A stretch of 64,000 bases of DNA from Candidatus Gastranaerophilales bacterium. GTDB taxonomy: Bacteria; Cyanobacteriota; Vampirovibrionia; Gastranaerophilales; Gastranaerophilaceae. Every line of letters starts with the position of its first letter. Position 1 is the stretch's first letter. Where the stretch lies: the NCBI GenBank assembly GCA_944324845.1, contig CALUXX010000006.1, positions 1 to 64,000 of the forward strand, written 5' to 3'. This document shows positions 1 to 64,000 of the stretch, piece by piece. The notes beneath the pieces are model-generated. The model searched no databases and was not told where the DNA came from. It worked only from the letters and a program-made list of their open reading frames with translations. The translations under genes were made by a program, and so were the position numbers.

Positions 1-150
1 AATACAAAAGAAAAGAAATACATAAATGAAAAATTAATAGATAAAAGTTTATTATATCCAATAATTAATGAAAACTTTAGTAAAATGATGAAAAATATTT
101 CAGTTAACGTAAAAGATTTTAATAGTGCAGTTAAAATAACAAATCTTTAA
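1..150 (+). CDS. C-terminal 49 residues of an unidentified protein (5' partial)
   Basis: The frame is open from the first base of the window and ends at a TAA at 148-150. The 49 visible residues are rich in Lys, Asn and Ile and end in KITNL. They show no recognisable motif, so no function is assigned. The composition matches neighbouring genes. The rest of the gene lies outside the window. A spacer of about 240 bases follows before the tRNA, and it holds an inverted repeat. Confidence 0.5.
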   Translation, partial: NTKEKKYINEKLIDKSLLYPIINENFSKMMKNISVNVKDFNSAVKITNL

Positions 151-174
151 AAAATAAAATAAATTTTGAACACC

Positions 175-215
175 ATTTAAACAGTTCTTAAAAGCTGTTT
201 AAAAACTGTTTAAAT
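175..215. repeat. perfect 12-bp inverted repeat downstream of the partial gene
   Basis: ATTTAAACAGTT at 175-186 is exactly complementary to AACTGTTTAAAT at 204-215, with a 17-nt loop. The loop itself carries another copy of CTGTTTAAA (195-203), so this short word occurs twice directly and once inverted. No T-run follows the right arm, which argues against a simple terminator. It could be an mRNA 3'-end hairpin or a protein binding site. Confidence 0.4.
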
Positions 216-358
216 CTTCACATTTTTATCTTCCGACTTATATGTTAAACTTGCGATATTTTTTCTCAAAATCCCTGATACACGACAAGTAATTTTTTAT
301 AACATAAGGATTTTTGGGGGAATAATTCTTAATACAATTCATTTATAATTTATAAAAT

Positions 359-391
359 AAAAGAGACGATAATTTAATTATCGTCTCTTTT
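359..391 (-). terminator. rho-independent terminator of tRNA-Ala
   Basis: Arms 359-372 and 378-391 pair over 14 bp around a short AT loop. Read on the minus strand the hairpin begins one base after the tRNA CCA end and runs into TTTTATTTTATAA. The arrangement fits intrinsic termination of the tRNA transcript. Confidence 0.8.
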
Positions 392-392
392 A

Positions 393-468
393 TGGTGGAG
401 AATAGGAGACTCGAACTCCTAACCCCCTGCGTGCAAAGCAGGTGCTCTACCAATTGAGCTAATCCCCC
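393..468 (-). tRNA. tRNA-Ala (anticodon TGC)
   Basis: The minus strand folds as a 76-nt tRNA. The acceptor arm starts GGGGGAT and ends with an encoded CCA (complement at 393-395). The anticodon stem CCTGC/GCAGG encloses the loop TTTGCAC, giving anticodon TGC, and the T-loop reads TTCGAGT. A promoter lies about 60 nt upstream and a terminator abuts the 3' end, so this is a single-gene transcription unit. Confidence 0.95.
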
Positions 469-528
469 ACGGTTGAATTCATTACCTTGAATTCCGGGGT
501 GTGCGGGTTTGCCCTGTCCACATTTCTT

Positions 529-556
529 ATTATACATGCTGATTTTTTTTTGTAAA
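529..556 (-). promoter_or_regulatory. promoter for tRNA-Ala
   Basis: On the minus strand TTTACA (551-556) is followed after 16 nt by TATAAT (529-534). The predicted start near 522 would give a 5' leader of about 50 nt before the mature tRNA. Confidence 0.65.
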
Positions 557-574
557 CCCCTTTTTTTTATTTTT

Positions 575-853
575 TTATTTTGTTGCGCTATATTTTTCTT
601 GTTTATATTGGATTAAGCATTTTGCTAATTGATCCGGACAACTGGTTGGTTTTGGACCACAGGTTATGCCTTCCAATCTTTCTATTACTTCGTCTATTTC
701 CATTCCTTTTATTAAGCTTTTTATTCCTTTTAAATTGCCATTACAACCACCGTAAAAATCTACGTCAATGATTTTGTTATCTTCTACTTTTACTTGCATC
801 ATTTGGCAACAAGTACCTTTTGTTTGATATTGTATTATTTCTTCATTATTCAT
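575..853 (-). CDS. TSCPD domain protein (TIGR03905-like)
   Basis: Small protein of 92 residues. It carries paired cysteines CCQ near residue 15, a FYGGCNGN segment and the defining TSCPD tetrapeptide within CGPKPTSCPDQLA. This domain occurs alone or at the C-terminus of some vitamin B12-dependent ribonucleotide reductases, where it probably binds metal. Its role as a stand-alone protein is not known. The ATG at 853 is chosen because GAGGAG lies about 8 nt upstream; a TTG five codons earlier would overlap that Shine-Dalgarno. Confidence 0.85.
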   Translation of the reverse strand: MNNEEIIQYQTKGTCCQMMQVKVEDNKIIDVDFYGGCNGNLKGIKSLIKGMEIDEVIERLEGITCGPKPTSCPDQLAKCLIQYKQEKYSATK

Positions 854-896
854 AATTTTGCTCCTCAACTATTCTTTCTTTCATTATAGCATAAAG

Positions 897-1604
897 TTAT
901 ACTTCATAGTCTATTGTTTTTAGCGATTTTTCAATTTCGTTGATTAGAAATTGGATATAATTGATGCTATTTGTATTATTGTTTTTTCTAAAAATTTCTT
1001 GGGCTGATAATAATTTTCTTAATGCGTCGTGAGGATGTTTTTTTCTTGTTAATTTTCCGATTTCTGTTTGTACATATCCTAGCATGCGCTCATAATTTTC
1101 ACGAGGGGCAATTTCTCTTGTTACTGTTCGAAATGTGGTTGTTGTTTCAGGGTAATGTTTTGTTAATTTTTTCAAGCATTTTTCTTGTTTATATAGCACT
1201 TGTATATAGTCATATAATCTTTCTTTGCAGCCTGTATATGTTTTTCTCAAGTCGTTTAGTCTTGCCATCATATGAACATAATCTCCACTCATTTGTGAAA
1301 GGTAATAACCTTTTTGGGCAAAATATTCAAGATGGTTCGGATTAGCTTCATTTAATTTACATAATGCACTTATGATTATTCCTGCTAGGTCATATTCTTT
1401 TTCTGCCATTAAAATATCTGCAAGCAGGTTTGCTTCTTGACAAAATTGGTCTTTTTCTTGATTTTTAACGTAATTTTGTTGAAGTTTTCCAAATTCGTAT
1501 GCAAAATTTCTATGGCTTATATTGTTTTTGTTTTTTAGAATGTATTTACCAAATTTATCTACATTAGGATAGAGGATTTTTTCAGGATTTATTTTTATTA
1601 CCAT
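897..1604 (-). CDS. hypothetical alpha-helical protein
   Basis: 235 residues, not recognised. There is no signal peptide or membrane segment. The sequence is predicted by eye to be largely helical, with alternating aromatic and Ala/Leu pairs (for example ALCKLNEANPNHLEYFAQKG) that recall TPR-like helical hairpins. It is lysine-rich and probably cytoplasmic. The ATG at 1604 has AAGG about 10 nt upstream. It lies downstream of ileS but is separated from it by a terminator, so it is probably transcribed on its own. Confidence 0.65.
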   Translation of the reverse strand: MVIKINPEKILYPNVDKFGKYILKNKNNISHRNFAYEFGKLQQNYVKNQEKDQFCQEANLLADILMAEKEYDLAGIIISALCKLNEANPNHLEYFAQKGYYLSQMSGDYVHMMARLNDLRKTYTGCKERLYDYIQVLYKQEKCLKKLTKHYPETTTTFRTVTREIAPRENYERMLGYVQTEIGKLTRKKHPHDALRKLLSAQEIFRKNNNTNSINYIQFLINEIEKSLKTIDYEV

Positions 1605-1672
1605 TTGTCGAGACCTTTTTTGTATTAAAGTCTGTAAAAATAAAATTTTGCTAGTTCTTTTATAAAAACTAG

Positions 1673-1706
1673 AAAAAACGACTAATTTTTATCTTAGTCG
1701 TTTTTT
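1673..1706 (-). terminator. terminator of the symporter-ileS unit
   Basis: AAAAAACGACTAA (1673-1685) pairs with TTAGTCGTTTTTT (1694-1706) around an 8-nt loop. On the minus strand it lies about 30 nt after the ileS stop and ends in a T-run. Confidence 0.85.
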
Positions 1707-1733
1707 AGTGGTTATTTGTTGTTCATATTTTTA

Positions 1734-4544
1734 TTATTCGTTTATTGCTTCTGCGCAATCAGAGCAAATACCATCTTCATTCAGTTTACGATATTTCCAA
1801 CATCTTACGCATTTTTCACCTTCTGCTTTTGTTACCCATACGGTATAACCTTCTTCGCTATATTCATTTAGAACATTTGCCGGCGCGCTTTCTGCCAATA
1901 CTGCTTGGGAAACGATGTATATATCTGCCAAATCTGATTCATTTGCTTTTAATATTTCTGGGTTTTCGGCTTTTACATACACTGAAACTTCAAGTGAACT
2001 TCCTACTTTTTTATCTGCTCTTAGTGGTTCTATCGCTCTTGATACCACTTGACGAGATTTCAAAACTTCTGTAAATTCTTTTTCAAGTTCTGCATTATCC
2101 CATTGTGGTTTTACAACCGGCCAATCTGAAAGCAATATACTTTCCAATCCTTGGCGTTGATTTTCAGGAACATTTTGCCATATATCTTCTGCTTGGTGCG
2201 GCATAACAGGTGTTAAGATTTTTACTAAAGCTAGAAGATTTTCGTACAATACAGTCTGGCATGCTCTTCTTGATAATGATTTTTTGCCTGCTGTATATAG
2301 TCTGTCTTTAACAATATCAAGATAGAATGAACTCAAATCTACGGCTGCAAAATTTTGTAAGCATTGGAAATATTTGTAAAATTCATAATTTTCAAATGCT
2401 TCTGTTACTTCTGCTATTAGTTTGTTTAATTTGTGAAGTGCGAATTTATCAATATTTTTTAGTTCATCATATTGAACATAATCAACTTCAGGATCAAAAT
2501 CAAACAAATTACCGATTAAAAATCTTGCAGTGTTTCTTGTTTTCTTAAATATTTCAGTTAATTGTCCGATAATATTGTTTCCGATTTTAATATCGTTTCT
2601 GTAATCTACTGATGCTGCCCATAATCTTAGGATATCTGCTCCATAATTTTTGATGATATCATCAGGTCTTATGTAGTTGCCTAAAGATTTAGACATCTTT
2701 CTACCATCTTCACCAAATACAAATCCGTGTGTTAATACTTGTTTATATGGTGCTTTACCTTGAGTTGCAACAGATGTTAATAGTGAAGATTGGAACCAGC
2801 CTCTATGTTGGTCTGAACCTTCAAGATACATATCAACAGGGGTATGTCCTAATTCTTCTGAACGTTTTTCAACTACTGCTTTCCATGATACTCCGGAATC
2901 AAACCATACATCCATAATATCTTTTTCTTTTCTAAAGTGCTTTTTGCCGCATTTTGGACAAGTAAAGCCTTCCGGTAAAAGTTCTTCTGCACTATATTTT
3001 ACCCACGCATCTGAACTTTCTTTTTCAAAGATTTTTGCAATATTTTCTATTGTTTCGTCTGAACAGATGACTTCTCCACAATCTTCGCAATAGAAAATCG
3101 GAATAGGTACCCCCCAAGCTCTTTGACGAGAAATACACCAATCAGTACGTGTTTCAACCATGTTTCCAATACGGTTTTCTCCGCTTGCAGGAATCCATTT
3201 TACTCCTTTTATTGATTCAAGTGCTAAATCTCTGAATTTATCAACTTTTACGAACCATTGTGGAGTTGCTCTATAGATTACAGGGTTTTTACATCTCCAG
3301 CAATGTGGATAACTGTGTTGAATATCTTGTTGTTTTAGTAATGCCCCTTTATTTTCAAGCATTTCAATAACCATTGCATTACCTTTATAGTAAGGTACAC
3401 CAACAAGTTCAGGGATTCCAACTATATCAGTCCATTTTCCTGCTCCGTCTAATGGGGAAAAGACTTCAATACCGTATTTGCAACCTACTTCATAGTCTTC
3501 TAAACCGTGTCCCGGTGCTGTATGTACTGAACCTGTACCGGCATCAAGTGTTACGTGTTCGCCTAATATAATAGGTGATTTTCTATTTACAAGTGGGTGT
3601 GTTGTATTCAATAGTTCCAAATCTTGACCTGTGCAAGAGCCTAGAACTTTGATATCTGATTCTTCCCATTCTACATCTTTTAAAAATGCACCTAAAAGTT
3701 CTTGTGCTACTACATAAATGTCATTTTTGTATTCAAAGAATGTATATTCAAATCTTGGGTGCATAGAAATTGCCATATTTGATGGAATTGTCCATGGGGT
3801 TGTTGTCCAGATTATTGCATATACATTATCATTTGGAAGATTGATTAAGTTTTTGATTTTGTTTATTCCATCTTCATCAAATTTAAATCTTACATATATT
3901 GAAGTTGATGTATGATCTGCATATTCAACTTCTGCTTCAGCAAGAGCTGTTTCACAAGATGCACACCAATAAACAGGTTTTAAACCTTTTTCAATATATC
4001 CTTTTTTATACATTTGTCCAAATACTCTAACTTGTTCGGCTTCGTATTCAGGATTTATTGTAAGGTATGGATCTTCCCAATTACCTAAAACTCCAAGACG
4101 TTTAAATTCGTTTTCTTGTCCTTTTAAATTTTTATGAGCAAATTCTCTGCATTTTGCTCTCAATTCTGCTTCAGAAATAGAATGACGTCCGCCTTTTAAA
4201 TTTTTTACAACAGCGTTTTCGATAGGTAATCCGTGACCGTCATAACCCGGTACGTATGGTGCATAATAACCTCTTTGGGTTTTGTATTTGATTAAAATAT
4301 CTTTTAAAATTTTATTTAATGCTGTACCAACGTGGATTTTTTCAGAACTCAAATACGGAGGTCCGTCGTGTAATACAAAAGAATTTGTTTTGTCTCGGTT
4401 AGAAATCATTTTTTCATAAATGTTATTTTCTGCCCAAAATTTTTGTGTTTCAAGTTCTTTAACAGTTGCATTTGCTCTCATCGCCAATGTTGTTTGTGGC
4501 AGGTTAAGAGTATTTTTGTACTCGGTTTTTGTACTTTCTGTCAT
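1734..4544 (-). CDS. ileS: isoleucyl-tRNA synthetase
   Basis: Class I aminoacyl-tRNA synthetase of 936 residues that charges tRNA-Ile in the cytoplasm, the usual bacterial length. The N-terminal catalytic core has LHDGPPY near residue 58 and the HIGH-type motif as HVGT at 71-74, with Thr at the last position. The CP1 editing domain contains TTTPWTIPSN. The second active-site motif KMSKS lies near residue 612. The C-terminal zinc ribbon has two Cys pairs (CVRCWKY and CSDC). A GAGGGAC ribosome site overlaps the end of the upstream symporter gene, whose stop codon is one base before this ATG, so the two genes are cotranscribed. Confidence 0.97.
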   Translation of the reverse strand: MTESTKTEYKNTLNLPQTTLAMRANATVKELETQKFWAENNIYEKMISNRDKTNSFVLHDGPPYLSSEKIHVGTALNKILKDILIKYKTQRGYYAPYVPGYDGHGLPIENAVVKNLKGGRHSISEAELRAKCREFAHKNLKGQENEFKRLGVLGNWEDPYLTINPEYEAEQVRVFGQMYKKGYIEKGLKPVYWCASCETALAEAEVEYADHTSTSIYVRFKFDEDGINKIKNLINLPNDNVYAIIWTTTPWTIPSNMAISMHPRFEYTFFEYKNDIYVVAQELLGAFLKDVEWEESDIKVLGSCTGQDLELLNTTHPLVNRKSPIILGEHVTLDAGTGSVHTAPGHGLEDYEVGCKYGIEVFSPLDGAGKWTDIVGIPELVGVPYYKGNAMVIEMLENKGALLKQQDIQHSYPHCWRCKNPVIYRATPQWFVKVDKFRDLALESIKGVKWIPASGENRIGNMVETRTDWCISRQRAWGVPIPIFYCEDCGEVICSDETIENIAKIFEKESSDAWVKYSAEELLPEGFTCPKCGKKHFRKEKDIMDVWFDSGVSWKAVVEKRSEELGHTPVDMYLEGSDQHRGWFQSSLLTSVATQGKAPYKQVLTHGFVFGEDGRKMSKSLGNYIRPDDIIKNYGADILRLWAASVDYRNDIKIGNNIIGQLTEIFKKTRNTARFLIGNLFDFDPEVDYVQYDELKNIDKFALHKLNKLIAEVTEAFENYEFYKYFQCLQNFAAVDLSSFYLDIVKDRLYTAGKKSLSRRACQTVLYENLLALVKILTPVMPHQAEDIWQNVPENQRQGLESILLSDWPVVKPQWDNAELEKEFTEVLKSRQVVSRAIEPLRADKKVGSSLEVSVYVKAENPEILKANESDLADIYIVSQAVLAESAPANVLNEYSEEGYTVWVTKAEGEKCVRCWKYRKLNEDGICSDCAEAINE

Positions 4545-4545
4545 T

Positions 4546-5847
4546 TTATTGTCCCTCTATTTCATTAGTAACGTTTTCGGTAATCAATTTTGAATCAGCA
4601 TCAAAATCTTTTATAAATAATTTCATTTTATCATAATCAAATGCTTTTTCCCATCTTGCAATAACAACTGTAGCAACGCAGTTGCCGATTAAGTTAACTG
4701 TTGTTCTTCCCATATCAAGAACTTGATCTATTCCAAGTAAAATCGCAACTCCGATTAGCGGAATATTGAAGCTGGCAAGAGTTCCTGCCAATACGACAAG
4801 TGATACCCTTGGTACACCTGCTATACCTTTACTTGTTAACATTAGAGCAAGCATCATTAGGATTTGTTGATTTAAGTCTAAATTTATTCCGCAAATTTGT
4901 GATGAGAAAATTACTGCCATTGCCAAATATAATGTACTTCCGTCAAGGTTAAATGTATAACCTGTAGGCATTACAAAACTTACTATATTTTGCGGTACTC
5001 CAAATTTTTCCATAATTGTAATTGCCTTTGGAAATGCTGCTTCTGAACTTGCGGTTGAAAATGCAAGTAATGCAGGTTCTTGGATTGCTTTTAGTAAGTT
5101 GCGCAATGATATCCTTGCATATTTGCAAGCTATGAATAATACAAGTATTACAAATACCGCAAGTGCTGTGTATAATGAGAAAATTATTTTTGCATAATTT
5201 TTTAATATTGATAATCCATTCATTCCGACAGTAGATGCGATTGCTCCAAAAATTCCTAATGGGGCAAAATACATTACATATTCGGTAAATTTAAACATTA
5301 TTTGCGCAACTGAATTTAGTAAATCCATAACTGGTTGAGCTTTTTTCCCGACTGCGCATATTGCTATTGCCATAAATATTGAAAATACAACTATTTGTAA
5401 CAGGTTGCCTTCTGCCATTGATTGAACAATACTTGTTGGGAAAATGTTTAAAACCATTTCGGAAATGGATGTGTGTGGCGTTGTAACAGCCATTAATCCT
5501 GCTTCTTTTAATAGTTCAGGGTTTGCTACTGTTCCTGTTGCAAATCCTCTGCCCGGATTAAAGATATTTCCCATTGTTAAACCGATTATTAGTGCAAGCG
5601 TTGTTACTATTTCAAAATAAACAATCGTTTTTATGCCGATTTTGCCAAGGTGTTTGATTTCCCCGTGACCTGCAATTCCTGTTACAAGTGTTGAAAATAA
5701 TAACGGTGCGATAATCATTTTTACCATGCGTAAGAAAATTACGGCAAAAGTTCGCATCTTAACCGCTAAATGGGGGAAAAAATGTCCAAATATTACACCT
5801 AAAATCAGCGCAACAAATATCAATATTGTTAGTTTGGAATGTTTCAA
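4546..5847 (-). CDS. dicarboxylate/amino acid:cation symporter (GltP/DctA family)
   Basis: Inner-membrane secondary transporter of 433 residues in the glutamate/C4-dicarboxylate family, moving anionic substrate with Na+ or H+. It has eight or so hydrophobic segments. Family motifs are the serine-rich re-entrant loop STASSEAAFPKA and the MPTGYTFNLDGS segment. The TTG at 5847 is preferred because AAGAGG lies 6 nt upstream and the resulting N-terminus matches the family; a GTG 13 codons earlier lacks such a site. The stop codon is one base from ileS. Glutamate and dicarboxylate cannot be distinguished from sequence alone. Confidence 0.88.
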   Translation of the reverse strand: MKHSKLTILIFVALILGVIFGHFFPHLAVKMRTFAVIFLRMVKMIIAPLLFSTLVTGIAGHGEIKHLGKIGIKTIVYFEIVTTLALIIGLTMGNIFNPGRGFATGTVANPELLKEAGLMAVTTPHTSISEMVLNIFPTSIVQSMAEGNLLQIVVFSIFMAIAICAVGKKAQPVMDLLNSVAQIMFKFTEYVMYFAPLGIFGAIASTVGMNGLSILKNYAKIIFSLYTALAVFVILVLFIACKYARISLRNLLKAIQEPALLAFSTASSEAAFPKAITIMEKFGVPQNIVSFVMPTGYTFNLDGSTLYLAMAVIFSSQICGINLDLNQQILMMLALMLTSKGIAGVPRVSLVVLAGTLASFNIPLIGVAILLGIDQVLDMGRTTVNLIGNCVATVVIARWEKAFDYDKMKLFIKDFDADSKLITENVTNEIEGQ

Positions 5848-5927
5848 TTCTAACCTCTTGACTTCATTATAAAACAAACATGACACCTGTTATACACTTG
5901 GGGGATTTTTGTAAAATTTTTTAAAAT

Positions 5928-6734
5928 TTATTTCTTGTTTTTGTTTTGGTTTCGTCTGTTATTATCGTATGCCATTTCGTTGAATAGCAATAACATTAGT
6001 ATAATATAGTTTAGAGTTCGCCATAGCGGGTTTGCGCTTGTAAAAAATTTAATATCATCTAATGTGTCAAGCATATCAAGATATTCTTGATATTTTTCTG
6101 TATTATTCCTGTCTAGCGGAACTTTCTTTTTACCTTTTAATATGTATAGTTCCCCTTCGAAATCTCGTCCTAAAATGTGGGTTTTATCTTCGTCTTTTAT
6201 TAAAATTTTAAATTCGTCTTTATTTTCTTTAGAAAAGATTGCTTTATATTTTAAATCTTTTTTAGAACCTTCTATATGGAATTTACCTGAAATTGTATCT
6301 TTATTTGTAGGATCAAGGTGCATTTCCAGATCAATGTTTTTGTCATCAAGATTTATTTTTGCATTGTAATAATCTTTCCCTAATTTTGTAATTTTCGGGT
6401 TATCAATATCTATTAGTCTGTTCAAATGATAAAAACTTGAACTTATATCTTTTTCTTTACGCATTTTTTGTACGGAATTTACAAATTCAATTTTATCGCG
6501 TTCTTCTTGTGTTAGTTCGTTTGATGAGAACAACCTCTGAACTGCTGGTTCATTTTTTATTGTCATAAGGATTGCTGCGAAAAGCATTGATTTGCGTGCC
6601 CATTCAGGGAACGGTTTTTGCGGTTGTTCATTTCTATCATTATTTATATTATTATTCGGTGGTGAGATTGTAGATGAATTTTTAAAATATAACTTATTTT
6701 GATATGTTTTGATTGGATTAAATGTTACTTTCAT
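5928..6734 (-). CDS. hypothetical protein with C-terminal membrane segment
   Basis: 268 residues from the ATG at 6734; a TTG at 6752 is possible. The N-terminus reads MKVTFNPIKTYQNKLYFK. A hydrophobic patch follows near residue 50, then a charged beta-rich middle (about 110-215). One hydrophobic segment, LNYIILMLLLF, lies near residue 248 before a basic Asn/Lys tail. No family is recognised. There is no clear Shine-Dalgarno. It is divergent from the alcohol dehydrogenase gene. Confidence 0.6.
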   Translation of the reverse strand: MKVTFNPIKTYQNKLYFKNSSTISPPNNNINNDRNEQPQKPFPEWARKSMLFAAILMTIKNEPAVQRLFSSNELTQEERDKIEFVNSVQKMRKEKDISSSFYHLNRLIDIDNPKITKLGKDYYNAKINLDDKNIDLEMHLDPTNKDTISGKFHIEGSKKDLKYKAIFSKENKDEFKILIKDEDKTHILGRDFEGELYILKGKKKVPLDRNNTEKYQEYLDMLDTLDDIKFFTSANPLWRTLNYIILMLLLFNEMAYDNNRRNQNKNKK

Positions 6735-6845
6735 ATTCAATATAAAACACAAAAAAAATAAATTTGCTACCTTGAAAAAACTATGTTTATAAACTATAAT
6801 CTACGTGTAAATTCTAAATGGTATATGAAGAAAGGAGAGTTTATT

Positions 6846-8045
6846 ATGTGGGAAAAAGATATTAATATCCACGAAGTTAAAGAGATTAGAACCAGAACCA
6901 ATGTTTATTTTGGTGTTGGAGCTATACAAAAAATTAATGATATTGCAAAAGATATAAAATCAAAAGGTATTGATAAAGTTATTGTTATGTCAGGTCGAAA
7001 TGCTTATAAAGCAACAGGTGCTTGGGATGTTGTAGAAAAAGCTTTGAAAGATAACGGTATTGGTTATGTTAATTTTGACCAAGTTACACCAAATCCTACA
7101 ACTCACCATGTAAATGATGCTTTCAAAATGGCGAAAGATTTTGGTGCAAAAGCTGTTATTGCAATAGGCGGAGGTTCTCCTACCGATGCTGGTAAATCTG
7201 TTGCTATATTACTTGAATATCCTGATAAAACTGCAGAAGATATTTATGATTTCACTTTTGCTCCTGTGAAAGCTGCACCGATTATTTCAATTAACTTGAC
7301 TCACGGTACAGGTACAGAAACAAACAGATTTGCTGTTGTTACTAACTTGGAAAAAGATTTCAAACCTGCGATAGCGTATGATTGTATTTATCCGATGTAT
7401 GCGATTGATGATCCGCAATTAATGACAAAATTATCTCCAAAACAAACAAGATATGTTTCTATTGATGCGGTTAACCACGTTGTTGAAGCTGCTACATCTT
7501 TAGTTGCTTCTCCTTATTCAATTACATTGGCTAAACAAGTTATTGAATTGGTTGCTAAATATTTACCAAAAGCTCTTGAAAATCCTGAAGATTTAGAAGC
7601 TAGATATTTCTTGGCTTATGCGGCTATGATGGGTGGTGTAAGTTTTGATAATGGTTTATTACATTATACTCACGCTCTTGAACATCCGCTAAGTGCTGTT
7701 AAACCTGATTTATCACATGGTTTAGGTTTGGCAATATTGTTGCCTGCTGTTGTTAAAACAATATATAAAGACAAAGCTGCAACTCTTGCTGATATTTTAG
7801 CACCTATCGTTCCTGGTTTAAAAGGTTCTGCTGATGAAGCTGAAAAAGCTGCTCAAGGTGTTTATGATTGGTTGAAATCTGTTGGTGTTCCTGAAAAACT
7901 TACTGATATGGGATTTAGCGCAGCAGATGTTGATAAATTAACTGATCTGGCATTTACTACACCTTCTCTTGACGGTTTAATTAATATCGGTCCTAGCGGA
8001 AATTCAAGAGAATTGGTTAGAAATATTTATCAAGAATCTTTATAA
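6846..8045 (+). CDS. iron-containing alcohol dehydrogenase
   Basis: Group III (Fe-type) NAD(P)-dependent alcohol dehydrogenase of 399 residues, likely reducing acetaldehyde or a related aldehyde during fermentation. The Rossmann-like N-terminal half has GGGSPTDAGK at 108-117. The C-terminal helical half carries the metal-binding histidines in HYTHALEHPLS and DLSHGLGLAIL. The start at 6846 follows AAAGGAG by about 9 nt and gives the family length; upstream in-frame starts lack a ribosome site. It is a single gene closed by a strong terminator. Exact substrate is not readable from sequence. Confidence 0.93.
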   Translation: MWEKDINIHEVKEIRTRTNVYFGVGAIQKINDIAKDIKSKGIDKVIVMSGRNAYKATGAWDVVEKALKDNGIGYVNFDQVTPNPTTHHVNDAFKMAKDFGAKAVIAIGGGSPTDAGKSVAILLEYPDKTAEDIYDFTFAPVKAAPIISINLTHGTGTETNRFAVVTNLEKDFKPAIAYDCIYPMYAIDDPQLMTKLSPKQTRYVSIDAVNHVVEAATSLVASPYSITLAKQVIELVAKYLPKALENPEDLEARYFLAYAAMMGGVSFDNGLLHYTHALEHPLSAVKPDLSHGLGLAILLPAVVKTIYKDKAATLADILAPIVPGLKGSADEAEKAAQGVYDWLKSVGVPEKLTDMGFSAADVDKLTDLAFTTPSLDGLINIGPSGNSRELVRNIYQESL

Positions 8046-8067
8046 TAATTATAAATTGATATATTGG

Positions 8068-8104
8068 AAAAAGGGCGAAACACTTATTAGTGTTTCGCCC
8101 TTTT
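8068..8104. terminator. bidirectional terminator between Fe-ADH and GT2 genes
   Basis: AAAAAGGGCGAAACACT (8068-8084) pairs with AGTGTTTCGCCCTTTT (8089-8104) around a 4-nt loop. T-runs exist on both strands, so it can serve the two convergent genes. Confidence 0.88.
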
Positions 8105-8122
8105 AATAAATAATTTTATATT

Positions 8123-9079
8123 TTATACAAGTTCTTTTTCTTTAATGTATCTTGGTCGAGCTTTTACTTCTAAATAAACCTGTCCGACATATTCGCCTAT
8201 AATACCTGAGCAGAATATTTGAAGTCCGCCAAAAAAGCATAATAGAATAATGATTGTTGCAACACCGTTTGGAGTGTTATTGAATACTAATTTTTCAAAA
8301 ACAGTTTCAAGTCCCAAGAAAAATGCAACTACCGCCATAAGAAATCCTAGTCCTGCAATTAGTCTTAGAGGTACTATACTAAATGAAGTTATGCCGTTTA
8401 GCGCAAGTGCAAGAAGTGACCAAAAATTGAATTTTGAACAACCTTGTTTTCTTGGTTTGACATCAAAAGTAATACTTGCTGTTTTTAGCCCTAAATCAAA
8501 AAAGAAACCTCTTAAGAAAAACGCGTTTTCGTGATATTTTTCCATTAGTTTTAAGGCTTTATAACTGACTAATCTATAGTCTGAATGATTCATCGGGATT
8601 TTTGTTCCCAATAGAGCCATTAGTTTGTAGAACATTATTGCTGTTGTTTTTTTGAAAAAACTATCAGTTTTTCTATCTTTTCGAACGCCCAGAACAATGT
8701 CGTTTCCGTTGCAAAATTCTTCAACAAATCTTTCGATTGCATTTTCATCTTGTTGCAAATCTGCATCAATAGATATAACGCAATCACAGCCTAATTCTCT
8801 AACACCTTCTAAGCCTGCAACAAGTGCACTTTGGTTTCCATAATTTTTTATGAATTTTAGGCCTTTTATTTTGTCAGGAAATTCTTGGTGTAATTTTTCG
8901 ATAATACTCCAAGTATTATCTTTTGACCCATCATCAACAGGATAAATGTAACTTTGAGCAGATATTTTATTCCGCTTAATAAGATCATTCATTACCTCTA
9001 AAAGTCTTCGACAGGTTGATTCTATACATAATTCCTCGTTATAACATGGAATTGTTATTGCCAGCTTAGGTGTTTGCAT
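8123..9079 (-). CDS. GT2 glycosyltransferase, DPM1/GtrB/ArnC-like
   Basis: 318 residues. The N-terminal GT-A domain starts with LAITIPCYNEE and has DDGSKDNT and the metal-binding DADLQQD. Two hydrophobic segments follow (about 230-260 and 270-295), the layout of enzymes that move a sugar from a nucleotide donor to polyprenyl phosphate at the inner membrane. Such lipid-linked sugars decorate lipopolysaccharide or other surface glycans. The divergent neighbour is a YdjC/HpnK-type deacetylase, so joint work on a lipid-linked aminosugar is plausible. AAGGCGAG precedes the ATG. Confidence 0.88.
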   Translation of the reverse strand: MQTPKLAITIPCYNEELCIESTCRRLLEVMNDLIKRNKISAQSYIYPVDDGSKDNTWSIIEKLHQEFPDKIKGLKFIKNYGNQSALVAGLEGVRELGCDCVISIDADLQQDENAIERFVEEFCNGNDIVLGVRKDRKTDSFFKKTTAIMFYKLMALLGTKIPMNHSDYRLVSYKALKLMEKYHENAFFLRGFFFDLGLKTASITFDVKPRKQGCSKFNFWSLLALALNGITSFSIVPLRLIAGLGFLMAVVAFFLGLETVFEKLVFNNTPNGVATIIILLCFFGGLQIFCSGIIGEYVGQVYLEVKARPRYIKEKELV

Positions 9080-9140
9080 TCTCGCCTTCTTTCTAATATC
9101 ATAATTATATTATATTAACTTTATATTGCAAGGAATTGAA

Positions 9141-9983
9141 ATGGTTAAAAAGAAATTCATTTTGAATGCGGATGATTTTGGGTTATCTCAGGCACATAAT
9201 CAAGCAGTTTTGGAAGGTTATATTAATGGTTTTTTAACAAGTGCCAGTCTTTGTGCTAATGGGGTTGCGTATGAAAATGCTGTTCATGATATTTTGCCTG
9301 ATTGTCCTAATTTGGGAATTGCTGCTCATTTAAATATCATGGAAGGTAAACCGCTTACGCATTGCCCTATGCTTACAAATATTGATGGAGATTTTAATTC
9401 AGGTTATTTGTATTTGATTTCTAACAGTAAAAAGGAAAAATTTTTAACACAAATTGAAAACGAATTTAGGGCTCAAATTGAAAAAATTATAAAGGATGTT
9501 AAAATTGATCATTTGGATTCTCATGTTCATACACACGCTATTCCTGAAATTTTTAAGATTACCTGTAAACTTGCAAAAGAATACGGTATTAAATATGTGA
9601 GAACTCAGTTTGAAGATTTATATTTTATTCCAAAACTTTCAAAACATTTGAATTTTTCATATCCTTTAAATTTGGTTAAAATAGCGCTGTTGCAATCTTT
9701 TACAAGAATTAATCGTAAAGTTTTGAAAGAGTATGGATTAAAGACAAATGATTATTTAATAGGTGTCGGTTATACAGGCATGATGGATAGTGATGCCATT
9801 TCTTATGGTTTAGAGGGTTTTGATGAGGATTGTGTTATTGAGGCGTTAATTCATCCTTGTAAGTATTCTGATGCTACTGAAAATCACCATACTAAAGAAT
9901 TTTTGATAACTCAGGATATGAAATTAAAAGATACAATTATAAGGTTAGGGTTTGATTTTACAAATTATAAGTGTCTAGATTGA
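9141..9983 (+). CDS. ChbG/HpnK (YdjC-like) carbohydrate deacetylase
   Basis: 280 residues of the YdjC fold, which removes N-acetyl groups from oligosaccharides or lipid-linked sugars using a divalent metal. The N-terminal ADDFG gives the catalytic Asp and a metal Asp at about 11-12. AAHLNIMEG and HLDSHVHTH supply metal-binding histidines. The ATG at 9141 is 6 nt after AAGGA; a TTG five codons earlier is rejected. The stop codon overlaps the next start by one base (TGATG), so translation is coupled. The lipid-linked substrate is inferred from the divergent GT2 gene. Confidence 0.88.
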   Translation: MVKKKFILNADDFGLSQAHNQAVLEGYINGFLTSASLCANGVAYENAVHDILPDCPNLGIAAHLNIMEGKPLTHCPMLTNIDGDFNSGYLYLISNSKKEKFLTQIENEFRAQIEKIIKDVKIDHLDSHVHTHAIPEIFKITCKLAKEYGIKYVRTQFEDLYFIPKLSKHLNFSYPLNLVKIALLQSFTRINRKVLKEYGLKTNDYLIGVGYTGMMDSDAISYGLEGFDEDCVIEALIHPCKYSDATENHHTKEFLITQDMKLKDTIIRLGFDFTNYKCLD

Positions 9984-11806
9984 TGAAAAATCACATTACT
10001 GCTATATTTTTAATAATTTTATGTGTAATATTTTCGGTTTTTACATATTGGTATAATAATTCTAAGAATGTTTTAAATATTTATTCTCCAACAAAAATTG
10101 GTGTTGATTTAAATAATAATAGAATTATTGATACAGATGAAGTCGTTTGTGTTGATAATATTGAAACATTTTCTCTTGAGCCGACAGATGAATTTGTTGA
10201 AAAATATACCAAAAAGTTTAATATTTCCAGACAAGATATTATAAGTCTTGGGTATTTAGCACAGGAATTTGCACAAAAAAGAATAGAAAATACAAGTGCT
10301 AAAATAAAATATACACAAAAGCAAAGTACAAATTGTAAATATGCAGATGTGAAAGTGAAAGATTTTGATTATTCAAAAACACTAGCTCTAAGCGGTTTTG
10401 GAATAGTTGATGGCGAAATTGGCAATCCTGAAAAATTCAAGCATAATTTAGAAATTGCAAGAAAACTTCATTTAGTTATTCTAAATCACCGTTCAGGAAA
10501 ATATCACACTCTTGATTGTCCGTATGGAAAAATTGCACACGATACTGTTATTATTCCTGAAAGACAATTACCATCAAATGCTAAACCTTGTAAATTTTGT
10601 CACAAGGTCGTTAAAACTACTCAAAATAGAACTTTTGAACATAAAGTTAATTTGTATAAAGATACAATACCTGAAATTCCACAACCGAGTTTGAAAACGA
10701 CAAGTGGAAGTATTATGGTTTATTTGACTGATTTTACAAAACAATTATTTCCGCAAAGAGAATGCAAAACCCAAGCGTGTAAAGAATTTATACATCTTGT
10801 TGATAGCGCAAAAGAAAGTATTGATATTGCGATTTTTGGATATGATGAAATTCCTGCAATAACAGATGCTTTGAATAGAGCTAAGGCAAGAAATGTTAGA
10901 ATTAGATTTGTTTATGATGAAACTTTTAATTCTTATACAAATTATTATAAAGATAATTCAAAAATAATAGAACTTGCGCAAAGTTCACGCTCAGATAGAA
11001 ATCCGGAATCAAAAAATTTAAGTAATGCTCTTATGCACAACAAATTTATAATATTTGATAATAATATTGTTTATACGGGTTCAATGAATTTTTCACCAAC
11101 AGGAATTTCTGGTTATGATGTGAATGATATTATTGTTATTAATTCACATGATGTTGCGAGTCTTTATACTGCAGAATTTGAGCAAATGTTAAACGGTAAA
11201 TTCCACACAAGTAAAATTAAATTACCTCAAAATAAAATATTTAATATAGGTGGTACTGTTGTTGAAATTTATTTTTCGCCAAAAGATAAAAGTTCTGATA
11301 GGATAGTTCAAATTCTTAATGGTGCAAAGCATTATATCTATATGCCGGCGTTTCTTATCACAAATTCAAAAATTGCAGATGCTATGATTGCTGCAAAATC
11401 AAGAGGTGTTGATGTTAGAGTTATAATTGATGCAAATAGTGTATTTACAAGAAATTCAAAACATTCACATTTGCGCAAAAGTGGCGTTATGCTAAAAACC
11501 GAAAATTATGCAGGAAAATTGCATTCTAAAATGATTATTGTTGATGATGAATATTTGATTACTGGTTCTATGAACTTTTCAAATAGTGGTGAAAATAGAA
11601 ATGATGAAAACTTACTTATTATAAAAGATAAGAAAATATCTAAATTGCATAAAGATTTCTTCTTGTATTTATGGACAATGATTCCGAATAAATACTTGAA
11701 GCGAAATGCACATCCTGAAAGTCGAGATTCAATCGGATCTTGTTCTGATGGTGTTGATAATAATTTTAACGGTAAGATAGATAAAGCCGAAGCCCTTTGT
11801 AAATAA
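9983..11806 (+). CDS. membrane-anchored phospholipase D-like protein with Zn- and Ca-type motifs
   Basis: 607 residues. A signal anchor occupies about residues 6-25. It is followed by DLNNNRIIDTDE, an EF-hand-like calcium loop. A Cys/His cluster (HTLDCPYGK, then KPCKFCHK) resembles the Ada-type zinc ribbon seen beside secreted nucleases. Two PLD catalytic HKD motifs follow: HNKFIIFDNN (His352) and HSKMIIVDDE (His514), each succeeded by TGSMNFS. The C-terminus has a second acidic loop, DGVDNNFNGKIDKAE, flanked by Cys. The family includes nucleases (Nuc-like) and phospholipases; the zinc ribbon favours a nuclease outside the cytoplasm. A GTG at 9971 is an alternative start. Confidence 0.82.
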   Translation: MKNHITAIFLIILCVIFSVFTYWYNNSKNVLNIYSPTKIGVDLNNNRIIDTDEVVCVDNIETFSLEPTDEFVEKYTKKFNISRQDIISLGYLAQEFAQKRIENTSAKIKYTQKQSTNCKYADVKVKDFDYSKTLALSGFGIVDGEIGNPEKFKHNLEIARKLHLVILNHRSGKYHTLDCPYGKIAHDTVIIPERQLPSNAKPCKFCHKVVKTTQNRTFEHKVNLYKDTIPEIPQPSLKTTSGSIMVYLTDFTKQLFPQRECKTQACKEFIHLVDSAKESIDIAIFGYDEIPAITDALNRAKARNVRIRFVYDETFNSYTNYYKDNSKIIELAQSSRSDRNPESKNLSNALMHNKFIIFDNNIVYTGSMNFSPTGISGYDVNDIIVINSHDVASLYTAEFEQMLNGKFHTSKIKLPQNKIFNIGGTVVEIYFSPKDKSSDRIVQILNGAKHYIYMPAFLITNSKIADAMIAAKSRGVDVRVIIDANSVFTRNSKHSHLRKSGVMLKTENYAGKLHSKMIIVDDEYLITGSMNFSNSGENRNDENLLIIKDKKISKLHKDFFLYLWTMIPNKYLKRNAHPESRDSIGSCSDGVDNNFNGKIDKAEALCK

Positions 11807-11822
11807 GGGCTTCGGCTTTTTT
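11783..11822 (+). terminator. terminator overlapping the end of the PLD gene
   Basis: AAAGCCGAAGCCCTT (11783-11797) pairs with AAGGGCTTCGGCTTT and leads into a T-run. The left arm encodes the last residues of the PLD-like protein, and the stop codon sits in the loop. It may also serve lpxA on the other strand. Confidence 0.88.
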
Positions 11823-11846
11823 ATTATTATTGAATTTTATTTTTAA

Positions 11847-12656
11847 TTAGTCTTCGCTTTCAAGACATTCGTGTCCTGATTTGTGAGATTTTAGTAAAAC
11901 TCCGCGTTTTGAAGTTTGTATAAATTCAATCATTTTTTCAATATATTCGTTCATTGGAATTTCAGCCTTAATTTTTTCGATGGCTTGTGAAGTATTGTAA
12001 TCTTCAGAAATTAACAATTTGAACGCTTCATTTGTTGCAGTTCTTATTTCAAGAGGTACTCCACGTCTTTTTAGAGCTACAACGTTTATTCCACGAGGAA
12101 CAGGAGGTCTGCCTTCACCTTTAGAATATGGTAGAATATCTTGACGAGATGCTGAAAATCCACTGATAATAGCCATATCACCAATTCTGATGTTTTGATG
12201 AAATACGCTCATTCCGCCAACAAATGCGCCAAATCCAACGTGAACGTGTCCGCCTAAAGTTACAAGATTTGCAAGGATTACTTGATCTGCTAAAACGCAG
12301 TTGTGAGCAACATGTGAACCTACCATTAGCAAACATTTATTACCAATTCTTGTTGTAAAATCACCACAAGCTGCGCCTCTATGAATTGTTACGTTTTCTT
12401 TTATAATTGTTTCATCTCCGATAACAACTTTTGTAGGTTCGCCTTTGTATCCCAAATCCTGCGGTTCTGAACCTATTGTTGCAAAAGGTGATATAGTACA
12501 ATTTTTGCCTATTTCTGCAAATTCTATATGAGCATTTGAAATTACTCTTGTTCCGCTTCCTATTTTTACACCTTCTCCTATTATAACGTAAGGTCCTATA
12601 ATTGCATCTTCAGCGATTTGTGCTGATGGATGAATTATTGCAGTTTTATCTATCAT
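11847..12656 (-). CDS. lpxA: UDP-N-acetylglucosamine acyltransferase
   Basis: First enzyme of lipid A synthesis: it adds a 3-hydroxyacyl chain from acyl carrier protein to UDP-GlcNAc in the cytoplasm. 269 residues, close to the E. coli length. Left-handed beta-helix hexapeptide repeats fill about residues 3-185. The active-site segment SHVAHNC places His115 and His118, the latter matching the catalytic histidine. LANLVTLGGHVHVG and GGMSVFHQ are typical. A helical C-terminus follows, with an extra acidic tail of about 12 residues. GGAGAGATT precedes the ATG. No other lpx gene is adjacent. Its presence shows a Gram-negative outer membrane. Confidence 0.95.
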   Translation of the reverse strand: MIDKTAIIHPSAQIAEDAIIGPYVIIGEGVKIGSGTRVISNAHIEFAEIGKNCTISPFATIGSEPQDLGYKGEPTKVVIGDETIIKENVTIHRGAACGDFTTRIGNKCLLMVGSHVAHNCVLADQVILANLVTLGGHVHVGFGAFVGGMSVFHQNIRIGDMAIISGFSASRQDILPYSKGEGRPPVPRGINVVALKRRGVPLEIRTATNEAFKLLISEDYNTSQAIEKIKAEIPMNEYIEKMIEFIQTSKRGVLLKSHKSGHECLESED

Positions 12657-12754
12657 AATCTCTCCTATCTTTTCTTTTCCATATTAGTAATTATATTACA
12701 AACCTATTCAATAGTGAAATCCTTTATATTATTTTAATATAACCCCTTAACTCA

Positions 12755-12781
12755 TTTACAAATAAGGTTTAATATTATAAT
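12755..12781 (+). promoter_or_regulatory. probable promoter of the M29 aminopeptidase gene
   Basis: TTTACA (12755-12760) and TATAAT (12776-12781) are separated by 15 nt, shorter than ideal. An AAGGAG site and the ATG at 12808 follow. The region also separates the gene from divergent lpxA. Confidence 0.45.
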
Positions 12782-12807
12782 ATAAGTGAAAAAGGAGAGA
12801 GATTATT

Positions 12808-13914
12808 ATGCAAAAAACAGTTTGGGATAAGTACGCACAAGTTCTTGTGGACTATTCAACAGATGTTCAAAAAGGTGATTTGGTGCTTATTAAGTCAGAT
12901 TCAATTTATGCAAAAGATTTGGTTAGAGCGGTTTATAGAAGAGTTTTAGAAAAAGGTGCAAATCCTATCGTTAGAAGTTCCTACGGTGATATGGCTGAAA
13001 TATTTTTGAAACTCGCTTCAGATGAACAGTTAGACTATATAGATCCAATGTCGCAATTAGAATATGATGTTGTTGATAAATATATTTCTATAGGTGCACC
13101 GCTAAATACAAAGAGTTTGTCTAATGCTGATTTAGCAAAACTTTCAAGACGCGGAAAAGCAACAAAACAATTATCCGAAAAATTGATGAAGCGCTCAGCT
13201 GAAGGGAAAGCAAAATGGGTTATTGCAGATGTTCCAACACATGCACTTGCTCAGGAAGCAAAAATGTCTTTTGATGAATATTCAGAATTTTTATTCAAAT
13301 CTTGTTATTTGGATTTAGACGATCCTGTAGCAAAATTAAAAGAACTTGATGCAAAACAAGAAGCTTGGGTAAAATATTTAGATAATGTTAAAAATATCCA
13401 TATCGTGGGCGAAAAAACAGATATAACATTTAATGTTGAGGGTAGAAAATGGATTAATTGCTCCGGTTTGAATAATTATCCTGATGGTGAAGTCTTTACT
13501 TCCCCTGTAGAAAATGGAATTAATGGTGAAATCTATTTTGATCTTCCTCAAAATTATCGCGGCAACAGTGCAAAAGGAGTTCTATTAGTAATTAAGGATG
13601 GTAGAATTGTTGAAGCACATGCCGAGCAAGGTGAAGAATTTTTGAATGCAATGCTTGATATGGATGAAGGTTCTCGTGGAATTGGTGAAATTGCAATTGG
13701 TACAAATGATGAAATTCAAAACGTAACAGGTAATATTCTATTCGATGAGAAAATCGGCGGTTCTATTCATATGGCAGCAGGTGCATCTTATCCTGAAACA
13801 GGCGGAAAAAATGTTTCCGGTCTTCATTGGGATATGATTAAAAATATGAAAAATGGCGGTAAAATCTATGCCGATGATAAATTAATTTATGAAAATGGTA
13901 AAATGATAATTTAG
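12808..13914 (+). CDS. M29 family aminopeptidase
   Basis: 368 residues of the thermophilic aminopeptidase family (AmpS/AmpT type), a cytoplasmic metallo-exopeptidase that trims N-terminal residues from peptides. The N-terminal alpha/beta domain precedes a C-terminal catalytic part. Likely metal ligands and catalytic acids lie in EVFTSPVENG, GIGEIAIG, SIHMAAGASYPETGG and GLHWDMI, the family's E-E-H-H-D order. AAAGGAGAGAG lies upstream of the ATG. It is monocistronic, ending at a terminator. Confidence 0.88.
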   Translation: MQKTVWDKYAQVLVDYSTDVQKGDLVLIKSDSIYAKDLVRAVYRRVLEKGANPIVRSSYGDMAEIFLKLASDEQLDYIDPMSQLEYDVVDKYISIGAPLNTKSLSNADLAKLSRRGKATKQLSEKLMKRSAEGKAKWVIADVPTHALAQEAKMSFDEYSEFLFKSCYLDLDDPVAKLKELDAKQEAWVKYLDNVKNIHIVGEKTDITFNVEGRKWINCSGLNNYPDGEVFTSPVENGINGEIYFDLPQNYRGNSAKGVLLVIKDGRIVEAHAEQGEEFLNAMLDMDEGSRGIGEIAIGTNDEIQNVTGNILFDEKIGGSIHMAAGASYPETGGKNVSGLHWDMIKNMKNGGKIYADDKLIYENGKMII

Positions 13915-13938
13915 AATATTTTGAATAATAATCAATTA

Positions 13939-13969
13939 AAAAAGAACCGGTAATATACCGGTTCTTTTT
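13939..13969. terminator. bidirectional terminator between M29 peptidase and rpsI
   Basis: AAAAAGAACCGGTA pairs with TACCGGTTCTTTTT around a 3-nt loop. It lies between two convergent genes and can end the long ribosomal operon on the minus strand as well. Confidence 0.85.
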
Positions 13970-14002
13970 GTATGTATAAAACGAAAAATCGTTTTGCGTT
14001 GA

Positions 14003-14398
14003 TTAACGTTTTGAGAATTGGAATCTCTTACGAGCTCTTTTTCTACCATATTTTTTACGTTCTTTAACACGTGGGTCACGAGTTAGTAAACCTTCTAGTT
14101 TAAGAACATTTTTGTATTCTTCGTTAGATTTTACTAATGCTCTTGAAATACCGTGTCTGATTGCACCACATTGTGATACAACACCGCCACCTACAGCTTT
14201 AACTCTAACATCATATCTGTCTTGAGTTTCTGTTAATACAAGTGGTCTATATACCAACATTTCAATAGCTGGTCTGTTTCCGATGTAATCATTTAATTTT
14301 TTGCCGTTAACAAAGATTCTACCTGAACCTTTTACTAATTTTACAACTGCAATAGAGGTTTTTCTACGGCCTGTTGCTTTAATTTCAGTATCTGCCAT
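14003..14398 (-). CDS. rpsI: 30S ribosomal protein S9
   Basis: 131 residues with the S9 signature ATGRRKTSIAVV at the start, GGGVVSQCGAIRHGISRAL in the middle, and the basic tail RKRFQFSKR whose final KR reaches the ribosomal P site. Its ATG overlaps the rplM stop by one base (TAATG), giving translational coupling. It is the last gene of the operon. Confidence 0.97.
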   Translation of the reverse strand: MADTEIKATGRRKTSIAVVKLVKGSGRIFVNGKKLNDYIGNRPAIEMLVYRPLVLTETQDRYDVRVKAVGGGVVSQCGAIRHGISRALVKSNEEYKNVLKLEGLLTRDPRVKERKKYGRKRARKRFQFSKR

Positions 14399-14835
14399 TA
14401 TTTAGCCTCCTTTGGTAATACAATTGGTTTTTGTGCTGCATGTGGATGTTCAGAACCAACATATACTTTCAATTTGTTGAATTGTTCTGCACCTAATGTA
14501 TTGTGTTGTAACATACCACGAACTGCATGTTCAATAACGATTCTAGGATCTTTTTCCATTAATTCTTTGAAACTAGCTGATTTTAAACCACCTGGATATC
14601 CTGTGTGGTGTAAATAAATTTTGTCAGTTTCTTTCTTACCTGTTACTCTCACTTTTTCAGCGTTAATAACGATTACAAAATCACCGGTATCAACATTTGG
14701 AGTGTATTCAGGTTTGTTTTTTCCTCTTAAAATGTTTGCAATTCTTGTTGCTAGACGACCTAATACTTCGCCTTCAGCATCGATTACATACCATTTTCTT
14801 TCTACTTCTAGAGGTTTTGCTGAATATGTTTTCAT
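14398..14835 (-). CDS. rplM: 50S ribosomal protein L13
   Basis: 145 residues, standard bacterial length. Motifs typical of L13 are [16 protein letters not shown], the [16 protein letters not shown] segment and [19 protein letters not shown] stands before the ATG. It follows truA, as in Cyanobacteria, and is coupled to rpsI. Confidence 0.97.
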
Positions 14836-14856
14836 TGCATTTCTCCGTTTATTATT

Positions 14857-15681
14857 TTAATACATTACTTTCATTAATGTTAATCCGTATGGACTAACGG
14901 TCATTCCCGCTTTAGTGCGGTCTTTAGATTCTAAAACATATTTCATATGCTCAGAATCCAAATTGTGTCCTTCTATTTCCAGAAGTGTTCCGACAATCGT
15001 TCTTACCATATTGTATAAAAATCTGTTTCCTACAATATCAATAGAAACTTTGTCGTCGGCTTTTGAAACTTTCGCCTCATATAAAGTACATATTTTGCTC
15101 GGGTTTAGCGTTCCGGAACTCTTGAAACTCGAAAAATCATGTTCCCCTAGTAGGTAATCTAATGATTTTTGCATTCTGTCTAAGTCTATCTTGAATTTTA
15201 CTCTCATCAAATCTCCATCAAATGCGTTTTTACATCTTCTGTTAATAAATTCATATCTGTAATAACGCTTCTTGGCGGATTTTTGAGCGTGAAATCTTGA
15301 ATCAACTAATTCCAAGTCAGTGACGGATATATCATCAGGTAATATTTCATTTATCGAATAGAGAAACTTTGAAGCAACAATCATTTCGTCTGTGTCAAAA
15401 TGAACTACTTGACCTTTTGAGTTTACTCCTTTATCCGTTCTTCCGGAAAATATTGTCTTTATTTGCCGATTATTTTTATTTTGGCTAAAACCTTCACACT
15501 GAGTATTTTCATCTGTCGATTCAATCTCAGTGTTATAAGGTTTTCCAAGTATCAATGTACAAAGTGCTTTTTCAAGTTCTCCTTGTATTGTTGGAGAGTC
15601 TATTTGTTTGCCGTTTTCAAATTGAATTTGGCTTCCTGAATAATTCTTTCCTATATATTGAACTTTAAAAGCATAACGCAT
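14857..15681 (-). CDS. truA: tRNA pseudouridine(38-40) synthase
   Basis: Modifies U38-U40 in the tRNA anticodon arm. 274 residues. The catalytic aspartate is in SGRTDKGVNSKGQ (Asp83), and the C-terminal FLYNMVRTIVGTLLE segment is typical. An acidic, Asn-rich insert of about 25 residues (roughly 50-74) sits before the catalytic strand and is absent from the E. coli enzyme. It starts 6 nt after the rplQ stop with no clear ribosome site, suggesting coupling. The rplQ-truA-rplM-rpsI order is that of Cyanobacteria. Confidence 0.95.
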   Translation of the reverse strand: MRYAFKVQYIGKNYSGSQIQFENGKQIDSPTIQGELEKALCTLILGKPYNTEIESTDENTQCEGFSQNKNNRQIKTIFSGRTDKGVNSKGQVVHFDTDEMIVASKFLYSINEILPDDISVTDLELVDSRFHAQKSAKKRYYRYEFINRRCKNAFDGDLMRVKFKIDLDRMQKSLDYLLGEHDFSSFKSSGTLNPSKICTLYEAKVSKADDKVSIDIVGNRFLYNMVRTIVGTLLEIEGHNLDSEHMKYVLESKDRTKAGMTVSPYGLTLMKVMY

Positions 15682-15687
15682 TAACTA

Positions 15688-16116
15688 TTACACCAATTGA
15701 ATTAATGCCATTTCTGAAGCATCGCCACGTCTTGGTGGTAAGTGATATATTCTTGTGTATCCACCATTCTTTTGAGAATATTGTTTGCCGATTATTACAA
15801 ATAATTTTCTCAATACTGTTTGTGATGCTAATTTCTTATCTGCTTGTGGTGCATCAAATACTTCTCCTGATGCCAAGTCCATATATTTACCTGTTTCTTT
15901 ATTGTAAATATATCTTGCTGCTTGACGTATAGAATGAAGATCGCCTTTTTTTGCAAGAGTGATAATCTTTTCTGCATATGGTTTCAATGCTTTTGCACGA
16001 GCCAATGTTGTTGTGATTTCACCGTGTACAAAAAGTTCAGTCGCTAAAGAACGCAACAATGCCTTTCTTTGGTCTTGCGCTTTTCCTAGCGTATGTTTTT
16101 TACACATATGTCTCAT
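15688..16116 (-). CDS. rplQ: 50S ribosomal protein L17
   Basis: 142 residues. The N-terminus MRHMCKKHTLGKAQDQRKAL matches the L17 signature MRH..xxxLGR...HR.AL, and GGYTRIYHLPPRRGD is the typical C-terminal part. It is longer than E. coli L17 (127 residues), with a short insertion around residues 70-90 (NKETGKYMDLASGEV). AAAGGAT precedes the ATG. Confidence 0.95.
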   Translation of the reverse strand: MRHMCKKHTLGKAQDQRKALLRSLATELFVHGEITTTLARAKALKPYAEKIITLAKKGDLHSIRQAARYIYNKETGKYMDLASGEVFDAPQADKKLASQTVLRKLFVIIGKQYSQKNGGYTRIYHLPPRRGDASEMALIQLV

Positions 16117-16170
16117 TTTTCTTTATCCTTTACTTATTAATTAATTGTATTCTCGTAGGATTTAACGGGG

Positions 16171-17145
16171 TTAGCCGATTAAATCTTCTTCCACTGGGCT
16201 TGGAGCTAGGTCTAAACCAAAGTGGTGTAGTCTTTCGATAACTTCATCTGATGATTTTTTACCGAAATTCTTTATATTTAATAAATCATGTTCTGATTTC
16301 TTTAATAATTCAGCCATTGAGTTGATGCTTGCTCTTTTCAAACAATTATATGCTCTTACAGATAATTCAAGTTCTTCAATTGTCATTGTTGGAACTTCTT
16401 CTTCTTCTGTTTTTTCAACTTCTACTTCTGCTGATGCAATCGGTGATACTGCAGGTTGCCCTGTAATTGATGCGATTTGCATAAAGTGTTCGATTAATAG
16501 ATTTGATGCTTGGCTTAATGCGTTTTGTACATCGATTGAACCGTTTGACCAGATTTCTAATGTTAATTTATCAAAGTCTAATGCATCTCCTACACGTGCA
16601 CTTTCAACATTGTAACTTACTCGTTTGATTGGCATAAATGTTGCATCAATAGGTAACATATCTATTGTTGCATCTTTTGCATCTCTTGGAACATCGTGTG
16701 GTACATATCCTTTGCCGGTATCTACTATGATATCTGCATGAAATGAACCGCCGTCTGCAACTGTACAAATTAACCAGTCTGGGTTAACCACTTTTACACC
16801 TGCAGGTAATTGAATATCGCTGGCTAATACTGGTCCCGGTTTATCTACATCAATTCTTAAGTGTTGTGATTCTTTTGATTCAGTTTTTACTACTAAACCC
16901 TTTAAATTCAACATTACGTCTATAACGTCTTCTAATACACCCGGAATTGCTGTATATTCGTGAGTAATACCTTCGATTCTTGCACTGGTAACAGCTGTAC
17001 CTTCTAGACTTGATAATAATACTCGTCTTAATGAGTTACCAACTGTTGTCCCGAAACCCCTTTCTAATGGTTCAATTACAAATTTTCCGTACTGTGAACC
17101 ATCAGAACTTGTTGTTGTATTAACACATTTAATTTTTAATTCCAT
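16171..17145 (-). CDS. rpoA: RNA polymerase alpha subunit
   Basis: 324 residues. The N-terminal dimerisation domain includes FVIEPLERGFGTTVGNSLRR (about 22-41) and LLSSLEGTAVTSARIEG. A linker rich in Glu (about 235-250) leads to the C-terminal domain with ELELSVRAYNCLKRASI, which contacts UP elements and activators. CTAGGAGAA precedes the ATG. Standard position between rpsD and rplQ. Confidence 0.97.
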   Translation of the reverse strand: MELKIKCVNTTTSSDGSQYGKFVIEPLERGFGTTVGNSLRRVLLSSLEGTAVTSARIEGITHEYTAIPGVLEDVIDVMLNLKGLVVKTESKESQHLRIDVDKPGPVLASDIQLPAGVKVVNPDWLICTVADGGSFHADIIVDTGKGYVPHDVPRDAKDATIDMLPIDATFMPIKRVSYNVESARVGDALDFDKLTLEIWSNGSIDVQNALSQASNLLIEHFMQIASITGQPAVSPIASAEVEVEKTEEEEVPTMTIEELELSVRAYNCLKRASINSMAELLKKSEHDLLNIKNFGKKSSDEVIERLHHFGLDLAPSPVEEDLIG

Positions 17146-17215
17146 TATTTTATTCTCCTAGTTTTTATCTACTTAATTGTTAGTTATATAAGTTAATGCT
17201 TATTACTTACAATTT

Positions 17216-17818
17216 CTACTTAGAATAATATTCAATTACAAGTTGTTCTTTTATTTCAGGATCTAATTCTTCTCTTTCTGGAATTCTATCGAATGTTATT
17301 TTTAATGCTTCTTTATCGATTGTCATCCATGCTGGTGCACATGCCATATCAATCATGCCAATTACATCATTTAAGTATTTTGAACTCTTTGTCTTGATTG
17401 TAATTACATCGCCAGCTTTTACTAAGTATGAAGGAATATCTACCTTCTTACCGTTTACAAGTACGTGACCGTGGTTAACTATTTGTCTTGTTTGTTTACG
17501 AGTTATACCAAATCCTGCTCTGAATAAAATGTTATCTAATCTTGCTTCAAGTAATTGTAACAAAATTGTACCGGTAACACCTTTTCTTCTTGCTGCTTCG
17601 TTATAGTATCTTACGAATTGTTTTTCACTTACCAAATATGTGAATCTGATCTTTTGTTTTTCTGCTAAGTGAATTGCATATTCAGAAAGTTTCTTTCTTA
17701 CTGCACCATGTTGTCCTGATGAAGTTTGTCTCATTGATGATGTTAACTTTCTGTTTGATAAGTCTTTAACCTTTTTGTTTCTGAATAATTTATTGGTTGG
17801 TCCTGTATATCTTGACAT
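17216..17818 (-). CDS. rpsD: 30S ribosomal protein S4
   Basis: Primary 16S rRNA-binding protein, 200 residues. It begins MSRYTGPTNKLFRNKKVKDL, and the S4 RNA-binding domain has RLDNILFRAGFG and RQIVNHGHVLVNGKKVDIPSY. There is no zinc-binding Cys cluster at the N-terminus, so it is the C-minus type. S4 commonly represses its own synthesis through an mRNA structure. A strongly folded leader lies directly upstream (17844-17936), consistent with such control. Confidence 0.97.
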   Translation of the reverse strand: MSRYTGPTNKLFRNKKVKDLSNRKLTSSMRQTSSGQHGAVRKKLSEYAIHLAEKQKIRFTYLVSEKQFVRYYNEAARRKGVTGTILLQLLEARLDNILFRAGFGITRKQTRQIVNHGHVLVNGKKVDIPSYLVKAGDVITIKTKSSKYLNDVIGMIDMACAPAWMTIDKEALKITFDRIPEREELDPEIKEQLVIEYYSK

Positions 17819-17843
17819 TGTTTATTTTTCTCCTTTTTCTTGT

Positions 17844-17936
17844 GCGGGGCATCTATGGTTTGCGTATGGACTATTTACGCAAGCCCCCGCGATTTTTACT
17901 AACTTCTTCCTTTTGTCAGAGCTTACGACATCTGAC
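17844..17936 (-). promoter_or_regulatory. structured leader upstream of rpsD, candidate S4 autoregulatory element
   Basis: In the 128-nt gap between rpsK and rpsD the minus strand forms two elements. The first is a stem GTCAGA/TCTGAC (17931-17936 with 17915-17920). The second is a compound hairpin with outer stem GCGGGGGC/GCCCCGC (17883-17890 with 17844-17850, one bulge) and inner perfect stem TTGCGTA/TACGCAA (17876-17882 with 17860-17866) around a 9-nt loop. GC content is far above the surroundings. The rpsD ribosome site follows about 15 nt later. No T-run follows, so it is not a plain terminator. S4 binding is inferred from the family habit. Confidence 0.55.
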
Positions 17937-17946
17937 TTACGTAAAA

Positions 17947-18333
17947 TTATACTCTACGTTTTTTAGGAGGACGGCATCCGTTGTGTGGAATAGGTGTTAC
18001 ATCTTTTATTAATGTAATTTCTAATCCTGCAGCTTGGATTGCTCTGATTGCAGTTTCTCTTCCTGAACCAGGTCCTTTAATATGAACTTCTACTTTCTTC
18101 ATTCCTTGATCGATTGATTTCTTTGCAACTAATTCTGCTGCTGATTGTGCTGCGAATGGAGTACCTTTTCTTGCACCCTTGAATCCTGAAGCACCTGCTG
18201 TTGCCCAAGCAATAGCATTACCTTGTGTATCTGTAGAAGTTACTATTGTATTATTGAAAGTTGATTGTATGTGTACAACTCCCTGTAATACATTTTTCTT
18301 TTCTTTTTTCTTTGTCTTTTGTGGTCTTGCCAT
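17947..18333 (-). CDS. rpsK: 30S ribosomal protein S11
   Basis: 128 residues with the S11 motifs [13 protein letters not shown] and [17 protein letters not shown] and the C-terminal [16 protein letters not shown]. Spaced 80 nt from rpsM. The unusually long gap downstream holds the rpsD leader. Confidence 0.97.
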
Positions 18334-18414
18334 TTCTTTTTCCTTTATCTTTTTTTGTTATATTTTCTTATTTATCTTTTCCCTTTTAGGGTGTAAGGTA
18401 TTTATTTTATTACC

Positions 18415-18780
18415 TTATTTTTTCTTTGAAACTGGTCCTGTTTTCTTTCCGCGTTGTGTTCTTGCGTTTGTTTTTGTTCTTTGTCCGCGGCATGGAAGTT
18501 TACGTTTGTGACGTAATCCTCTGTATGAACCGATTTCTTGTAAACGTTTAATATTCATTGTGACTTCACGTCTTAAGTCACCTTCGATGTGATAGTTTGA
18601 TAATTCGTTTCTTAGTTTTTTAATATCATCATCTGTTAAATCGTCTGTTCTTAAGTCTGGTGAAATTCCAGTCGCTGCTAAGATGTTCTTAGCTCTTGTT
18701 GGCCCTATGCCATAAATGTAAGTTAACGCTACTTCCATTCTTTTGTTACGAGGTAGGTCAACCCCTACTAATCTTGCCAT
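18415..18780 (-). CDS. rpsM: 30S ribosomal protein S13
   Basis: 121 residues. It begins [20 protein letters not shown], contains [13 protein letters not shown] and ends with [20 protein letters not shown] and a basic tail. A GGAG site precedes the ATG. A 162-nt spacer with several hairpins separates it from rpmJ. Confidence 0.97.
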
Positions 18781-18799
18781 TTTTTTCTCCTTTTCTGTT

Positions 18800-18942
18800 G
18801 TTAGATTTTTTTTGTTATGAGGCTTAAATACTTCCTCACCACTTGCCGTTTTCCTCGCAAGTTCAGGTCCTTTTGTGTGTCATCAATTCGTATCCGTTTG
18901 GCATGCCTTTGAGTTTGTCGCTCAATTTGTGCCAATGGCGAA
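18800..18942 (-). promoter_or_regulatory. spacer between rpmJ and rpsM with several small hairpins
   Basis: On the minus strand this spacer contains, in order, TTGAG/CTCAA inside a GGCA/TGCC pair, CTTGC/GCAAG, and TGAGG/CCTCA. Ribosomal operons usually have very short spacers, so a folded untranslated stretch here may be regulatory. Each stem is only 4-5 bp, so the evidence is modest. Confidence 0.3.
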
Positions 18943-19056
18943 TTATCCCTGTCTTTGTTTGTGTTTAGGGTTTTCGCAAATTACGGCAATTCTGCCTTTT
19001 CTTTTGATACATTTGCATTTGTCACACATTTTCTTTACTGATGATCTTACTTTCAT
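18943..19056 (-). CDS. rpmJ: 50S ribosomal protein L36
   Basis: A 37-residue protein read directly from the minus strand: [20 protein letters not shown] begins it and [11 protein letters not shown] ends it. The four zinc ligands are present as CDKC, ICE and PKH, so this is the zinc-binding L36 form. It lies between infA and rpsM as in many bacteria. Confidence 0.96.
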
Positions 19057-19094
19057 TTTCTTTTCCTTTTATATATTGTTTGTACGTGAGATTT

Positions 19095-19310
19095 CTACTT
19101 TAATCTGAAGGTTATACGACCCTTGGTTAAGTCATATGGTGTCATTTCGACTTTTACCTTGTCTCCCGGTAATATCCTTATGAAATTCTTTCTGATTTTA
19201 CCGGATATATGTGCTAATATTTCGTGGTCATTTTCCAGTTTGACTCTGAACATAGCGTTCGGCATTGATTCTATTATTGTGCCTTCTAATTCTATTACGT
19301 CTTTTGCCAT
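19095..19310 (-). CDS. infA: translation initiation factor IF-1
   Basis: 71 residues of a single OB fold: [20 protein letters not shown] at the start and the [14 protein letters not shown] end are characteristic. TGAGGAAA precedes the ATG. It is the first gene of the operon. The secY/adk/map genes that often lie upstream are not here; the next gene upstream is transcribed the other way. Confidence 0.97.
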
Positions 19311-19365
19311 ATTTTCCTCATTTTTCGGCTTGTGAAACTACCCAATATACATGGGTCTTTATTTT

Positions 19366-19393
19366 ATCTTACCTGCAAAATATTTGTTTGCAA
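19366..19393 (-). promoter_or_regulatory. probable promoter of the infA ribosomal operon
   Basis: On the minus strand TTGCAA (19388-19393) is followed after 16 nt by TAAGAT (19366-19371). The predicted start lies about 50 nt before the infA ATG. Confidence 0.5.
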
Positions 19394-19623
19394 GCGGTTT
19401 TCATATTCTTTTTAAGCTTTTGTAACGTTATTTTTATTGAATGTTTTTCTAATGTTTAAAAACTTCAAATAATACACGGCTTTGCCCTAACTCCTTTTAT
19501 CTGCTCCTTTTTAAAAAGTTTGTAAATTTTTATTAAGTTGTTCTATTGTTTTGTTATTTTAATTAAACAAATATATCCCTTTCCCCTTTGTTCTGATTTT
19601 GATTAATTTTTCTACTCATATTA

Positions 19624-19652
19624 TTGCAAGAATGTTTTAATCGTGATAACAT
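19624..19652 (+). promoter_or_regulatory. promoter of rimI with extended -10, predicted leaderless
   Basis: TTGCAA (19624-19629), 17 nt, then TAACAT (19647-19652) preceded by TGA, an extended -10. The ATG begins only 7 nt after the end of the -10, where transcription would start. No Shine-Dalgarno is present. Confidence 0.6.
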
Positions 19653-19658
19653 GGTTTT

Positions 19659-20195
19659 ATGTCAGAGAAGGTTGAAGTTGTTACTGTAAAGAAGATGTCG
19701 AAGGATGATGTTGATGGGGTTATGCAGATTGAGGCTGCTGCTTACGGTGATCATCATTGGTCTAAATCTTCTTTTATGAGTGAAATTTCTAATGATTTAG
19801 CCTTTTATTATGTTCTGTATGATGAAAAAGGTATGCTTTGCGGTTATGCAGGTTGCTGGCATATTTTGGAAGAGGCTCATATTACAACTATTGCTATTCA
19901 TCCTGACTACAGAAAACGTAATTATGCACAGGCTCTGCTTCACAGAATTATCAAAGATTGTTATGCTGATAAGATTAAGTATATTACCCTTGAAGTTCGA
20001 GTAAGTAATACTCCTGCGATTAATCTTTATACTAAATGGGGTTTTTCTTCTTTTGGTACCAGAAAGGGGTATTATCAGGATAATAATGAAGATGCTTTAA
20101 TTATGTGGACTAAGAATATATTTTTTGATGAATTTAAAATTCCGTATGAGAAGTTAATAAAAACATTGGGAGAGCAAATAACTATAAATGAGTGA
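19659..20195 (+). CDS. rimI: GNAT acetyltransferase, RimI-like (ribosomal protein S18-alanine N-acetyltransferase)
   Basis: 178 residues of the GNAT fold. A RimI-like N-terminus (DVDGVMQIEAAAYGDHHWSK) is followed by the acetyl-CoA site TTIAIHPDYRKRNYAQALL and the typical LEVRVSNTPAINLYTKWGF and RKGYYQDNNEDALIM. RimI acetylates the N-terminus of S18. A tail of about 30 residues extends beyond the usual 150. The ATG has no ribosome site and probably starts a leaderless mRNA. The stop overlaps bioY by 8 nt. Confidence 0.82.
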   Translation: MSEKVEVVTVKKMSKDDVDGVMQIEAAAYGDHHWSKSSFMSEISNDLAFYYVLYDEKGMLCGYAGCWHILEEAHITTIAIHPDYRKRNYAQALLHRIIKDCYADKIKYITLEVRVSNTPAINLYTKWGFSSFGTRKGYYQDNNEDALIMWTKNIFFDEFKIPYEKLIKTLGEQITINE

Positions 20196-20856
20196 AGAAG
20201 TTTTGATACCTAAAATGACACGTATAGGCAAAACTCGCAGAAAGAAAATTAAGATTCCGTTTATCAATCTTGTGTTAATTTTTTTCGCTGTGTTGCTATT
20301 TGTTTGTTCTACTTTTGTTAATTTGAATATTAAACATTATATATTACCTTGGAGTATTTTTTCGGGGGCGGATTTATCTTCGGACGATTTTGTTTATAGT
20401 TTCTTTCTGATTCCGCAGGTGCCTATTGTTTTGTTTGTTGCGTCTGCGCTTGGAAAAAGATTAACTGTTATGAGCATTGTAGCTTACTTGGTAGCCGGGC
20501 TTGCAGGATTACCTTTGTTTGCTTTGGGTGGCGGAATTAAGTATATTGCTCAATTTGGATTTGGGTATTTGTTGGCTTATATTCCTGCAGTTATGATTGC
20601 TTGTAAGTTTTTGAGGGATAAGTATTCTTTTGCAAATATGATTAAAGCTGCGATTTTTGGAGTATTGATAATTCATTTTATTGGTATTTTTTATATGATA
20701 TTGATTGCTTTATTCAGGCATGCCGGAGGGGTTTTTATCGAGGGGTGGATTGTTGCGCAGAGCGGCTTGAAAATAGTCTATGATATTTTGGCAAGTTTTG
20801 TTTTGATATTGATTGGCAGGTATTTACATAGCGGTTTATGCTATATTGCTAAGTAA
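20188..20856 (+). CDS. bioY: BioY family biotin transporter (S component)
   Basis: 222-residue integral membrane protein with about six hydrophobic segments. The BioY-type stretch YLVAGLAGLPLFALGGGIKY is followed by QFGFGYLLAYIPAVMIACKF. BioY proteins bind biotin and import it alone or with the ECF energy module, which is not encoded nearby. Its presence suggests biotin is scavenged. The start lies inside the end of rimI, so expression is coupled. Assignment rests on pattern and topology. Confidence 0.75.
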   Translation: MSEEVLIPKMTRIGKTRRKKIKIPFINLVLIFFAVLLFVCSTFVNLNIKHYILPWSIFSGADLSSDDFVYSFFLIPQVPIVLFVASALGKRLTVMSIVAYLVAGLAGLPLFALGGGIKYIAQFGFGYLLAYIPAVMIACKFLRDKYSFANMIKAAIFGVLIIHFIGIFYMILIALFRHAGGVFIEGWIVAQSGLKIVYDILASFVLILIGRYLHSGLCYIAK

Positions 20857-20861
20857 TAATA

Positions 20862-20890
20862 TTGCCCATATGTTTATAATGTGCTACAAT
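20862..20890 (+). promoter_or_regulatory. promoter of the ZorA-like gene
   Basis: TTGCCC (20862-20867), 17 nt, TACAAT (20885-20890). An alternative TATAAT lies within the spacer. AAGGA at about 20898 precedes the ATG at 20915. Confidence 0.5.
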
Positions 20891-20914
20891 CAATCTTAAG
20901 GATGGGCTAGTATA

Positions 20915-21823
20915 ATGAATTTTTTAAGATTTATTTCAGATATTCCAATTTTAATTGTTTTATTGGTATTTATAGTTTCTACAATATACTGTTATTCAAA
21001 ATATGTTCAAACCGGTAAAAATTTGAATATTTTTATTGAGTTTATGAGCAAGTTCAAGCGTAATGATTTGAATTTCAGGTTTAAAGAAATTGATAATTGG
21101 ATGTTAAGTAATCCATATTTTTGTTCTACTTGGATGGAATTTAGAAATACTCTTGTTTTTTCTGAATCTGTTGCTCTTAAGTCTGAAGGAAAAAATGTTT
21201 CTTATAAGGATATTTCATCAACTGTTCAGAACGTTCAAACAACTTCTGACCCATTGTATTTCTTTAATGAAGAATCTTTGGTTACATCTAAGTTTAACTT
21301 CAAGATGATACAGACAATACCAACTGTGTTGACAGGTTTTGGTCCGTTGTTTACTTTCTTGAATATTGCGATTGCTTTCGGAAAAATTGATTTTACTACT
21401 CAGGAAAGAACAGTTGCTTCTGTTTCGAATTTTATGGTTAGTATGCAGACTGCGGCTTTGGTTTCCGTTTTTGCGGTTGGATCATCTTTGATATATTTGA
21501 TGATCGAACGTATTATGTATAATAAAATGTGTAAAACTCCTGTGAATAAAATTCAAGAGATTATGGGCGGGCTTTTCGCAAGTGTTTCAGCGGAAAAATT
21601 CTTATATGAATTGCTTCGTGAATCTAAAATTCAAAGTAATTCAGCTTCTAATTTGATGTCTGGTATTCCTGGAGAATTTAAGTCTGCGTTTAATGCTAGT
21701 TTGGCGACTAATTTGGTTCCTTATTTGGAAAACTTAATTTTTGGGCTTAATCAAATGAACAAGCAGCTTAAAGAATCGTTAAAAGAGAAAGAAGCAAAAG
21801 ACGTTGTGGATGAATTATTTTAA
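20915..21823 (+). CDS. MotA/TolQ/ExbB-family proton channel protein, ZorA-like
   Basis: 302 residues. One hydrophobic segment lies near the N-terminus (about 8-27). A long soluble loop follows, then two more (about 134-155 and 176-198). The second begins PTVLTGFGPLFTFLNIAIAF, the P-x-x-LTGxG-x-x-xTF pattern of ZorA/MotA/ExbB channels. A cytoplasmic tail of about 100 residues ends in charged helix (KQLKESLKEKEAKD). Such proteins form the ring around a B-type partner and use ion flow to drive motion or force. The partner is the next gene, 9 nt away. Flagellar, Tol and TonB genes are absent. Confidence 0.8.
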   Translation: MNFLRFISDIPILIVLLVFIVSTIYCYSKYVQTGKNLNIFIEFMSKFKRNDLNFRFKEIDNWMLSNPYFCSTWMEFRNTLVFSESVALKSEGKNVSYKDISSTVQNVQTTSDPLYFFNEESLVTSKFNFKMIQTIPTVLTGFGPLFTFLNIAIAFGKIDFTTQERTVASVSNFMVSMQTAALVSVFAVGSSLIYLMIERIMYNKMCKTPVNKIQEIMGGLFASVSAEKFLYELLRESKIQSNSASNLMSGIPGEFKSAFNASLATNLVPYLENLIFGLNQMNKQLKESLKEKEAKDVVDELF

Positions 21824-21832
21824 GGGATAGGG

Positions 21833-22528
21833 ATGTCGATAAAGTATTTCAAAAAAAATAGCAATAACGGTACCGAAGAAAATATCTTCTGGGTTACTAT
21901 GGCTGACTTACTTTTAGGTTTGGCTATTATTTTTATAACGCTTTTCGTTCTTGCTATGACAGGTTTTTCCCAACAAAGTATTCAACAACAAAAAGTTCAA
22001 ATGGAAGTGTCTGAAAAAATTAGCGGTGATTTAAAAAAGGCTAATATTGTTGCTGATGTCGATAAAATGACAGGTGATTTAAAAATTGATGCTGTAGAAC
22101 TTTTTGAACTTAATAGTTATGTTTTGTCTGATAATGGTAAAGCTTTGTTAGATAAATTAGCACCGATTTATATAAATTCTATATTTGCGGATAAAGAATT
22201 GGCGGGGCAAATTCAATATATTATTATTCAAGGTCACACGGATTCACAAATGTTTGCAGGTGTTAAATCTAAAGACGAACAGTTTTTGAAAAATATGGAT
22301 TTGAGTTTGAAACGTGCAAATGCGGTTGCTGAATATATTTTTAAAACTAATTATAATAAAGAGTATGCAGATCAATTTAGAAAAATTGTTGTAGTTGAAG
22401 GGAAAAGTTTTAATGATCCCGTTTTAGTTAATGGTGTGGAAGATTACGGGAAAAGTAGAAGAGTTGAATTAAAGTTAAAAGTTAAAGATTGGAATGTTTC
22501 AACAGCATTAGGATTGAAAAGAGAATAG
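21833..22528 (+). CDS. MotB/ZorB-like protein with OmpA peptidoglycan-binding domain
   Basis: 231 residues. A single N-terminal membrane helix begins [18 protein letters not shown] and carries Asp25, the position of the ion-carrying aspartate in MotB and ZorB. A linker rich in Gln follows. The OmpA-like domain (about 85-220) has QGHTDSQ at 133-139, [13 protein letters not shown] and the final [11 protein letters not shown], consistent with binding peptidoglycan. Together with the preceding gene it makes a complete stator unit. No ZorC, ZorD or ZorE gene follows; the next gene is a UPF0210 protein two bases downstream. Confidence 0.85.
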
Positions 22529-22530
22529 AT

Positions 22531-23892
22531 ATGATAGATACAGGTAATATTTTAGAAACGATTAATATGGTAAAATTGTACAATCTTGATATCAGGACTG
22601 TAACTTTGGCGTTAAGTTTGAGAGATTGTATTGCAGAAGATGTAGATGTAGTTTGCGAAAAGATTTATAATAAAATTCAAAAATATGCAAAAAATTTGGT
22701 AGAATACGCTGATGAATTGGCGGATGAATATTCTATCCCTATTATTAATAAAAGGATTGCAGTTACTCCTATTTCTTTGATTGGTGAATCTTGCAAAAAT
22801 CCTGATTATGTCAAAATTGCAAAAACTTTGGATAAAGCAGCAAAAGATGTTGGCGTGAATTTCATCGGAGGATTTTCTGCTCTTGTTGAAAAAGGCTGCA
22901 CTAAAGGTGATAAACTTTTAATCGAAAGTATTCCTGAAGCGTTAGCCAGCACTGAATATTTATGTTCTTCAATTAATCTTGCATCTTCTAAAGCAGGAAT
23001 TAATATGGATGCAGTTCTTAAAATGTCTGAAATAATTAAAAAAGCTGCAGAACTGACAAAAGATAGAGATGGTATTGGAGCTGCAAAATTAGTTGTATTT
23101 TGTAATGTTCCGGGAGATAATCCTTTTATGGCAGGTGCTTTCTGTGGCGTTGGCGAGCCTGAATGTGCTTTGAATGTCGGTGTTTCAGGGCCGGGAGTTG
23201 TTAGGGCTGCTGTTGATGCTCTTGATAAAAATGCTGATATGAGCCAACTTGCTAATAAAATAAAAGAAATTGCTTTTAAAATAACTTCTACCGGTGAACT
23301 TGTCGGTAGGAAACTTGCACAAAAATTAGATATTCCATTTGGAGTTATTGATTTATCTCTTGCGCCTACTCCTGCTGTGGGTGATAGTGTTGCTGGTATT
23401 TTCCAAGCTATGGGATTAGAGCATGCTGGGGCTCATGGTACTACGGCTGCTCTGGCTATGCTTAATGATGCAGTTAAAAAAGGTGGTATCATGGCTAGTT
23501 CTCATGTCGGTGGTTTGTCAGGAGCTTTTATTCCTGTGTCTGAAGATGCAGGCATGATTGAAGCTGCTACAAATGGATTTCTAACTTTTGATAAATTGGA
23601 AGCTATGACTTCTGTTTGTTCTGTAGGACTTGATATGATAGCAATTCCGGGTGATACACCTGTCGATACTATTGCTGGTATTATCGCAGATGAAATGGCT
23701 ATTGGTATGATTAATAAAAAAACTACTGCCGTTAGAATTATTCCTGCTTATGGTAAAACTGTCGGTGATAAAATTTCTTATGGTGGTTTGTTGGGCGAAG
23801 CTCCAATTATGCCTGTCGGTAATTTGTCTTCTACCGGTTTTGTAAGGCGTGGCGGTCGTATTCCGGCTCCAATTCATAGTTTAAATAACTAA
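22531..23892 (+). CDS. UPF0210 / PFL (DUF711) family protein
   Basis: 453 residues, the usual family length from this ATG; an in-frame start 42 nt upstream would overlap the ZorB-like gene. Family features include the Gly-rich segments [37 protein letters not shown] and [15 protein letters not shown]. Members resemble glycyl-radical enzymes in fold, but their reaction is unknown. It is usually found with an ACT-domain protein, which is absent here. Only two bases separate it from the ZorB-like gene, so it shares the transcript. Confidence 0.88.
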
Positions 23893-23940
23893 TTTTCTTT
23901 GGTCTATTTCCTACAAATGGACTATTACTTATTAACATGG

Positions 23941-23968
23941 TTGAAAAATATTATTATTTTGATATACT
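23941..23968 (+). promoter_or_regulatory. promoter of the tandem paralog genes
   Basis: TTGAAA (23941-23946), 16 nt, TATACT (23963-23968). GAGG precedes the ATG at 23989. Confidence 0.6.
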
Positions 23969-23988
23969 AAACATAGAATAGAGGATTT

Positions 23989-24651
23989 ATGACAACACTA
24001 AACGAACTTGCAAATAAGTTGCAAACATATATCATAGAACAGCAAGTCGATCCGCACAATGTGCGTCAATTGAACATTCATAAATATAACAATCTTAAAT
24101 TGAAGATTGCTCAATTGAGTTATCCTAATGTTGTCATTTGTATTGGTATTTCTGAAGCAACTTATAACCTTGAAGATGGTACTAAAGTTGATGGCGGGCT
24201 TGGACAAGATGAACGTTATGTTCTTAAATGGCTTAGAAGAGGTCCTGTTATCGATAATTTAAAACATTTATATTATGAATTGACTGATTTAGTATCTCTT
24301 GAAGAAGAAGTTATGATGGAAAAACAAGATCTTGAAGGTGCTGCTGAAGAGGCTAAGCTTGATATTAAAATGCCTAAACGCAAAGTTACCTTACCAAAAG
24401 ATTCTCCATTACAAGAATATGAGTATGATCCACAACAAGATCAGAAAACTAAAGAAGAATACGAACAAAGTATTAATAACCCTGATATCCCTAAGTTACA
24501 AAGGTATGAAGATGCTTCTGATTTAGAGGTTTACAAAGGTCCTGGCCTGTTGAAAACTTTACAAGAAGCAATTGCAATATTTGATCTTAATGAATTTCTT
24601 GCGGGAAAATATAAATCCCAAAAGAAAGATGATAAGGATGTTGAAGAATAG
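23989..24651 (+). CDS. uncharacterised protein, first of two tandem paralogs
   Basis: 220 residues, family not recognised. The first 100 or so align with the next gene: LNELANKLQT, YNNLKLKI, YPNVVICIGISEATYNLEDG and the GxDExYVxKW segment. This conserved part looks like an alpha/beta domain with an exposed charged end. The rest is acidic and low in hydrophobics (PLQEYEYDPQQDQKTKEEYE). There is no signal peptide or membrane helix, so it is probably cytoplasmic. It has its own promoter and is 22 nt upstream of its paralog. Confidence 0.75.
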   Translation: MTTLNELANKLQTYIIEQQVDPHNVRQLNIHKYNNLKLKIAQLSYPNVVICIGISEATYNLEDGTKVDGGLGQDERYVLKWLRRGPVIDNLKHLYYELTDLVSLEEEVMMEKQDLEGAAEEAKLDIKMPKRKVTLPKDSPLQEYEYDPQQDQKTKEEYEQSINNPDIPKLQRYEDASDLEVYKGPGLLKTLQEAIAIFDLNEFLAGKYKSQKKDDKDVEE

Positions 24652-24673
24652 TTATTGTTTTATGGGTTAATAT

Positions 24674-25366
24674 ATGGCAAATTTAAATGAATTAGCTGGT
24701 AAGTTGCAGACTTTTATTATAAGAGCTCAAATGGATTCTCATAATAGCAGATCGTTAAGTAAGAGCCGCTATAATAATTTAAAATTAAAGATAAGTTCTC
24801 AACTACAGTATCCTAATGTTATTATTACGATTGGTATTTCTGAAGCGACATATAATATTGAAGATGGTACAAAAACTGAAGGTAGTTTGGGACCTGATGA
24901 AAAATATGTTTATAAATGGATTAGCAACAAGAATATTCAACCTGCATTAAAAGAGTTGTATTTGTCTATGACAGAATTGGTTGATCTTGAAGAAGAACAA
25001 CAGGAATTAAAAGAAGAACTTGAAGATGAATTAATGGAAGGTGCCGCTGGAGAAAGTCGTATTGATGATAGACCTTCCAGACGTTCAAAAAGAAATAATT
25101 TCCGTAATTTAATGATGCCTTCTCAATTCCTATTAAGAGAAGAAGAGCAGCGTCAAAGAAGAGAAAATCTTATGCGCAGAGAAGATGAGGTTATCGAACC
25201 TAAGGAAACAGTATCTTCTGTTTATGAGGAATATAACGAAGAAACTGATTTGGAAATATATAATGAACAAAAATTTGAATCCCTTGAGGATGCTTCCAAA
25301 AAACATAATTTTATGGATTTTATGCAAAATATGTTTGGTAAGAAAAAATCTGATGACGATGAGTAA
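24674..25366 (+). CDS. uncharacterised protein, second of two tandem paralogs
   Basis: 230 residues. The N-terminal 110 residues are clearly homologous to the preceding gene (LNELAGKLQT, YNNLKLKISS, YPNVIITIGISEATYNIEDG, LGPDEKYVYKW). Both proteins then have a Glu-rich helix (VDLEEEQQELKEELEDELME). The remainder is charged, with Arg-rich and acidic blocks, and both end in a similar motif: DLEIYNEQ here and DLEVYKGP in the first copy, followed by a short amphipathic segment and a Lys/Asp tail. The function is unknown. It ends 11 nt from convergent uvrC. Confidence 0.75.
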   Translation: MANLNELAGKLQTFIIRAQMDSHNSRSLSKSRYNNLKLKISSQLQYPNVIITIGISEATYNIEDGTKTEGSLGPDEKYVYKWISNKNIQPALKELYLSMTELVDLEEEQQELKEELEDELMEGAAGESRIDDRPSRRSKRNNFRNLMMPSQFLLREEEQRQRRENLMRREDEVIEPKETVSSVYEEYNEETDLEIYNEQKFESLEDASKKHNFMDFMQNMFGKKKSDDDE

Positions 25367-25377
25367 ATTGTGCTCGA

Positions 25378-27048
25378 TTAATTTTTTTCTGTTTTGATAG
25401 CGCTTTTGGAACGTAATTTTCTATGGTATGTTATTGCAAATCTATGAGCTTCATCTCTTATTCGTTGGATTAAAAATAGAGCACTTGATTCTCGTGGTAG
25501 TAGGATTGAATTTGAGTTATGAGGAAGGAAAACTTCTTCTTGTTGTTTTGCTAAACTTACAAAATCAATATCTGTTATTCCCATTTCTTCAACTATTTGC
25601 ATAACACTTGATAATTGACCTTTACCGCCGTCTATTATTATCAAATCAGGTTTTTCCCAGCCCTTTTCGCCTAGTCTTGAAAGTCGTCTTGTTAAAACTT
25701 CTTTCATTGAAAGAAAGTCATCAGGTTTTCCTTCTGTTGATTTGACTTTAAATTTTCGGTATTCAGATTTTTTGCTTAGACCGTTTATAAATGTTACCAT
25801 TGAGGCAACTGTATTTGTTCCCTGTATGTGCGAAATATCGTAACACTCCATTCTATAAGGGAAATTGTTTAGTTTTAATTTTTCTTTTAAATACGAGCCG
25901 ATATTATTAAAGTCTTCTCGTATTTTTGACATTTTAGAAAGTTTAGCGTTATCAAGTATAACTTTTGCATTTTTATCTGCAAGCATTTGTAATTCTTTGC
26001 CTTGGGTTGATTTGCCGTAACTGATTTTTACTTTTTTGCCTGAGATAATATTTAGCCATTCTTCATATAAGGCTTTTTCTCCGATGGCTTCAAGTTCATT
26101 TGATACTATTCTGTCCGGAAATTCAAGCGATAAGGTATTATAGTATTCTTTGAAAAATGTTGCAAAAAATTCTGTTTTATCGTTTTCTTCAACCTCGTAG
26201 GTGAAATCTTTTTTATCTATTAAACGTCCTTCTCTTATCATCATTATAACGATTGCTAAAATCCCTTCATCATATTGAAGTGAAATTACATCTTCGTTTA
26301 ATTTCGTATTTTCATATACAACTTTTTGTTTTTCAAGTGTCTTTTTTAAATCCAAGTAACTGTCGCGCAGGCGTGCTGCTTTTTCAAATTGTTCAGCGTC
26401 AGAATATTTTTGGATTTGTTCCATTAGTTGTTTCATTAATTCTGATTGCTTTCCTGACAGAAATAATTCTGCTTGATGAACTATTGCTTTATATTCTTGG
26501 CTTGTGACCATGTTTTGACATGGTGCCAAACATTTACCTATGTGGTAATAAAGACAAGGTCTTGTTTTAAATTTTGGGGTTTTGCATTGTTTGAGCGGGA
26601 AGATTTTCTTTAGAAAATCCAGCGTTGAGTGCATTGCTCTAATATCTGTATAAGGTCCGTAGTATTTCCCTTTTTCTTGGTTGATGTTTCTTTTGCGTAC
26701 TATTGAAATTCTTGGAAAATCTTCATTTGTTACTAAAAAGTATGGGTATTTTTTATCGTCTTTTAGTAAAATATTATATTTAGGTTTGTGTTTTTTTATA
26801 AGATGACTTTCAAGAATGAGAGCTTCAACTTCAGTGTTTGTTATTATGTATTCCAAATGATCAATTTGAGAAACCAAAACATTAACCTTAACACTATCGT
26901 GATGTTTTCGGTTAAAATATGACATTACCCTTCTTTTTAAAATTTTGGCTTTTCCTACGTATATAATTTCATTATCAGAATTGTAGTATATGTAGCAACC
27001 TGGTAGTGAAGGCAGTAATTTCAAGCTTTCTTTCAATTTGTCGTTCAT
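25378..27048 (-). CDS. uvrC: excinuclease ABC subunit C lacking the C-terminal HhH domain
   Basis: Nuclease of bacterial nucleotide excision repair that makes both cuts around a lesion. 556 residues. The GIY-YIG domain is at about 17-40 (GCYIYYNSDNEIIYVGKAK). The Cys-containing segment is near 145-180, the UVR motif near 200-230, and the RNase H-like 5'-incision domain includes ECYDISHIQGTNTVASMVTF and DLIIIDGGKGQLS. The protein stops just after FAITYHRKLRSK, where others continue into two helix-hairpin-helix motifs. The stop is followed at once by the convergent gene. It probably has a leaderless start. Confidence 0.93.
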   Translation of the reverse strand: MNDKLKESLKLLPSLPGCYIYYNSDNEIIYVGKAKILKRRVMSYFNRKHHDSVKVNVLVSQIDHLEYIITNTEVEALILESHLIKKHKPKYNILLKDDKKYPYFLVTNEDFPRISIVRKRNINQEKGKYYGPYTDIRAMHSTLDFLKKIFPLKQCKTPKFKTRPCLYYHIGKCLAPCQNMVTSQEYKAIVHQAELFLSGKQSELMKQLMEQIQKYSDAEQFEKAARLRDSYLDLKKTLEKQKVVYENTKLNEDVISLQYDEGILAIVIMMIREGRLIDKKDFTYEVEENDKTEFFATFFKEYYNTLSLEFPDRIVSNELEAIGEKALYEEWLNIISGKKVKISYGKSTQGKELQMLADKNAKVILDNAKLSKMSKIREDFNNIGSYLKEKLKLNNFPYRMECYDISHIQGTNTVASMVTFINGLSKKSEYRKFKVKSTEGKPDDFLSMKEVLTRRLSRLGEKGWEKPDLIIIDGGKGQLSSVMQIVEEMGITDIDFVSLAKQQEEVFLPHNSNSILLPRESSALFLIQRIRDEAHRFAITYHRKLRSKSAIKTEKN

Positions 27049-27054
27049 AATTGA

Positions 27055-27063
27055 ATTATATCA
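27055..27063 (-). promoter_or_regulatory. extended -10 promoter of uvrC, predicted leaderless
   Basis: The minus strand reads TGATATAAT (extended -10), then 6 nt, then the uvrC ATG. No good -35 and no Shine-Dalgarno are present. Confidence 0.55.
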
Positions 27064-27084
27064 TATTTGTTGTTGAATTTCTAA

Positions 27085-28791
27085 TTAGCAATCAAATATA
27101 TCAATAAATTTGCAACAATTAGCATCAAAAACTCCTTTATCTGTTATTTTTAGTTCCGGAATTACAGATAGAGAAAGAAAGGCTATTGTCATAAATGGAT
27201 CTTCTAATTTACAGCCGATTTTATGAACTTGTTTTCTTAGATTGTTATATTGTTCGAGGATTTCTTCAAATGATTTGTCTGATAATAGTCCTGCTATAGG
27301 AAGCGGTAGTTTTGCCAGAACTTCTCCATTGTTTACAACAACTTTCCCGCCTTGTGATTTGACAAGTTCTATTGCTGCCATCTCCATATCGGCATCATTT
27401 GTTCCTATTACAATCATGTTATGTGAATCGTGTGCTACGGTTGATGCTATTGCTCCGCTTTTTAGACCAAAACCTTTTACAAAACCTTTTCCGATATTGC
27501 CTGTTGCTCTGTGTCTTTCAAATACTGTAATTTTTAGAATGTCATCCTCAATATTTGATTCTGCATAGCCATCTACTATTTTTATTTTTGATTTTGTTGA
27601 TTTTGTTATTAGTGAACCTTCACTAATTTCTATCGCTCTTATGGTATCTGATTTTGCTTTGATTTTAAAATCTTCGTGTTCTATCCATTTTACATTGACT
27701 GAACCTCTTAGTTTTGGTGTTTCGTTCTCATCAATGTTAACTGTTAGTTTGCCTTCTTTGGCAACAAGTTTTCCGTCTTTGAATACCATTTGAGGTTTAA
27801 AGTCTTTAAGGTTGTTAAGAACTAACATGTTTGCTCTATAGCCAGGAGCGATTGCTCCAAGATTATTTAGGCCAAAATAGCAAGCGGTATTGAATGATGC
27901 TGCTTTTATGGCTGATATTGGATTTACTCCGCCTTCTACGCATTTACGAACCATATCGTTTATGTGTCCTTTTAGGTCGGTTGGGTGTCTGTCATCTGTT
28001 ACAAGAATACATCTGTTTGCATTGTTTTCCTTTAGAATTGGAATTAGTGCTTGCAAATCTTTTGCTGCTGAGCCTTCTCTTATCATTATGTGCATTCCAA
28101 GTCCTAATTTTTCTTCTGCTTCTGCAACATTTGTGCATTCGTGATCTGACATTACTCCTGAGGCTATATAGGCGCATAAATCTTTTCCAGTTAGGTTTGG
28201 AGCGTGTCCGTCAATTTTTTTATGATTGCTTTTCCCTAAAATCAGTTTTGACATTACGTCTTTGTCACAATTAAGAACTCCAGAATAATTCATCATTTCT
28301 GCAATTCCTAAAATTTCAGGTGAATCTATTAAAAATGATAAATCATAACTTGCTAAATCAAAACCTGAAGTTTCAAATTGTGTTGCAGGAACGCAAGATG
28401 GTAACATCATATATACTTGCAGCGGTAAATTTTTGCAAGCTTCGCGCATGAAACTTATTCCGTGCAGTCCAAAAACGTTGGAAATTTCGTGTGGGTCTGC
28501 AATTACTGTAACTGTACCTTCCGGAACTACTGCTTTGGCAAATTCTTTTGGCAGGCACATTGAACTTTCTATATGGACGTGTCCGTCTATGAATGATGGT
28601 GATAAATATTTCCCTGCTAAATCTATTTCTTTTATTCCTTCATAGTTTTGGGCAATTCCTGCTATCATTCCTTTATATATTGCAACATCAGTTAGGGTTA
28701 TTTTGTTATTAAATACATTTACTACATTGGCATTTTTTAATACTAAATCTGCTTTTTGTTCGCCTTTTGCTACTTTTATTAAATTTTCCAT
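27085..28791 (-). CDS. ade: adenine deaminase
   Basis: Converts adenine to hypoxanthine and ammonia in purine salvage. 568 residues, amidohydrolase superfamily. The metal site begins DGHVHIESS near residue 70. VIADPHEISNVFG, MMLPSCVPAT, SDHECT and LVTDDRHP are all ADE-type motifs, and the C-terminal half has VAHDSHNMIVIG. CTAGGAG precedes the ATG. It lies directly upstream of uvrC on the same strand, although uvrC appears to have its own promoter. Confidence 0.95.
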   Translation of the reverse strand: MENLIKVAKGEQKADLVLKNANVVNVFNNKITLTDVAIYKGMIAGIAQNYEGIKEIDLAGKYLSPSFIDGHVHIESSMCLPKEFAKAVVPEGTVTVIADPHEISNVFGLHGISFMREACKNLPLQVYMMLPSCVPATQFETSGFDLASYDLSFLIDSPEILGIAEMMNYSGVLNCDKDVMSKLILGKSNHKKIDGHAPNLTGKDLCAYIASGVMSDHECTNVAEAEEKLGLGMHIMIREGSAAKDLQALIPILKENNANRCILVTDDRHPTDLKGHINDMVRKCVEGGVNPISAIKAASFNTACYFGLNNLGAIAPGYRANMLVLNNLKDFKPQMVFKDGKLVAKEGKLTVNIDENETPKLRGSVNVKWIEHEDFKIKAKSDTIRAIEISEGSLITKSTKSKIKIVDGYAESNIEDDILKITVFERHRATGNIGKGFVKGFGLKSGAIASTVAHDSHNMIVIGTNDADMEMAAIELVKSQGGKVVVNNGEVLAKLPLPIAGLLSDKSFEEILEQYNNLRKQVHKIGCKLEDPFMTIAFLSLSVIPELKITDKGVFDANCCKFIDIFDC

Positions 28792-28864
28792 AATTCTCCT
28801 AGTTTTTTGTTTTATATTACTATAGCATAAATTCCTATAGGGTAGTTAAATATATTGTTATTTA

Positions 28865-28873
28865 TGTTAAAAT
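28865..28873 (+). promoter_or_regulatory. extended -10 promoter of the AI-2E family gene
   Basis: TGTTAAAAT forms an extended -10. AAGGGGAG and the ATG at 28908 follow. Confidence 0.45.
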
Positions 28874-28907
28874 ACATTGTTGTAATTTTAATTTAAGGGG
28901 AGTTTTT

Positions 28908-29990
28908 ATGTTTAATAATTTGGTTAACAAATATGTTACTGGCAGAAATATCATGTTTATTGTCGTCGCATTGATATTTTTTATTTTGGTTACTAAAATG
29001 CAAGATGTTGCAATAATGTTTTTTGCTTCTTTTGTTATTGCTTGTTCGCTTAATCCGTTAGTCGATAAGTTATCTGTTAAAATGAAAAGACCTGTTGCTT
29101 CAGGACTTATTTTGGGGGGAGTTATATTATTAATATTACTTATTTTTATTCCGTTAATAGTTATGGCGGGTCATGAAATAAAATCGTTTGCGATTTCTTT
29201 TCCTCAATATTTGGAAAATATTGAAAGTTTTATTGATAAAACGCCTTTTATAAATAAGTCTAATATCGCTAAAATTGATGTTGCTAATTTAGTTTCTTCG
29301 GCTTCCGGATTTGCTTCTAATTTTGTAAATGAAATTGTTGGTGTTGGTAAAAATTTGGGTTCTGCTTTTATTTACCTTTTAGCTTCTTTAATTATGATTT
29401 ATTATTTTATGGCGGATAAAGAAATTATTGAAAAAACTTATGTTCATTTGTTCCCTGTTCCAATGAGAGAAAAAGCAAAATCTGTTTTGGAAATTATTTC
29501 AAAAAAAATTGGTGGATATGTTTTGGGACAGCTTGTTGCTATGGCTGGTGTCGGAATTGTTATGACAATCGGGTTATTAATTTTAGGTGTTGATTATGCT
29601 GTTTTACTTGGGTTTATTACGGCAATTCTTGATATTGTTCCTGTTGTGGGACCCGGGCTTGCGCTTGTGATTTGTCTTATTGCTGCTTATAAGTTAGGTC
29701 CTGTTGTATTAATTCTTGTAGCTGTTGTTTTTGCGATTGCACAGTTGGTGGAAAATAATTTTGTAAAACCTTATGTCTTTGGAAAATTACTTGATATTCA
29801 CCCTGTTATTATTTATCTGTTTTTATTTATTACCGCTAAATATATGGGGGTTATTGGAGTAATTTTTGCACCCGCAATCGCAGCTACTGTTTGTGTATTG
29901 ATTGAAGAATTATATATGAAAAACCTTGATAATGACGCTTCGGTTATAGTTGTAGAAGATTCAAGTTTAAATAATAGTCAAGATATTTAA
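28908..29990 (+). CDS. AI-2E family transporter (PerM/YhhT-like permease)
   Basis: 360-residue membrane protein. Paired helices occupy the first 85 residues, a soluble section runs from about 90 to 145, and four or five more helices follow. The family stretch GFITAILDIVPVVGPGLALV and the late HPVIIYLFLFITAKYMGVIGVIFAPAIA are diagnostic. Some members export the signal AI-2 and others move Na+ and H+; the substrate here is unknown. A single gene closed by a strong terminator. Confidence 0.9.
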   Translation: MFNNLVNKYVTGRNIMFIVVALIFFILVTKMQDVAIMFFASFVIACSLNPLVDKLSVKMKRPVASGLILGGVILLILLIFIPLIVMAGHEIKSFAISFPQYLENIESFIDKTPFINKSNIAKIDVANLVSSASGFASNFVNEIVGVGKNLGSAFIYLLASLIMIYYFMADKEIIEKTYVHLFPVPMREKAKSVLEIISKKIGGYVLGQLVAMAGVGIVMTIGLLILGVDYAVLLGFITAILDIVPVVGPGLALVICLIAAYKLGPVVLILVAVVFAIAQLVENNFVKPYVFGKLLDIHPVIIYLFLFITAKYMGVIGVIFAPAIAATVCVLIEELYMKNLDNDASVIVVEDSSLNNSQDI

Positions 29991-29992
29991 AA

Positions 29993-30033
29993 AAAAAAGT
30001 GGCTCTTGAATTTTTCAAGAGCCACCTTTTTTT
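29993..30033. terminator. bidirectional terminator between the AI-2E and hydA genes
   Basis: AAGTGGCTCTTGAA pairs with TTCAAGAGCCACCTT around a short T-rich loop. Runs of A and T flank it on both sides, and it serves the convergent genes. Confidence 0.88.
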
Positions 30034-30041
30034 ATGTTAGT

Positions 30042-31802
30042 TTATTCTTCTTTTTCACCAATACTTATATAACAATCTTTTCGTTTATTTGAATATGTTG
30101 TATGTAGTAGTTCGTGAGCTTTATGTGAATTTGGATATTCAAGATGTTTTTCATAAAGTTCTTTTATCTCTGGGTTTTCGTGAGATTTTCTATATTGACC
30201 TTTTTCATCATCGTCATATAAGCCTTGTGCTCTTTGTTCTCTGATAATCGGTTCATTACAACTTATTGGTTGTCCGCCGCCGTTTATACATCCGCCAGGA
30301 CATGCCATTACTTCTAACATTTGGTAATCGGCTTTTCCTTCCTTGATTTCTTTAATACATTTTTCTGCTTCTTTTAAGGTGTTTACAATTTTTATTTTTA
30401 ATTTTTTACCTTTTAAATCAAGTTCAACTGTTTTTGTTCTATCAAGTCCTCGCATTGGTTTTATTACAAGGTCTTTTAATTCTTCGCCTGTTACAAGTTC
30501 GTAGGCTGTTCTAACTGCAGCTTCCGCGACTCCGCCTGAAACCCCGAAAATTGTTCCTGCACCCGTATATTTTCCAAATGGAGAATCAGCTTTTTCTCCT
30601 ACTATTTTTTTGAAATTTAGACCTGCTGTATTTAACATTTTACCCAGTTCTTGTGTTGTTAATACATAATCTATATCGTATGTTCCGTCTGCTCTTTTAA
30701 ATTCTTCTCTTAATGCTTCTGCTTTTTTCGCGGTACAAGGCATTACTGATACACTTACAAGATTTTCTGAAGTGTAGCCTTCATAGTATTTGGGTACAAA
30801 TTCCTTAATTATTGATCCCATCATCGCTTGTGGTGATTTACAGCTTGATAGATGATTTAGCATATCAGGATGTTTAAGCTCCAAAAATCTTACCCAAGCT
30901 GGGCAACAAGATGTAAATAATGGTAGATTTTCACCTTTTTCAAGTCTTGAGATAAATTCTGTCGCTTCTTCCATTATGGTTAAATCTGCTGAAAAATTTG
31001 TATCAAATACTAAGTCAAATCCAATATATCTTAGTGCTGTATATAATTTATCGGTTAAATTGGTTCCCGCCTCTAATCCAAGCATTTCTCCTATTGCAAC
31101 CCTCACTGATGGTGCAAATTGTACTACTACTTTTGTATTTGGGTTGTGAAGTTCTCTCCATACTTGTTCTACTTGTGATTTTATTGTAATTGCTCCTACA
31201 GGACAGATTGCCGCACATTGTCCGCAGTTTACACATTCTGTATGTGCTATCGGTTTGCCTGCCATTGGTTGGGCTATTGTTTGGCTTCCTCTATTGGCAA
31301 AGCCTAATACTTCTAAGCCTTGATATTCTTCACATGCTCTTACGCAGGCTCCGCATAATACACATTTGTTTTCATCTCGCACAATCGCAGGGGATGATTT
31401 GTCTATTGGTATTTTTACTTCTCTTGTTAAGTATTTGCCTGTAGGTTGAACATCGTATTCAAGTGCGTATTTCTGAAGTTCACAATTCCCTGATTTTTCG
31501 CAGGCTGTACATTCTCTATCGTGGTTTGCGATTAGTAATTCAAGGATTGTTTTTCTTATTTTTCTTATTTTTTCTGTATGTGTTTTTATTACAAGTCCGT
31601 CTTTTGGCGGCATATTGCAGGCTGCTTGCAAGCCTTTTCCTTCAACTTCTACAAGACACATTCTGCATGCGCCAAAATCTTTTATCAGGTCTTTTCTGTA
31701 ACATAATGTTGGTACATTAAAACCATGATTTCTTATTACTTCTAAAACGTTTGTCTCGTCTGTATATTCGCAAACTCTACCATTTATAATTATTTTACCC
31801 AT
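30042..31802 (-). CDS. hydA: [FeFe] hydrogenase catalytic subunit, HydA of the HydABC type
   Basis: Evolves H2 in the cytoplasm. 586 residues from the ATG at 31802, which follows GAGGAC; a TTG five codons earlier would overlap that site. The domains in order are: a 2Fe-2S ferredoxin (CRMCLVEVEGKG), the His-Cys cluster (HDRECTACEKSGNC), two 4Fe-4S (CVLCGACVRAC, CVNCGQCAAICP), and the H-cluster motifs TSCCPAW, MPCTAKKAE and MACPGGCINGGG. A small-subunit C-terminal domain follows. All active-site cysteines are present. With the two upstream genes it fits the trimeric NADH/ferredoxin-linked bifurcating type. No maturase genes (hydE, hydF, hydG) are in the window. Confidence 0.94.
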   Translation of the reverse strand: MGKIIINGRVCEYTDETNVLEVIRNHGFNVPTLCYRKDLIKDFGACRMCLVEVEGKGLQAACNMPPKDGLVIKTHTEKIRKIRKTILELLIANHDRECTACEKSGNCELQKYALEYDVQPTGKYLTREVKIPIDKSSPAIVRDENKCVLCGACVRACEEYQGLEVLGFANRGSQTIAQPMAGKPIAHTECVNCGQCAAICPVGAITIKSQVEQVWRELHNPNTKVVVQFAPSVRVAIGEMLGLEAGTNLTDKLYTALRYIGFDLVFDTNFSADLTIMEEATEFISRLEKGENLPLFTSCCPAWVRFLELKHPDMLNHLSSCKSPQAMMGSIIKEFVPKYYEGYTSENLVSVSVMPCTAKKAEALREEFKRADGTYDIDYVLTTQELGKMLNTAGLNFKKIVGEKADSPFGKYTGAGTIFGVSGGVAEAAVRTAYELVTGEELKDLVIKPMRGLDRTKTVELDLKGKKLKIKIVNTLKEAEKCIKEIKEGKADYQMLEVMACPGGCINGGGQPISCNEPIIREQRAQGLYDDDEKGQYRKSHENPEIKELYEKHLEYPNSHKAHELLHTTYSNKRKDCYISIGEKEE

Positions 31803-31819
31803 ATTTATTGTCCTCAATT

Positions 31820-33679
31820 TTACGATAATTCTATTGCATTAAATGCACATCCGTTCATACATGCACCACATTTTATACATTTGTTCTGGTCAATTTTGAA
31901 TGGTGATTTTATTACACCATCAATAGCTCCTACAGGACAATTTCTTGAACATTTTGAACATCCCTTGCATTTTTCAGGGTTTATTGTGTATGTTTTTAGT
32001 GCTGTGCATACTCCTGCCGGACATTTTTTATCTCTAATATGTGCTATATATTCATCTCTGAAATATTTTAATGTAGATAATACAGGGTTTGGTGCTGATT
32101 TGCCGAGTCCGCATAATGAACTTTCTTTGACTACTTCTGCAAGCTCTTCTAATGTGTCCAAATCTTCCATTGTACCTTTGCCTTCGACAATTTTATTTAA
32201 TATTGCCAACATATTTTTGGTACCTTCTCTACAAGGTGTACATTTTCCGCAACTTTCGTGCTGGGTGAAGTTCATAAAAAATCTTGCAACTTCTACGATA
32301 CAAGTGTCCTCATTCATTACGACAAGTCCGCCTGAACCTACCATTGCACCTTCTTTTTTCAGCATATCGTAATCCATTGGCATATCAAGATGTTTTTCTG
32401 TTAAGCACCCGCCTGATGGACCACCTAATTGTACGGCTTTGAATTTCTTTCCGTTTCTTATTCCGCCGCCAATGTCAAATATTATTTCGCGTAATGTTGT
32501 ATTCATTGGGATTTCTATAAGTCCGTTATTATTAACTTCTCCTGTTAAGGCAAAGGTTTTTGTTCCTTTTGAAGTTTCTGTTCCCATAGAATTAAACCAT
32601 TCTGAGCCGTTTAATATTATTAATGGAACATTGGCAAAGGTTTCTACGTTATTTAATAAGGTCGGACGTTTAAATAAACCTTTTTCTGCCATGTGAATGT
32701 TTTTAGGACGTGGCATTCCTCTTTCACCTTCAATAGATGCAATCAGGGCTGAAGATTCTCCGCAAACAAATGCGCCTGCTCCTTCTTTGATGTGAATTTT
32801 AAATGAAAAGTCTGTTCCCATTATATTATCACCCAAGAAGTTTCTTTCCGTTGCATCTTTGATTGCGTGTTTTAATCTCTCAATCGCAAGAGGATATTCT
32901 GCTCTTACATATATATAGCCTTCATCTGCTCCTATTGCAAATGCTGCGATTGCCATTCCCTCTAAAAGTTTATGTGGATCATCCTCCATAACACTTCTAT
33001 CCATAAATGCTCCGGGATCACCTTCATCTCCGTTGCATATTACATAAGATTTTCCACCTTTATATCGTGCTACTGAACGCCATTTTCTTCCTGTTGGAAA
33101 ACCGCCGCCACCACGACCTCTTAGGCCTGATTTTTCTATTTCATCAATAACTTTGTCAGGTTCATTTTCCGTTAGGACTTTTGCTAATGCTTCGTATGCT
33201 CTTACTGATAATGCTTCTTCTAAGCTCTCAGGGTTTATTTTTCCGCAGTTTGCCAGTGCGGCTCTGGTTTGTTTTGCGTAAAAATTGATATCTTCTGTAT
33301 GTAGTGCTTTTTTCCCTGTTGCAGGATCTTCATATAATAATCGCTCAACCGGTTTGCCGTTTAAGATGTGTGAATTAAAGATTTCTTCAACATCTTCAAC
33401 TTTTACTTTTACATAGGTTGTGTTTAAATCAGGTATTGCCACAAGTACACCTTGTTCACAAAATCCGTGACAACCTGTAGGTACTGTTGTTATTTTATCT
33501 TTGTCTGTCATCGTGGAAACAGAAGCGCCTAATTGTTTGAATTTTTCTATAACTTCATTTGCGCCGCAAGCTAAACAACCTGTTCCCGCACAGACAAGAA
33601 CTCTTAAACCTTGACTTTTTACGTATTCAATAGCTTTTTCTTGTTCTTTTTTTATATTAATTCCTAATGTTTTCATCAT
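31820..33679 (-). CDS. hydB: HydB, NuoF-like flavoprotein subunit of [FeFe] hydrogenase
   Basis: 619 residues. The N-terminal thioredoxin-like 2Fe-2S domain has CAGTGCLACGANEV and a second Cys pair further on. The NuoF-like core binds FMN and NADH (GRGGGGFPTGRKW, GDEGDPGAFMDRS). An SLBB section and the 4Fe-4S motif SCGKCTPCREG follow. Two extra 4Fe-4S clusters end the chain (CKGCSKCSRNCPVGAI, CIKCGACMNGC). In known HydABC this subunit is where electrons from NADH and ferredoxin meet. It sits 17 nt before hydA and 2 nt after hydC. Confidence 0.94.
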   Translation of the reverse strand: MMKTLGINIKKEQEKAIEYVKSQGLRVLVCAGTGCLACGANEVIEKFKQLGASVSTMTDKDKITTVPTGCHGFCEQGVLVAIPDLNTTYVKVKVEDVEEIFNSHILNGKPVERLLYEDPATGKKALHTEDINFYAKQTRAALANCGKINPESLEEALSVRAYEALAKVLTENEPDKVIDEIEKSGLRGRGGGGFPTGRKWRSVARYKGGKSYVICNGDEGDPGAFMDRSVMEDDPHKLLEGMAIAAFAIGADEGYIYVRAEYPLAIERLKHAIKDATERNFLGDNIMGTDFSFKIHIKEGAGAFVCGESSALIASIEGERGMPRPKNIHMAEKGLFKRPTLLNNVETFANVPLIILNGSEWFNSMGTETSKGTKTFALTGEVNNNGLIEIPMNTTLREIIFDIGGGIRNGKKFKAVQLGGPSGGCLTEKHLDMPMDYDMLKKEGAMVGSGGLVVMNEDTCIVEVARFFMNFTQHESCGKCTPCREGTKNMLAILNKIVEGKGTMEDLDTLEELAEVVKESSLCGLGKSAPNPVLSTLKYFRDEYIAHIRDKKCPAGVCTALKTYTINPEKCKGCSKCSRNCPVGAIDGVIKSPFKIDQNKCIKCGACMNGCAFNAIELS

Positions 33680-33681
33680 CT

Positions 33682-34176
33682 TTATTCTCTTTCATCCTTA
33701 ATTAGCGTATCTATAATCAGTGTGATTGCTTCAGGCGTCATTTTTGCATGAACCTTTCCGTTTATAACTACTGCCGGTGCAAGTGCACAAGCTCCTAAAC
33801 AATTTACTATCTCCAGTGAAAATAAGCCATCAGGTGTTGTGTATTTCCCGGTGTCTAGTTTTAACTTCTCTTTTATTGCCGTTAGGACTGCTGATGAACC
33901 TCTTACATGACAAGCTGTTCCATCACATACTTTTATTTCATATTTGCCTTTCGGCTCTAATGAAAATTGAGAATAAAATGTTGCAACTCCATATACTGTT
34001 GCCGGTGATAAGCCCTCTATATGTTCGCCAATATAAGTTATTGCATCTTCAGGTAAAAAGTTGTATATGCCTTGAACCTTTTGAAGTATTGCTATTAATG
34101 ATGATTTTTCATAATTATAGCATTGCAAAATTTCATTGATTTTGTCGAAATCAATTTTTACTGTACAATTTGTCAT
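33682..34176 (-). CDS. hydC: HydC, NuoE-like subunit of [FeFe] hydrogenase
   Basis: 164 residues of the 24-kDa NuoE family with one 2Fe-2S cluster, liganded by CDGTACHVRG and CLGACALAP. The helical N-terminal half includes GIYNFLPEDAITYIGEHI. GAGGTAGTT precedes the ATG. It is the first gene of the hydCBA operon. Confidence 0.94.
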   Translation of the reverse strand: MTNCTVKIDFDKINEILQCYNYEKSSLIAILQKVQGIYNFLPEDAITYIGEHIEGLSPATVYGVATFYSQFSLEPKGKYEIKVCDGTACHVRGSSAVLTAIKEKLKLDTGKYTTPDGLFSLEIVNCLGACALAPAVVINGKVHAKMTPEAITLIIDTLIKDERE

Positions 34177-34294
34177 AACTACCTCGTATCAATAATAAAC
34201 ACAATATTATTTTCTATATAAAACTTATCTTTGTCAAGTTAAATGCTATATTTATCGGGTATTCTATGGAGATTTTTGTAAAAATAAGAAATAA

Positions 34295-34323
34295 AAAAAC
34301 GAGGTAAAACCTTACCTCGTTTT
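34295..34323. terminator. terminator after the OadG/permease/small-peptide unit
   Basis: AAACGAGGTAA pairs with TTACCTCGTTT around a 4-nt loop, flanked by A and T runs. It is 12 nt after the stop of the 44-residue protein on the minus strand. Confidence 0.8.
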
Positions 34324-34334
34324 AAGTTATTATT

Positions 34335-34469
34335 TTAATGAACAAAATGAGCTACAATTGTTAGTACTATTGTTGTTACTATTGCAAAAATAATTGCACT
34401 CAATGCTCCTGTTCCCGAAGTTTGTTTATATACATTCTTCGAGTTATCTTCTATTTCATTATTTTCCAT
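34335..34469 (-). CDS. 44-residue single-span membrane peptide
   Basis: Small gene read directly from the minus strand. The N-terminal half is polar and acidic (MENNEIEDNSKN). The second half is one hydrophobic helix (ALSAIIFAIVTTIVLTIVAH). GGAG lies 13 nt upstream of the ATG. It begins 15 nt after the stop of the ion permease and is followed by a terminator, so it is the last gene of that operon. No family is recognised. Position and size suggest an accessory subunit of the permease. Confidence 0.6.
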   Translation of the reverse strand: MENNEIEDNSKNVYKQTSGTGALSAIIFAIVTTIVLTIVAHFVH

Positions 34470-34484
34470 TGATAAATCATTCTC

Positions 34485-35804
34485 CTACTTTAAAAATCTA
34501 AGGTATATATATAATGAACTTACCAATAGAGAAACGGCAACAACAATTACACCATATTTCATAAATTGCATAAAGTTCATCGGGTGTCCTTCTTTGGCAG
34601 AATTTTCGCTGACAATAACATTTGCTGCTGCACCTATCATTGTCATATTGCCGCCCAAACATGCTCCTAGTGATAAACACCACCACAATGGCAGTGCATA
34701 TTCACTTCCCATAGATTTTTCTATTTCTACTAACATTGGTGACATTGTTGCTGTGTATGGAATATTATCAATTATTCCTGAAATTATTCCTGATGCCCAC
34801 AAAATTAACATTGATGCTAAATTTTGTGACCCTTGTGTTATGTCAAGAATCCATTGTGCCATTAGTCTTATTCCACCACTTGCTTCTACACCGCCTATTA
34901 TTATAAATAAGCCGATAAAGAAGAATATTGTGTTCCATTCAACATCTTTTAAGATATCTGTCGGCTTTTCAAATAATAATAAGAAACTTGCTCCTAACAT
35001 TGCTGCTACACATGTTTCTATATGTGTCATATCGTGTGTTATAAAGCCTATTATTACCAGTGCCAAAACTATCATTGAACGAATCATTAAGTTTTTGTCG
35101 GTAATTGTTTTTGAGTTGTCAATATTGGCAACTGCTTGCATTTTTTCTTCTGTTGCGTGAAGTTTCTTTCTGAAAATTATTGCTAATATCCCTATTGTTA
35201 GTATTAAAATTATTGCAATTACTGGTGTTAATACTTTTACAAAGTCCATAAAGGTTAAACCTGCTGCACTTCCGATAATAATATTAGGTGGATCTCCTAT
35301 AAGAGTTGCTGTTCCACCGATGTTTGATGCAAAAACTTCTGTTAGTAAAAATGGTATTGGATTGATTTCTAATTTTCTTGCTACAAAAAATGTTACAGGC
35401 ATGATTAGAATTACTGTTGTTACATTATCCAAAAATGCACTGATTATTGCTGTGAATAACCCCAATACCGCAAGAATTGAAATTGGATGTCCTTTTGTGA
35501 ATTTTAATAGTTCATTTGCTATCCAATTAAATACTCCGCTTCTTGTTGAAATGTTTACTATTATCATCATTGATACAAGTAAAAAGATTACATTGAAATC
35601 TACAAAATTTATAAAGTAATGCGGGTTTATCACTCCATCAATAAGTTTTGTTTGACTTACTAAGCCTAAAAGTATTGTTATTACCGCTCCGATTAGCGCA
35701 ATCGTTACCTTTGGAATTTTTTCTGTTGCGATAAATATATATGCAAATAATAACAGTCCAAAGGATATTGCTACGTTGTGGGCTGCTACAAATTCTGTTA
35801 ACAT
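34485..35804 (-). CDS. ArsB/NhaD-type ion transporter superfamily permease
   Basis: 439-residue membrane protein with about eleven hydrophobic segments in two repeated halves. Diagnostic motifs are FLDNVTTVILIMP and ASNIGGTATLIGDPPNIIIG in the first half, and IIDNIPYTATM and LGGNMTMIGAAANVI in the second. The ion transporter superfamily includes Na+/H+ antiporters (NhaD), arsenite pumps (ArsB) and SLC13 carriers. No arsenic genes are present, so cation exchange is the more likely role. Its ATG overlaps the stop of the OadG-like gene by 7 nt (ATGTTAA), giving tight coupling. Confidence 0.85.
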   Translation of the reverse strand: MLTEFVAAHNVAISFGLLLFAYIFIATEKIPKVTIALIGAVITILLGLVSQTKLIDGVINPHYFINFVDFNVIFLLVSMMIIVNISTRSGVFNWIANELLKFTKGHPISILAVLGLFTAIISAFLDNVTTVILIMPVTFFVARKLEINPIPFLLTEVFASNIGGTATLIGDPPNIIIGSAAGLTFMDFVKVLTPVIAIILILTIGILAIIFRKKLHATEEKMQAVANIDNSKTITDKNLMIRSMIVLALVIIGFITHDMTHIETCVAAMLGASFLLLFEKPTDILKDVEWNTIFFFIGLFIIIGGVEASGGIRLMAQWILDITQGSQNLASMLILWASGIISGIIDNIPYTATMSPMLVEIEKSMGSEYALPLWWCLSLGACLGGNMTMIGAAANVIVSENSAKEGHPMNFMQFMKYGVIVVAVSLLVSSLYIYLRFLK

Positions 35805-36043
35805 TTTGCTGCCCCCTTATGTATTGCACAAGCTATTGCTAATGCTATTTCTGCATCATTATCTGTTTTCTTTTTGTTTGTTGTGTATTTCTCTTCTTCT
35901 ACTTCTTCAGGACAATATTTGTTTATTATTGCAATAACTTTTGCACTGATTTCCATTACAAATATCATTATTGTTAAGAAAAAGAAGACAGTGCTCATTC
36001 CGATTGCTAATATATAGCAGCCAGCTTTTAGTGTTTCTAACAT
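35798..36043 (-). CDS. OadG-like small membrane protein (sodium pump gamma chain type)
   Basis: 81 residues. One membrane helix (about 10-32, YILAIGMSTVFFFLTIMIFV) is followed by a charged linker and an Ala-rich amphipathic end (DNDAEIALAIACAIHKGA). This is the layout of the gamma subunit of oxaloacetate and methylmalonyl-CoA decarboxylase pumps, whose C-terminal tail binds the alpha subunit. No decarboxylase alpha or beta gene is near. GGAGAAG precedes the ATG. Its translational overlap with a permease of another superfamily is unusual. Confidence 0.7.
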   Translation of the reverse strand: MLETLKAGCYILAIGMSTVFFFLTIMIFVMEISAKVIAIINKYCPEEVEEEKYTTNKKKTDNDAEIALAIACAIHKGAAKC

Positions 36044-36136
36044 ATTTTCTTCTCCATAATACTTGCTTATGTATGCGAAAATTTTGCATACAATACTACT
36101 AACTTTTACTATTTATTTTTTTTATAAATAGCGTAT

Positions 36137-36520
36137 TTATGGAGCTCGTGCTATTATCGCATTCTCTAAAATAGGAGATATTTTATGAGAGCTGCGAAGG
36201 GTATATTTTAATGAATAATGTTTATAATTTAATGTTAGTTTGTTATCTTTAAATGTTGCAAATCTGTTATCACTTGAGCCTAAGGTATTATTTTTTGTGT
36301 TTACACTTGAAATTTCACAATTCCCAACAAATTTTTGCAATAATGAATATTTTTTATCTGATTGACTGTCGGTTGTAGATATAATTTCATCTTCTGTTGT
36401 AACTGCTTCAATTACACAGTTTGCATCAGTATATGCGGGTAAAGCATATGGCTCTACTCTATTTGTCAGGGTTAATATAAATATGAAAAATAGAAATACA
36501 AATTTGATGAAATTTTTCAT
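36137..36520 (-). CDS. hypothetical exported protein
   Basis: 127 residues, not recognised. A signal peptide covers about residues 1-25 (KFVFLFFIFILTLT core). The mature part is Ser/Thr/Asn-rich with two cysteines (NCVIEA, NCEISS) that could form a disulfide. There is no Shine-Dalgarno; an extended -10 lies 6 nt upstream of the ATG, so the mRNA is probably leaderless. Confidence 0.6.
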   Translation of the reverse strand: MKNFIKFVFLFFIFILTLTNRVEPYALPAYTDANCVIEAVTTEDEIISTTDSQSDKKYSLLQKFVGNCEISSVNTKNNTLGSSDNRFATFKDNKLTLNYKHYSLKYTLRSSHKISPILENAIIARAP

Positions 36521-36526
36521 ATTTGA

Positions 36527-36535
36527 ATTCTAACA
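36527..36535 (-). promoter_or_regulatory. extended -10 promoter, predicted leaderless
   Basis: The minus strand reads TGTTAGAAT, then 6 nt, then ATG. The 14-mer TTTTATGTTAGAAT is identical to that before the patatin gene (56277-56290). Confidence 0.5.
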
Positions 36536-36659
36536 TAAAAATATCTTTTCTAATATTGTATAATCGTTTTGATTTTGATTTTTTTTAATATTTATTGAAG
36601 GGAAAAATTTTTTATGCTAGCATAGCCTTGTGTAGCAGTGAAGAAAAATGAGGTAAACT

Positions 36660-37322
36660 ATGCAGGCCCGTAGAGCAGCAAGAGAATTAGCATTTATATT
36701 ATTTTCTCAGTTTGATAAAAAGATTACTAATTATTCTAAAGAAAATTTGGACGATATTATTATTAAGTCTGTCAGAATATTATCAAGTAGTGCCAATGAT
36801 GAGTTGAAAACAGCTTTAGGTACTCTTATTGATATGCGTAATAAGATTGATGATTATGAAGCTGAACACGAAATCAATTTAAAAAGACCTATTGATGCTG
36901 TTAATATTTCTGTTCCAATTATGATGACCGGTGTAATGGCTCAAAAAGTTGACGAGATGATTGACGTGGCTGAAAAAGCTTTGTTAGCTCTTGAGATTGC
37001 TGAATTTGTTACTTTGGAATCTCAAAATGAAGTTAAATCTTATGCAATAAAAATTGCTCAAGCCTTCCAACAAAACCATGAAGATATTGATGAACAAATT
37101 CAAAAATATGCTACAGGTTGGGATTTTGACAGATTAATTAAAATGGATAAAGATATTTTAAGAATTGCAATTTCCGAACTTTTATATGTTAAAGAAGCTC
37201 CAATGAAAGTTATTGTTGATGAAGCTTTAGAACTTGCTAAAAAATATTCAACTGATGATAGTGCTTCTTTTATTAACGGTATTTTAGCAAAAATTATTGT
37301 TGATAATGGTATAAAAGGTTAA
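36660..37322 (+). CDS. nusB: transcription antitermination protein NusB (long form)
   Basis: RNA-binding factor that with NusE and NusA prevents early termination in rRNA operons. 220 residues against about 140 in E. coli. The extra 70-80 residues lie in the middle, between the first helix (QARRAARELAFILFSQFD) and the conserved second half (WDFDRLIKMDKDILRIAISE, DEALELAKKYSTDDSASFINGIL). Cyanobacterial NusB proteins are likewise long. GAGG precedes the ATG, and a terminator follows. Confidence 0.92.
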   Translation: MQARRAARELAFILFSQFDKKITNYSKENLDDIIIKSVRILSSSANDELKTALGTLIDMRNKIDDYEAEHEINLKRPIDAVNISVPIMMTGVMAQKVDEMIDVAEKALLALEIAEFVTLESQNEVKSYAIKIAQAFQQNHEDIDEQIQKYATGWDFDRLIKMDKDILRIAISELLYVKEAPMKVIVDEALELAKKYSTDDSASFINGILAKIIVDNGIKG

Positions 37323-37343
37323 ATAAATCTGGAATATAAGAAT

Positions 37344-37377
37344 AAAAAAAACGGTGATATAAATTCACCGTTTTTTT
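37344..37377. terminator. bidirectional terminator between nusB and tspO
   Basis: AAAAAAACGGTGA pairs with TCACCGTTTTTTT around a short AT loop, with T-runs on both strands. It lies between the two convergent genes. Confidence 0.85.
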
Positions 37378-37379
37378 AT

Positions 37380-37766
37380 TTAATTTAATAATTTTATTCC
37401 AAAATTTAGGTATAGTGCGAAAATTACCTGTAGAAAATAAGGGATAAGTAATATTCCTGCAAGTTTTGATAGTTTAAAAAAGTAAATCATTGTGAAAAAT
37501 ACTGTTATTAGTAATATTGAAACATCTAATAGTGCAAAATCTATAGATTTTAATTCAAAAAACAGATAGCTCCATATTAAATTAAAAAATAATTGTAAGA
37601 AAAATAAATTTATTGATAAGTATTTTGTTTTGCTGCTTGGTTTAAATAAAATTATAAAAAATGCACAAGTCATTAGTGTATATAATATCCCCCACGCAAT
37701 CGGGAAATATGCCGGCGGTGGGGTTAAAAAAGGTTTGTTTAATGTTTGATACCATAAATTGTTCAT
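37380..37766 (-). CDS. TspO/MBR family membrane protein
   Basis: 128 residues with five hydrophobic segments, slightly shorter than typical TspO (about 155). Family features are WYQTLNKPFLTPPPAYFPIA at the start, the WGILYTLM helix and NLIWSYLFFELKS. TspO proteins bind porphyrins or other hydrophobic ligands and act in stress responses. The first 25 or so residues of the usual first helix appear reduced. No Shine-Dalgarno is seen. Confidence 0.85.
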   Translation of the reverse strand: MNNLWYQTLNKPFLTPPPAYFPIAWGILYTLMTCAFFIILFKPSSKTKYLSINLFFLQLFFNLIWSYLFFELKSIDFALLDVSILLITVFFTMIYFFKLSKLAGILLIPYFLQVIFALYLNFGIKLLN

Positions 37767-37932
37767 ATTTATATGGTATCGGTTTTTGTTATTTTTTCAT
37801 TGTTCTTTTGTTCTAAATTCTAATACTTTTGTCCTACGAATAATTATTGAAAGTTAGAAAAATAAAAATTCACAAGCCTATGAATAGAATTAACCCTTAA
37901 AAATTTTTATCCTGACTCTAAGGAGTTTTGAT

Positions 37933-38940
37933 ATGAAAAAAATTGTATTACTTTTAATCTTCCTGTTAAATTGTCAACTTGTTTTTGCAAGTCCAAATAG
38001 TCAAATACTTGATAAAATTGAAGATTCTTTGTATGGATATACTTATTCAAATGAAAGTGATTCTTCAAGATTAAACAGGCTTGAAGAAAAAATTTATGGA
38101 AAAACTTCCAATGGCGAAATTCAAACACGTATTGCAAAACTCAAAAAAGATATTTCAGCTGATCAAATAGGTAAAGAAATTGAACCTTGTGAAGATACTT
38201 TCGCTGAACCTGAAGATTCTTGGGTTTTTGCAAAGGAACCTGTTGAAGCATCTAAAATGGATTATCCGGCGGTGGATGAACTTGAACGTGCGGTTTTTCA
38301 AAAAGAATTTAAAGATGAAAAATTGCCGACAAGACTTTCAAAACTTGAAACAAAAACTTTTGGTAAAACTTTTGAAAGTGATGATTTATCAACTAGAGTT
38401 GATAGGTTAAAGGCTGAAATTAAACCTAAAAAGTTTATGGATAACAAACTTGCTCAGCAGGAAAATGCTTTCTATGATGGTGATGTTGATAGATTTGATG
38501 AAAACTATCATCTTGATTCTTATGGCAATGATGCGTTTGATTATTCAAGTTTGAATATGAATAACGGTATGTCTCAAAGTTATTCTTCATCTTCATCTCC
38601 ATTTGGCGGCAGTTATGATGATTATGAGTTTGATGACTATCAATCAAATAACGTTTTTAAACCTGCCAAACAATTAAGTATTTCTTCTATTGAAAAAACT
38701 CTTTATAAAACAAAATTTGAAAATGAACCTATGTCTAAAAGATTATCAAGGGTAGAATCAAGTATTTTCGGTACTGAATTTTCTCAAGATAGTGAAAGTG
38801 AAAGATTAATGAGAATTTCCAGCGCTATAAATGCTCAAAAATCTGCCAGAAAATATGATAGTAACAAATTTGGACAAAATATGGCTACTGCCTTTCAAAT
38901 TGGTACTCTTATTTTGATGGTTCTTGCGTGTATTCTGTAG
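37933..38940 (+). CDS. exported protein with three coiled repeats and a C-terminal membrane helix
   Basis: 335 residues. A signal peptide ends near residue 20 (LVFAS). Three repeats of about 45 residues start near residues 24, 112 and 248, each of the form I/LExxx(Y/F)...RLxxLExxxFGxxF...xxRxxxLKxxI. Examples are LNRLEEKIYGKT, LSKLETKTFGKT and LSRVESSIFGTE. A Ser/Tyr/Asp-rich linker separates repeats 2 and 3. A hydrophobic helix (FQIGTLILMVLACIL) closes the protein. Similar LExxxFG repeats are known to me from Melainabacteria and Cyanobacteria, without known function. AAGGAG precedes the ATG. Confidence 0.72.
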   Translation: MKKIVLLLIFLLNCQLVFASPNSQILDKIEDSLYGYTYSNESDSSRLNRLEEKIYGKTSNGEIQTRIAKLKKDISADQIGKEIEPCEDTFAEPEDSWVFAKEPVEASKMDYPAVDELERAVFQKEFKDEKLPTRLSKLETKTFGKTFESDDLSTRVDRLKAEIKPKKFMDNKLAQQENAFYDGDVDRFDENYHLDSYGNDAFDYSSLNMNNGMSQSYSSSSSPFGGSYDDYEFDDYQSNNVFKPAKQLSISSIEKTLYKTKFENEPMSKRLSRVESSIFGTEFSQDSESERLMRISSAINAQKSARKYDSNKFGQNMATAFQIGTLILMVLACIL

Positions 38941-39023
38941 TAAATTTCATATAAAATTTGTCTTTATTATCCGTTTGTTTCTTGTTTTTAATATATAATT
39001 ATTAAAGATAGAAGGGTATTAAG

Positions 39024-41111
39024 ATGACAAATTATGATAAATTTACTACAGATGAGTTCCAAAATAAAATAAATACAATAGTTTCTGATTTAAGTGATAA
39101 AGATAGTATATTTAAACTTTCAGAAATTTATGATAAATCTTCTGATAATGAGCATATTAAAATTATAGAAAAACATTTGTCGTTATTGATGAAACCATAT
39201 AAAAACGGTTCAATCGGACTTGCTCAAATAAATCCTATTGCAGGTGATATTGAGTACAATGCAAAAAAAGTTGTTAAATATATTATTCATGCTCAAAATA
39301 TTGGGCTTGATATGGTAGTTTTTCCTGAATTGATTTTGATGGGGTATCCTATTGAAGATACTATAGACAGGCACCCTATTATTGTTGAAGAAAATGTAAA
39401 ATGGTTAAAACAAATTGCAAAAATTACAACTTCAACAACTGCAGTTGTAGGTTTTGTTGAACCTCGAAAATATGATCATTTAACAGGTAAAAAATATTAT
39501 AATTCTGTTGCAATTTTAAAAGATGGTAAAATACAACAAATTGTTAGAAAATCATTACTTCCTACTTATTCGGAATTTAATGATTACAGATATATTGAAC
39601 CATCTCCTGTTGTTGGTTGTCAGCCAGCTATTACTCTTGGAAATTTTAATAAAGATAATGTTCAAAATTGTTCTAAAACAACTGTTGTTAACGGTAGAAA
39701 ATATGGAATTTCTATTTGTGAGGATTGCTGGAATAATAAGGAATTTTTTAATGATACAATTTTGTATTCCAAAGACCCGATAGAAGAATTATCAAAGGAA
39801 AATCCTGATGTATTTATAAATTGTTCAGCCTCTCCTACAAGAGCTAAAAAAGAACAATTAAAGCATAATATGTTATCTTTTATTAGTGAAAAATATTCTG
39901 TTCCTATTGTTTATGTAAACCAAGTTGGAGCAATAGATAACAGTTCGTTTGACGGTTCAAGCAGGGTTTTTGATAAAAATGGTAAATTACTTGCAAGAGC
40001 AAAATCTTTTAAGGAACAATTTTTAATTGTTAATCCAGAAAAAGACTTGGGAAAAATTTATCCGTTGACAAAAGGTTTGGAAAAAACATTAACTGAACAA
40101 AAAATTTATACGCTTGAATATGAACCTGATTTAGAAAGAACTTATAAAACAATTATTCAAGGGATAAGAGATTATTTTAATAAAACAGGTTTTAAACGAG
40201 CAGTTTTAGGTTTGTCCGGAGGTTTGGACTCTACTGTTTGTGCTGTTTTATTGGCAGATGCAATCGGCGCTGAAAATGTTTTTGGGGTTAGTATGCCGTC
40301 AAAAATTACAAGTTCAGCAAGTAAAAATGATGCTGCTTTATTAGCGCAAAATCTTAAGATTAATTTCACTGAAGCAAGTATAAAAGATATGGTTGAAACT
40401 ACAAATAATTGTTTGCAAAAATTGTTTTCAACTGTTGAAAAATCTTGGGATTGTCGTTATAAACAATCTTTCACTATGGATAATATTCAAGCTCGTTCAA
40501 GAGCGATGTTTTTGTGGGGAATAAGTAATGAATTTGAAAGATGTCTTCCTATTGCAACTTCTGATAAGTCAGAATTGTATATGGGATACGCCACAATAAA
40601 TGGTGATATGTCAGGCGGGTTTGCACCTATTGCTGATGTTCCTAAAACAAAACTTTTTGCACTTGCTCGTTGGCTTAATGAGAATAGAGAAGTTAAAAAT
40701 GCTATTCCTGAAGCTATTATTTTGAAAAAACCGGGAGCTGAGCTTGCAATAAATCCTAAGACAGGAAAACCGCTTATTGCAGAAGATGCTCTTATGCCAT
40801 ATGAATTTCTGGATGAAATTATTTGGCGTATTGAAAATAAAAAAGAGCATTATTCTGATATGGTTAATTCAGAGTTTTTGTATGAGAAAAAAAATACTGT
40901 AACTCGTGAAACGAAACTTGAATGGCTTGATAAATTTTATCGTAGAATGTCAACAGCACTTTATAAGTGGTCAATTTTACCACCGTCTGTTATTGTTGAT
41001 TCTCGTTCTATAAATAAATATGATTACAAGCAACCGATTACTTCTTCAAGAATTAATTATAAAGGGCTTGATGAAAGTGAAATTGAAAAGAAAATTCTTG
41101 CTCTATTGTAA
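39024..41111 (+). CDS. nadE: glutamine-dependent NAD+ synthetase
   Basis: Last step of NAD synthesis: amidates deamido-NAD using ammonia released from glutamine. 695 residues. The N-terminal CN-hydrolase (glutaminase) domain has its triad in FPELILMGYP (about 100), RKSLLPTY (Lys about 175) and ISICEDCW (Cys about 231). The synthetase domain starts with the PP-loop LSGGLDST near 396 and has IATSDKSELYMGY. About 55 residues before the CN-hydrolase form an extra helical extension. The ATG at 39024 follows AGAAGGG, which supports this longer start. Confidence 0.95.
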   Translation: MTNYDKFTTDEFQNKINTIVSDLSDKDSIFKLSEIYDKSSDNEHIKIIEKHLSLLMKPYKNGSIGLAQINPIAGDIEYNAKKVVKYIIHAQNIGLDMVVFPELILMGYPIEDTIDRHPIIVEENVKWLKQIAKITTSTTAVVGFVEPRKYDHLTGKKYYNSVAILKDGKIQQIVRKSLLPTYSEFNDYRYIEPSPVVGCQPAITLGNFNKDNVQNCSKTTVVNGRKYGISICEDCWNNKEFFNDTILYSKDPIEELSKENPDVFINCSASPTRAKKEQLKHNMLSFISEKYSVPIVYVNQVGAIDNSSFDGSSRVFDKNGKLLARAKSFKEQFLIVNPEKDLGKIYPLTKGLEKTLTEQKIYTLEYEPDLERTYKTIIQGIRDYFNKTGFKRAVLGLSGGLDSTVCAVLLADAIGAENVFGVSMPSKITSSASKNDAALLAQNLKINFTEASIKDMVETTNNCLQKLFSTVEKSWDCRYKQSFTMDNIQARSRAMFLWGISNEFERCLPIATSDKSELYMGYATINGDMSGGFAPIADVPKTKLFALARWLNENREVKNAIPEAIILKKPGAELAINPKTGKPLIAEDALMPYEFLDEIIWRIENKKEHYSDMVNSEFLYEKKNTVTRETKLEWLDKFYRRMSTALYKWSILPPSVIVDSRSINKYDYKQPITSSRINYKGLDESEIEKKILALL

Positions 41112-41247
41112 TATGTTACAGTGTATTAAGCAGAATTTTTTAGCCAATATGGCTATAACATAATTATAACGGCATTAAAGAAATTTCCTTATTTGACAAT
41201 GGTTCTGATGTTAGATTTTATGCTATCATAATCTCTAAGGAACTCCT

Positions 41248-42345
41248 ATGATTAAGAAGAATATTTTCAGCATATTGTATAAATATTCACCGTTGAATTT
41301 TTATACAAATAAAGATAGCCATACAATAATTAAATCTATTCATAACCCGTCTATAGGTTATGAGTTTGATAAGGAATTTAGTCCGGATGAAATTCATACT
41401 ATTTGGAAAGAAATAAGATTACATAAGCGAATTTCTACCATAAGTATTTTTATATTATTCATTGCAGCTTTGTATGAATTTATTTTTCCGCATTTTTCAT
41501 TGTTCGTAAATAATACCTGGTTTATCAATGCGCTTATCATGCTTGCTGTACTTCTTATTGTTTGTAATTTAAGTACGCTAATTTGTCATAAACTTTTTCA
41601 AAAGCGTTTAGCTAAACTTTTTGGCGAATATAAAACTGTAAAATTCTTTTCAGGCGAAGAAATAGATAAAAAATATTATACTATTTTTAAATTTGAGTTG
41701 ATAAAGGCAATTTTAGTTATTGCAATTCTTGTTTCTGTATTTGTTTGCATTTCTCCGTTTGAGATTGCTCAAAATTTAGTTCACAAAGGTCGTTATCCTG
41801 AAGTTATAAAATTAACTACTGTTGGAGCTAAGATATTTCCTATTGCGCAAGAATGGTATGCCTTAAGAGGGTATGCTAAGTATAAAATAGGTGATTATAA
41901 CGGTGCTATTACAGATTATGATATGGCTTATAAATTAAGTGCTGATGAATTTAATATTATGAATTTCGATAATAAAATTTATGTTAAATATTATCTTGGA
42001 GAGTATGATAGTGCGTTAGCTGATTTTGATACCGAAATTAACAAAACTCGTGATATCAATGAACAAAATCAATTTATGTGGGATAAGGCTCAGTTTTTGT
42101 ATAACATAAAAAAATATGATGAAGCACTTGCTACATATGATGAATTGATTTCTAAAGCGGATGATGATAGAGTTTTCCTTTTGAAAGACAGACTTTATCT
42201 TGAACGAGCTCAAGTGTTCAAAAAAATGGGTGATATGGATTCTGCTCGTGCTGATCTTGAATGCGCAGGTGCTAGTGAAGATGATTTAAATAATAATCCT
42301 ATTCCTCATCCTGTTTTAATGCTCGATGAAGAAACTTTTGAGTAA
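41248..42345 (+). CDS. membrane-anchored TPR protein
   Basis: 365 residues. Two close hydrophobic stretches (about 65-85 and 92-115) and a third (about 150-172, IKAILVIAILVSVFVCI) anchor it. The C-terminal half has three to four TPR units, for example AQEWYALRGYAKYKIGDYNGA, then FMWDKAQFLYNIKKYDEALA and LERAQVFKKMGDMDSARA. TPRs bind partner proteins. Partners are unknown; its neighbours are nadE and a GT9 transferase. TATCATAAT and AAGGA precede the ATG. Confidence 0.78.
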   Translation: MIKKNIFSILYKYSPLNFYTNKDSHTIIKSIHNPSIGYEFDKEFSPDEIHTIWKEIRLHKRISTISIFILFIAALYEFIFPHFSLFVNNTWFINALIMLAVLLIVCNLSTLICHKLFQKRLAKLFGEYKTVKFFSGEEIDKKYYTIFKFELIKAILVIAILVSVFVCISPFEIAQNLVHKGRYPEVIKLTTVGAKIFPIAQEWYALRGYAKYKIGDYNGAITDYDMAYKLSADEFNIMNFDNKIYVKYYLGEYDSALADFDTEINKTRDINEQNQFMWDKAQFLYNIKKYDEALATYDELISKADDDRVFLLKDRLYLERAQVFKKMGDMDSARADLECAGASEDDLNNNPIPHPVLMLDEETFE

Positions 42346-42352
42346 ATCTTTC

Positions 42353-42379
42353 TTGTAAAACTTATTTTTTTAGTATAAT
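42353..42379 (+). promoter_or_regulatory. promoter of the GT9 gene, predicted leaderless
   Basis: TTGTAA (42353-42358), 15 nt, TATAAT (42374-42379). The ATG starts 7 nt after the -10 (6-nt gap), with no ribosome site. Confidence 0.6.
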
Positions 42380-42385
42380 AGGGCT

Positions 42386-43381
42386 ATGGAGATTAAGAAA
42401 AGAATACTGGCTATAAATTTTGGTGGAATTGGTGATGAAATTTTTTTCTTACCAACTTTAATTTCGCTGAAAAAAGAATTTCCAGAGTCAGAAATTACTC
42501 TTGCTCTTGAACCGAGAAGCAAAGGTGTGAAAGATTTAACATCGATTATTGATAATCTTATTTTGATTGATGTAAAAGGTAAAAATAAGTATTTTGAAAT
42601 GCTTAAATTGCTTCGTGCTGCTTGGAGTGGAAAATATGATTTAGTTGTTTCTTCCGGCAGTAATAAACTGATTAGTATTTTATTGTTTTTGACAGGTATA
42701 AAAAAGCGCTATGGTTATGATACCGGCTTTTTAAGCAGAATTTTGCTTACTGATTGTGCAAAACTTAATAAAAAACAGTATGCGTGTGCTATGTATCATG
42801 ATTTGATTAGAAGTATTACAGATTATAATACTGAACTTCCTGAAATTGAGATTGAAAAGCGTTCTAAAATTGCAAATTCTGTATTAATTCATCCGGGAGT
42901 TAGCAAGCTTAGTGTTCAAAAAGGTTGTATAAAAACTATTACTCCTGAAGTTTGGGCAAAGACTATTGATTTGCTTGTGGCAGAAGGTAAAAAAGTTATG
43001 CTTGTTGGCGGCCCTGATGATAAGGAATGTATCGAAAAAATTCTTGAAACTGTAAGAACTCAGAATTTTACGAATTTATACGGGACAACTAAGAATTTAA
43101 AAGATTTGGCAGGGTTAATTTCTTCTGCTGAGAAGTTTTTATGTTCAGACTCAGCACCTTTACATGTTGCGGTTGCTTTGCATACAAAAACTTATGTTAT
43201 TTTTGGACCAACTGATAAAGATGCACTTATTCCAAAGTCAAAAGAGGTTGTCCCAATTATGGCTTTTGATAATTGTGAGTTGAAACCTTGTTTGTGGGCT
43301 AGACGTCAAACTACTTGCGAAAGTTTGGATTGTCTAAAAATTTCTCCTGCTCAAATTGTTCAAACTGTTTGCAATAATTAA
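42386..43381 (+). CDS. glycosyltransferase family 9 (heptosyltransferase-like)
   Basis: 331 residues of the GT-B fold typical of ADP-heptose:LPS heptosyltransferases. The N-terminal half begins ILAINFGGIGDEIFFLPTL. The donor-binding half has VLIHPGVS, MLVGGPDDKE and the characteristic FLCSDSAPLHVAVAL followed by YVIFGPTD. It probably adds a sugar to the lipopolysaccharide core at the cytoplasmic face. The donor cannot be fixed from sequence. Likely leaderless. Confidence 0.87.
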   Translation: MEIKKRILAINFGGIGDEIFFLPTLISLKKEFPESEITLALEPRSKGVKDLTSIIDNLILIDVKGKNKYFEMLKLLRAAWSGKYDLVVSSGSNKLISILLFLTGIKKRYGYDTGFLSRILLTDCAKLNKKQYACAMYHDLIRSITDYNTELPEIEIEKRSKIANSVLIHPGVSKLSVQKGCIKTITPEVWAKTIDLLVAEGKKVMLVGGPDDKECIEKILETVRTQNFTNLYGTTKNLKDLAGLISSAEKFLCSDSAPLHVAVALHTKTYVIFGPTDKDALIPKSKEVVPIMAFDNCELKPCLWARRQTTCESLDCLKISPAQIVQTVCNN

Positions 43382-43599
43382 TTTGTTTTTTACTAATATT
43401 ACAAAATGTAAAATCTTTTTTATTGTTTGAAATTCGGTTTCTTTAAATACGTTTATTAAGATATAAGGGGAAAATAAATTTTTCTTACTATAAATAAGCT
43501 AGTCATTATTAGTCTTTAATTCTTCTATTTCTTCTACATCTTCTATTATTACTATTGCGATTTCCTCATCGCAGTTGTTTGAGGTGTGTTTCCTTAAAC

Positions 43600-43630
43600 A
43601 AAAGGTTACCTTAATTTAGGTAACCTTTTT
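43600..43630. terminator. terminator of the SLH-protein gene
   Basis: AAAAGGTTACCT (43600-43611) pairs with AGGTAACCTTTTT (43618-43630). It is 30 nt after the SLH stop on the minus strand, and could also end the GT9 transcript. The rest of the 278-base gap (43382-43659) is AT-rich with no supported gene. Confidence 0.82.
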
Positions 43631-43659
43631 AATGTCTATAGATATTTCAATATCAGATA

Positions 43660-44811
43660 TTATTTTTCGTATATCCAACCGTTAGTTAAATCAACTTTGA
43701 TTGGTTCAAGTAATTTAACATTGATAATATCTGATGCCGGAACTTCAAGTTTTTCACCTTTGAATGCCCATCTTACAAATTTCATCCACCAGTTTCTGTC
43801 TTTTTTAATCTCACCTAATGCGATGAATGCTGTAGTTTGATCATTGGTTGTTGTAACAAGTGCGTTTTTCAAAATTAAAACACCGTTTTGTCTGAAATAC
43901 AAACCTGGTCTTACATCCAATAATTGTCCTGATAATGAAGCACCTTCTCTGATTAAGATATATTTATCTTTTGTTACATAGTTTTGTGGAACTGATGCTG
44001 AGTATAATGCTCCGCCTTCTGAGGTTTGTGAACTCATGTATGTTGTTACTTTTATTGGAAGAATAGTTCCTGCAGGAATTGTTCCTACGCTGCCTTGAAC
44101 TGTTGCGCCATCAATTACAAAACCTTCTCCTACTTTTTTGCGCATTGCTTCTGCTAATTTTGCGTTAGGGTTAAGTTTTGCTTGTTCCATCATTCTGTAT
44201 AAAATTGATGCTACTTCTGCTCTTGTTGCTGGTCTATCGGCTTCTAGGTTTGTTGAACCGTCTGCTGATGGTGCGTTAACTACCATACCTAGAATTTCTG
44301 CTTTGCCGGCAGGGATTAAAAACCATTCAGGTACAGAATTTGCATCTTTGTATTTTTTCATTAATACTTCTTTTGCTTTTGCACAACTGATTGTTTCTGT
44401 GGTAAGTGCATTTACTGCAACAGATAGTGATTCTGCTCTTGATACTGAATCTTCCGGTCTGAAGGTATCTGTGTCTTTTTCATTTGATATTAAATCGAAA
44501 TATACTGCTTTTTGAATGTCTTCATAAGCCCAGTAATTTTCGTCAATATCAGTGAAGTTAACAGGTTGAGCAACTTTTGTGTGCTCTTGACCTAATGCGC
44601 GGATTGCCATTGCTGCAAATTCTGCTCTTGTTACATTTGCATCAGGTTTGAATGTTCCATCCGGATATCCTACAATAACCCCTTTTTCGGATAGAATTTC
44701 AATGTCTTTTGCTGCCCAATAGTTGCTGTTTACATCAGGAAATGCGTAACTTTGCAAACATCCTGCGGCTGCAATTAGAACCATTAGTAATAACTTGAAT
44801 AATTTTTTCAT
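43660..44811 (-). CDS. S-layer homology (SLH) domain envelope protein
   Basis: 383 residues. A signal peptide ends near residue 23 (SYA|FPDV); an AAGC box at 15-18 also permits lipidation. Three SLH domains follow: YWAAKDIEILSEKGVIVGYP with TRAEFAAMAIRAL, a second with YWAYEDIQKAVYFDLI, and a third, more divergent, ending TRAEVASILYRMME (about 200-213). The C-terminal 170 residues are beta-rich and unassigned. SLH domains bind pyruvylated cell-wall glycan, and a CsaB-type pyruvyl transferase lies 8 kb away. GAAGGAGGG precedes the ATG, consistent with high expression. Confidence 0.88.
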   Translation of the reverse strand: MKKLFKLLLMVLIAAAGCLQSYAFPDVNSNYWAAKDIEILSEKGVIVGYPDGTFKPDANVTRAEFAAMAIRALGQEHTKVAQPVNFTDIDENYWAYEDIQKAVYFDLISNEKDTDTFRPEDSVSRAESLSVAVNALTTETISCAKAKEVLMKKYKDANSVPEWFLIPAGKAEILGMVVNAPSADGSTNLEADRPATRAEVASILYRMMEQAKLNPNAKLAEAMRKKVGEGFVIDGATVQGSVGTIPAGTILPIKVTTYMSSQTSEGGALYSASVPQNYVTKDKYILIREGASLSGQLLDVRPGLYFRQNGVLILKNALVTTTNDQTTAFIALGEIKKDRNWWMKFVRWAFKGEKLEVPASDIINVKLLEPIKVDLTNGWIYEK

Positions 44812-44980
44812 ATTCCCTCCTTCTTTGTGCCGTAGTTTATCTTATAAATCTACCATACATTTTATTTTTTTTATAGTTTTTAGTCTTGTAGTGTTAATTT
44901 CTGTAAAGGTGGTATTTTTTCTTTGAGGTGTCCTTTTTGTTTGTGATATCATACGGGATATAGCTTTTGGAGGAGGATTC

Positions 44981-45613
44981 ATGTTTAAGAGTAGAATAAG
45001 TGCATTACCCAATTATTGTAATGGGAAATTGTATAGCCGCTGGGATAGAGTGACAAATGTTTTTGGTGAAAAAAGTCTTTTAGCTATAAAAAGAAACAAA
45101 AAAGGTGAAACTGTTGAATTGTTGATTTCTGAAGATGGCAAAAGAGAATTATTTACTAATGATTATAAGATTATGGATATATTCGGTGATGACCGTGTAA
45201 AACGTACTTATACTTATCAAAAAACAAAAGATGGTATTGTTGGCAGGATGTCTGTTGACGAAAGTAATGAAACTAAACCTTTAATTACTGCAGCAAATTG
45301 GTTAGTTAAAAATTTCGTTCCTCAAGAAGTAAATTTAACTTTAAATACAAATCATCCAAAAGCAACAATGTATGTGCCTGATGTTAAGGTTATTGAAGAT
45401 CTTATGAATTCAAAACCTATTGTTGTAAAAAATATTAAGGCTACTAATTTTTCTAAGGATATAAAATCTTTACCTTCAAAATTAGAAATGACTTCTGTTG
45501 ATGGAAAAGTTGCTGTTTCTGATTCTCCTGAAACAGGTAGTATTTTTGCCTCAAAATATAGAGCTACAAAACCTGAAACTCATCCTATGGAACATATTAA
45601 TGTTGTTGTATAG
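44981..45613 (+). CDS. hypothetical protein
   Basis: 210 residues, not recognised. There is no signal peptide or membrane helix. The first 60 residues look beta-rich (RWDRVTNVFGEKSLLAIKRN, ETVELLISEDGKRELF). A Ser/Lys-rich end follows. GGAGGAGG before the ATG is a very strong ribosome site. It is divergent from the SLH gene and about 110 nt upstream of the MlaA fusion. Confidence 0.65.
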   Translation: MFKSRISALPNYCNGKLYSRWDRVTNVFGEKSLLAIKRNKKGETVELLISEDGKRELFTNDYKIMDIFGDDRVKRTYTYQKTKDGIVGRMSVDESNETKPLITAANWLVKNFVPQEVNLTLNTNHPKATMYVPDVKVIEDLMNSKPIVVKNIKATNFSKDIKSLPSKLEMTSVDGKVAVSDSPETGSIFASKYRATKPETHPMEHINVVV

Positions 45614-45722
45614 GATAAGTTTTTGCAATGTCTAATCAAGCGATACAGTCTGGTGTGTAATGCGTTAGTTCATTTACAAAAATATAATAAATTGTTTTTT
45701 ATAAAAGAACAGGAGAGTTGTT

Positions 45723-47828
45723 TTGAAGAAAAAATTTATTATATTTTTATTTGTATTTTTGCTGTTTTTTAATAATTTTTCTATTTTAGTTTTTGCCAAA
45801 GAAACAAGATATCCTGATTATTCTTACGAATTTTTAGGTGATGATGATTTTGAAAGCTTCAATAGGAAAATTTTTAATTTTAACTTAAAGCTCAATAAAT
45901 ATGCAATTCGTCCTATTCATATTCTATGGGCATCAATTATGCCTCAATACGGTATGGATAGGCTTCGTTCTATGGCAAATAATATTGAATATCCGATAAG
46001 ACTTATAAGCAGTCTTATTCAAAGAGATTTTGAAACTTCTAAAAATGAAACAATTCGTTTTTTTACGAACACTGTTTTTGGATTAGGTGGAATGTATGAT
46101 CCTGCAAAGAAATTTTTGAAAATAGAACAATCTAATGAAAATATGGAACAAGCTTTAGCTGGGTGTAAGGTAAGTTCAGGTAAATATTTTGTATTACCCA
46201 TTTTATCTTTTACCACCCCCAGAGGTATTTTAGGTAAGATTCTTGATACTGCCCTAAATCCCGGTTCTTATATCGGAACTCCAATTTTAGCTATAATTAA
46301 AGCATGTTTTACGATTAATAGAACTTCTTATTATCAAGATATTATAAAAATGGTTGAATCAACTTTTGCCGATCCTTATGAAATTGCAAAAATGATTTAT
46401 GGAATAAGTGATTATGTAAGGTGCAATAATTATGACAGAATAAATATTTTAGATAGTTTGTTTGTTCCTGTTTTAGTGGCTAATAATGAAGTTAAAGAGC
46501 AGAAAGTTGATTTGAAAAATTCGCCTGAAAAACCGAAAATTAAAGAAGATAAAGTTGTAAAAATGGAAGTTTCATCTGAGATTGCAACTCCTAATATGTT
46601 GTATGGCGGTGCATCTAAAGAAGATGAATACACAAATAGCTATAGTGCAGAAGATTTTAGGCTTGATGCTGATATAAATTTAGCCGGTTATAATCCCCAA
46701 TCTCCTGTTATTGATTCAATGCGTACTGCATTGTTAAATAATCCCGAAGTTAATAAATCTATTTGGAATGAATTATCTATTTGGAACAGAAGTTTTTCAA
46801 ATAGGATAAAGACTTCTAAAATAACTATAACAGAAGGGAAGGATGATTATAATTTTCGCTATATTATGCAAAAAGATACTTCGAAATCTCCTGTTGCAAT
46901 AATTTATCCTTCTATTGGAGAGGGGATAAATTCCGAGCATTCGGTAATTCTTGCAAAAATGTTTTATGATGTCGGATATAGCGTAATTATACAGGGAAGT
47001 CATTTTCAATGGGAATTTGTAAAGAGCATGCCTAAAGATTATCACCCTGGATTGCCCGCTGAAGATGCTAAAAAAATTCTTTTAGTAACTTCGAAAATCC
47101 TTGAAAAACTTCGTCTAAAGTATGATTATGAATTTGAGGATAAAGTTTTTATCGGAACATCTTTTGGAGCTTTAGAAACATTATTTGTCGGAGCGGAAGA
47201 ATATAAGCATAATACATTGGGAAATTCCAGATATATTTCAATTTGCCCACCGATTGAATTATTGTATGCGATGAAACAGGTCGATAAAAATGCGCAAGAG
47301 TGGAACAATTCTCCTGATGAATTTAAGCATAGAGTTGCTACAACGGCTGCGAAAGTTATAAAATTTTATAATTTGAAAGAAGATGTAGATTTTGAGATAA
47401 ATAATTTGCCATTTAGCGAATATGAAGCAAAACTTATTACAAGTTTTCTTATGCACCAAAAACTTGCTGATTTGATTTTTACTATTGAAAATTCCTCTAA
47501 TTCTAAGCCGAATTCGGATATTTATAATTATATTAATAATATGGGTTTTGAAGATTATACTAAAAAATATGTTTTGCCTGTTAATTATAAATTAGAAGAT
47601 TTGTCCTATGATACAAGTTTATATTCAATCGCATACTTTTTAGAAAATAGTGATAATTATAAAATTTATCATTCCGTAAATGATTATCTGACAAATCCAT
47701 ATCAAATGAAAAAATTGAAACAGTATTCCAAAGATAAATTAACTTTGTTTGATAATGGTTCACATTTGGGTTTTTTATATAGAAATGAATTTCTTGAAAA
47801 TTTAAAACAGACAATAATCGGTCACTAA
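45723..47828 (+). CDS. MlaA (VacJ) domain fused to an alpha/beta hydrolase-like domain
   Basis: 701 residues. A signal peptide ends near residue 26 (VFA|KE) with no lipobox cysteine. The MlaA domain (about 35-240) has DFESFNRKIFNFNLKLNKYA, RFFTNTVFGLGGMYDPAKKF and LPILSFTTPRG. MlaA proteins draw phospholipid from the outer leaflet of the outer membrane. After a Lys/Glu linker (about 255-300), a C-terminal domain (about 370-700) has an alpha/beta hydrolase elbow GTSFG with Ser480, a candidate Asp654 (YHSVNDY) and His681 (DNGSHLGF). It begins with TTG, 7 nt after GGAG. The role as a lipid hydrolase is an inference. Confidence 0.8.
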   Translation: MKKKFIIFLFVFLLFFNNFSILVFAKETRYPDYSYEFLGDDDFESFNRKIFNFNLKLNKYAIRPIHILWASIMPQYGMDRLRSMANNIEYPIRLISSLIQRDFETSKNETIRFFTNTVFGLGGMYDPAKKFLKIEQSNENMEQALAGCKVSSGKYFVLPILSFTTPRGILGKILDTALNPGSYIGTPILAIIKACFTINRTSYYQDIIKMVESTFADPYEIAKMIYGISDYVRCNNYDRINILDSLFVPVLVANNEVKEQKVDLKNSPEKPKIKEDKVVKMEVSSEIATPNMLYGGASKEDEYTNSYSAEDFRLDADINLAGYNPQSPVIDSMRTALLNNPEVNKSIWNELSIWNRSFSNRIKTSKITITEGKDDYNFRYIMQKDTSKSPVAIIYPSIGEGINSEHSVILAKMFYDVGYSVIIQGSHFQWEFVKSMPKDYHPGLPAEDAKKILLVTSKILEKLRLKYDYEFEDKVFIGTSFGALETLFVGAEEYKHNTLGNSRYISICPPIELLYAMKQVDKNAQEWNNSPDEFKHRVATTAAKVIKFYNLKEDVDFEINNLPFSEYEAKLITSFLMHQKLADLIFTIENSSNSKPNSDIYNYINNMGFEDYTKKYVLPVNYKLEDLSYDTSLYSIAYFLENSDNYKIYHSVNDYLTNPYQMKKLKQYSKDKLTLFDNGSHLGFLYRNEFLENLKQTIIGH

Positions 47829-47906
47829 TAATGTTATTATAAGATAGTTGATTGACCTTTAGGAAAGATTGTATTTTAATTGTACTTGAGAAGATAGTAG
47901 GGAAAT

Positions 47907-48617
47907 ATGCAGACTCAATTTGCAAGAACTGAATTATTACTGGGTGAAAAAGCCATTGAAAAACTAGCCAATTCAAAAGTTGCCGTGTTTGGTGTCGGCG
48001 GTGTTGGCGGGTATGTTGTTGAAGCTCTTGCAAGAAGCGGTGTTGGTGAAATTGCATTGATTGATAATGATGTTGTTTCTATAACAAATATAAATCGCCA
48101 AATCATTGCAACTCACAAAACTATTGGTCTGTATAAAGTGGATGTTGCAAAAGAAAGAATTTTGGAAATAAATCCTGATGCTATTGTGGATGTTTACAAA
48201 ATGTTTTATAATCCGCAAAATGCTGACGAGTTTAGTTTTTCGAAGTATAATTATATTGTTGATGCAATAGATACTGTTAGTGGAAAACTTTCCCTAATAG
48301 AAAAGGCAAAAGAGTATAAAGTGCCGATAATTTGCTCAATGGGTGCAGGAAATAAACTTGATGCTTCAAAATTTGAAGTTGCAGATATTTCAAAAACTTC
48401 AGTATGTCCATTAGCAAGAGTTATAAGAACTGAGTTGAAAAAAAGAAATATTAAAGGTGTAAAAGTAGTTTATTCCAAAGAACCTCCAATAAAACCCCAA
48501 TTTGATAAGCAAAATAGCGCAGAACTTAAAGTTCCTGGAAGTACAGCCTTTGTTCCCGCTGTTGCAGGTTTGATAATGGCTGGCGAAGTTATTAAAGATT
48601 TGACTAGAGAAATATAA
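47907..48617 (+). CDS. tcdA: tRNA threonylcarbamoyladenosine dehydratase
   Basis: ThiF/E1-like enzyme of 236 residues that cyclises t6A at tRNA position 37 using ATP. The nucleotide-binding loop VFGVGGVGGYVVEAL (about 27-41) is followed by LIDNDVVSITNINRQIIATH and the late SMGAGNKLDASKFEVADISK segment typical of TcdA. It lies upstream of pflA by 11 nt on the same strand and is likely cotranscribed. Confidence 0.9.
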   Translation: MQTQFARTELLLGEKAIEKLANSKVAVFGVGGVGGYVVEALARSGVGEIALIDNDVVSITNINRQIIATHKTIGLYKVDVAKERILEINPDAIVDVYKMFYNPQNADEFSFSKYNYIVDAIDTVSGKLSLIEKAKEYKVPIICSMGAGNKLDASKFEVADISKTSVCPLARVIRTELKKRNIKGVKVVYSKEPPIKPQFDKQNSAELKVPGSTAFVPAVAGLIMAGEVIKDLTREI

Positions 48618-48628
48618 AGGATGTTAAA

Positions 48629-49381
48629 ATGACAGAAATAATAGGAAATATTCATTCAATAGAAAGTTGTGGAACAGTAGATGGTCCGGGACTTAGATTT
48701 GTAGTATTTATGCAAGGTTGTCCTATGAGGTGCCAATATTGTCATAACCCTGACAGTTGGGGAACTGAGATAAATACACAAATGTCTGTTTCTGAAATAT
48801 TGGAAAAATATGACGGTGTTAAAGAGTTTGTTAAAAGTGGCGGATTGACTGTTACTGGTGGTGAACCGCTTATGCAAATTGATTTTGTTACCGAACTTTT
48901 TAAACAGGCTAAACAAAAAGAAATTCATACAGCCTTGGATACTTCCGGTATTTTGTTTAATCCTAACAATACTTCAAAAATTGATGAATTATTAAAATAT
49001 ACCGATCTTGTTTTGTTAGATATAAAACATATTGATAATGAAGAACATAAAAAACTTACAGGCATGCCAAATACTAATATTTTGGCATTTGCAAAATATT
49101 TATCAGATAAAAATATTCCAATGTGGGTAAGACATGTTGTTGTGCCGGGAATTACTTTTAATGAAGAATATTTGAAAAAATTAGGTGTATTCCTTGCAGA
49201 TTTGCACAATGTTCAGGCCTTGGATGTTTTGCCTTATCATGATATGGCTATTCCTAAATATGAAAGTTTAGGTATTGAATATCCGTTGAAAGGTACTATT
49301 CCACTTTCGAAAGGTGATGCTATTGTTGCAAGAAATTTCATTATTGATGGTATTAAAAGTGTTAAAAATCAGACTAAATAA
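48629..49381 (+). CDS. pflA: pyruvate formate-lyase activating enzyme
   Basis: Radical SAM enzyme that installs the glycyl radical on pyruvate formate-lyase. 250 residues. The cluster motif CPMRCQYC (Cys31, Cys35, Cys38) is followed by HNPDSW, then GGLTVTGGEPLMQ and ALDTSGI. VRHVVVPGIT and DVLPYHDM are also typical. The target enzyme gene is not in the window. AAAGGAT precedes the ATG. It converges on the cyclase gene with 3 nt between them. Confidence 0.93.
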   Translation: MTEIIGNIHSIESCGTVDGPGLRFVVFMQGCPMRCQYCHNPDSWGTEINTQMSVSEILEKYDGVKEFVKSGGLTVTGGEPLMQIDFVTELFKQAKQKEIHTALDTSGILFNPNNTSKIDELLKYTDLVLLDIKHIDNEEHKKLTGMPNTNILAFAKYLSDKNIPMWVRHVVVPGITFNEEYLKKLGVFLADLHNVQALDVLPYHDMAIPKYESLGIEYPLKGTIPLSKGDAIVARNFIIDGIKSVKNQTK

Positions 49382-49384
49382 TAA

Positions 49385-51421
49385 TTATTGCTGATTATTA
49401 TTGTTAGGTCTTTCAATACGTAATACTTCATAAATATCCATTTTTTGTGCTTTGCCGCGGATTTTTACTTCATTAATTTTAATAACATCTGCGACATCGC
49501 TTATGTATGAGTATGTTGAACTGCTTACTAGTAAGTTTGTTTTATATACTTTATTAAAACTTTCTATTCTGCTTGCAAGGTTAACGGTATCTCCAATAAC
49601 CGTATATTCCATACGTGCTTCTGAACCTATGTTGCCGATAAATACTTCGCCTGTGCAGATTCCGATACCTATCTCAATTTTCGGTTTACCTTCACGAAGC
49701 CATTTTTCCCTCAAATATTCAACTTTTTTTAGCATTTCATATGCACATCTTACTGCGTTTACCGGGTGATTCATATCCTGTATCGGTTCGCCGAATATTG
49801 CCATTACTGCATCGCCGATAAATTTGTTAATTACACCGTTATATTTAGTAATTATCGGTTCCATTTCCGTAAAATATTCATTCAATATTTTTGTTACATC
49901 TTCGGCTGACATTTTTTCACTCATACTTGTAAAGCCTCTAATGTCTGAAAATAATACAGTTACAATGGCTCTTTTTCCTCCAAGTTTAAGATCATCAATG
50001 TTGCTTACTACATTTTTCATAATATCTTGGGATAGATATTTCCCCATTGCTTGTTTTATTTTTTCTTTGTTTCGGTTTTCTGTAATGAATTTGAATGAGT
50101 ATCCAAAAATTAATGATACTATTTCTGCTGAAACTGGGAATACCGGATTTGTTATATATCCAAGGATTGTCATTATTATTAGAATTAAAAAGTATATTAT
50201 ATTTATTCCGATGATAGACAATAACCCTTTAAAGACTTTGGTTTTTAATATTATTACAAATACAAGTAATGAAAGAATTACAAAGAATATAAAATCAATT
50301 AAGAACATATAAATATTTTTATGTAGAAAATCTCCAAATCGAAGATTATCAAATGAAGTTGCTTGAATATCAACTCCTGGATGTCTTTCGTGCATTGGTG
50401 TTTTCAAAACATCATTGCTTGGTCCTGAAATGTTAACTCCGATAAAAATGATTTTATCTTTAAATAATTCAGGATTATATAAAGCATCTTCAGGATTTTT
50501 TTGCAGGTCATATTTTTCCGGGTGTGTTTCAGGAGTTATTCCTGCTTGAAGTGCATAATATGTTCTTAAAAGCCTGAATGCTGAAATTGAAATATGTGAA
50601 TAACTGGATGAATTTCCAAGTGTTTGATAATACCATATCGGGGTTGATATTAGTGAATGAGTTATACTGTCAGAATTGTAATCAGGATTGTATTCTATAG
50701 GGATTACAAGTCCTGTTTTCGGAATTATAAGTTTATTTTTGTCCAGTATAATTTTGTTTGTATTATTGGCTAAAAGATACATTTTTAAAGATAGCGAAGG
50801 ATAAAATTTATCACCAATTCTTACTATATATTGTTGATTATAAACTTGTCCTGTAAATACATCTTCTTTTAAATAAACTGAGCCATAATTTATTTGTTTT
50901 GATGCTAAATATTCAGAAACATTCGTAATTCCGTTGAAAGGTTTCGGATAATCATCTTTTGAAATTATTTCAACATCAAGTGCTTGATTTTTCTTAAATT
51001 TTTCAAATAATGGGTTTCCTTCGTCAGATTCCACAGATGGAGAATAGCCTGTAATAAGGTTTTTCATATTTTCCATTGTTTGAAGAAATTTATGATTTCC
51101 TTTTTTATCAGGATTAAAACTTGTTATACAAGCATCAAAACCTACAATTTTAGGTTTTGCATAAGTGTAAAAATAATCAAGCAACGCACTATATTGTTCA
51201 TTTGTCCACGGCCAAGAATATTTTTCTGCGGTAATATCATCAATGATGACTAATATTGTGTCATTTGATGGCCCGACATTTAGGGTTGCAAAGTTTTTTA
51301 TTAAAAATCCATAAACCGGTTTTGTTAAGAATGTTGCAGCGATTGCACTTATTACAATTGTTAAAAAGATATAAATAATGCTTGTCCCAACGTAAAACCA
51401 AAAGTTTTTGAATTTTCTCAT
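49385..51421 (-). CDS. CHASE2 domain adenylate/guanylate cyclase (class III)
   Basis: 678 residues. An N-terminal membrane helix (about 10-35) leads into a large extracytoplasmic CHASE2 sensor (about 45-350) with typical ILVIIDDITAEKYSWPWT, FVGFDACI-like and FKDKIIFIGVNISG stretches. Three membrane helices follow, then the cyclase domain (about 480-660). The metal-binding aspartates are in FSDIRGFT (about 492) and FIGDAVMAIFG (about 536), and the late VIGDTVNLASRIE is typical. It probably makes cAMP in response to an external signal. This architecture is common in Cyanobacteria. Confidence 0.93.
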   Translation of the reverse strand: MRKFKNFWFYVGTSIIYIFLTIVISAIAATFLTKPVYGFLIKNFATLNVGPSNDTILVIIDDITAEKYSWPWTNEQYSALLDYFYTYAKPKIVGFDACITSFNPDKKGNHKFLQTMENMKNLITGYSPSVESDEGNPLFEKFKKNQALDVEIISKDDYPKPFNGITNVSEYLASKQINYGSVYLKEDVFTGQVYNQQYIVRIGDKFYPSLSLKMYLLANNTNKIILDKNKLIIPKTGLVIPIEYNPDYNSDSITHSLISTPIWYYQTLGNSSSYSHISISAFRLLRTYYALQAGITPETHPEKYDLQKNPEDALYNPELFKDKIIFIGVNISGPSNDVLKTPMHERHPGVDIQATSFDNLRFGDFLHKNIYMFLIDFIFFVILSLLVFVIILKTKVFKGLLSIIGINIIYFLILIIMTILGYITNPVFPVSAEIVSLIFGYSFKFITENRNKEKIKQAMGKYLSQDIMKNVVSNIDDLKLGGKRAIVTVLFSDIRGFTSMSEKMSAEDVTKILNEYFTEMEPIITKYNGVINKFIGDAVMAIFGEPIQDMNHPVNAVRCAYEMLKKVEYLREKWLREGKPKIEIGIGICTGEVFIGNIGSEARMEYTVIGDTVNLASRIESFNKVYKTNLLVSSSTYSYISDVADVIKINEVKIRGKAQKMDIYEVLRIERPNNNNQQ

Positions 51422-51450
51422 TATATTCTCCCCGCTGCTTATTTATTTTA

Positions 51451-51459
51451 TGATATAAT
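51451..51459 (+). promoter_or_regulatory. extended -10 promoter of eda-kdgK-csaB
   Basis: TGATATAAT forms an extended -10. An AAGGAAG ribosome site and the ATG at 51483 follow. Confidence 0.5.
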
Positions 51460-51482
51460 AAATTAAGAAAAAAAGGAAGATT

Positions 51483-52088
51483 ATGAACACAGATATAATA
51501 AGCAAATTAAAAGAAAATAAAATATTTCCGATAATAAGAAGTTCTAATACTCAAGATGTTATTGATAAGGTCAATGCTCTTATTGATGGTGGTCTTGATG
51601 TTATGGAAGTTAATGTTGAAACTCCTAATATATTTAATGCTATTAGAAAAGTTTCAGATAAAGCAATTATTTGTGCAGGTGGAATTATAACTTCAATTCA
51701 AGCTCAAACAGCTATTGATTCAGGTGCAAAGTTATTTTCATCACCTATATTCCAAACAAATTTATTAAAAATTTCAAAAGACAAACAGCTTCCGTTTATC
51801 GCCGGTACATCTACTGCGAATGAAGCTTATTCTGCATGGAAATCAAGAATTCCTGTAGTAAAAATTTATCCGATTACAGCAATGGGTGGTGTTGAATATT
51901 TAGAAAACCTTTTGCGTCCTATGCCGTTTTTAAACGTTATTCCTCAGGGGGATGTTAAATTGTCAGAGATAAAAGGTTATCTTGATGCAGGAGCTCTTGC
52001 TGTTGGGGTTGGTAGAAATCTTACCAATGCTCAATCTTATTCTGAAATTACTGAAAGAACCAAGAAAATATTGGAGCAGTTGAAGTAA
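51483..52088 (+). CDS. eda: 2-keto-3-deoxy-6-phosphogluconate aldolase
   Basis: Class I aldolase of 201 residues splitting KDPG into pyruvate and glyceraldehyde 3-phosphate. The Schiff-base lysine is Lys127 in VVKIYP, and the conserved Glu42 is in MEVNVET. AGTSTANEA and the closing ALAVGVGRNL are consistent with the family. The stop overlaps the kdgK start (TAATG). With KdgK it forms the lower Entner-Doudoroff path for 2-keto-3-deoxygluconate. No edd gene is present. Confidence 0.9.
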   Translation: MNTDIISKLKENKIFPIIRSSNTQDVIDKVNALIDGGLDVMEVNVETPNIFNAIRKVSDKAIICAGGIITSIQAQTAIDSGAKLFSSPIFQTNLLKISKDKQLPFIAGTSTANEAYSAWKSRIPVVKIYPITAMGGVEYLENLLRPMPFLNVIPQGDVKLSEIKGYLDAGALAVGVGRNLTNAQSYSEITERTKKILEQLK

Positions 52089-53032
52089 TGTCTGATAAAC
52101 ATTTAGATATAATTACAATCGGTGAAAGTTTAATTGAATTTTCAACTAATCAAAAGTTTGAGGATGCTGAATGTTTGCATAAATATTACGGTGGAGATTC
52201 GCTCGTTGTTGCAGTTGCTGCCAGTAGATTGAAATCAAAAGTCGGTTTTATTACTTGTTTAGGTAATGATGCTTTTAAGGATTATCTTGTAAAAAGTTGG
52301 CAAAGTGAAGGTCTTGATATTTCTTGTGTTTCTACAGTTGAGGATAATAATGGAATTTATCTTGTATCAAGAGCTGCGGGGGAAGATAAAGAATTTATTT
52401 ACTATAGAAAAAAGATTGCACCTGCTAAGGTTTCTATCGAAAATATCAATGAAGATTATATAAAATCTGCAAATATTGTATATGCGTCAGGGATTACTCA
52501 ATCACTTTCAATTCAGGCAAGAGAATCTGTACAAAAAGCATTTACTATTGCAAAAGAAAATGGTGTGCTGACAGCTTATGATCCTAATTTTTCTGCTACT
52601 TTAACAACTAAAGATGCGGCTAAAGAAAAGTTTGATGATATTTTACCGTTAATTGATATTCTGTTTATCAATGATAAAAATGATATTAAACATCTTTTGG
52701 AATTGGATTCTGTTGAAAATGCAGCAAAAATTTTGTGTGACAGAGGTATTCATAATATAGTTATCAAATCAAGCAAGAACAATGGTTATTATGTTGTTTA
52801 TAATCAAAATGTAACTTTTGTTCCTTACTATACAAATAATGTGTTGGATACAACTTCAACGGGTGATACTTTTAATGGTGCATATTTGCATGCTATTGCA
52901 AAATCTTATACCCCTGTTGAAGCGGCAAAAATTGCAGCGATTGCGGCAGGGCTTCAGGCTCAAGGAATTGGGGCGATAAAGTCTATTCCTTATTATGATG
53001 AAGTTTATAATATTTATAAATCGGAGGCTTGA
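52088..53032 (+). CDS. kdgK: 2-keto-3-deoxygluconate kinase (PfkB family)
   Basis: 314 residues of the ribokinase fold. It starts DIITIGESLIEF, has HKYYGGDSLVVAVAASRL in the substrate site and TAYDPNFSATL, and ends with the anion-hole and catalytic-base motif TTSTGDTFNGAYLHA, in which Asp is the base. The KDG kinase assignment rests on coupling with eda; a related sugar kinase is possible. Confidence 0.85.
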   Translation: MSDKHLDIITIGESLIEFSTNQKFEDAECLHKYYGGDSLVVAVAASRLKSKVGFITCLGNDAFKDYLVKSWQSEGLDISCVSTVEDNNGIYLVSRAAGEDKEFIYYRKKIAPAKVSIENINEDYIKSANIVYASGITQSLSIQARESVQKAFTIAKENGVLTAYDPNFSATLTTKDAAKEKFDDILPLIDILFINDKNDIKHLLELDSVENAAKILCDRGIHNIVIKSSKNNGYYVVYNQNVTFVPYYTNNVLDTTSTGDTFNGAYLHAIAKSYTPVEAAKIAAIAAGLQAQGIGAIKSIPYYDEVYNIYKSEA

Positions 53033-53033
53033 T

Positions 53034-54056
53034 ATGGCTAAAAAAAGATTTGTTTTATCAGGATATTTCGGGTTTAAAAACTTTGGTGATGAAGCAATTT
53101 TGTCTGTTCTTGTGAAAAAGTTGAAAGAATTGGGACATAATGTTACTGTTTTGTCTTCTGATCCTGCGTATACTAAAAGTAAGTTTAAATATATTCGCAG
53201 TGTTGATATGTTTAATTTGTCGGATGTTTTGTGGAATATTTCCAAAACAGATTTTGTTATATCCGGTGGTGGAAGTCTTTTGCAAGATGTTACAAGTTTT
53301 AAAAGTCTTTTGTATTATTTGTTTATAATTTTTGCGGGTTTATTTCTTAGAAAAAAAGTAATAATTTTTGCTCAAGGTATCGGACCTATAAATACTTCTA
53401 TTGGAAAGTTCTTAACTGCTTCGCTTTTGAAACATTGTAAATATGTTAGTGTGCGAGATGTGAAAAGTTTTGAACTTTTGAAGTCGTGGGGTATAAATCC
53501 TGAATTGCTTTGTGATCCGATATTTTCCGCAAAGGTTCCTGAAGTTGAAAAGCAAAATAAGATTGCTGTTCAGTTAAGAGATTGCAAAAATATGAGTGAA
53601 GATTTTATTGATAGATTGGCGCTTGCTGTTAACAATAAATTTTCAGATAGATTGATTGAAATTTATTCTTTTCAGGATTCTATAGACCTTGAAGTTTGTA
53701 AAAAGTTCGCAAAATCTCTTAAAATGTTGAATTCTGATATTAAAACAAAAATTTATACAGGTTTAACGGATGAAGAAATTATAAGTAATCTTGCTAGTGC
53801 TGATTATATTATTGCGATGAGATTTCATGCTTTGATTGTTGGGTTAATTTCTGAAGTTAGAGTTTTGGGGATTAATTATGATATTAAAGTCGAAAAATTA
53901 TCAAATGAATTTGGTTTCCCGCTTGTTCAGCTAAATAAAAGATTTAGTAATGAATTTGAATTGCTTGAATATCAGGATTTGGATAAGATTAAAGATAAGC
54001 TTATGCAAAAAGATTTTAAATGGGATTCTTTCTTGAAAGTTATTAACCAAGGGTAG
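53034..54056 (+). CDS. csaB: polysaccharide pyruvyl transferase, CsaB-like
   Basis: 340 residues of the CsaB/WcaK family, which adds ketal-linked pyruvate to cell-wall or exopolysaccharide sugars. It begins RFVLSGYFGFKNFGDEAIL, and has FVISGGGSLLQDVTSFKSL, FAQGIGPINT, SVRDVKSFELL and IAMRFHALIVGLI, all typical. GGAGG 7 nt upstream fixes the ATG at 53034. In S-layer bacteria CsaB makes the ligand for SLH domains, and an SLH protein is encoded at 43660-44811. It may use pyruvate-derived PEP, which fits the eda-kdgK neighbours. Confidence 0.87.
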   Translation: MAKKRFVLSGYFGFKNFGDEAILSVLVKKLKELGHNVTVLSSDPAYTKSKFKYIRSVDMFNLSDVLWNISKTDFVISGGGSLLQDVTSFKSLLYYLFIIFAGLFLRKKVIIFAQGIGPINTSIGKFLTASLLKHCKYVSVRDVKSFELLKSWGINPELLCDPIFSAKVPEVEKQNKIAVQLRDCKNMSEDFIDRLALAVNNKFSDRLIEIYSFQDSIDLEVCKKFAKSLKMLNSDIKTKIYTGLTDEEIISNLASADYIIAMRFHALIVGLISEVRVLGINYDIKVEKLSNEFGFPLVQLNKRFSNEFELLEYQDLDKIKDKLMQKDFKWDSFLKVINQG

Positions 54057-54065
54057 TTCTCAACC

Positions 54066-54851
54066 ATGGATAAAGAAAAAATAAGGCAAATATTAGATAA
54101 TTCCCAAAATCGTTATGAAATGCCTGTTTCTTTAAAGGGGTTTAATTGGGGTGCTTTTTTACTTACTTTTATTTGGGGCATAAAGTATCGAGCATGGATA
54201 ACTTTTTTAGCTATTCCTTTGATTTGGTTTCAACTTCCTTTAGGGCTAAATTGGTTTTTATTGTTGGTGCTTCAAATTTATTGCGGAATAAAAGGTAACG
54301 AGTGGGCTTATAAGTTTGATTATAATAAGTCTGAGTATGATTTTAAAATGACTCAAATTAAATGGGCAATTTTTGGTTTTAGTATTCAAATTATTTTGCC
54401 AATGTTATTTTTGTTTGTGGTTTGTCTGTTGGCTTTTAAAATTAAAGATAATCCAATGGTTTTTGCTCAAAATGCTCAGTGTAAAGTCGCTTATGATAAT
54501 TTGAGAAAAGGACTGAAAAGGATTGATGTTAGAGGTTCGGAAAATGATATAGCTCAGAATTTCGCACAGAATTTTAAAGCTGCTCGTGCGGTTGATAATA
54601 GTGTGAATTTTTTCCTCGAAGCATCCTCTCCTGTTGATTTGTATTATATAAGATTTGTTAAACAAAATGAAAAAGCTTGTAATTTAGAACAACAAAATTG
54701 TAAGGTTGAGAGTGGATTTTTGTTGCCCGAAGAAGCTTTTGATACTGTTCAGGAGTGTGTATTTTATTTTGATGATTATAAAAATATTTTGCCTTCAGAA
54801 CAGACTAAAAGTAATATTCAAAAAGGCTATAATATATTTATGTACTTTTAA
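54066..54851 (+). CDS. DUF2628-like membrane protein
   Basis: 261 residues. The N-terminal part resembles DUF2628 proteins: FNWGAFLLTFIWGIKYRAW, then two or three more hydrophobic segments up to about residue 125. The C-terminal half (about 130-261) is soluble, with cysteines (ACNLEQQNC, ECVFYF). Function is unknown. It lies 9 nt after csaB and is probably the last gene of that operon. Confidence 0.65.
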   Translation: MDKEKIRQILDNSQNRYEMPVSLKGFNWGAFLLTFIWGIKYRAWITFLAIPLIWFQLPLGLNWFLLLVLQIYCGIKGNEWAYKFDYNKSEYDFKMTQIKWAIFGFSIQIILPMLFLFVVCLLAFKIKDNPMVFAQNAQCKVAYDNLRKGLKRIDVRGSENDIAQNFAQNFKAARAVDNSVNFFLEASSPVDLYYIRFVKQNEKACNLEQQNCKVESGFLLPEEAFDTVQECVFYFDDYKNILPSEQTKSNIQKGYNIFMYF

Positions 54852-54873
54852 TTTAATTAGTTGTTTTAACATT

Positions 54874-54903
54874 AAAAAAGACATCATATAATGATGTCTT
54901 TAA
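54874..54903. terminator. terminator between the csaB operon and tRNA-Leu
   Basis: AAAGACATCAT (54878-54888) pairs with ATGATGTCTTT (54891-54901), flanked by A and T runs. It can end tRNA-Leu on the minus strand and the plus-strand operon. Confidence 0.8.
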
Positions 54904-54907
54904 AGAT

Positions 54908-54994
54908 TGCTCCAGGCCAGACTTGAACTGGCACTGGGTTATACGCCCAATTGGATTTTAAGTCCAACGCGTCTACCGATTCCGCCACTGGAGC
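54908..54994 (-). tRNA. tRNA-Leu (anticodon TAA)
   Basis: 87-nt class II tRNA on the minus strand. The acceptor GCTCCAG pairs with CTGGAGC. The anticodon loop CTTAAAA gives anticodon TAA. The long variable arm TGGGCGTATAACCCA and the T-loop TTCAAGT are present. CCA is not encoded, unlike in tRNA-Ala. Confidence 0.94.
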
Positions 54995-55041
54995 TTATTT
55001 AATTGTCAAATGTTAGCCGCTTAATGACTAACCTCATATTG

Positions 55042-55070
55042 ATAATATCTCAAACATATTTTATTGTCAA
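55042..55070 (-). promoter_or_regulatory. promoter of tRNA-Leu
   Basis: On the minus strand a consensus TTGACA (55065-55070), 17 nt and TATTAT (55042-55047). The -35 overlaps the end of the patatin gene. It is the best-matching promoter in the window. Confidence 0.75.
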
Positions 55071-56269
55071 TCAGAATATTTGTTTATATAGTCTTTTAGT
55101 AGTGTTTCTCTTTTTTCCAAATCCTTTATTATTGATATAAGGGTATTAGTTATTGTTGTTGAGTTTTTACAGGTTGAGCGACCTAAAAGTCCTGATTTTA
55201 CATTGTTGAATAAAAACTTTTGAAACATACTGATTGAATGATATATGTCTTCGTCAATATAATTTTTTACTTGTGCCAGTTCTATAAACAATTCTGAAGT
55301 TGAATTTTTTGCCAGCAGAAATTTCTTTTGAAGCATAAAAAAGTGTATTCTGTTTAGTTTATCTAAAAGTTTTGAATATATTTCTGCGATTTTTCTTTTT
55401 TTATCTACCAATGTTTTTGTAAAATATTCTTTTGCTTGTTTATAGCCGTTATCAATAATTGCTTGTCTTTTTTCTTTCGGATAATTGAAATCTACTACAA
55501 CTACATTTCCTGTGTTTATTACTAAGTAATCATATTTATCCGAATTGCCGTATAAACTTTTTATAAAATCAGTTTCTGTTGATGTCATGCAAGAATACAT
55601 TCCGTTGACGTATTCTACAGGGCTGTCATCTGAACCTTCAAAACTTCCTTCCAGTCTAACTTCAAGTATTCTGTTGTCACAATTTTTTAGGTTTTCTGAC
55701 AACATCCACATCGGTTTTCCCTTCATTAAATCCCCATCTACCAAAAGTTCATTATTTATATTGATGGCTCGCATAAGCCCTGGCATGCAACAAGAAATTC
55801 TTACTGCCATTGCAATTTCATAATCGGGAGTTTCAAAGGTCGAAAATTCTCTACATTTAAATGTGTGTAAATCTGTTGTTATGATTACTAAGTTTTTGTC
55901 TATATCAGAAAATTTTACCGGTTTATTTTGTCCGCTTACATATTTGTCGCCATAGTATTTTTTTTCTATCAGTTCTCTTAGCCAGTTTAAGAAAACTTCG
56001 CCTTTACTTAGTGCAAATTTTTGGTTAAATCCAAATGATATATCTCGGAATAGTTCAAAGTTTACAGAAAGAAAAGCATCTGCCAATTCTTCAGATGTGT
56101 ATCCTACAGCGTAAAGCATTGCTACCATTGCCCCAACTGATGAGCCGGCTATGGTTTTGGGGTGGATTTCCATTTCTTCAAGGCACTTTACAACTCCGGC
56201 ATGCGCTGAGCCTCTTATGGCTCCACCTCCAAATAAGCAAGTGTAATTCTGATTTTCGTACTCTCTCAT
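55067..56269 (-). CDS. patatin-like phospholipase
   Basis: 400 residues. The oxyanion loop is FGGGAIRGSAH, with Arg in place of Lys/Gly at the usual RG position. The nucleophile is GSSVGA (about residue 40), and the catalytic Asp is in DGDLMKG rather than the usual DGG. It probably cleaves acyl chains from lipids. The C-terminal 120 residues are helical. The start at 56269 is chosen because an extended -10 ends 7 nt upstream, giving a leaderless mRNA. Two earlier in-frame starts are less likely: one overlaps the -10, the other lies in the terminator loop of the preceding gene. Confidence 0.87.
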   Translation of the reverse strand: MREYENQNYTCLFGGGAIRGSAHAGVVKCLEEMEIHPKTIAGSSVGAMVAMLYAVGYTSEELADAFLSVNFELFRDISFGFNQKFALSKGEVFLNWLRELIEKKYYGDKYVSGQNKPVKFSDIDKNLVIITTDLHTFKCREFSTFETPDYEIAMAVRISCCMPGLMRAININNELLVDGDLMKGKPMWMLSENLKNCDNRILEVRLEGSFEGSDDSPVEYVNGMYSCMTSTETDFIKSLYGNSDKYDYLVINTGNVVVVDFNYPKEKRQAIIDNGYKQAKEYFTKTLVDKKRKIAEIYSKLLDKLNRIHFFMLQKKFLLAKNSTSELFIELAQVKNYIDEDIYHSISMFQKFLFNNVKSGLLGRSTCKNSTTITNTLISIIKDLEKRETLLKDYINKYSD

Positions 56270-56276
56270 AAGTTTC

Positions 56277-56285
56277 ATTCTAACA
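56277..56285 (-). promoter_or_regulatory. extended -10 promoter of the patatin gene, predicted leaderless
   Basis: The minus strand reads TGTTAGAAT, then 7 nt, then ATG. It is the same 14-mer context as upstream of the gene at 36520. Confidence 0.5.
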
Positions 56286-56286
56286 T

Positions 56287-56326
56287 AAAAAGAGAGATTA
56301 ACATTCATCCGTTAATCTCTCTTTTT
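56287..56326 (-). terminator. terminator of the small HEAT-like gene
   Basis: AAAAAGAGAGATTAAC pairs with GTTAATCTCTCTTTTT around an 8-nt loop. It is 23 nt after the stop at 56349 and immediately upstream of the patatin promoter. Confidence 0.85.
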
Positions 56327-56348
56327 GTTATTTTATTTTATATTAAAA

Positions 56349-56633
56349 TTATGCAGCTTGTCCTTTGATTTCTCTGATAAGATATTCTGCAACCCATTCA
56401 AAATCTTTATTTTCGTGAGCCGCTTTTTCTAGGTAACGTACAGAAACATCACCCAAACGGATAAGAGTCATTGCTACAACGCCTCTTTTTACTCCTCTTA
56501 CTACTTGTAATTGATCTACTAATTGTGGAACTACTGATGTTCCGATACTTACTAATTGGTTTTCTAATTTATTTTTTGTAACATTATCTGCATTTTCTAA
56601 TTTTGAAAGAATCTCATTTACTGATTGCATCAT
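56349..56633 (-). CDS. small HEAT-repeat-like protein
   Basis: 94 residues, all helical by appearance. The segment TSVVPQLVDQLQVVRGVKRG, then VVAMTLIRLGDVSVRYLEKA, resembles one to two HEAT repeats, a fold for protein contacts. Function is unknown. GGAG lies 7 nt before the ATG at 56633, which encodes MMQSVNE; a start four codons earlier would overlap that site. Confidence 0.7.
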   Translation of the reverse strand: MMQSVNEILSKLENADNVTKNKLENQLVSIGTSVVPQLVDQLQVVRGVKRGVVAMTLIRLGDVSVRYLEKAAHENKDFEWVAEYLIREIKGQAA

Positions 56634-56762
56634 TATTTTCTCCATCTATTTGTTATCTACATTATTATTATAAATTAAAAAATACTTAAACCTTGATTTC
56701 CTTACATAATCTTTATATCGTATTAATATTTTCTTTACTTCGTGTATTTTTTATTTGAATTA

Positions 56763-56796
56763 AAAAAGCCCTATCTGTTGCAGGATAAGGCTTTTG
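56763..56796 (-). terminator. terminator of the pgi-trxB unit
   Basis: On the minus strand AAAAGCC-TTATC pairs with GATAG-GGCTTTT around an 8-nt loop and runs into TTTTTTAATT. Confidence 0.75.
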
Positions 56797-56848
56797 GTTT
56801 GTTTTTTGTCCTTTAATTTTTATATTAATAATATTAATATGATTAATT

Positions 56849-57790
56849 TTATAGAACTTTTTCTTTTACGGATTCCAGATATTTTACTGCATAAACTGCA
56901 GAAATTGCTCCATCAGAGGCTGCTGTAATAACTTGTCTTAATGGAGTTACTCTAACATCTCCTGCTGCATAGACTCCATCTACTGAGGTTTTTAAAGTTT
57001 CATCAGTATATATAAATCCCATAGCATCTTGTTTTATTTGTCCGCTAAAACCTTCTACATTAGGAATTAAACCAATATATGGAAAAACTCCGTCAGTTTG
57101 AAGTTCTGATGTTTCATTTGTTATTGTATTAAGTAATAATACTTTTGTGACATTTGTTTCTCCGATAATTTCTTTTACTACAGAGTTGTAAATAATTTCT
57201 ATATTGGAAAAAGTTTTTAATCTGTCTTGTAAAATTTTGTCAGCTCTAAGTTCATTTCTTCTATGAACTATGTACAGTTTAGATGCAAATCTTGCAAGAT
57301 ACATTGCTTCTTCGATTGCAGAGTTTCCGCCGCCAACAACGGTAACGATTTTGTCTTTGTAAAATGCTCCATCACAAACTGCACAGTAACTGACTCCGCG
57401 TCCTGTAAATTCTTCTTCACCTTTGACGCCAAGTTTTTTTGCTTGTGCTCCGGTTGCAAGGATTACTGTTTTTGCATTGAATCTTGCTTCTGTTGTTAAA
57501 ATTACTTTAGGATCTGAGATTAAATCTATTGATAAAATTTCTTGCATTGGAAATTTTTTCACTCCAAATAAATCAGCTTGTTGTTCAAAAGTTTCCATTA
57601 ATTCAAATCCACCTGAATTTATACTTCCGGGATAATTTTCTAATACCATATAATTTGAAGGTTGGCCTCCAAATGGATTTATATCAATAACTGCGGTTGA
57701 AACATTCCCCCTTGCGGCATACATTGCAGAACTTAAGCCCGCTGGTCCGCCGCCTAGTATTACAACGTCAAAATTATAAACTTGTGTCAT
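56849..57790 (-). CDS. trxB: thioredoxin reductase
   Basis: FAD enzyme of 313 residues that reduces thioredoxin with NADPH. The FAD loop GGGPAG is at 13-18, the redox pair is CAVC (Cys136, Cys139) and the NADPH loop is VVGGGNSAIEEA. The C-terminal GVYAAGDVRVTPLRQVITA is typical. GAGGAT precedes the ATG. It is the last gene of pgi-hypothetical-trxB. No thioredoxin gene is in the window. Confidence 0.95.
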   Translation of the reverse strand: MTQVYNFDVVILGGGPAGLSSAMYAARGNVSTAVIDINPFGGQPSNYMVLENYPGSINSGGFELMETFEQQADLFGVKKFPMQEILSIDLISDPKVILTTEARFNAKTVILATGAQAKKLGVKGEEEFTGRGVSYCAVCDGAFYKDKIVTVVGGGNSAIEEAMYLARFASKLYIVHRRNELRADKILQDRLKTFSNIEIIYNSVVKEIIGETNVTKVLLLNTITNETSELQTDGVFPYIGLIPNVEGFSGQIKQDAMGFIYTDETLKTSVDGVYAAGDVRVTPLRQVITAASDGAISAVYAVKYLESVKEKVL

Positions 57791-57800
57791 TGTTTTATCC

Positions 57801-58307
57801 TCACTTAATGATTACGTCTTGACCCGATATCCTCTCGCCTTTTATTGCATATTTTGCTGTTTGGGTTTTTATAACCTTGCCATCAACATCTGAAAGTGTT
57901 TCTAATTTTATCTCATCTGTGCCCGAAAAATTATCCCCCTCAATATTGATGCTAACTCTATCCGTTAAGATTTTGTTATCATATTTCCCCGTTTTGGAAA
58001 ATTGTATGAAGGTTTTTCCTGCATTATTTATGCTTATTTTGGCATTTGCTCCGGAAAACGGATTACTTAATATTATGACGTCATTTTCAGGATATAAGTT
58101 CCACAAATCAACTCCTTGTGGTTTAAAGGTTTCCGGTGAATCTGATGTTATTAGTTTAGATGCTACTCGCCAAGTTCCGAAAAATCCATCAGGAACTTTC
58201 TCTACTGAACCGTGTAATAATGTTTGCGTATATCCGTAATTGTTATTATTTAAATAGGTAAAAAAACATAATAACAATATTAAAATTAATTTAAAAAATA
58301 TTTTCAT
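57801..58307 (-). CDS. hypothetical exported protein
   Basis: 168 residues. A signal peptide covers about 1-27 (KLILILLLCFFTYL core). The mature part is beta-rich and begins with GSVEKVPDGFFGTWRVASKL, which suggests a small lipocalin-like or beta-sandwich envelope protein. No family is recognised. It lies 10 nt before trxB and 16 nt after pgi, so all three are cotranscribed. Confidence 0.65.
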   Translation of the reverse strand: MKIFFKLILILLLCFFTYLNNNNYGYTQTLLHGSVEKVPDGFFGTWRVASKLITSDSPETFKPQGVDLWNLYPENDVIILSNPFSGANAKISINNAGKTFIQFSKTGKYDNKILTDRVSINIEGDNFSGTDEIKLETLSDVDGKVIKTQTAKYAIKGERISGQDVIIK

Positions 58308-58323
58308 GTTTAAAAACCGCTTA

Positions 58324-59724
58324 TTATGATTTTGTAATCATTTCAAGTTTTGATTGCAAGCTCTTTGCAGAATCTTCATATCCTGCTCTTCCCATTAAGG
58401 CATAAGTATAGTTTTTAGCTTGCTCTACTCCTGGTTGATTAAAGGTATTAATATTATATAACTCTCCTGCAATAGCGGTTTGAACTTCTAACATATATAA
58501 AAGTTGTGCTACATGATAGCCGTCAATTTTTGGTAATGTTATTGTTACTGTCGGTCTTGCATAGTCAGATAAGGATACTCTTGTTGAGTCTGCTTCAGCA
58601 TTCATTAAATCATTTATTGTTTTTCCGCCAAGATACCCTATTCCTGTGTATTCGAAAATTCTTGGTATTTCTAAATTTGTATCAAAATTTTCAACTCTTA
58701 TAAATGTAATAACTTTATTGTTAGGACCTTCATTATAAAGCTGAATTTGTGAGTGCTGATCTGTTGCTCCAAGTGCTTTAATTGGTGTTGGTCCAATGTG
58801 AACATGTTGACCTTGTAATGTTTCACATTTGCCAAGAGATTCTGCCCATAATTGAACATACCAATCTGAAATATATTTTAAACGGCTTGAATATGGCATC
58901 ATTACAGATAAATTTTTGCCTTTTTTTACATCCATTAAAAATTGAATAAGTGCATTTTGTGCTGCAATATTTTCGTTTATGTCGGTATTTTTAAGTGCTA
59001 AATCCATGTCTTTTATACCGTTCATAATTTCATCAATATCTATTCCTGCAAGTGCAAAAGGTAACAGACCTACTGCTGAAAATACTGAAAATCTTCCGCC
59101 TACATCATCCGGAACCACAAAGGTTTTATAGCCTTCTTGTTCTGCAATTTGTCTTAATACACCTGTTTGCTTGTCTGTTGTTGCGACAACATGCTTTCTG
59201 TATTCATCTTCTCCTACTGCTTTTACTAACAAGTCTTTTACTATCATAAATTGTGACATTGTTTCGGCAGTTGAGCCTGATTTTGTAATGACATTTACCA
59301 GTGTCTTTTTAAAATCAAGCAATTCAAATAATCCGCTCATTGTATCAGGATCGATATTGTCTAAAAAGAATATTCTTGGGAATTTGTTTCTTTGTTCGGT
59401 TGTTAATAGGTTCCAATATGGTTTTAATAATGCTTCGGTTACGGCGAGGCCTCCTAGTGCAGAACCTCCAATTCCTAAAACTAATACATTATCAAAACGT
59501 CCTCTTACCATTGATGCGTATTCTTTTACGTACCATAAGGTTTCTTCATTATATCCAAGGTTCATCCATTGTAGCCATTGTCCCGGTTTGTCTTTTCGTT
59601 TGTTTAAGTCTGCTATAATTTCTGAAATTCGTTCTTTATATTGTGCAAATTCATTCGCTAAATCTAAACCGTTTTCTGTCCCAATTACACTGGAATCCGC
59701 ATTCCTATAATCGAATTTAATCAT
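58324..59724 (-). CDS. pgi: glucose-6-phosphate isomerase
   Basis: Interconverts glucose 6-phosphate and fructose 6-phosphate. 466 residues, the shorter form seen in Firmicutes and Cyanobacteria. The sugar isomerase folds have VLGIGGSALGGLAVTEALL near 82, NVITKSGSTAETMSQF near 140-155, DDVGGRFSVFSAVGLLPFAL near 215, and a late GVEQAKNY with the catalytic Lys. GGGAT precedes the ATG. Confidence 0.95.
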   Translation of the reverse strand: MIKFDYRNADSSVIGTENGLDLANEFAQYKERISEIIADLNKRKDKPGQWLQWMNLGYNEETLWYVKEYASMVRGRFDNVLVLGIGGSALGGLAVTEALLKPYWNLLTTEQRNKFPRIFFLDNIDPDTMSGLFELLDFKKTLVNVITKSGSTAETMSQFMIVKDLLVKAVGEDEYRKHVVATTDKQTGVLRQIAEQEGYKTFVVPDDVGGRFSVFSAVGLLPFALAGIDIDEIMNGIKDMDLALKNTDINENIAAQNALIQFLMDVKKGKNLSVMMPYSSRLKYISDWYVQLWAESLGKCETLQGQHVHIGPTPIKALGATDQHSQIQLYNEGPNNKVITFIRVENFDTNLEIPRIFEYTGIGYLGGKTINDLMNAEADSTRVSLSDYARPTVTITLPKIDGYHVAQLLYMLEVQTAIAGELYNINTFNQPGVEQAKNYTYALMGRAGYEDSAKSLQSKLEMITKS

Positions 59725-59807
59725 TTAATCCCAAATATCCCTTCTATATCTAAACTCTACAATTAATTGTATATAAAAATCATAAAATTTCAAGTAGTAA
59801 TATATAT

Positions 59808-59843
59808 AAAAACGAGGTATAATTGCTTATATACCTCGTTTTC
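59808..59843 (-). terminator. terminator of the MGLAASQAR protein gene
   Basis: AAAAACGAGGTATA pairs with TATACCTCGTTTT around a short loop. It lies 23 nt after the stop at 59866 on the minus strand. Confidence 0.8.
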
Positions 59844-59865
59844 TTTTGATTGTTTATTTTATATT

Positions 59866-61947
59866 TTATGCATTTTTATAGAAATTAAATGTTCTTTCTA
59901 TGTTTTTAGAAATTACACCTTTTATTGAATCATATTCGGTTTGTAATGATGTATGTTCAGTATCGATATTTTTTAATTCAAGGTCATAGATATTATCTTT
60001 TGCTTCAATATCATTCATAGCTCTTGAATATTCAGCTTCTGCTTTTGCTACTGCTGCATCGTCTGTTTCTTCTGTTATTCTTGCGCAAGCTTTGTAGTCT
60101 AAACCTTGCCAATGATATTCTCCATCAACTTGTTCCATTGTTACTATTCCGCTTTCTAATGCGTATTCTATCCATTCCGGAGAAGATGCTAAGCCGTTTT
60201 CAAGTGCTTTATATCCTTGTTTCATTCTGTTGAATAGGTTAGTGTACCATTGTGCTTTTGCATCTGCATTACCATTGTTGTCTGGGTCTGTTGAATCTAC
60301 CCAAGCATATTTCGGGGAACCATATTCATCTATGATTTGATCTACAACAAATATTTTTGCTACTGTTAGAAATGTTTCTGATGGTTGTAATCCTTGGGAT
60401 TCCATATATCTCAGAACAAAATCTATATCTGTTAAATCTCGATAGCTGATTTCAAATTCATTTCCTTCAGCATCTGTGAATTTCCCGTTTTCAATGTCTT
60501 GTTTTACCTGTTCTATTGAATCTGCTGAAAATATTGTATTAAGATATACGCTTTCTGCTGTTTTGTAGTCTGTATAGTATTCTGAAAGTGTTTTAGTTGT
60601 ACCGTTAACCGGATCTGAAAGGTTCAAGCCTAGTGATGCCAAATAGTTTCTATTTGCTTCTGCATCTGGATTTTCTGTATTATATAATGCTTCTGCAAAT
60701 GCGATATTGAAATCACTTAACATACTATTTAATATTTCATTTAATAATTCATTAGCTACTTCTTGTGAATCTTCAGGGGTTGTTGGTGCTGAGATATTGC
60801 TGTTTGCTGTTATTGAAGTTGGTATTCCATTTTCATCTACGGTATTTACTGTATAGGTGTTAACTTCATCAACAACTCCATCGTCATTTTTATGTGATAC
60901 TTTTAATGCGTTAATACTTTCTTGTAGAGATACTCCTGTTTTTGATTCGGTCAACTCTAATGTCGCTGAATCACTAGGATTTGCCAATTCGACACTAGTT
61001 ACATTTCCTGTTGTTGTATCTACAACAAATTTAACACCATCATCAAGTTGATAAACTTTTGTGTTTTCACCTGTTTCTGAGTCGGTTATTTCTGTTAGTG
61101 CACATTCATATGATGAGTTGTAACTTCCGTCTGCATTTATATTAATTGAGTTTAATATTTCATTGTAAGTTGTTAAAGCAGAAGGATCGCCTTCATTAAG
61201 TCCTAGGTCATTAATAATTTGATTGTTAAATGCAAAACTATTATTTGGATTATTGAATGCAGCTTTTAATTCATTTATCATGTCTGTCAAGTTACTTGAT
61301 GAATATTTCATTGTAAATTGACCACCAGTTTTTTCTATTAGATTAGGGTTCGTTCCAACTGTTAAAAATGAAGTCATTACTGTTTTTGCTACATTTTCTA
61401 ATGCACTTGTTGATGAAATATATGTGTTATAAGCTCCTTCATAGGTTTCAACTTCTTGAGAATTTTCATAACTGTTGTATTCTTCAAAGTATGTTTTCAT
61501 ATCTTCTACAGAGATATAATTGAATGGTTCTATATAACCATCATTGGTTATTGCGCCTACATTTTCATAGTATGTAGTTTTATATTCTAAGCCGTGATAT
61601 TTTAAATATGAGTCTAAATTGCCATTTGATTTTTCAAATAACAATGCTTCAGATTCGCTTACTAAAAGTTGTCCTGATGAATTTATAAGTCCATACTGGT
61701 TATTGTATGAACTGTATGCGGTTAAAGCGTTAAAGGTTAAATTTTGTGTTTGAGATTCCCCATCTAGCGCGTAGTTGGTGAATTTCATTGTAGCATTATT
61801 GAGTGCGTTTACATAGTTTTCACTTGCTTGTGAACTTTGTGTTGATAAACGCATTTTGGCATTATTTATTGTTTGTGATCTCAACTCGTTATCTGCTAAT
61901 CGAGCTGTTATCGTTAACAATCTTGCTTGTGATGCCGCCAATCCCAT
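59866..61947 (-). CDS. large uncharacterised protein with MGLAASQARLL N-terminus
   Basis: 693 residues. The N-terminus MGLAASQARLLTITARLADN, with the following QTINNAKMRLS helix, is a recurring start in uncultured gut bacteria, recalling the conserved N-termini of flagellar and type III secreted proteins. There is no cleavable signal peptide or membrane helix. The middle (about 180-400) is rich in Asn, Ser and Thr and beta-like. The C-terminal 90 residues are a predicted coiled coil (DAAVAKAEAEYSRAMNDIEA). It is poor in Cys and acidic. The function is unknown; a secreted or surface role is an inference. AAAGGA precedes the ATG. Confidence 0.7.
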   Translation of the reverse strand: MGLAASQARLLTITARLADNELRSQTINNAKMRLSTQSSQASENYVNALNNATMKFTNYALDGESQTQNLTFNALTAYSSYNNQYGLINSSGQLLVSESEALLFEKSNGNLDSYLKYHGLEYKTTYYENVGAITNDGYIEPFNYISVEDMKTYFEEYNSYENSQEVETYEGAYNTYISSTSALENVAKTVMTSFLTVGTNPNLIEKTGGQFTMKYSSSNLTDMINELKAAFNNPNNSFAFNNQIINDLGLNEGDPSALTTYNEILNSININADGSYNSSYECALTEITDSETGENTKVYQLDDGVKFVVDTTTGNVTSVELANPSDSATLELTESKTGVSLQESINALKVSHKNDDGVVDEVNTYTVNTVDENGIPTSITANSNISAPTTPEDSQEVANELLNEILNSMLSDFNIAFAEALYNTENPDAEANRNYLASLGLNLSDPVNGTTKTLSEYYTDYKTAESVYLNTIFSADSIEQVKQDIENGKFTDAEGNEFEISYRDLTDIDFVLRYMESQGLQPSETFLTVAKIFVVDQIIDEYGSPKYAWVDSTDPDNNGNADAKAQWYTNLFNRMKQGYKALENGLASSPEWIEYALESGIVTMEQVDGEYHWQGLDYKACARITEETDDAAVAKAEAEYSRAMNDIEAKDNIYDLELKNIDTEHTSLQTEYDSIKGVISKNIERTFNFYKNA

Positions 61948-62094
61948 TGATACTATATCCTTTCGCTTTTCCTTAAAGTTATCGTATTCTGATTATCGGC
62001 ATTTTTTTTACTATCTTTAATGTTTTAGGGGATTTTGTAAAGATTTCGTTACATTTATTTTGTCTTTATTTTCGGCTTTTTGACATATAAAAGA

Positions 62095-62119
62095 GGCAGA
62101 TAAATTTTTATTTATCTGC
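62095..62119 (-). terminator. hairpin, likely terminator of the small Cys-rich gene
   Basis: GGCAGATAAA (62095-62104) pairs with TTTATCTGCC (62110-62119) around a 5-nt loop. It lies about 30 nt after the stop at 62149 on the minus strand. The T-tract is short (CTCTTTTAT). The rest of the 62-kb gap holds no gene. Confidence 0.6.
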
Positions 62120-62148
62120 CCATCTATCCATCATATTCATTTTTCTTT

Positions 62149-62505
62149 TTAACAGAATGATGCAAATGATCCGCAAGAACTGCTTGAGCATCCTGAATAA
62201 CTTCCTGCAAATCCTCCATCGCTAAAGCCGCCGCAATCTCCGATGAATGCTACTGCTGCTGCAAATTCTCCCATAAAGCCAACTGATGAAGAATCAAATG
62301 ATTCACTATTTGTATAATTTGAGTAATCAACTACTGTTGGGTTTGATGAAACATATGTATCAAATTCGCCCATTGTTAAGGTGCTTTTTGCATCTGTAAA
62401 ATTCATTGCTAAAATTCCTGCATTTTCTACCGGATTATTTTTAACATTGTTATTTTTTTGTGTTGATGTTGATCTTGTTTTTTGCTCTCCAAATAATAAA
62501 ATCAT
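62149..62505 (-). CDS. small protein with a Gly/Ser/Cys-rich C-terminus
   Basis: 118 residues. There is a charged N-terminal stretch (KTRSTSTQKNNNVKNNPVEN) after a short hydrophobic start, a polar middle, and a tail from about residue 88 rich in Gly, Ser and Cys (DCGGFSDGGFAGSYSG, then CSSSSCGSFASFC). Four cysteines fall in the last 30 residues. Tails like this occur in modified peptide precursors and in small metal- or disulfide-rich proteins. No modifying enzyme gene is near, so the role is open. TAGGAG precedes the ATG. Confidence 0.65.
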   Translation of the reverse strand: MILLFGEQKTRSTSTQKNNNVKNNPVENAGILAMNFTDAKSTLTMGEFDTYVSSNPTVVDYSNYTNSESFDSSSVGFMGEFAAAVAFIGDCGGFSDGGFAGSYSGCSSSSCGSFASFC

Positions 62506-62704
62506 TTTTAGCTCCTAATTTCTCGTGTTTTGATTTACACTTATATAAAGGTTTTAAATTTGGTCTAATTTCAATTAAGGTTTTATTTGTTACAAAAGTT
62601 AACATCTTTCTAAACCTATAGAAGTATCGATTTCCATCCATAGGTTGATGTCCATTTCAAAAATCAAGGGTATTATGAGTGTGTAGATTAGGGAGGTGAG
62701 GGAA

Positions 62705-63352
62705 TTGAAAAAGATTTTAGGAATATTCACATTTTTAATTGCATTTGTATTCTCTACCGCATCCGTTTTCGCGGATAGTAATTTATTACATACAATTACT
62801 TTAGAAAAAAATGATTCTGGTTATAATGTTATACTCGGCTCTGATAAAATGACAAAAGTTGTTAAAAAATCTCCTGAGAATAACGAATTAATTTTAGATC
62901 TTAGCGGCATTTCTTCTTCTGAGTCTGTTAATGCTTTATACAAAGGTACAAACAGTATTGATGGTTTAGTTATTGAAAATCCTAGCAGAAATCATTTGAG
63001 AATACACATTACCGCTAATGATATAAGTAATTCAACAGTTATTGTTGAACCTATTCATGGTGAACCTGCTATTGTTGGGGAAAGCGTTCCTATGGATAAG
63101 ATTTTGTGGGCTTTATTTGTGTTATCTTTGGTTACTGTTATTGTTAAATTCGCTAAACATATTACTGAAGATGAAGATAAAATTTCAATCAGAAAAGATA
63201 TTAAAAATAGAGAAATTCAAATGTATAAAAAATACAGAAAAGATGTTTCTATCTATCCTTCATTAGATCAAAACAGTGATGTCAGATTGAAAACTTTGGT
63301 TAAAAAGATTGATAGAAAAATTGATGAAAGATTAATTTCAAATTTAAAATAA
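62705..63352 (+). CDS. exported membrane protein with AMIN-like domain
   Basis: 215 residues. A signal peptide ends near residue 24 (VFA|DS). A beta-rich domain (about 25-120) resembles AMIN domains (ELILDLSGISSS, then DGLVIENPSRNHLRIHI), which bind peptidoglycan or target proteins to the cell wall. A membrane helix (about 133-152) and a basic cytoplasmic tail follow. The TTG at 62705 is chosen, 8 nt after GGAGG; the GTG at 62696 would overlap that site. Confidence 0.68.
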   Translation: MKKILGIFTFLIAFVFSTASVFADSNLLHTITLEKNDSGYNVILGSDKMTKVVKKSPENNELILDLSGISSSESVNALYKGTNSIDGLVIENPSRNHLRIHITANDISNSTVIVEPIHGEPAIVGESVPMDKILWALFVLSLVTVIVKFAKHITEDEDKISIRKDIKNREIQMYKKYRKDVSIYPSLDQNSDVRLKTLVKKIDRKIDERLISNLK

Positions 63353-63401
63353 GTTATTTAAACCTCAAAATTTAAATATATCCCTAAAACATTTTATGTC
63401 A

Positions 63402-63428
63402 TGCAAGTTTTTTCAAAACTTGCTTTTT
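63402..63428 (+). terminator. terminator of the AMIN-like gene
   Basis: GCAAGTTT (63403-63410) pairs with AAACTTGC (63416-63423), followed by TTTTTA. Confidence 0.75.
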
Positions 63429-63437
63429 ATTAGCAAT

Positions 63438-63466
63438 AAAAAAAAGCCGTCTTAAAAAGAACGGCT
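63438..63466 (-). terminator. minus-strand terminator without an annotated gene upstream
   Basis: On the minus strand AGCCGT pairs with ACGGCT (with CTT/AAG extension across a bulge) and runs into eight T. No protein gene precedes it on that strand before the next terminator at 63627, which suggests a small RNA. Confidence 0.6.
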
Positions 63467-63626
63467 ACCAGACTTGGGGAGGAGGTATGAAAAACTTTCG
63501 TTTTCCATATCTATATATTAGTTATCGGTGAGAATATTTTTTTCTTTAGCTAAATACTCTAAATCTCATCTGTTTGTATGAGAAATCAAAAAGAATAAAT
63601 TTTGTATTTGGGATTGTTTTAATAGT
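63467..63626 (-). ncRNA. possible small RNA with C-rich segment
   Basis: The 339-base gap between 63353 and 63691 holds no supported protein gene. A transcript of this part on the minus strand would contain ATACCTCCTCCCC just before its terminator hairpin, an anti-Shine-Dalgarno-like C-rich stretch seen in regulatory small RNAs. No convincing promoter was found. On the plus strand the same bases read GGGGAGGAGGTATG followed by only 13 further codons. The call is tentative. Confidence 0.3.
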
Positions 63627-63663
63627 AAAACCCCTCGCAAAACCTTTAATGCGAGGGGTTTTT
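63627..63663. terminator. bidirectional terminator before the DUF475 gene
   Basis: AAAACCCCTCGCA (63627-63639) pairs with TGCGAGGGGTTTTT (63650-63663) around a 10-nt loop. It lies 28 nt after the stop of the DUF475 gene on the minus strand. Confidence 0.85.
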
Positions 63664-63691
63664 GGTTCGAAAGATTTTTTTATTTTTTTAT

Positions 63692-64000
63692 TTATTCATT
63701 TTCTGTTTGTGTATTTTTTTTATTATAAATTATTGAAGAAATTAGAGAGGCAACAATAAAGAATAGTCCAATTAATCCTGTTACAACTTCAGGAACTTCT
63801 TTTACTGTTGAAATTAGCATAATGATTGCTAATGCTCCGATTGCCCAATGCGCACCGTGTTCTAAGTATAGGAATTTTGCTAATGTCTTCTTTTCAACAA
63901 GCATGATTGTTAAAGATCTTACAAACATTGCACCTATCGCAAGTCCTATTGTTATAATTACAACATCTTTACTTAATGCAAATGCTCCCAGTACACCATC
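63692..64000 (-). CDS. C-terminal part of a DUF475 membrane protein (5' end outside window)
   Basis: The frame is open to the window edge, giving 102 residues. GLAIGAMFVRSLTIMLV, YLEHGAHWAIGALAIIMLIS and VPEVVTGLIGLFFIVASLIS match the end of DUF475 proteins, TerC-like multi-span membrane proteins of unclear function, possibly in metal handling. Three hydrophobic segments are visible. An ATG at 63928 lies within the conserved GAMFVRS and is not the true start. Confidence 0.8.
   Translation of the reverse strand, partial: DGVLGAFALSKDVVIITIGLAIGAMFVRSLTIMLVEKKTLAKFLYLEHGAHWAIGALAIIMLISTVKEVPEVVTGLIGLFFIVASLISSIIYNKKNTQTENE

Follow-up and report, generated by a model that had tools for sequence, protein, structure and literature searches.

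A covarying RNA element ahead of rpsD in one Gastranaerophilales family, a probable leader for ribosomal protein S4

Introduction

The Bacillus rpsD leader for ribosomal protein S4 was reportedly described by Grundy and Henkin. Autoregulation of S4 through its own mRNA is established in both E. coli and Bacillus (PMC10931766; PMC7247131). The E. coli protein entraps the 30S subunit on its mRNA, and the Bacillus protein represses rpsD through a leader that is described as free of a pseudoknot (PMC10931766). Four S4 leaders were proposed in 2020, from Bacteroidia, Clostridia, Flavobacteria, and Fusobacteriales (PMC7247131), those of Bacteroidia and Flavobacteria being placed before rpsD-rpoA-rplQ (Eckert and Weinberg 2020, PMC7247131). 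Nowhere in its main text does that paper use the word Cyanobacteria.

Here we describe an RNA element between rpsK and rpsD in a 64,000-nucleotide stretch of DNA (the window) from a Candidatus Gastranaerophilales bacterium, where the initial annotation had pointed to a compound hairpin as a candidate S4 autoregulation site. No report of the element turned up among the open-licence papers listed for Gastranaerophilales or Melainabacteria leaders or structured RNA and for rpsD leaders since 2019. The element matched none of 4227 Rfam 15 families, whether at the gathering score or at a weak E-value; the Rfam 15 search gave just three hits of snoRNA type, all attributable to chance and all on the opposite strand, away from the element. 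Membership in Alpha_RBS (RF00140) was considered and rejected, there being no match in this one genome, while the controls in E. coli and Caulobacter gave the expected signal.

Results

Architecture of the element

The list of open reading frames with their translations places the operon on the minus strand, and from those translations we take its genes to be rpsM, rpsK, rpsD, rpoA, rplQ, truA, rplM, and rpsI. The rpsD product is 74-98% identical to its orthologues in other genomes of the same family with long matches. The 128-nt gap between rpsK and rpsD (17819-17946) holds a 47-nt element (Table 1) that reads, 5' to 3' on the minus strand, GCGGGG-GC-UUGCGUA-AAUAGUCCA-UACGCAA-AC-CAUAGAUG-CCCCGC. 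The two helices singled out in the initial annotation, a nested outer stem GCGGGGGC/GCCCCGC and a perfect 7-bp inner stem UUGCGUA/UACGCAA, are both present on this strand at 17844-17890. Covariance model R1 scores the element at 69.8 bits (E 2.1e-13), and this is its sole match at E 0.1 across the 1.96-Mb genome. Among relatives the element measures 32-48 nt and lies between rpsK and rpsD; changes on both sides are seen in four of the six P1 pairs and in six of the seven P2 pairs. Of 113 distinct copies, 87 have exactly CAUAGAUG as the 3' bulge, which is likely the recognition core; the others have near variants, one of them with a 1-nt insertion.

Table 1. Features of the rpsK-rpsD region in the window, in the order of transcription
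Feature	Positions	Strand	Basis or support
rpsK (S11), adjoining upstream gene	17947-18333	-	ORF; stop at 17947
Separate 6-bp stem GUCAGA/UCUGAC, outside the element	17915-17936	-	segment z -1.01; sequences differ in relatives
Whole conserved element, 47 nt (nt 1 = 17890)	17844-17890	-	covariance model R1
Outer stem P1, 5' strand GCGGGG, nt 1-6	17885-17890	-	98.3% of cells paired
P1-P2 junction G7 C8, with C8 opposite A32 (C-A mismatch)	17883-17884	-	copy comparison
Inner stem P2, 5' strand UUGCGUA, nt 9-15	17876-17882	-	90.9% of cells paired
Apical loop GUCC, nt 20-23 (GCC in other copies)	17868-17871	-	copy comparison
Inner stem P2, 3' strand UACGCAA, nt 25-31	17860-17866	-	P2 pairing in alignment
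Conserved 3' bulge, 8 nt, nt 34-41	17850-17857	-	copy comparison
Outer stem P1, 3' strand CCCCGC, nt 42-47	17844-17849	-	pairing figures as for P1 5' strand
rpsD Shine-Dalgarno AAGGAG	17830-17835	-	sequence; 8 nt past P1
rpsD (S4)	17216-17818	-	ORF; start codon 17818-17816

The separate 6-bp stem that had been counted with the same leader is present in the window, lies outside the element, and is not conserved. A promoter scan gave 9 sites against 7.8 in shuffles, i.e., no excess. Other gaps contain a long repeat-like stretch, GCCGGTGTG...CAATCTTTGATTG; the window lacks the core of this stretch. Lineage-specific foldbacks are often seen upstream of the element (L030, L035, L038, L042, L043, L044, L060, and others), and 19 of 31 upstream gap segments fold with z < -2. 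The frequency of such foldbacks, together with the intercistronic place of the element just before the Shine-Dalgarno sequence, would suit a structure that needs no ligand, whether for processing, for stability, or as a translation-standby hairpin. A plain hairpin, however, has no need of conserved unpaired letters, whereas here the stems vary in sequence and the bulge and the loop (GCC/GUCC) hardly change; we regard such a ligand-free role as improbable.

Folding energy and covariation

The folding energy of the 47-nt element is unremarkable (z -1.95, with 8 of 200 shuffles equally good), as is that of a 142-nt stretch (z -1.51). A plus-strand fold with z -3.43 was set aside as lying on the wrong strand for a minus-strand operon. 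Modest energy scores of this kind are what an intrinsic terminator or a chance inverted repeat might give, but no T-run follows the element, the terminator scan lists no terminator in the gap, and chance is excluded by covariation and conservation; we give hardly any credence to either origin. It is covariation and the presence of one copy per matching genome, rather than energy, that set the element beyond chance.

Compensatory change in relatives had been proposed as the check on which the stems depended, and it was clearly observed: both stems covary in each of two alignments. The first, A1, consists of 40 of 55 diverse sequences hand-picked out of 115 distinct ones and aligned with MAFFT; 94.4% of its cells are paired, 8 of 13 pairs show changes on both sides, and its covariation score is 0.399 versus 0.140 in shuffled data. 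The second, A2, comprises 76 loci with near-repeats removed by hand (67 distinct rows) and was aligned to the covariance model, so that it is fitted to the structure of the model. In A2 the paired cells amount to 94.5%, compared with 34.6-52.0% for slid registers, 10 of 13 pairs are changed on both sides, the covariation score is 0.338 (0.119 shuffled), and on each of five measures all 500 shuffles fall short of the value observed. RNAalifold, run unaided on A2, returns 12 pairs that form the same two stems. A1 is the more independent covariation set, though hand-picked, and A2 the model-fitted one. The two stacked stems, P1 and P2, are thus held by compensatory evolution.

Position relative to rpsD

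Scanning named genome contigs with a sequence pattern gave at least 113 loci with the motif. Among the matches listed, 112 of 113 motifs sit in the rpsK-rpsD gap on the rpsD strand, 19-33 nt 5' of the rpsD start and 11-244 nt past rpsK (112 loci). Together with the lack of any Rfam match, this supports the initial suggestion of an independent regulatory structure for rpsD. The other match (L089), with another phylum label and no rpsD in its locus, was taken as chance and dropped from later counts. The scan fixed GGGGCTTG and AAACCATAGATGCCC, so its loci (L073-L185, 76 distinct elements) cannot vary there, and the regular expressions also limit what counts as an element. In all 69 loci found with the covariance model (L206-L274), rpsD was located by tblastn, and none of them is among the 22 loci in which the 310 nt upstream of rpsD hold no element. 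The 229 element loci, among which some genomes are recorded more than once, correspond to 113 distinct elements.

P1 is separated from the rpsD ATG by 25 nt in the window and by 16-30 nt in 226 of the 229 loci (distance rows off by two, through a script misreading). This narrow spacing, combined with the variable distance from rpsK, points to control of rpsD translation initiation. In position and covariation, the element presents itself as a conserved structured RNA directly upstream of a ribosomal protein gene, as a ribosomal leader does.

In three loci (L035, L041, and L060), rpsD is preceded by a foldback repeat of about 100 nt, GGATTTTG...CAAAATCC, which pushes the element upstream and leaves P1 121-122 nt away from the ATG; folding of this stretch could bring the element and the start close again. 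The rpsD start is ATG in 229 of 229 element loci. In 17 of the 22 loci lacking the element (L049-L059, L061-L071), rpsD starts with TTG, with GGAG shortly upstream, and several of the element-less loci have a possible small hairpin over the rpsD start; this is perhaps another route to limiting S4.

Distribution and origin

An S4 match was obtained in 89 of the 98 genomes searched, the window's own included, and 70 rpsK-rpsD gaps were read from the S4 matches: the element is present in 48, in gaps of 76-304 nt, and absent from 22. Within this family of gut bacteria, 189 of the 383 genomes match the covariance model, with one copy each, and these fall in 16 of 41 genera. Of the 45 same-genus genomes listed, 41 match, the other four being three without an S4 match and one with an S4 fragment. 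Every match in the class sample (76 of 194 genomes) and in the phylum sample (90 of 292) falls in the same Gastranaerophilales family, with none outside it in either sample. Among the group-naming records listed, most carriers bear the name Candidatus Gastranaerophilales, Melainabacteria, or Cyanobacteria bacterium; a minority are labelled otherwise (e.g., Acinetobacter, Brachyspira, Fusobacterium, and Muribaculaceae), and we take these to be mislabelled bins. Many further records say simply bacterium. A FastTree phylogeny of S4 and S11 (99 tips, given without support values, L240 being left out as too short) unites the 77 carriers in one clade with the 22 non-carriers outside it, and indicates one gain and no observed loss.

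The apical loop and its coupling to the junction

Of 113 distinct copies, 109 have an apical loop with GCC or GUCC, each time together with the C8-A32 mismatch; the loop-type counts are off by two, the loop pattern having caught an inner GTCC in two rows. In the four copies without this loop, positions 8 and 32 form a Watson-Crick pair in every case, C-G in three and U-A in one. Fisher's test on this coupling gives p 1.6e-7 (with relatedness not corrected for), and the coupling persists when the pattern-scan loci are removed (69 and 4 of 73 distinct copies, p 9e-7). The loop-less copies, L036, L263, L264, and L265, belong to different genera (g1, g67, g7, and g57) and lie apart in the tree, and therefore probably represent four separate events. 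All four retain the bulge, as CGCAGAUG, CAUAGAUG (twice), and CAUAGGUG. Elsewhere, two script-misread rows excepted, the distance from C8 to the loop G is 8-11 nt and that from A32 to the loop C is 8-10 nt.

We propose that C8 is the partner of the loop G. With less confidence, we infer a contact between the junction GGC and the loop GCC, which would form a small pseudoknot resembling the one in 16S helix 18 (505-507/524-526) and would account for both the loop/mismatch coupling and the steady loop-to-junction distances. In helix 18, the tip (524-526) pairs with the base (505-507), and RNAs unable to form this pseudoknot are described as giving non-native S4 complexes (PMC7356742). The 16S rRNA of the same-genus genome L192 has GGC and GCC at the helix 18 positions; L192 served as the reference since the window's own assembly has no 16S match. 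That 1.96-Mb assembly (G000) lacks a 16S match despite a completeness rating of 99%. Against the pseudoknot, it would have merely two to three pairs, competing with the last P1 pair, and almost no linker; GGC and GCC are invariant outside the four loop-less copies and so unable to covary; and a three-letter identity with 16S is weak evidence. We therefore put forward only tentatively, and with more doubt than confidence, the idea that the leader imitates the helix 18 pseudoknot and that four lineages, upon losing the loop, independently swapped the tertiary pair for a nested C8-G32 or U8-A32 pair, keeping the same S4-binding core by two folds.

As for linear likeness to 16S rRNA, ungapped alignment of the conserved blocks yields no match that beats those to shuffled 16S (fractions of shuffles as good, 0.125-0.84). 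A resemblance of UAGUCC...GUAAAC...GAUG to the 16S central domain was likewise dropped: it fails against shuffles and is absent from GCC-type copies.

Discussion

A probable S4 leader

The element is most probably a lineage-specific, cis-acting S4 ribosomal leader that represses rpsD translation within the rpsM-rpsK-rpsD-rpoA-rplQ operon; its position is what points to S4 binding and repression. Free S4, when in excess over 16S rRNA, would bind the P1-bulge-P2 core, and the bound protein would then block or trap the 30S subunit at the rpsD start, so that less S4 is made and, perhaps, less of the products of the coupled genes downstream. The element leaves the Shine-Dalgarno sequence and the start codon uncovered, so that any such repression must be steric or by entrapment. 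Two more direct modes were considered and rejected. Sequestration of the Shine-Dalgarno sequence by the loop would be open to GUCC copies alone, which could form three pairs with GGA, and GCC copies cannot do so; pairing of the loop GCC with the GGC of an AUGGCN start is at odds with the many copies that start AUGUCA.

The same cis-regulatory RNA of rpsD might instead answer to another ligand: S11, the RNA polymerase alpha subunit, L17, or a metabolite. S4 is linked to the element by position alone, and the conserved bulge and loop could fit another protein or a small molecule. Metabolite riboswitches are usually found before several unlike genes, however, which counts against a metabolite here, where each matching genome has one copy, before rpsD; among the operon products, moreover, S4 is the primary rRNA binder. 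We consider a ligand other than S4 unlikely.

Comparison with known S4 leaders

If an S4 leader, the element is most readily set beside three described systems. With the published S4 leaders of Bacteroidia and Flavobacteria it shares a hairpin RNA before rpsD, rpoA, and rplQ, S4 as the likely ligand, and a narrow lineage range; it differs in coming from another phylum, a comparison of setting rather than letter by letter with the published motifs. The Bacillus rpsD leader also lies directly upstream of rpsD, where translational autorepression is known, but there rpsD is a separate gene and the region is described as without a pseudoknot (PMC10931766). In addition, a conserved GUAA imitates rRNA in the Bacillus leader (PMC7247131), whereas the GUAA of Firmicutes S4 leaders is not conserved here: it falls in none of the invariant columns, the window having GCAA and a minority of rows GUAA. 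Like the E. coli alpha-operon pseudoknot (Alpha_RBS, RF00140), the element is an mRNA structure of an S4 operon with a possible pseudoknot, but the E. coli structure covers the rpsM ribosome-binding site (PMC10931766).

The likeness to 16S helix 18 lies in an outer stem, a GGC at its base, a hairpin, and a GCC at the hairpin tip. The leader differs in its 8-nt 3' bulge, which helix 18 lacks, in a smaller apical loop, and in that its GGC adjoins the inner stem without a linker. Should this likeness hold, it would link leader recognition to the rRNA pseudoknot needed for native S4 assembly complexes. The motif is small and well defined, its origin falls on a single branch, and four variants occurring in nature hint at the needs of the ligand. 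The S4 leaders of other lineages, known or proposed, have largely unrelated folds; one more of separate origin, in a branch of the Cyanobacteriota that does not photosynthesize, would add another case of convergent RNA regulation.

Follow-up and report, generated by a model that had tools for sequence, protein, structure and literature searches.

The window analyzed here, a stretch of 64,000 nucleotides from a Candidatus Gastranaerophilales genome, encodes at 45723..47828 (+ strand) a 701-aa protein in which an MlaA domain runs on into an alpha/beta hydrolase. This locus raises the question of whether a single protein could both extract misplaced phospholipids and cleave them, as a preliminary description of the sequence had supposed.

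Architecture, predicted fold and active site

The gene, assigned here to a putative MlaZ-MlaY type, is an open reading frame with a TTG start and the Shine-Dalgarno-like CAGGAGAG upstream, and all features of the protein given below lie on the + strand. The N-terminus reads as a Sec-type signal peptide (residues 1 to about 25, 45723..45797), and homologs are alike in this region. The preliminary description was right that a lipobox is missing, since no lipobox Cys was present in the protein or in the 29 first homologs; a loose lipobox pattern occurred in 6 of 131 further full-length copies (86 distinct), three of the six being one protein with its Cys within a hydrophobic stretch. The MlaA domain (residues 40-226, 45840..46400) matched PF04333 with an E value of 3e-40 and a score of 138 bits (cut-off, 25), and it is followed by a disordered and variable linker (residues 253 to 311, approximately; 46479..46655), which aligned with many gaps, and by the MlaY-like alpha/beta hydrolase domain (from about residue 318 to residue 701, 46674..47825).

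The fold of both halves was examined in AlphaFold models. With 30 related sequences as input, only the hydrolase half was well modelled (mean pLDDT 63.7), and structure searches with this model missed the MlaA chain; this was an effect of model quality, as the model built from 77 diverse sequences recovered MlaA. The latter model had a mean pLDDT of 82.6 and a pTM of 0.81 for the whole chain, both halves were well modelled, and pLDDT fell below 50 only in residues 253-311 and in a short segment close to the signal peptide. Its best Foldseek matches were solved MlaA chains, with esterases next. VIA-align superposed the MlaA half on 5nuo_B (Z 19.9, rmsd 2.7, 194 residues aligned), which identifies an MlaA fold, and the hydrolase half on the esterase 5lcn (Z 19.1 over 241 residues), in agreement with the two domains first proposed. 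Also in the model, a helical insert (about residues 511-643) separates strands 6 and 7 of the hydrolase half.

Ser480 in the GTSFG nucleophile elbow (47154..47168), Asp654 (47682..47684; candidate acid residue) and His681 (47763..47765; candidate base) were found at the positions given in the preliminary description. In the model they come after strands 5, 7 and 8, respectively, which is the classic arrangement of such a triad. All three residues were invariant in 30 homologs and again in 77 of 77 homologs picked for diversity, with identity down to 46%. The PSIGEG motif after strand 3 (residues 396-401, 46908..46925), which is a candidate oxyanion-hole loop, was invariant in 30 of 30 homologs and nearly invariant in the 77, and its Gly399 is common to the fusion hydrolase and MlaY. 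A triad arising by chance was ruled out by this invariance together with the match to the MlaY residues described below.

The joining of the two halves is likewise not an error of sequencing. The single reading frame was kept across the Gastranaerophilales family. A frameshift or assembly artefact was ruled out, because about 60 genomes in the sample of the class have the fused frame and a genome collection yielded 142 confirmed loci with it. These results confirmed that an MlaA domain, a disordered linker and an alpha/beta hydrolase are carried in one chain. Neither of the outcomes named beforehand as refuting the preliminary description, a C-terminal half with another fold or a triad that varies among homologs, was observed.

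Kinship with MlaY and paired genes in other lineages

A domain search of the C-terminal half returned no Pfam or NCBIfam match, and we compared it through a profile of its own, scored against a set that included about 1,100 other frames. The profile found P. aeruginosa MlaY (PA3238) with an E value of 5e-24, as well as one Fusobacterium and two Skermanella hydrolases (4e-22 to 3e-11), yet it matched no alpha/beta hydrolase of the PDB at E values up to 10; the sequence kinship is thus specific to MlaY and its relatives. An hhalign comparison of the hydrolase half with P. aeruginosa MlaY extended over 307 columns at about 22% identity (E 4e-18), and Ser480, Asp654 and His681 coincided in the alignment columns with MlaY Ser187, Asp388 and His415.

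Lineages outside the phylum were sampled through plasmid records by tblastn with the whole protein, and sites were found at which both halves matched. The P. aeruginosa sites carry two adjacent genes, one for an alpha/beta hydrolase and one for a VacJ lipoprotein. We identified this pair as PA3238 and PA3239 (MlaY and MlaZ) from gene context and residue numbering, as in the hydrolase at one site (L180) the Ser, Asp and His fall exactly on positions 187, 388 and 415, and the active-site residues of MlaY are given as Ser187, His415 and Asp388 (PMC11977310). At a further P. aeruginosa site, on plasmid pPALO11 (L181, 4700-6100), the hydrolase gene beside the VacJ gene is unannotated and may be disrupted, since its match falls in two pieces; a patatin-like gene lies close to the pair on this plasmid.

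Hydrolase and MlaA-family genes were thus neighbours in three other lineages: besides P. aeruginosa, they overlap by 29 bases in Fusobacterium vincentii (L179) and are adjacent, with a VacJ gene as the partner, in Skermanella mucosa and Skermanella rosea (L184 and L185). These pairs share the two parts of the fusion but keep them in separate genes, and at least one partner of each Fusobacterium or Skermanella pair is lipoprotein-like by sequence. On the Skermanella plasmids, a TamB-domain gene, of a family linked to outer-membrane lipid traffic, directly follows the hydrolase-VacJ pair, and an RND pair lies upstream of it. The hydrolase gene comes first in all three lineages, whereas in the fusion the hydrolase follows the MlaA half, and parts that are adjacent genes in some lineages and fused in the opposite order in another are a classic sign of joint action. 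As a genomic association, an MlaA partner occupied the same chain as the MlaY-type hydrolase in 60 of 60 matching genomes.

Since the hydrolase half is homologous to MlaY, the triad falls on that of MlaY, and MlaZ is an MlaA paralog, the fusion protein is, as judged from sequence, a putative single-chain MlaZ-MlaY in reversed order. In a tree of the MlaA domain (23 rows, long branches), a clade of the fusion and MlaZ was neither recovered nor rejected (p-AU 0.374), so that a formation of the fusion independent of MlaYZ is possible.

Distribution and genomic context

The class sample comprised 194 genomes, of which 97, as counted from the listing, belong to the family of the fusion. An MlaA match was observed in 60 of the 194, all within this family and all in frames of 650-827 aa, which shows that every one of them is fused. 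About 37 of the 97 family genomes, roughly a third, have no fusion gene; the gene is thus non-essential in the family. When 292 genomes of the phylum were searched with the profile of the hydrolase half, no genome from another family gave a good match. The scan of the genome collection gave 142 relatives (80 kept), whose names fit Gastranaerophilales save for generic or doubtful ones, and the closest named relatives were Candidatus Gastranaerophilales and Melainabacteria genomes, largely from the animal gut. One contig filed under a Muribaculaceae MAG (L039) has a fusion gene and flanking genes typical of Gastranaerophilales, which probably reflects a wrong label or a mixed bin.

In the 1.96-Mb host genome the fusion gene stands alone; its neighbours vary among genera, and no conserved operon partner was found in the neighbourhoods compared among them. 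Directly upstream in the window, a 210-aa protein without a Pfam match is encoded at 44981-45613 (+), and a patatin-like phospholipase (PF01734, E 1.5e-28) is encoded about 7 kb away at 55067-56308 (-). In several genera, an RND efflux pair, consisting of an HlyD-type adaptor and an AcrB-type pump, is encoded a few genes away from the fusion (for instance at 7305-11742 of L058, and at about a dozen other loci among L053-L111). One genus has a short, stand-alone MCE gene of the MlaD type on the opposite strand, some 1.5 kb away from the fusion gene (L105, 2892-3542 (-); L111, 2888-3532 (-)), with a nucleoside phosphorylase between the two; the host-genome counterpart of this MCE gene is on another contig (L195).

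The absence of mlaBCDEF genes noted in the preliminary description holds within the window, but other parts of the genome contain two genes for MlaE and three for MCE (MlaD) proteins. Nearly all genomes of the class have the MlaE and MlaD families, which are equally frequent in relatives without the fusion; the MCE/MlaE proteins of the host could act together with the fusion protein. MlaC (PF05494) was not found in the host genome or in any genome of the family in the 194-genome sample, and it was present in 37 class genomes, all from other families and none with MlaA. PldA (PF02253) was found neither in the host genome nor in any of 97 family genomes, nor within the fusion protein itself. Every family genome searched had LpxC, which implies lipid A that is to be kept on one side of the membrane. 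Together with an LpxA-like gene (11847-12656, as read from the sequence) and a gene for a glycosyltransferase-9 protein, both within the window, LpxC leads us to expect LPS. Comparison of fusion gain and loss with LPS gave no contrast, LpxC being present throughout the genomes searched.

A proposed single-chain phospholipid clean-up pathway

In our view, the fusion probably represents the MlaZ-MlaY phospholipid clean-up pathway in a natural, single-chain form, with its activity and lipid transfer being predicted. In P. aeruginosa, MlaZ and MlaY are reported to take out misplaced phospholipids and break them down (PMC11131202, PMC12569750, PMC11977310), and it is proposed that MlaZ removes the misplaced phospholipid and then hands it over to MlaY for degradation (PMC11131202, PMC12569750). 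By analogy, the signal peptide suggests that the fusion protein would be exported by the Sec route; homology and fold point to an MlaA half residing in the outer membrane, where phospholipids that had strayed into the outer, LPS-bearing leaflet would be led through the MlaA channel to the periplasmic side. The flexible linker would keep the MlaY-like hydrolase next to the periplasmic opening of this channel, the site at which a canonical MlaA would meet MlaC, and the one-chain architecture suggests that the lipid is handed straight between the two parts. Ser480, His681 and Asp654, conserved and matching the MlaY triad, are predicted to cleave acyl ester bonds, and the products would be freed into the periplasm for recycling. 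Since MlaC was undetected in the family, destruction on the spot probably replaces the MlaC-carried return of the whole phospholipid; a carrier would not be needed because the MlaA half would deliver the phospholipid to the tethered hydrolase. The combination of extraction and cleavage in one protein, as first supposed, is thereby supported as a predicted activity by the homology to MlaY and the membership in the MlaA/MlaZ family. Against this reading stand the modest identity to MlaY given above, the MlaA-domain tree, which does not group the fusion with MlaZ in preference to other MlaA, the roughly one third of family genomes that have no fusion gene, the MCE/MlaE genes of the host and the lack of a lipid anchor on the fusion.

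More tentatively, and with the odds rather against the full statement, the fusion may be an MlaC-free, one-protein system of outer-membrane quality control, in which one polypeptide extracts and destroys misplaced phospholipid. Such a system may have arisen separately from the MlaYZ operon, by the joining of an MlaA and an MlaY-type lipase, and may be the sole route of the MlaA type throughout a family of non-photosynthetic Cyanobacteriota.

Three other functions were weighed against the clean-up pathway. The MlaA half might import gut phospholipids or lysolipids, and the hydrolase might release fatty acids from them to sustain growth, with no role in asymmetry, and the gut-type genomes as well as the patchy occurrence of the gene among species, as expected of a niche function, would suit such scavenging; nevertheless we regard it as unlikely, given that MlaA draws lipid from within the membrane, that no lipid-use operon adjoins the fusion gene, and that the closest two-gene system, MlaY-MlaZ, is described in PMC11131202 and PMC12569750 as serving asymmetry. 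Less likely still is an acyltransferase, for which a misplaced phospholipid would be the acyl donor and some other molecule the acceptor: a Ser-His-Asp triad and a lipid donor suit both hydrolysis and acyl transfer, but there is no sign of an acceptor, and PMC11977310 describes MlaY as a lipase and P. aeruginosa mlaY mutants as breaking down less cardiolipin. Ordinary retrograde transport, in which the MlaA half would hand intact lipid to the MCE/MlaE proteins and the hydrolase would be a non-catalytic dock or regulator, is the least probable of the three, for despite the MlaE and MCE genes of the host and the MlaD gene close to the fusion in one genus, the family has no MlaC, the MCE/MlaE genes do not track the presence of the fusion, and the triad is invariant. 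Thus, neither scavenging nor acyl transfer nor a non-catalytic domain fits the data better than the single-chain clean-up pathway.

Compared with known systems, the fusion shares with MlaY-MlaZ an MlaA-family protein, an alpha/beta hydrolase, the same triad and the approximately 307 homologous columns, but it differs in being one chain with a disordered linker and the MlaA half in front, instead of two genes with the hydrolase first; moreover, P. aeruginosa also has the canonical MlaA (PA2800) pathway, whereas the family of the fusion appears to be without MlaC. The canonical MlaA/VacJ, which works with OmpC/OmpF and MlaC-MlaFEDB, has the same domain and fold, and the fusion differs from it by carrying an enzyme and by having neither a lipobox nor an MlaC in its family, although a lipobox is not universal in the wider MlaA family, P. 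aeruginosa MlaZ being without one too. PldA (OmpLA) resembles the fusion in its proposed job, the destruction of misplaced outer-leaflet phospholipid, but its domain is absent from the family genomes searched, and its fold is a beta barrel, unrelated to the alpha/beta hydrolase of the fusion. The MlaY-MlaZ system is that of Guest et al. 2023, as reported in PMC11131202, PMC11977310 and PMC12569750; the literature that we searched contained no report of an MlaA-hydrolase fusion. The two-protein pairing of MlaZ and MlaY is therefore already known, and the principle is less new than the preliminary description implied; what appears to be unreported is the one-chain form with its parts in reversed order, its occurrence in this lineage and the lack of MlaC there.

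The hand-over from MlaZ to MlaY in P. aeruginosa is a proposal. A natural fusion that a family has conserved, and that joins the parts in the opposite order, provides independent evidence that both parts act on the same lipid, and it would offer a one-gene reagent for testing the hand-over. Taken together, the results would extend this clean-up route beyond the Proteobacteria, to Fusobacteriota in the form of paired genes and to the Vampirovibrionia among the Cyanobacteriota, and they suggest that outer-membrane asymmetry may be maintained without MlaC or PldA.
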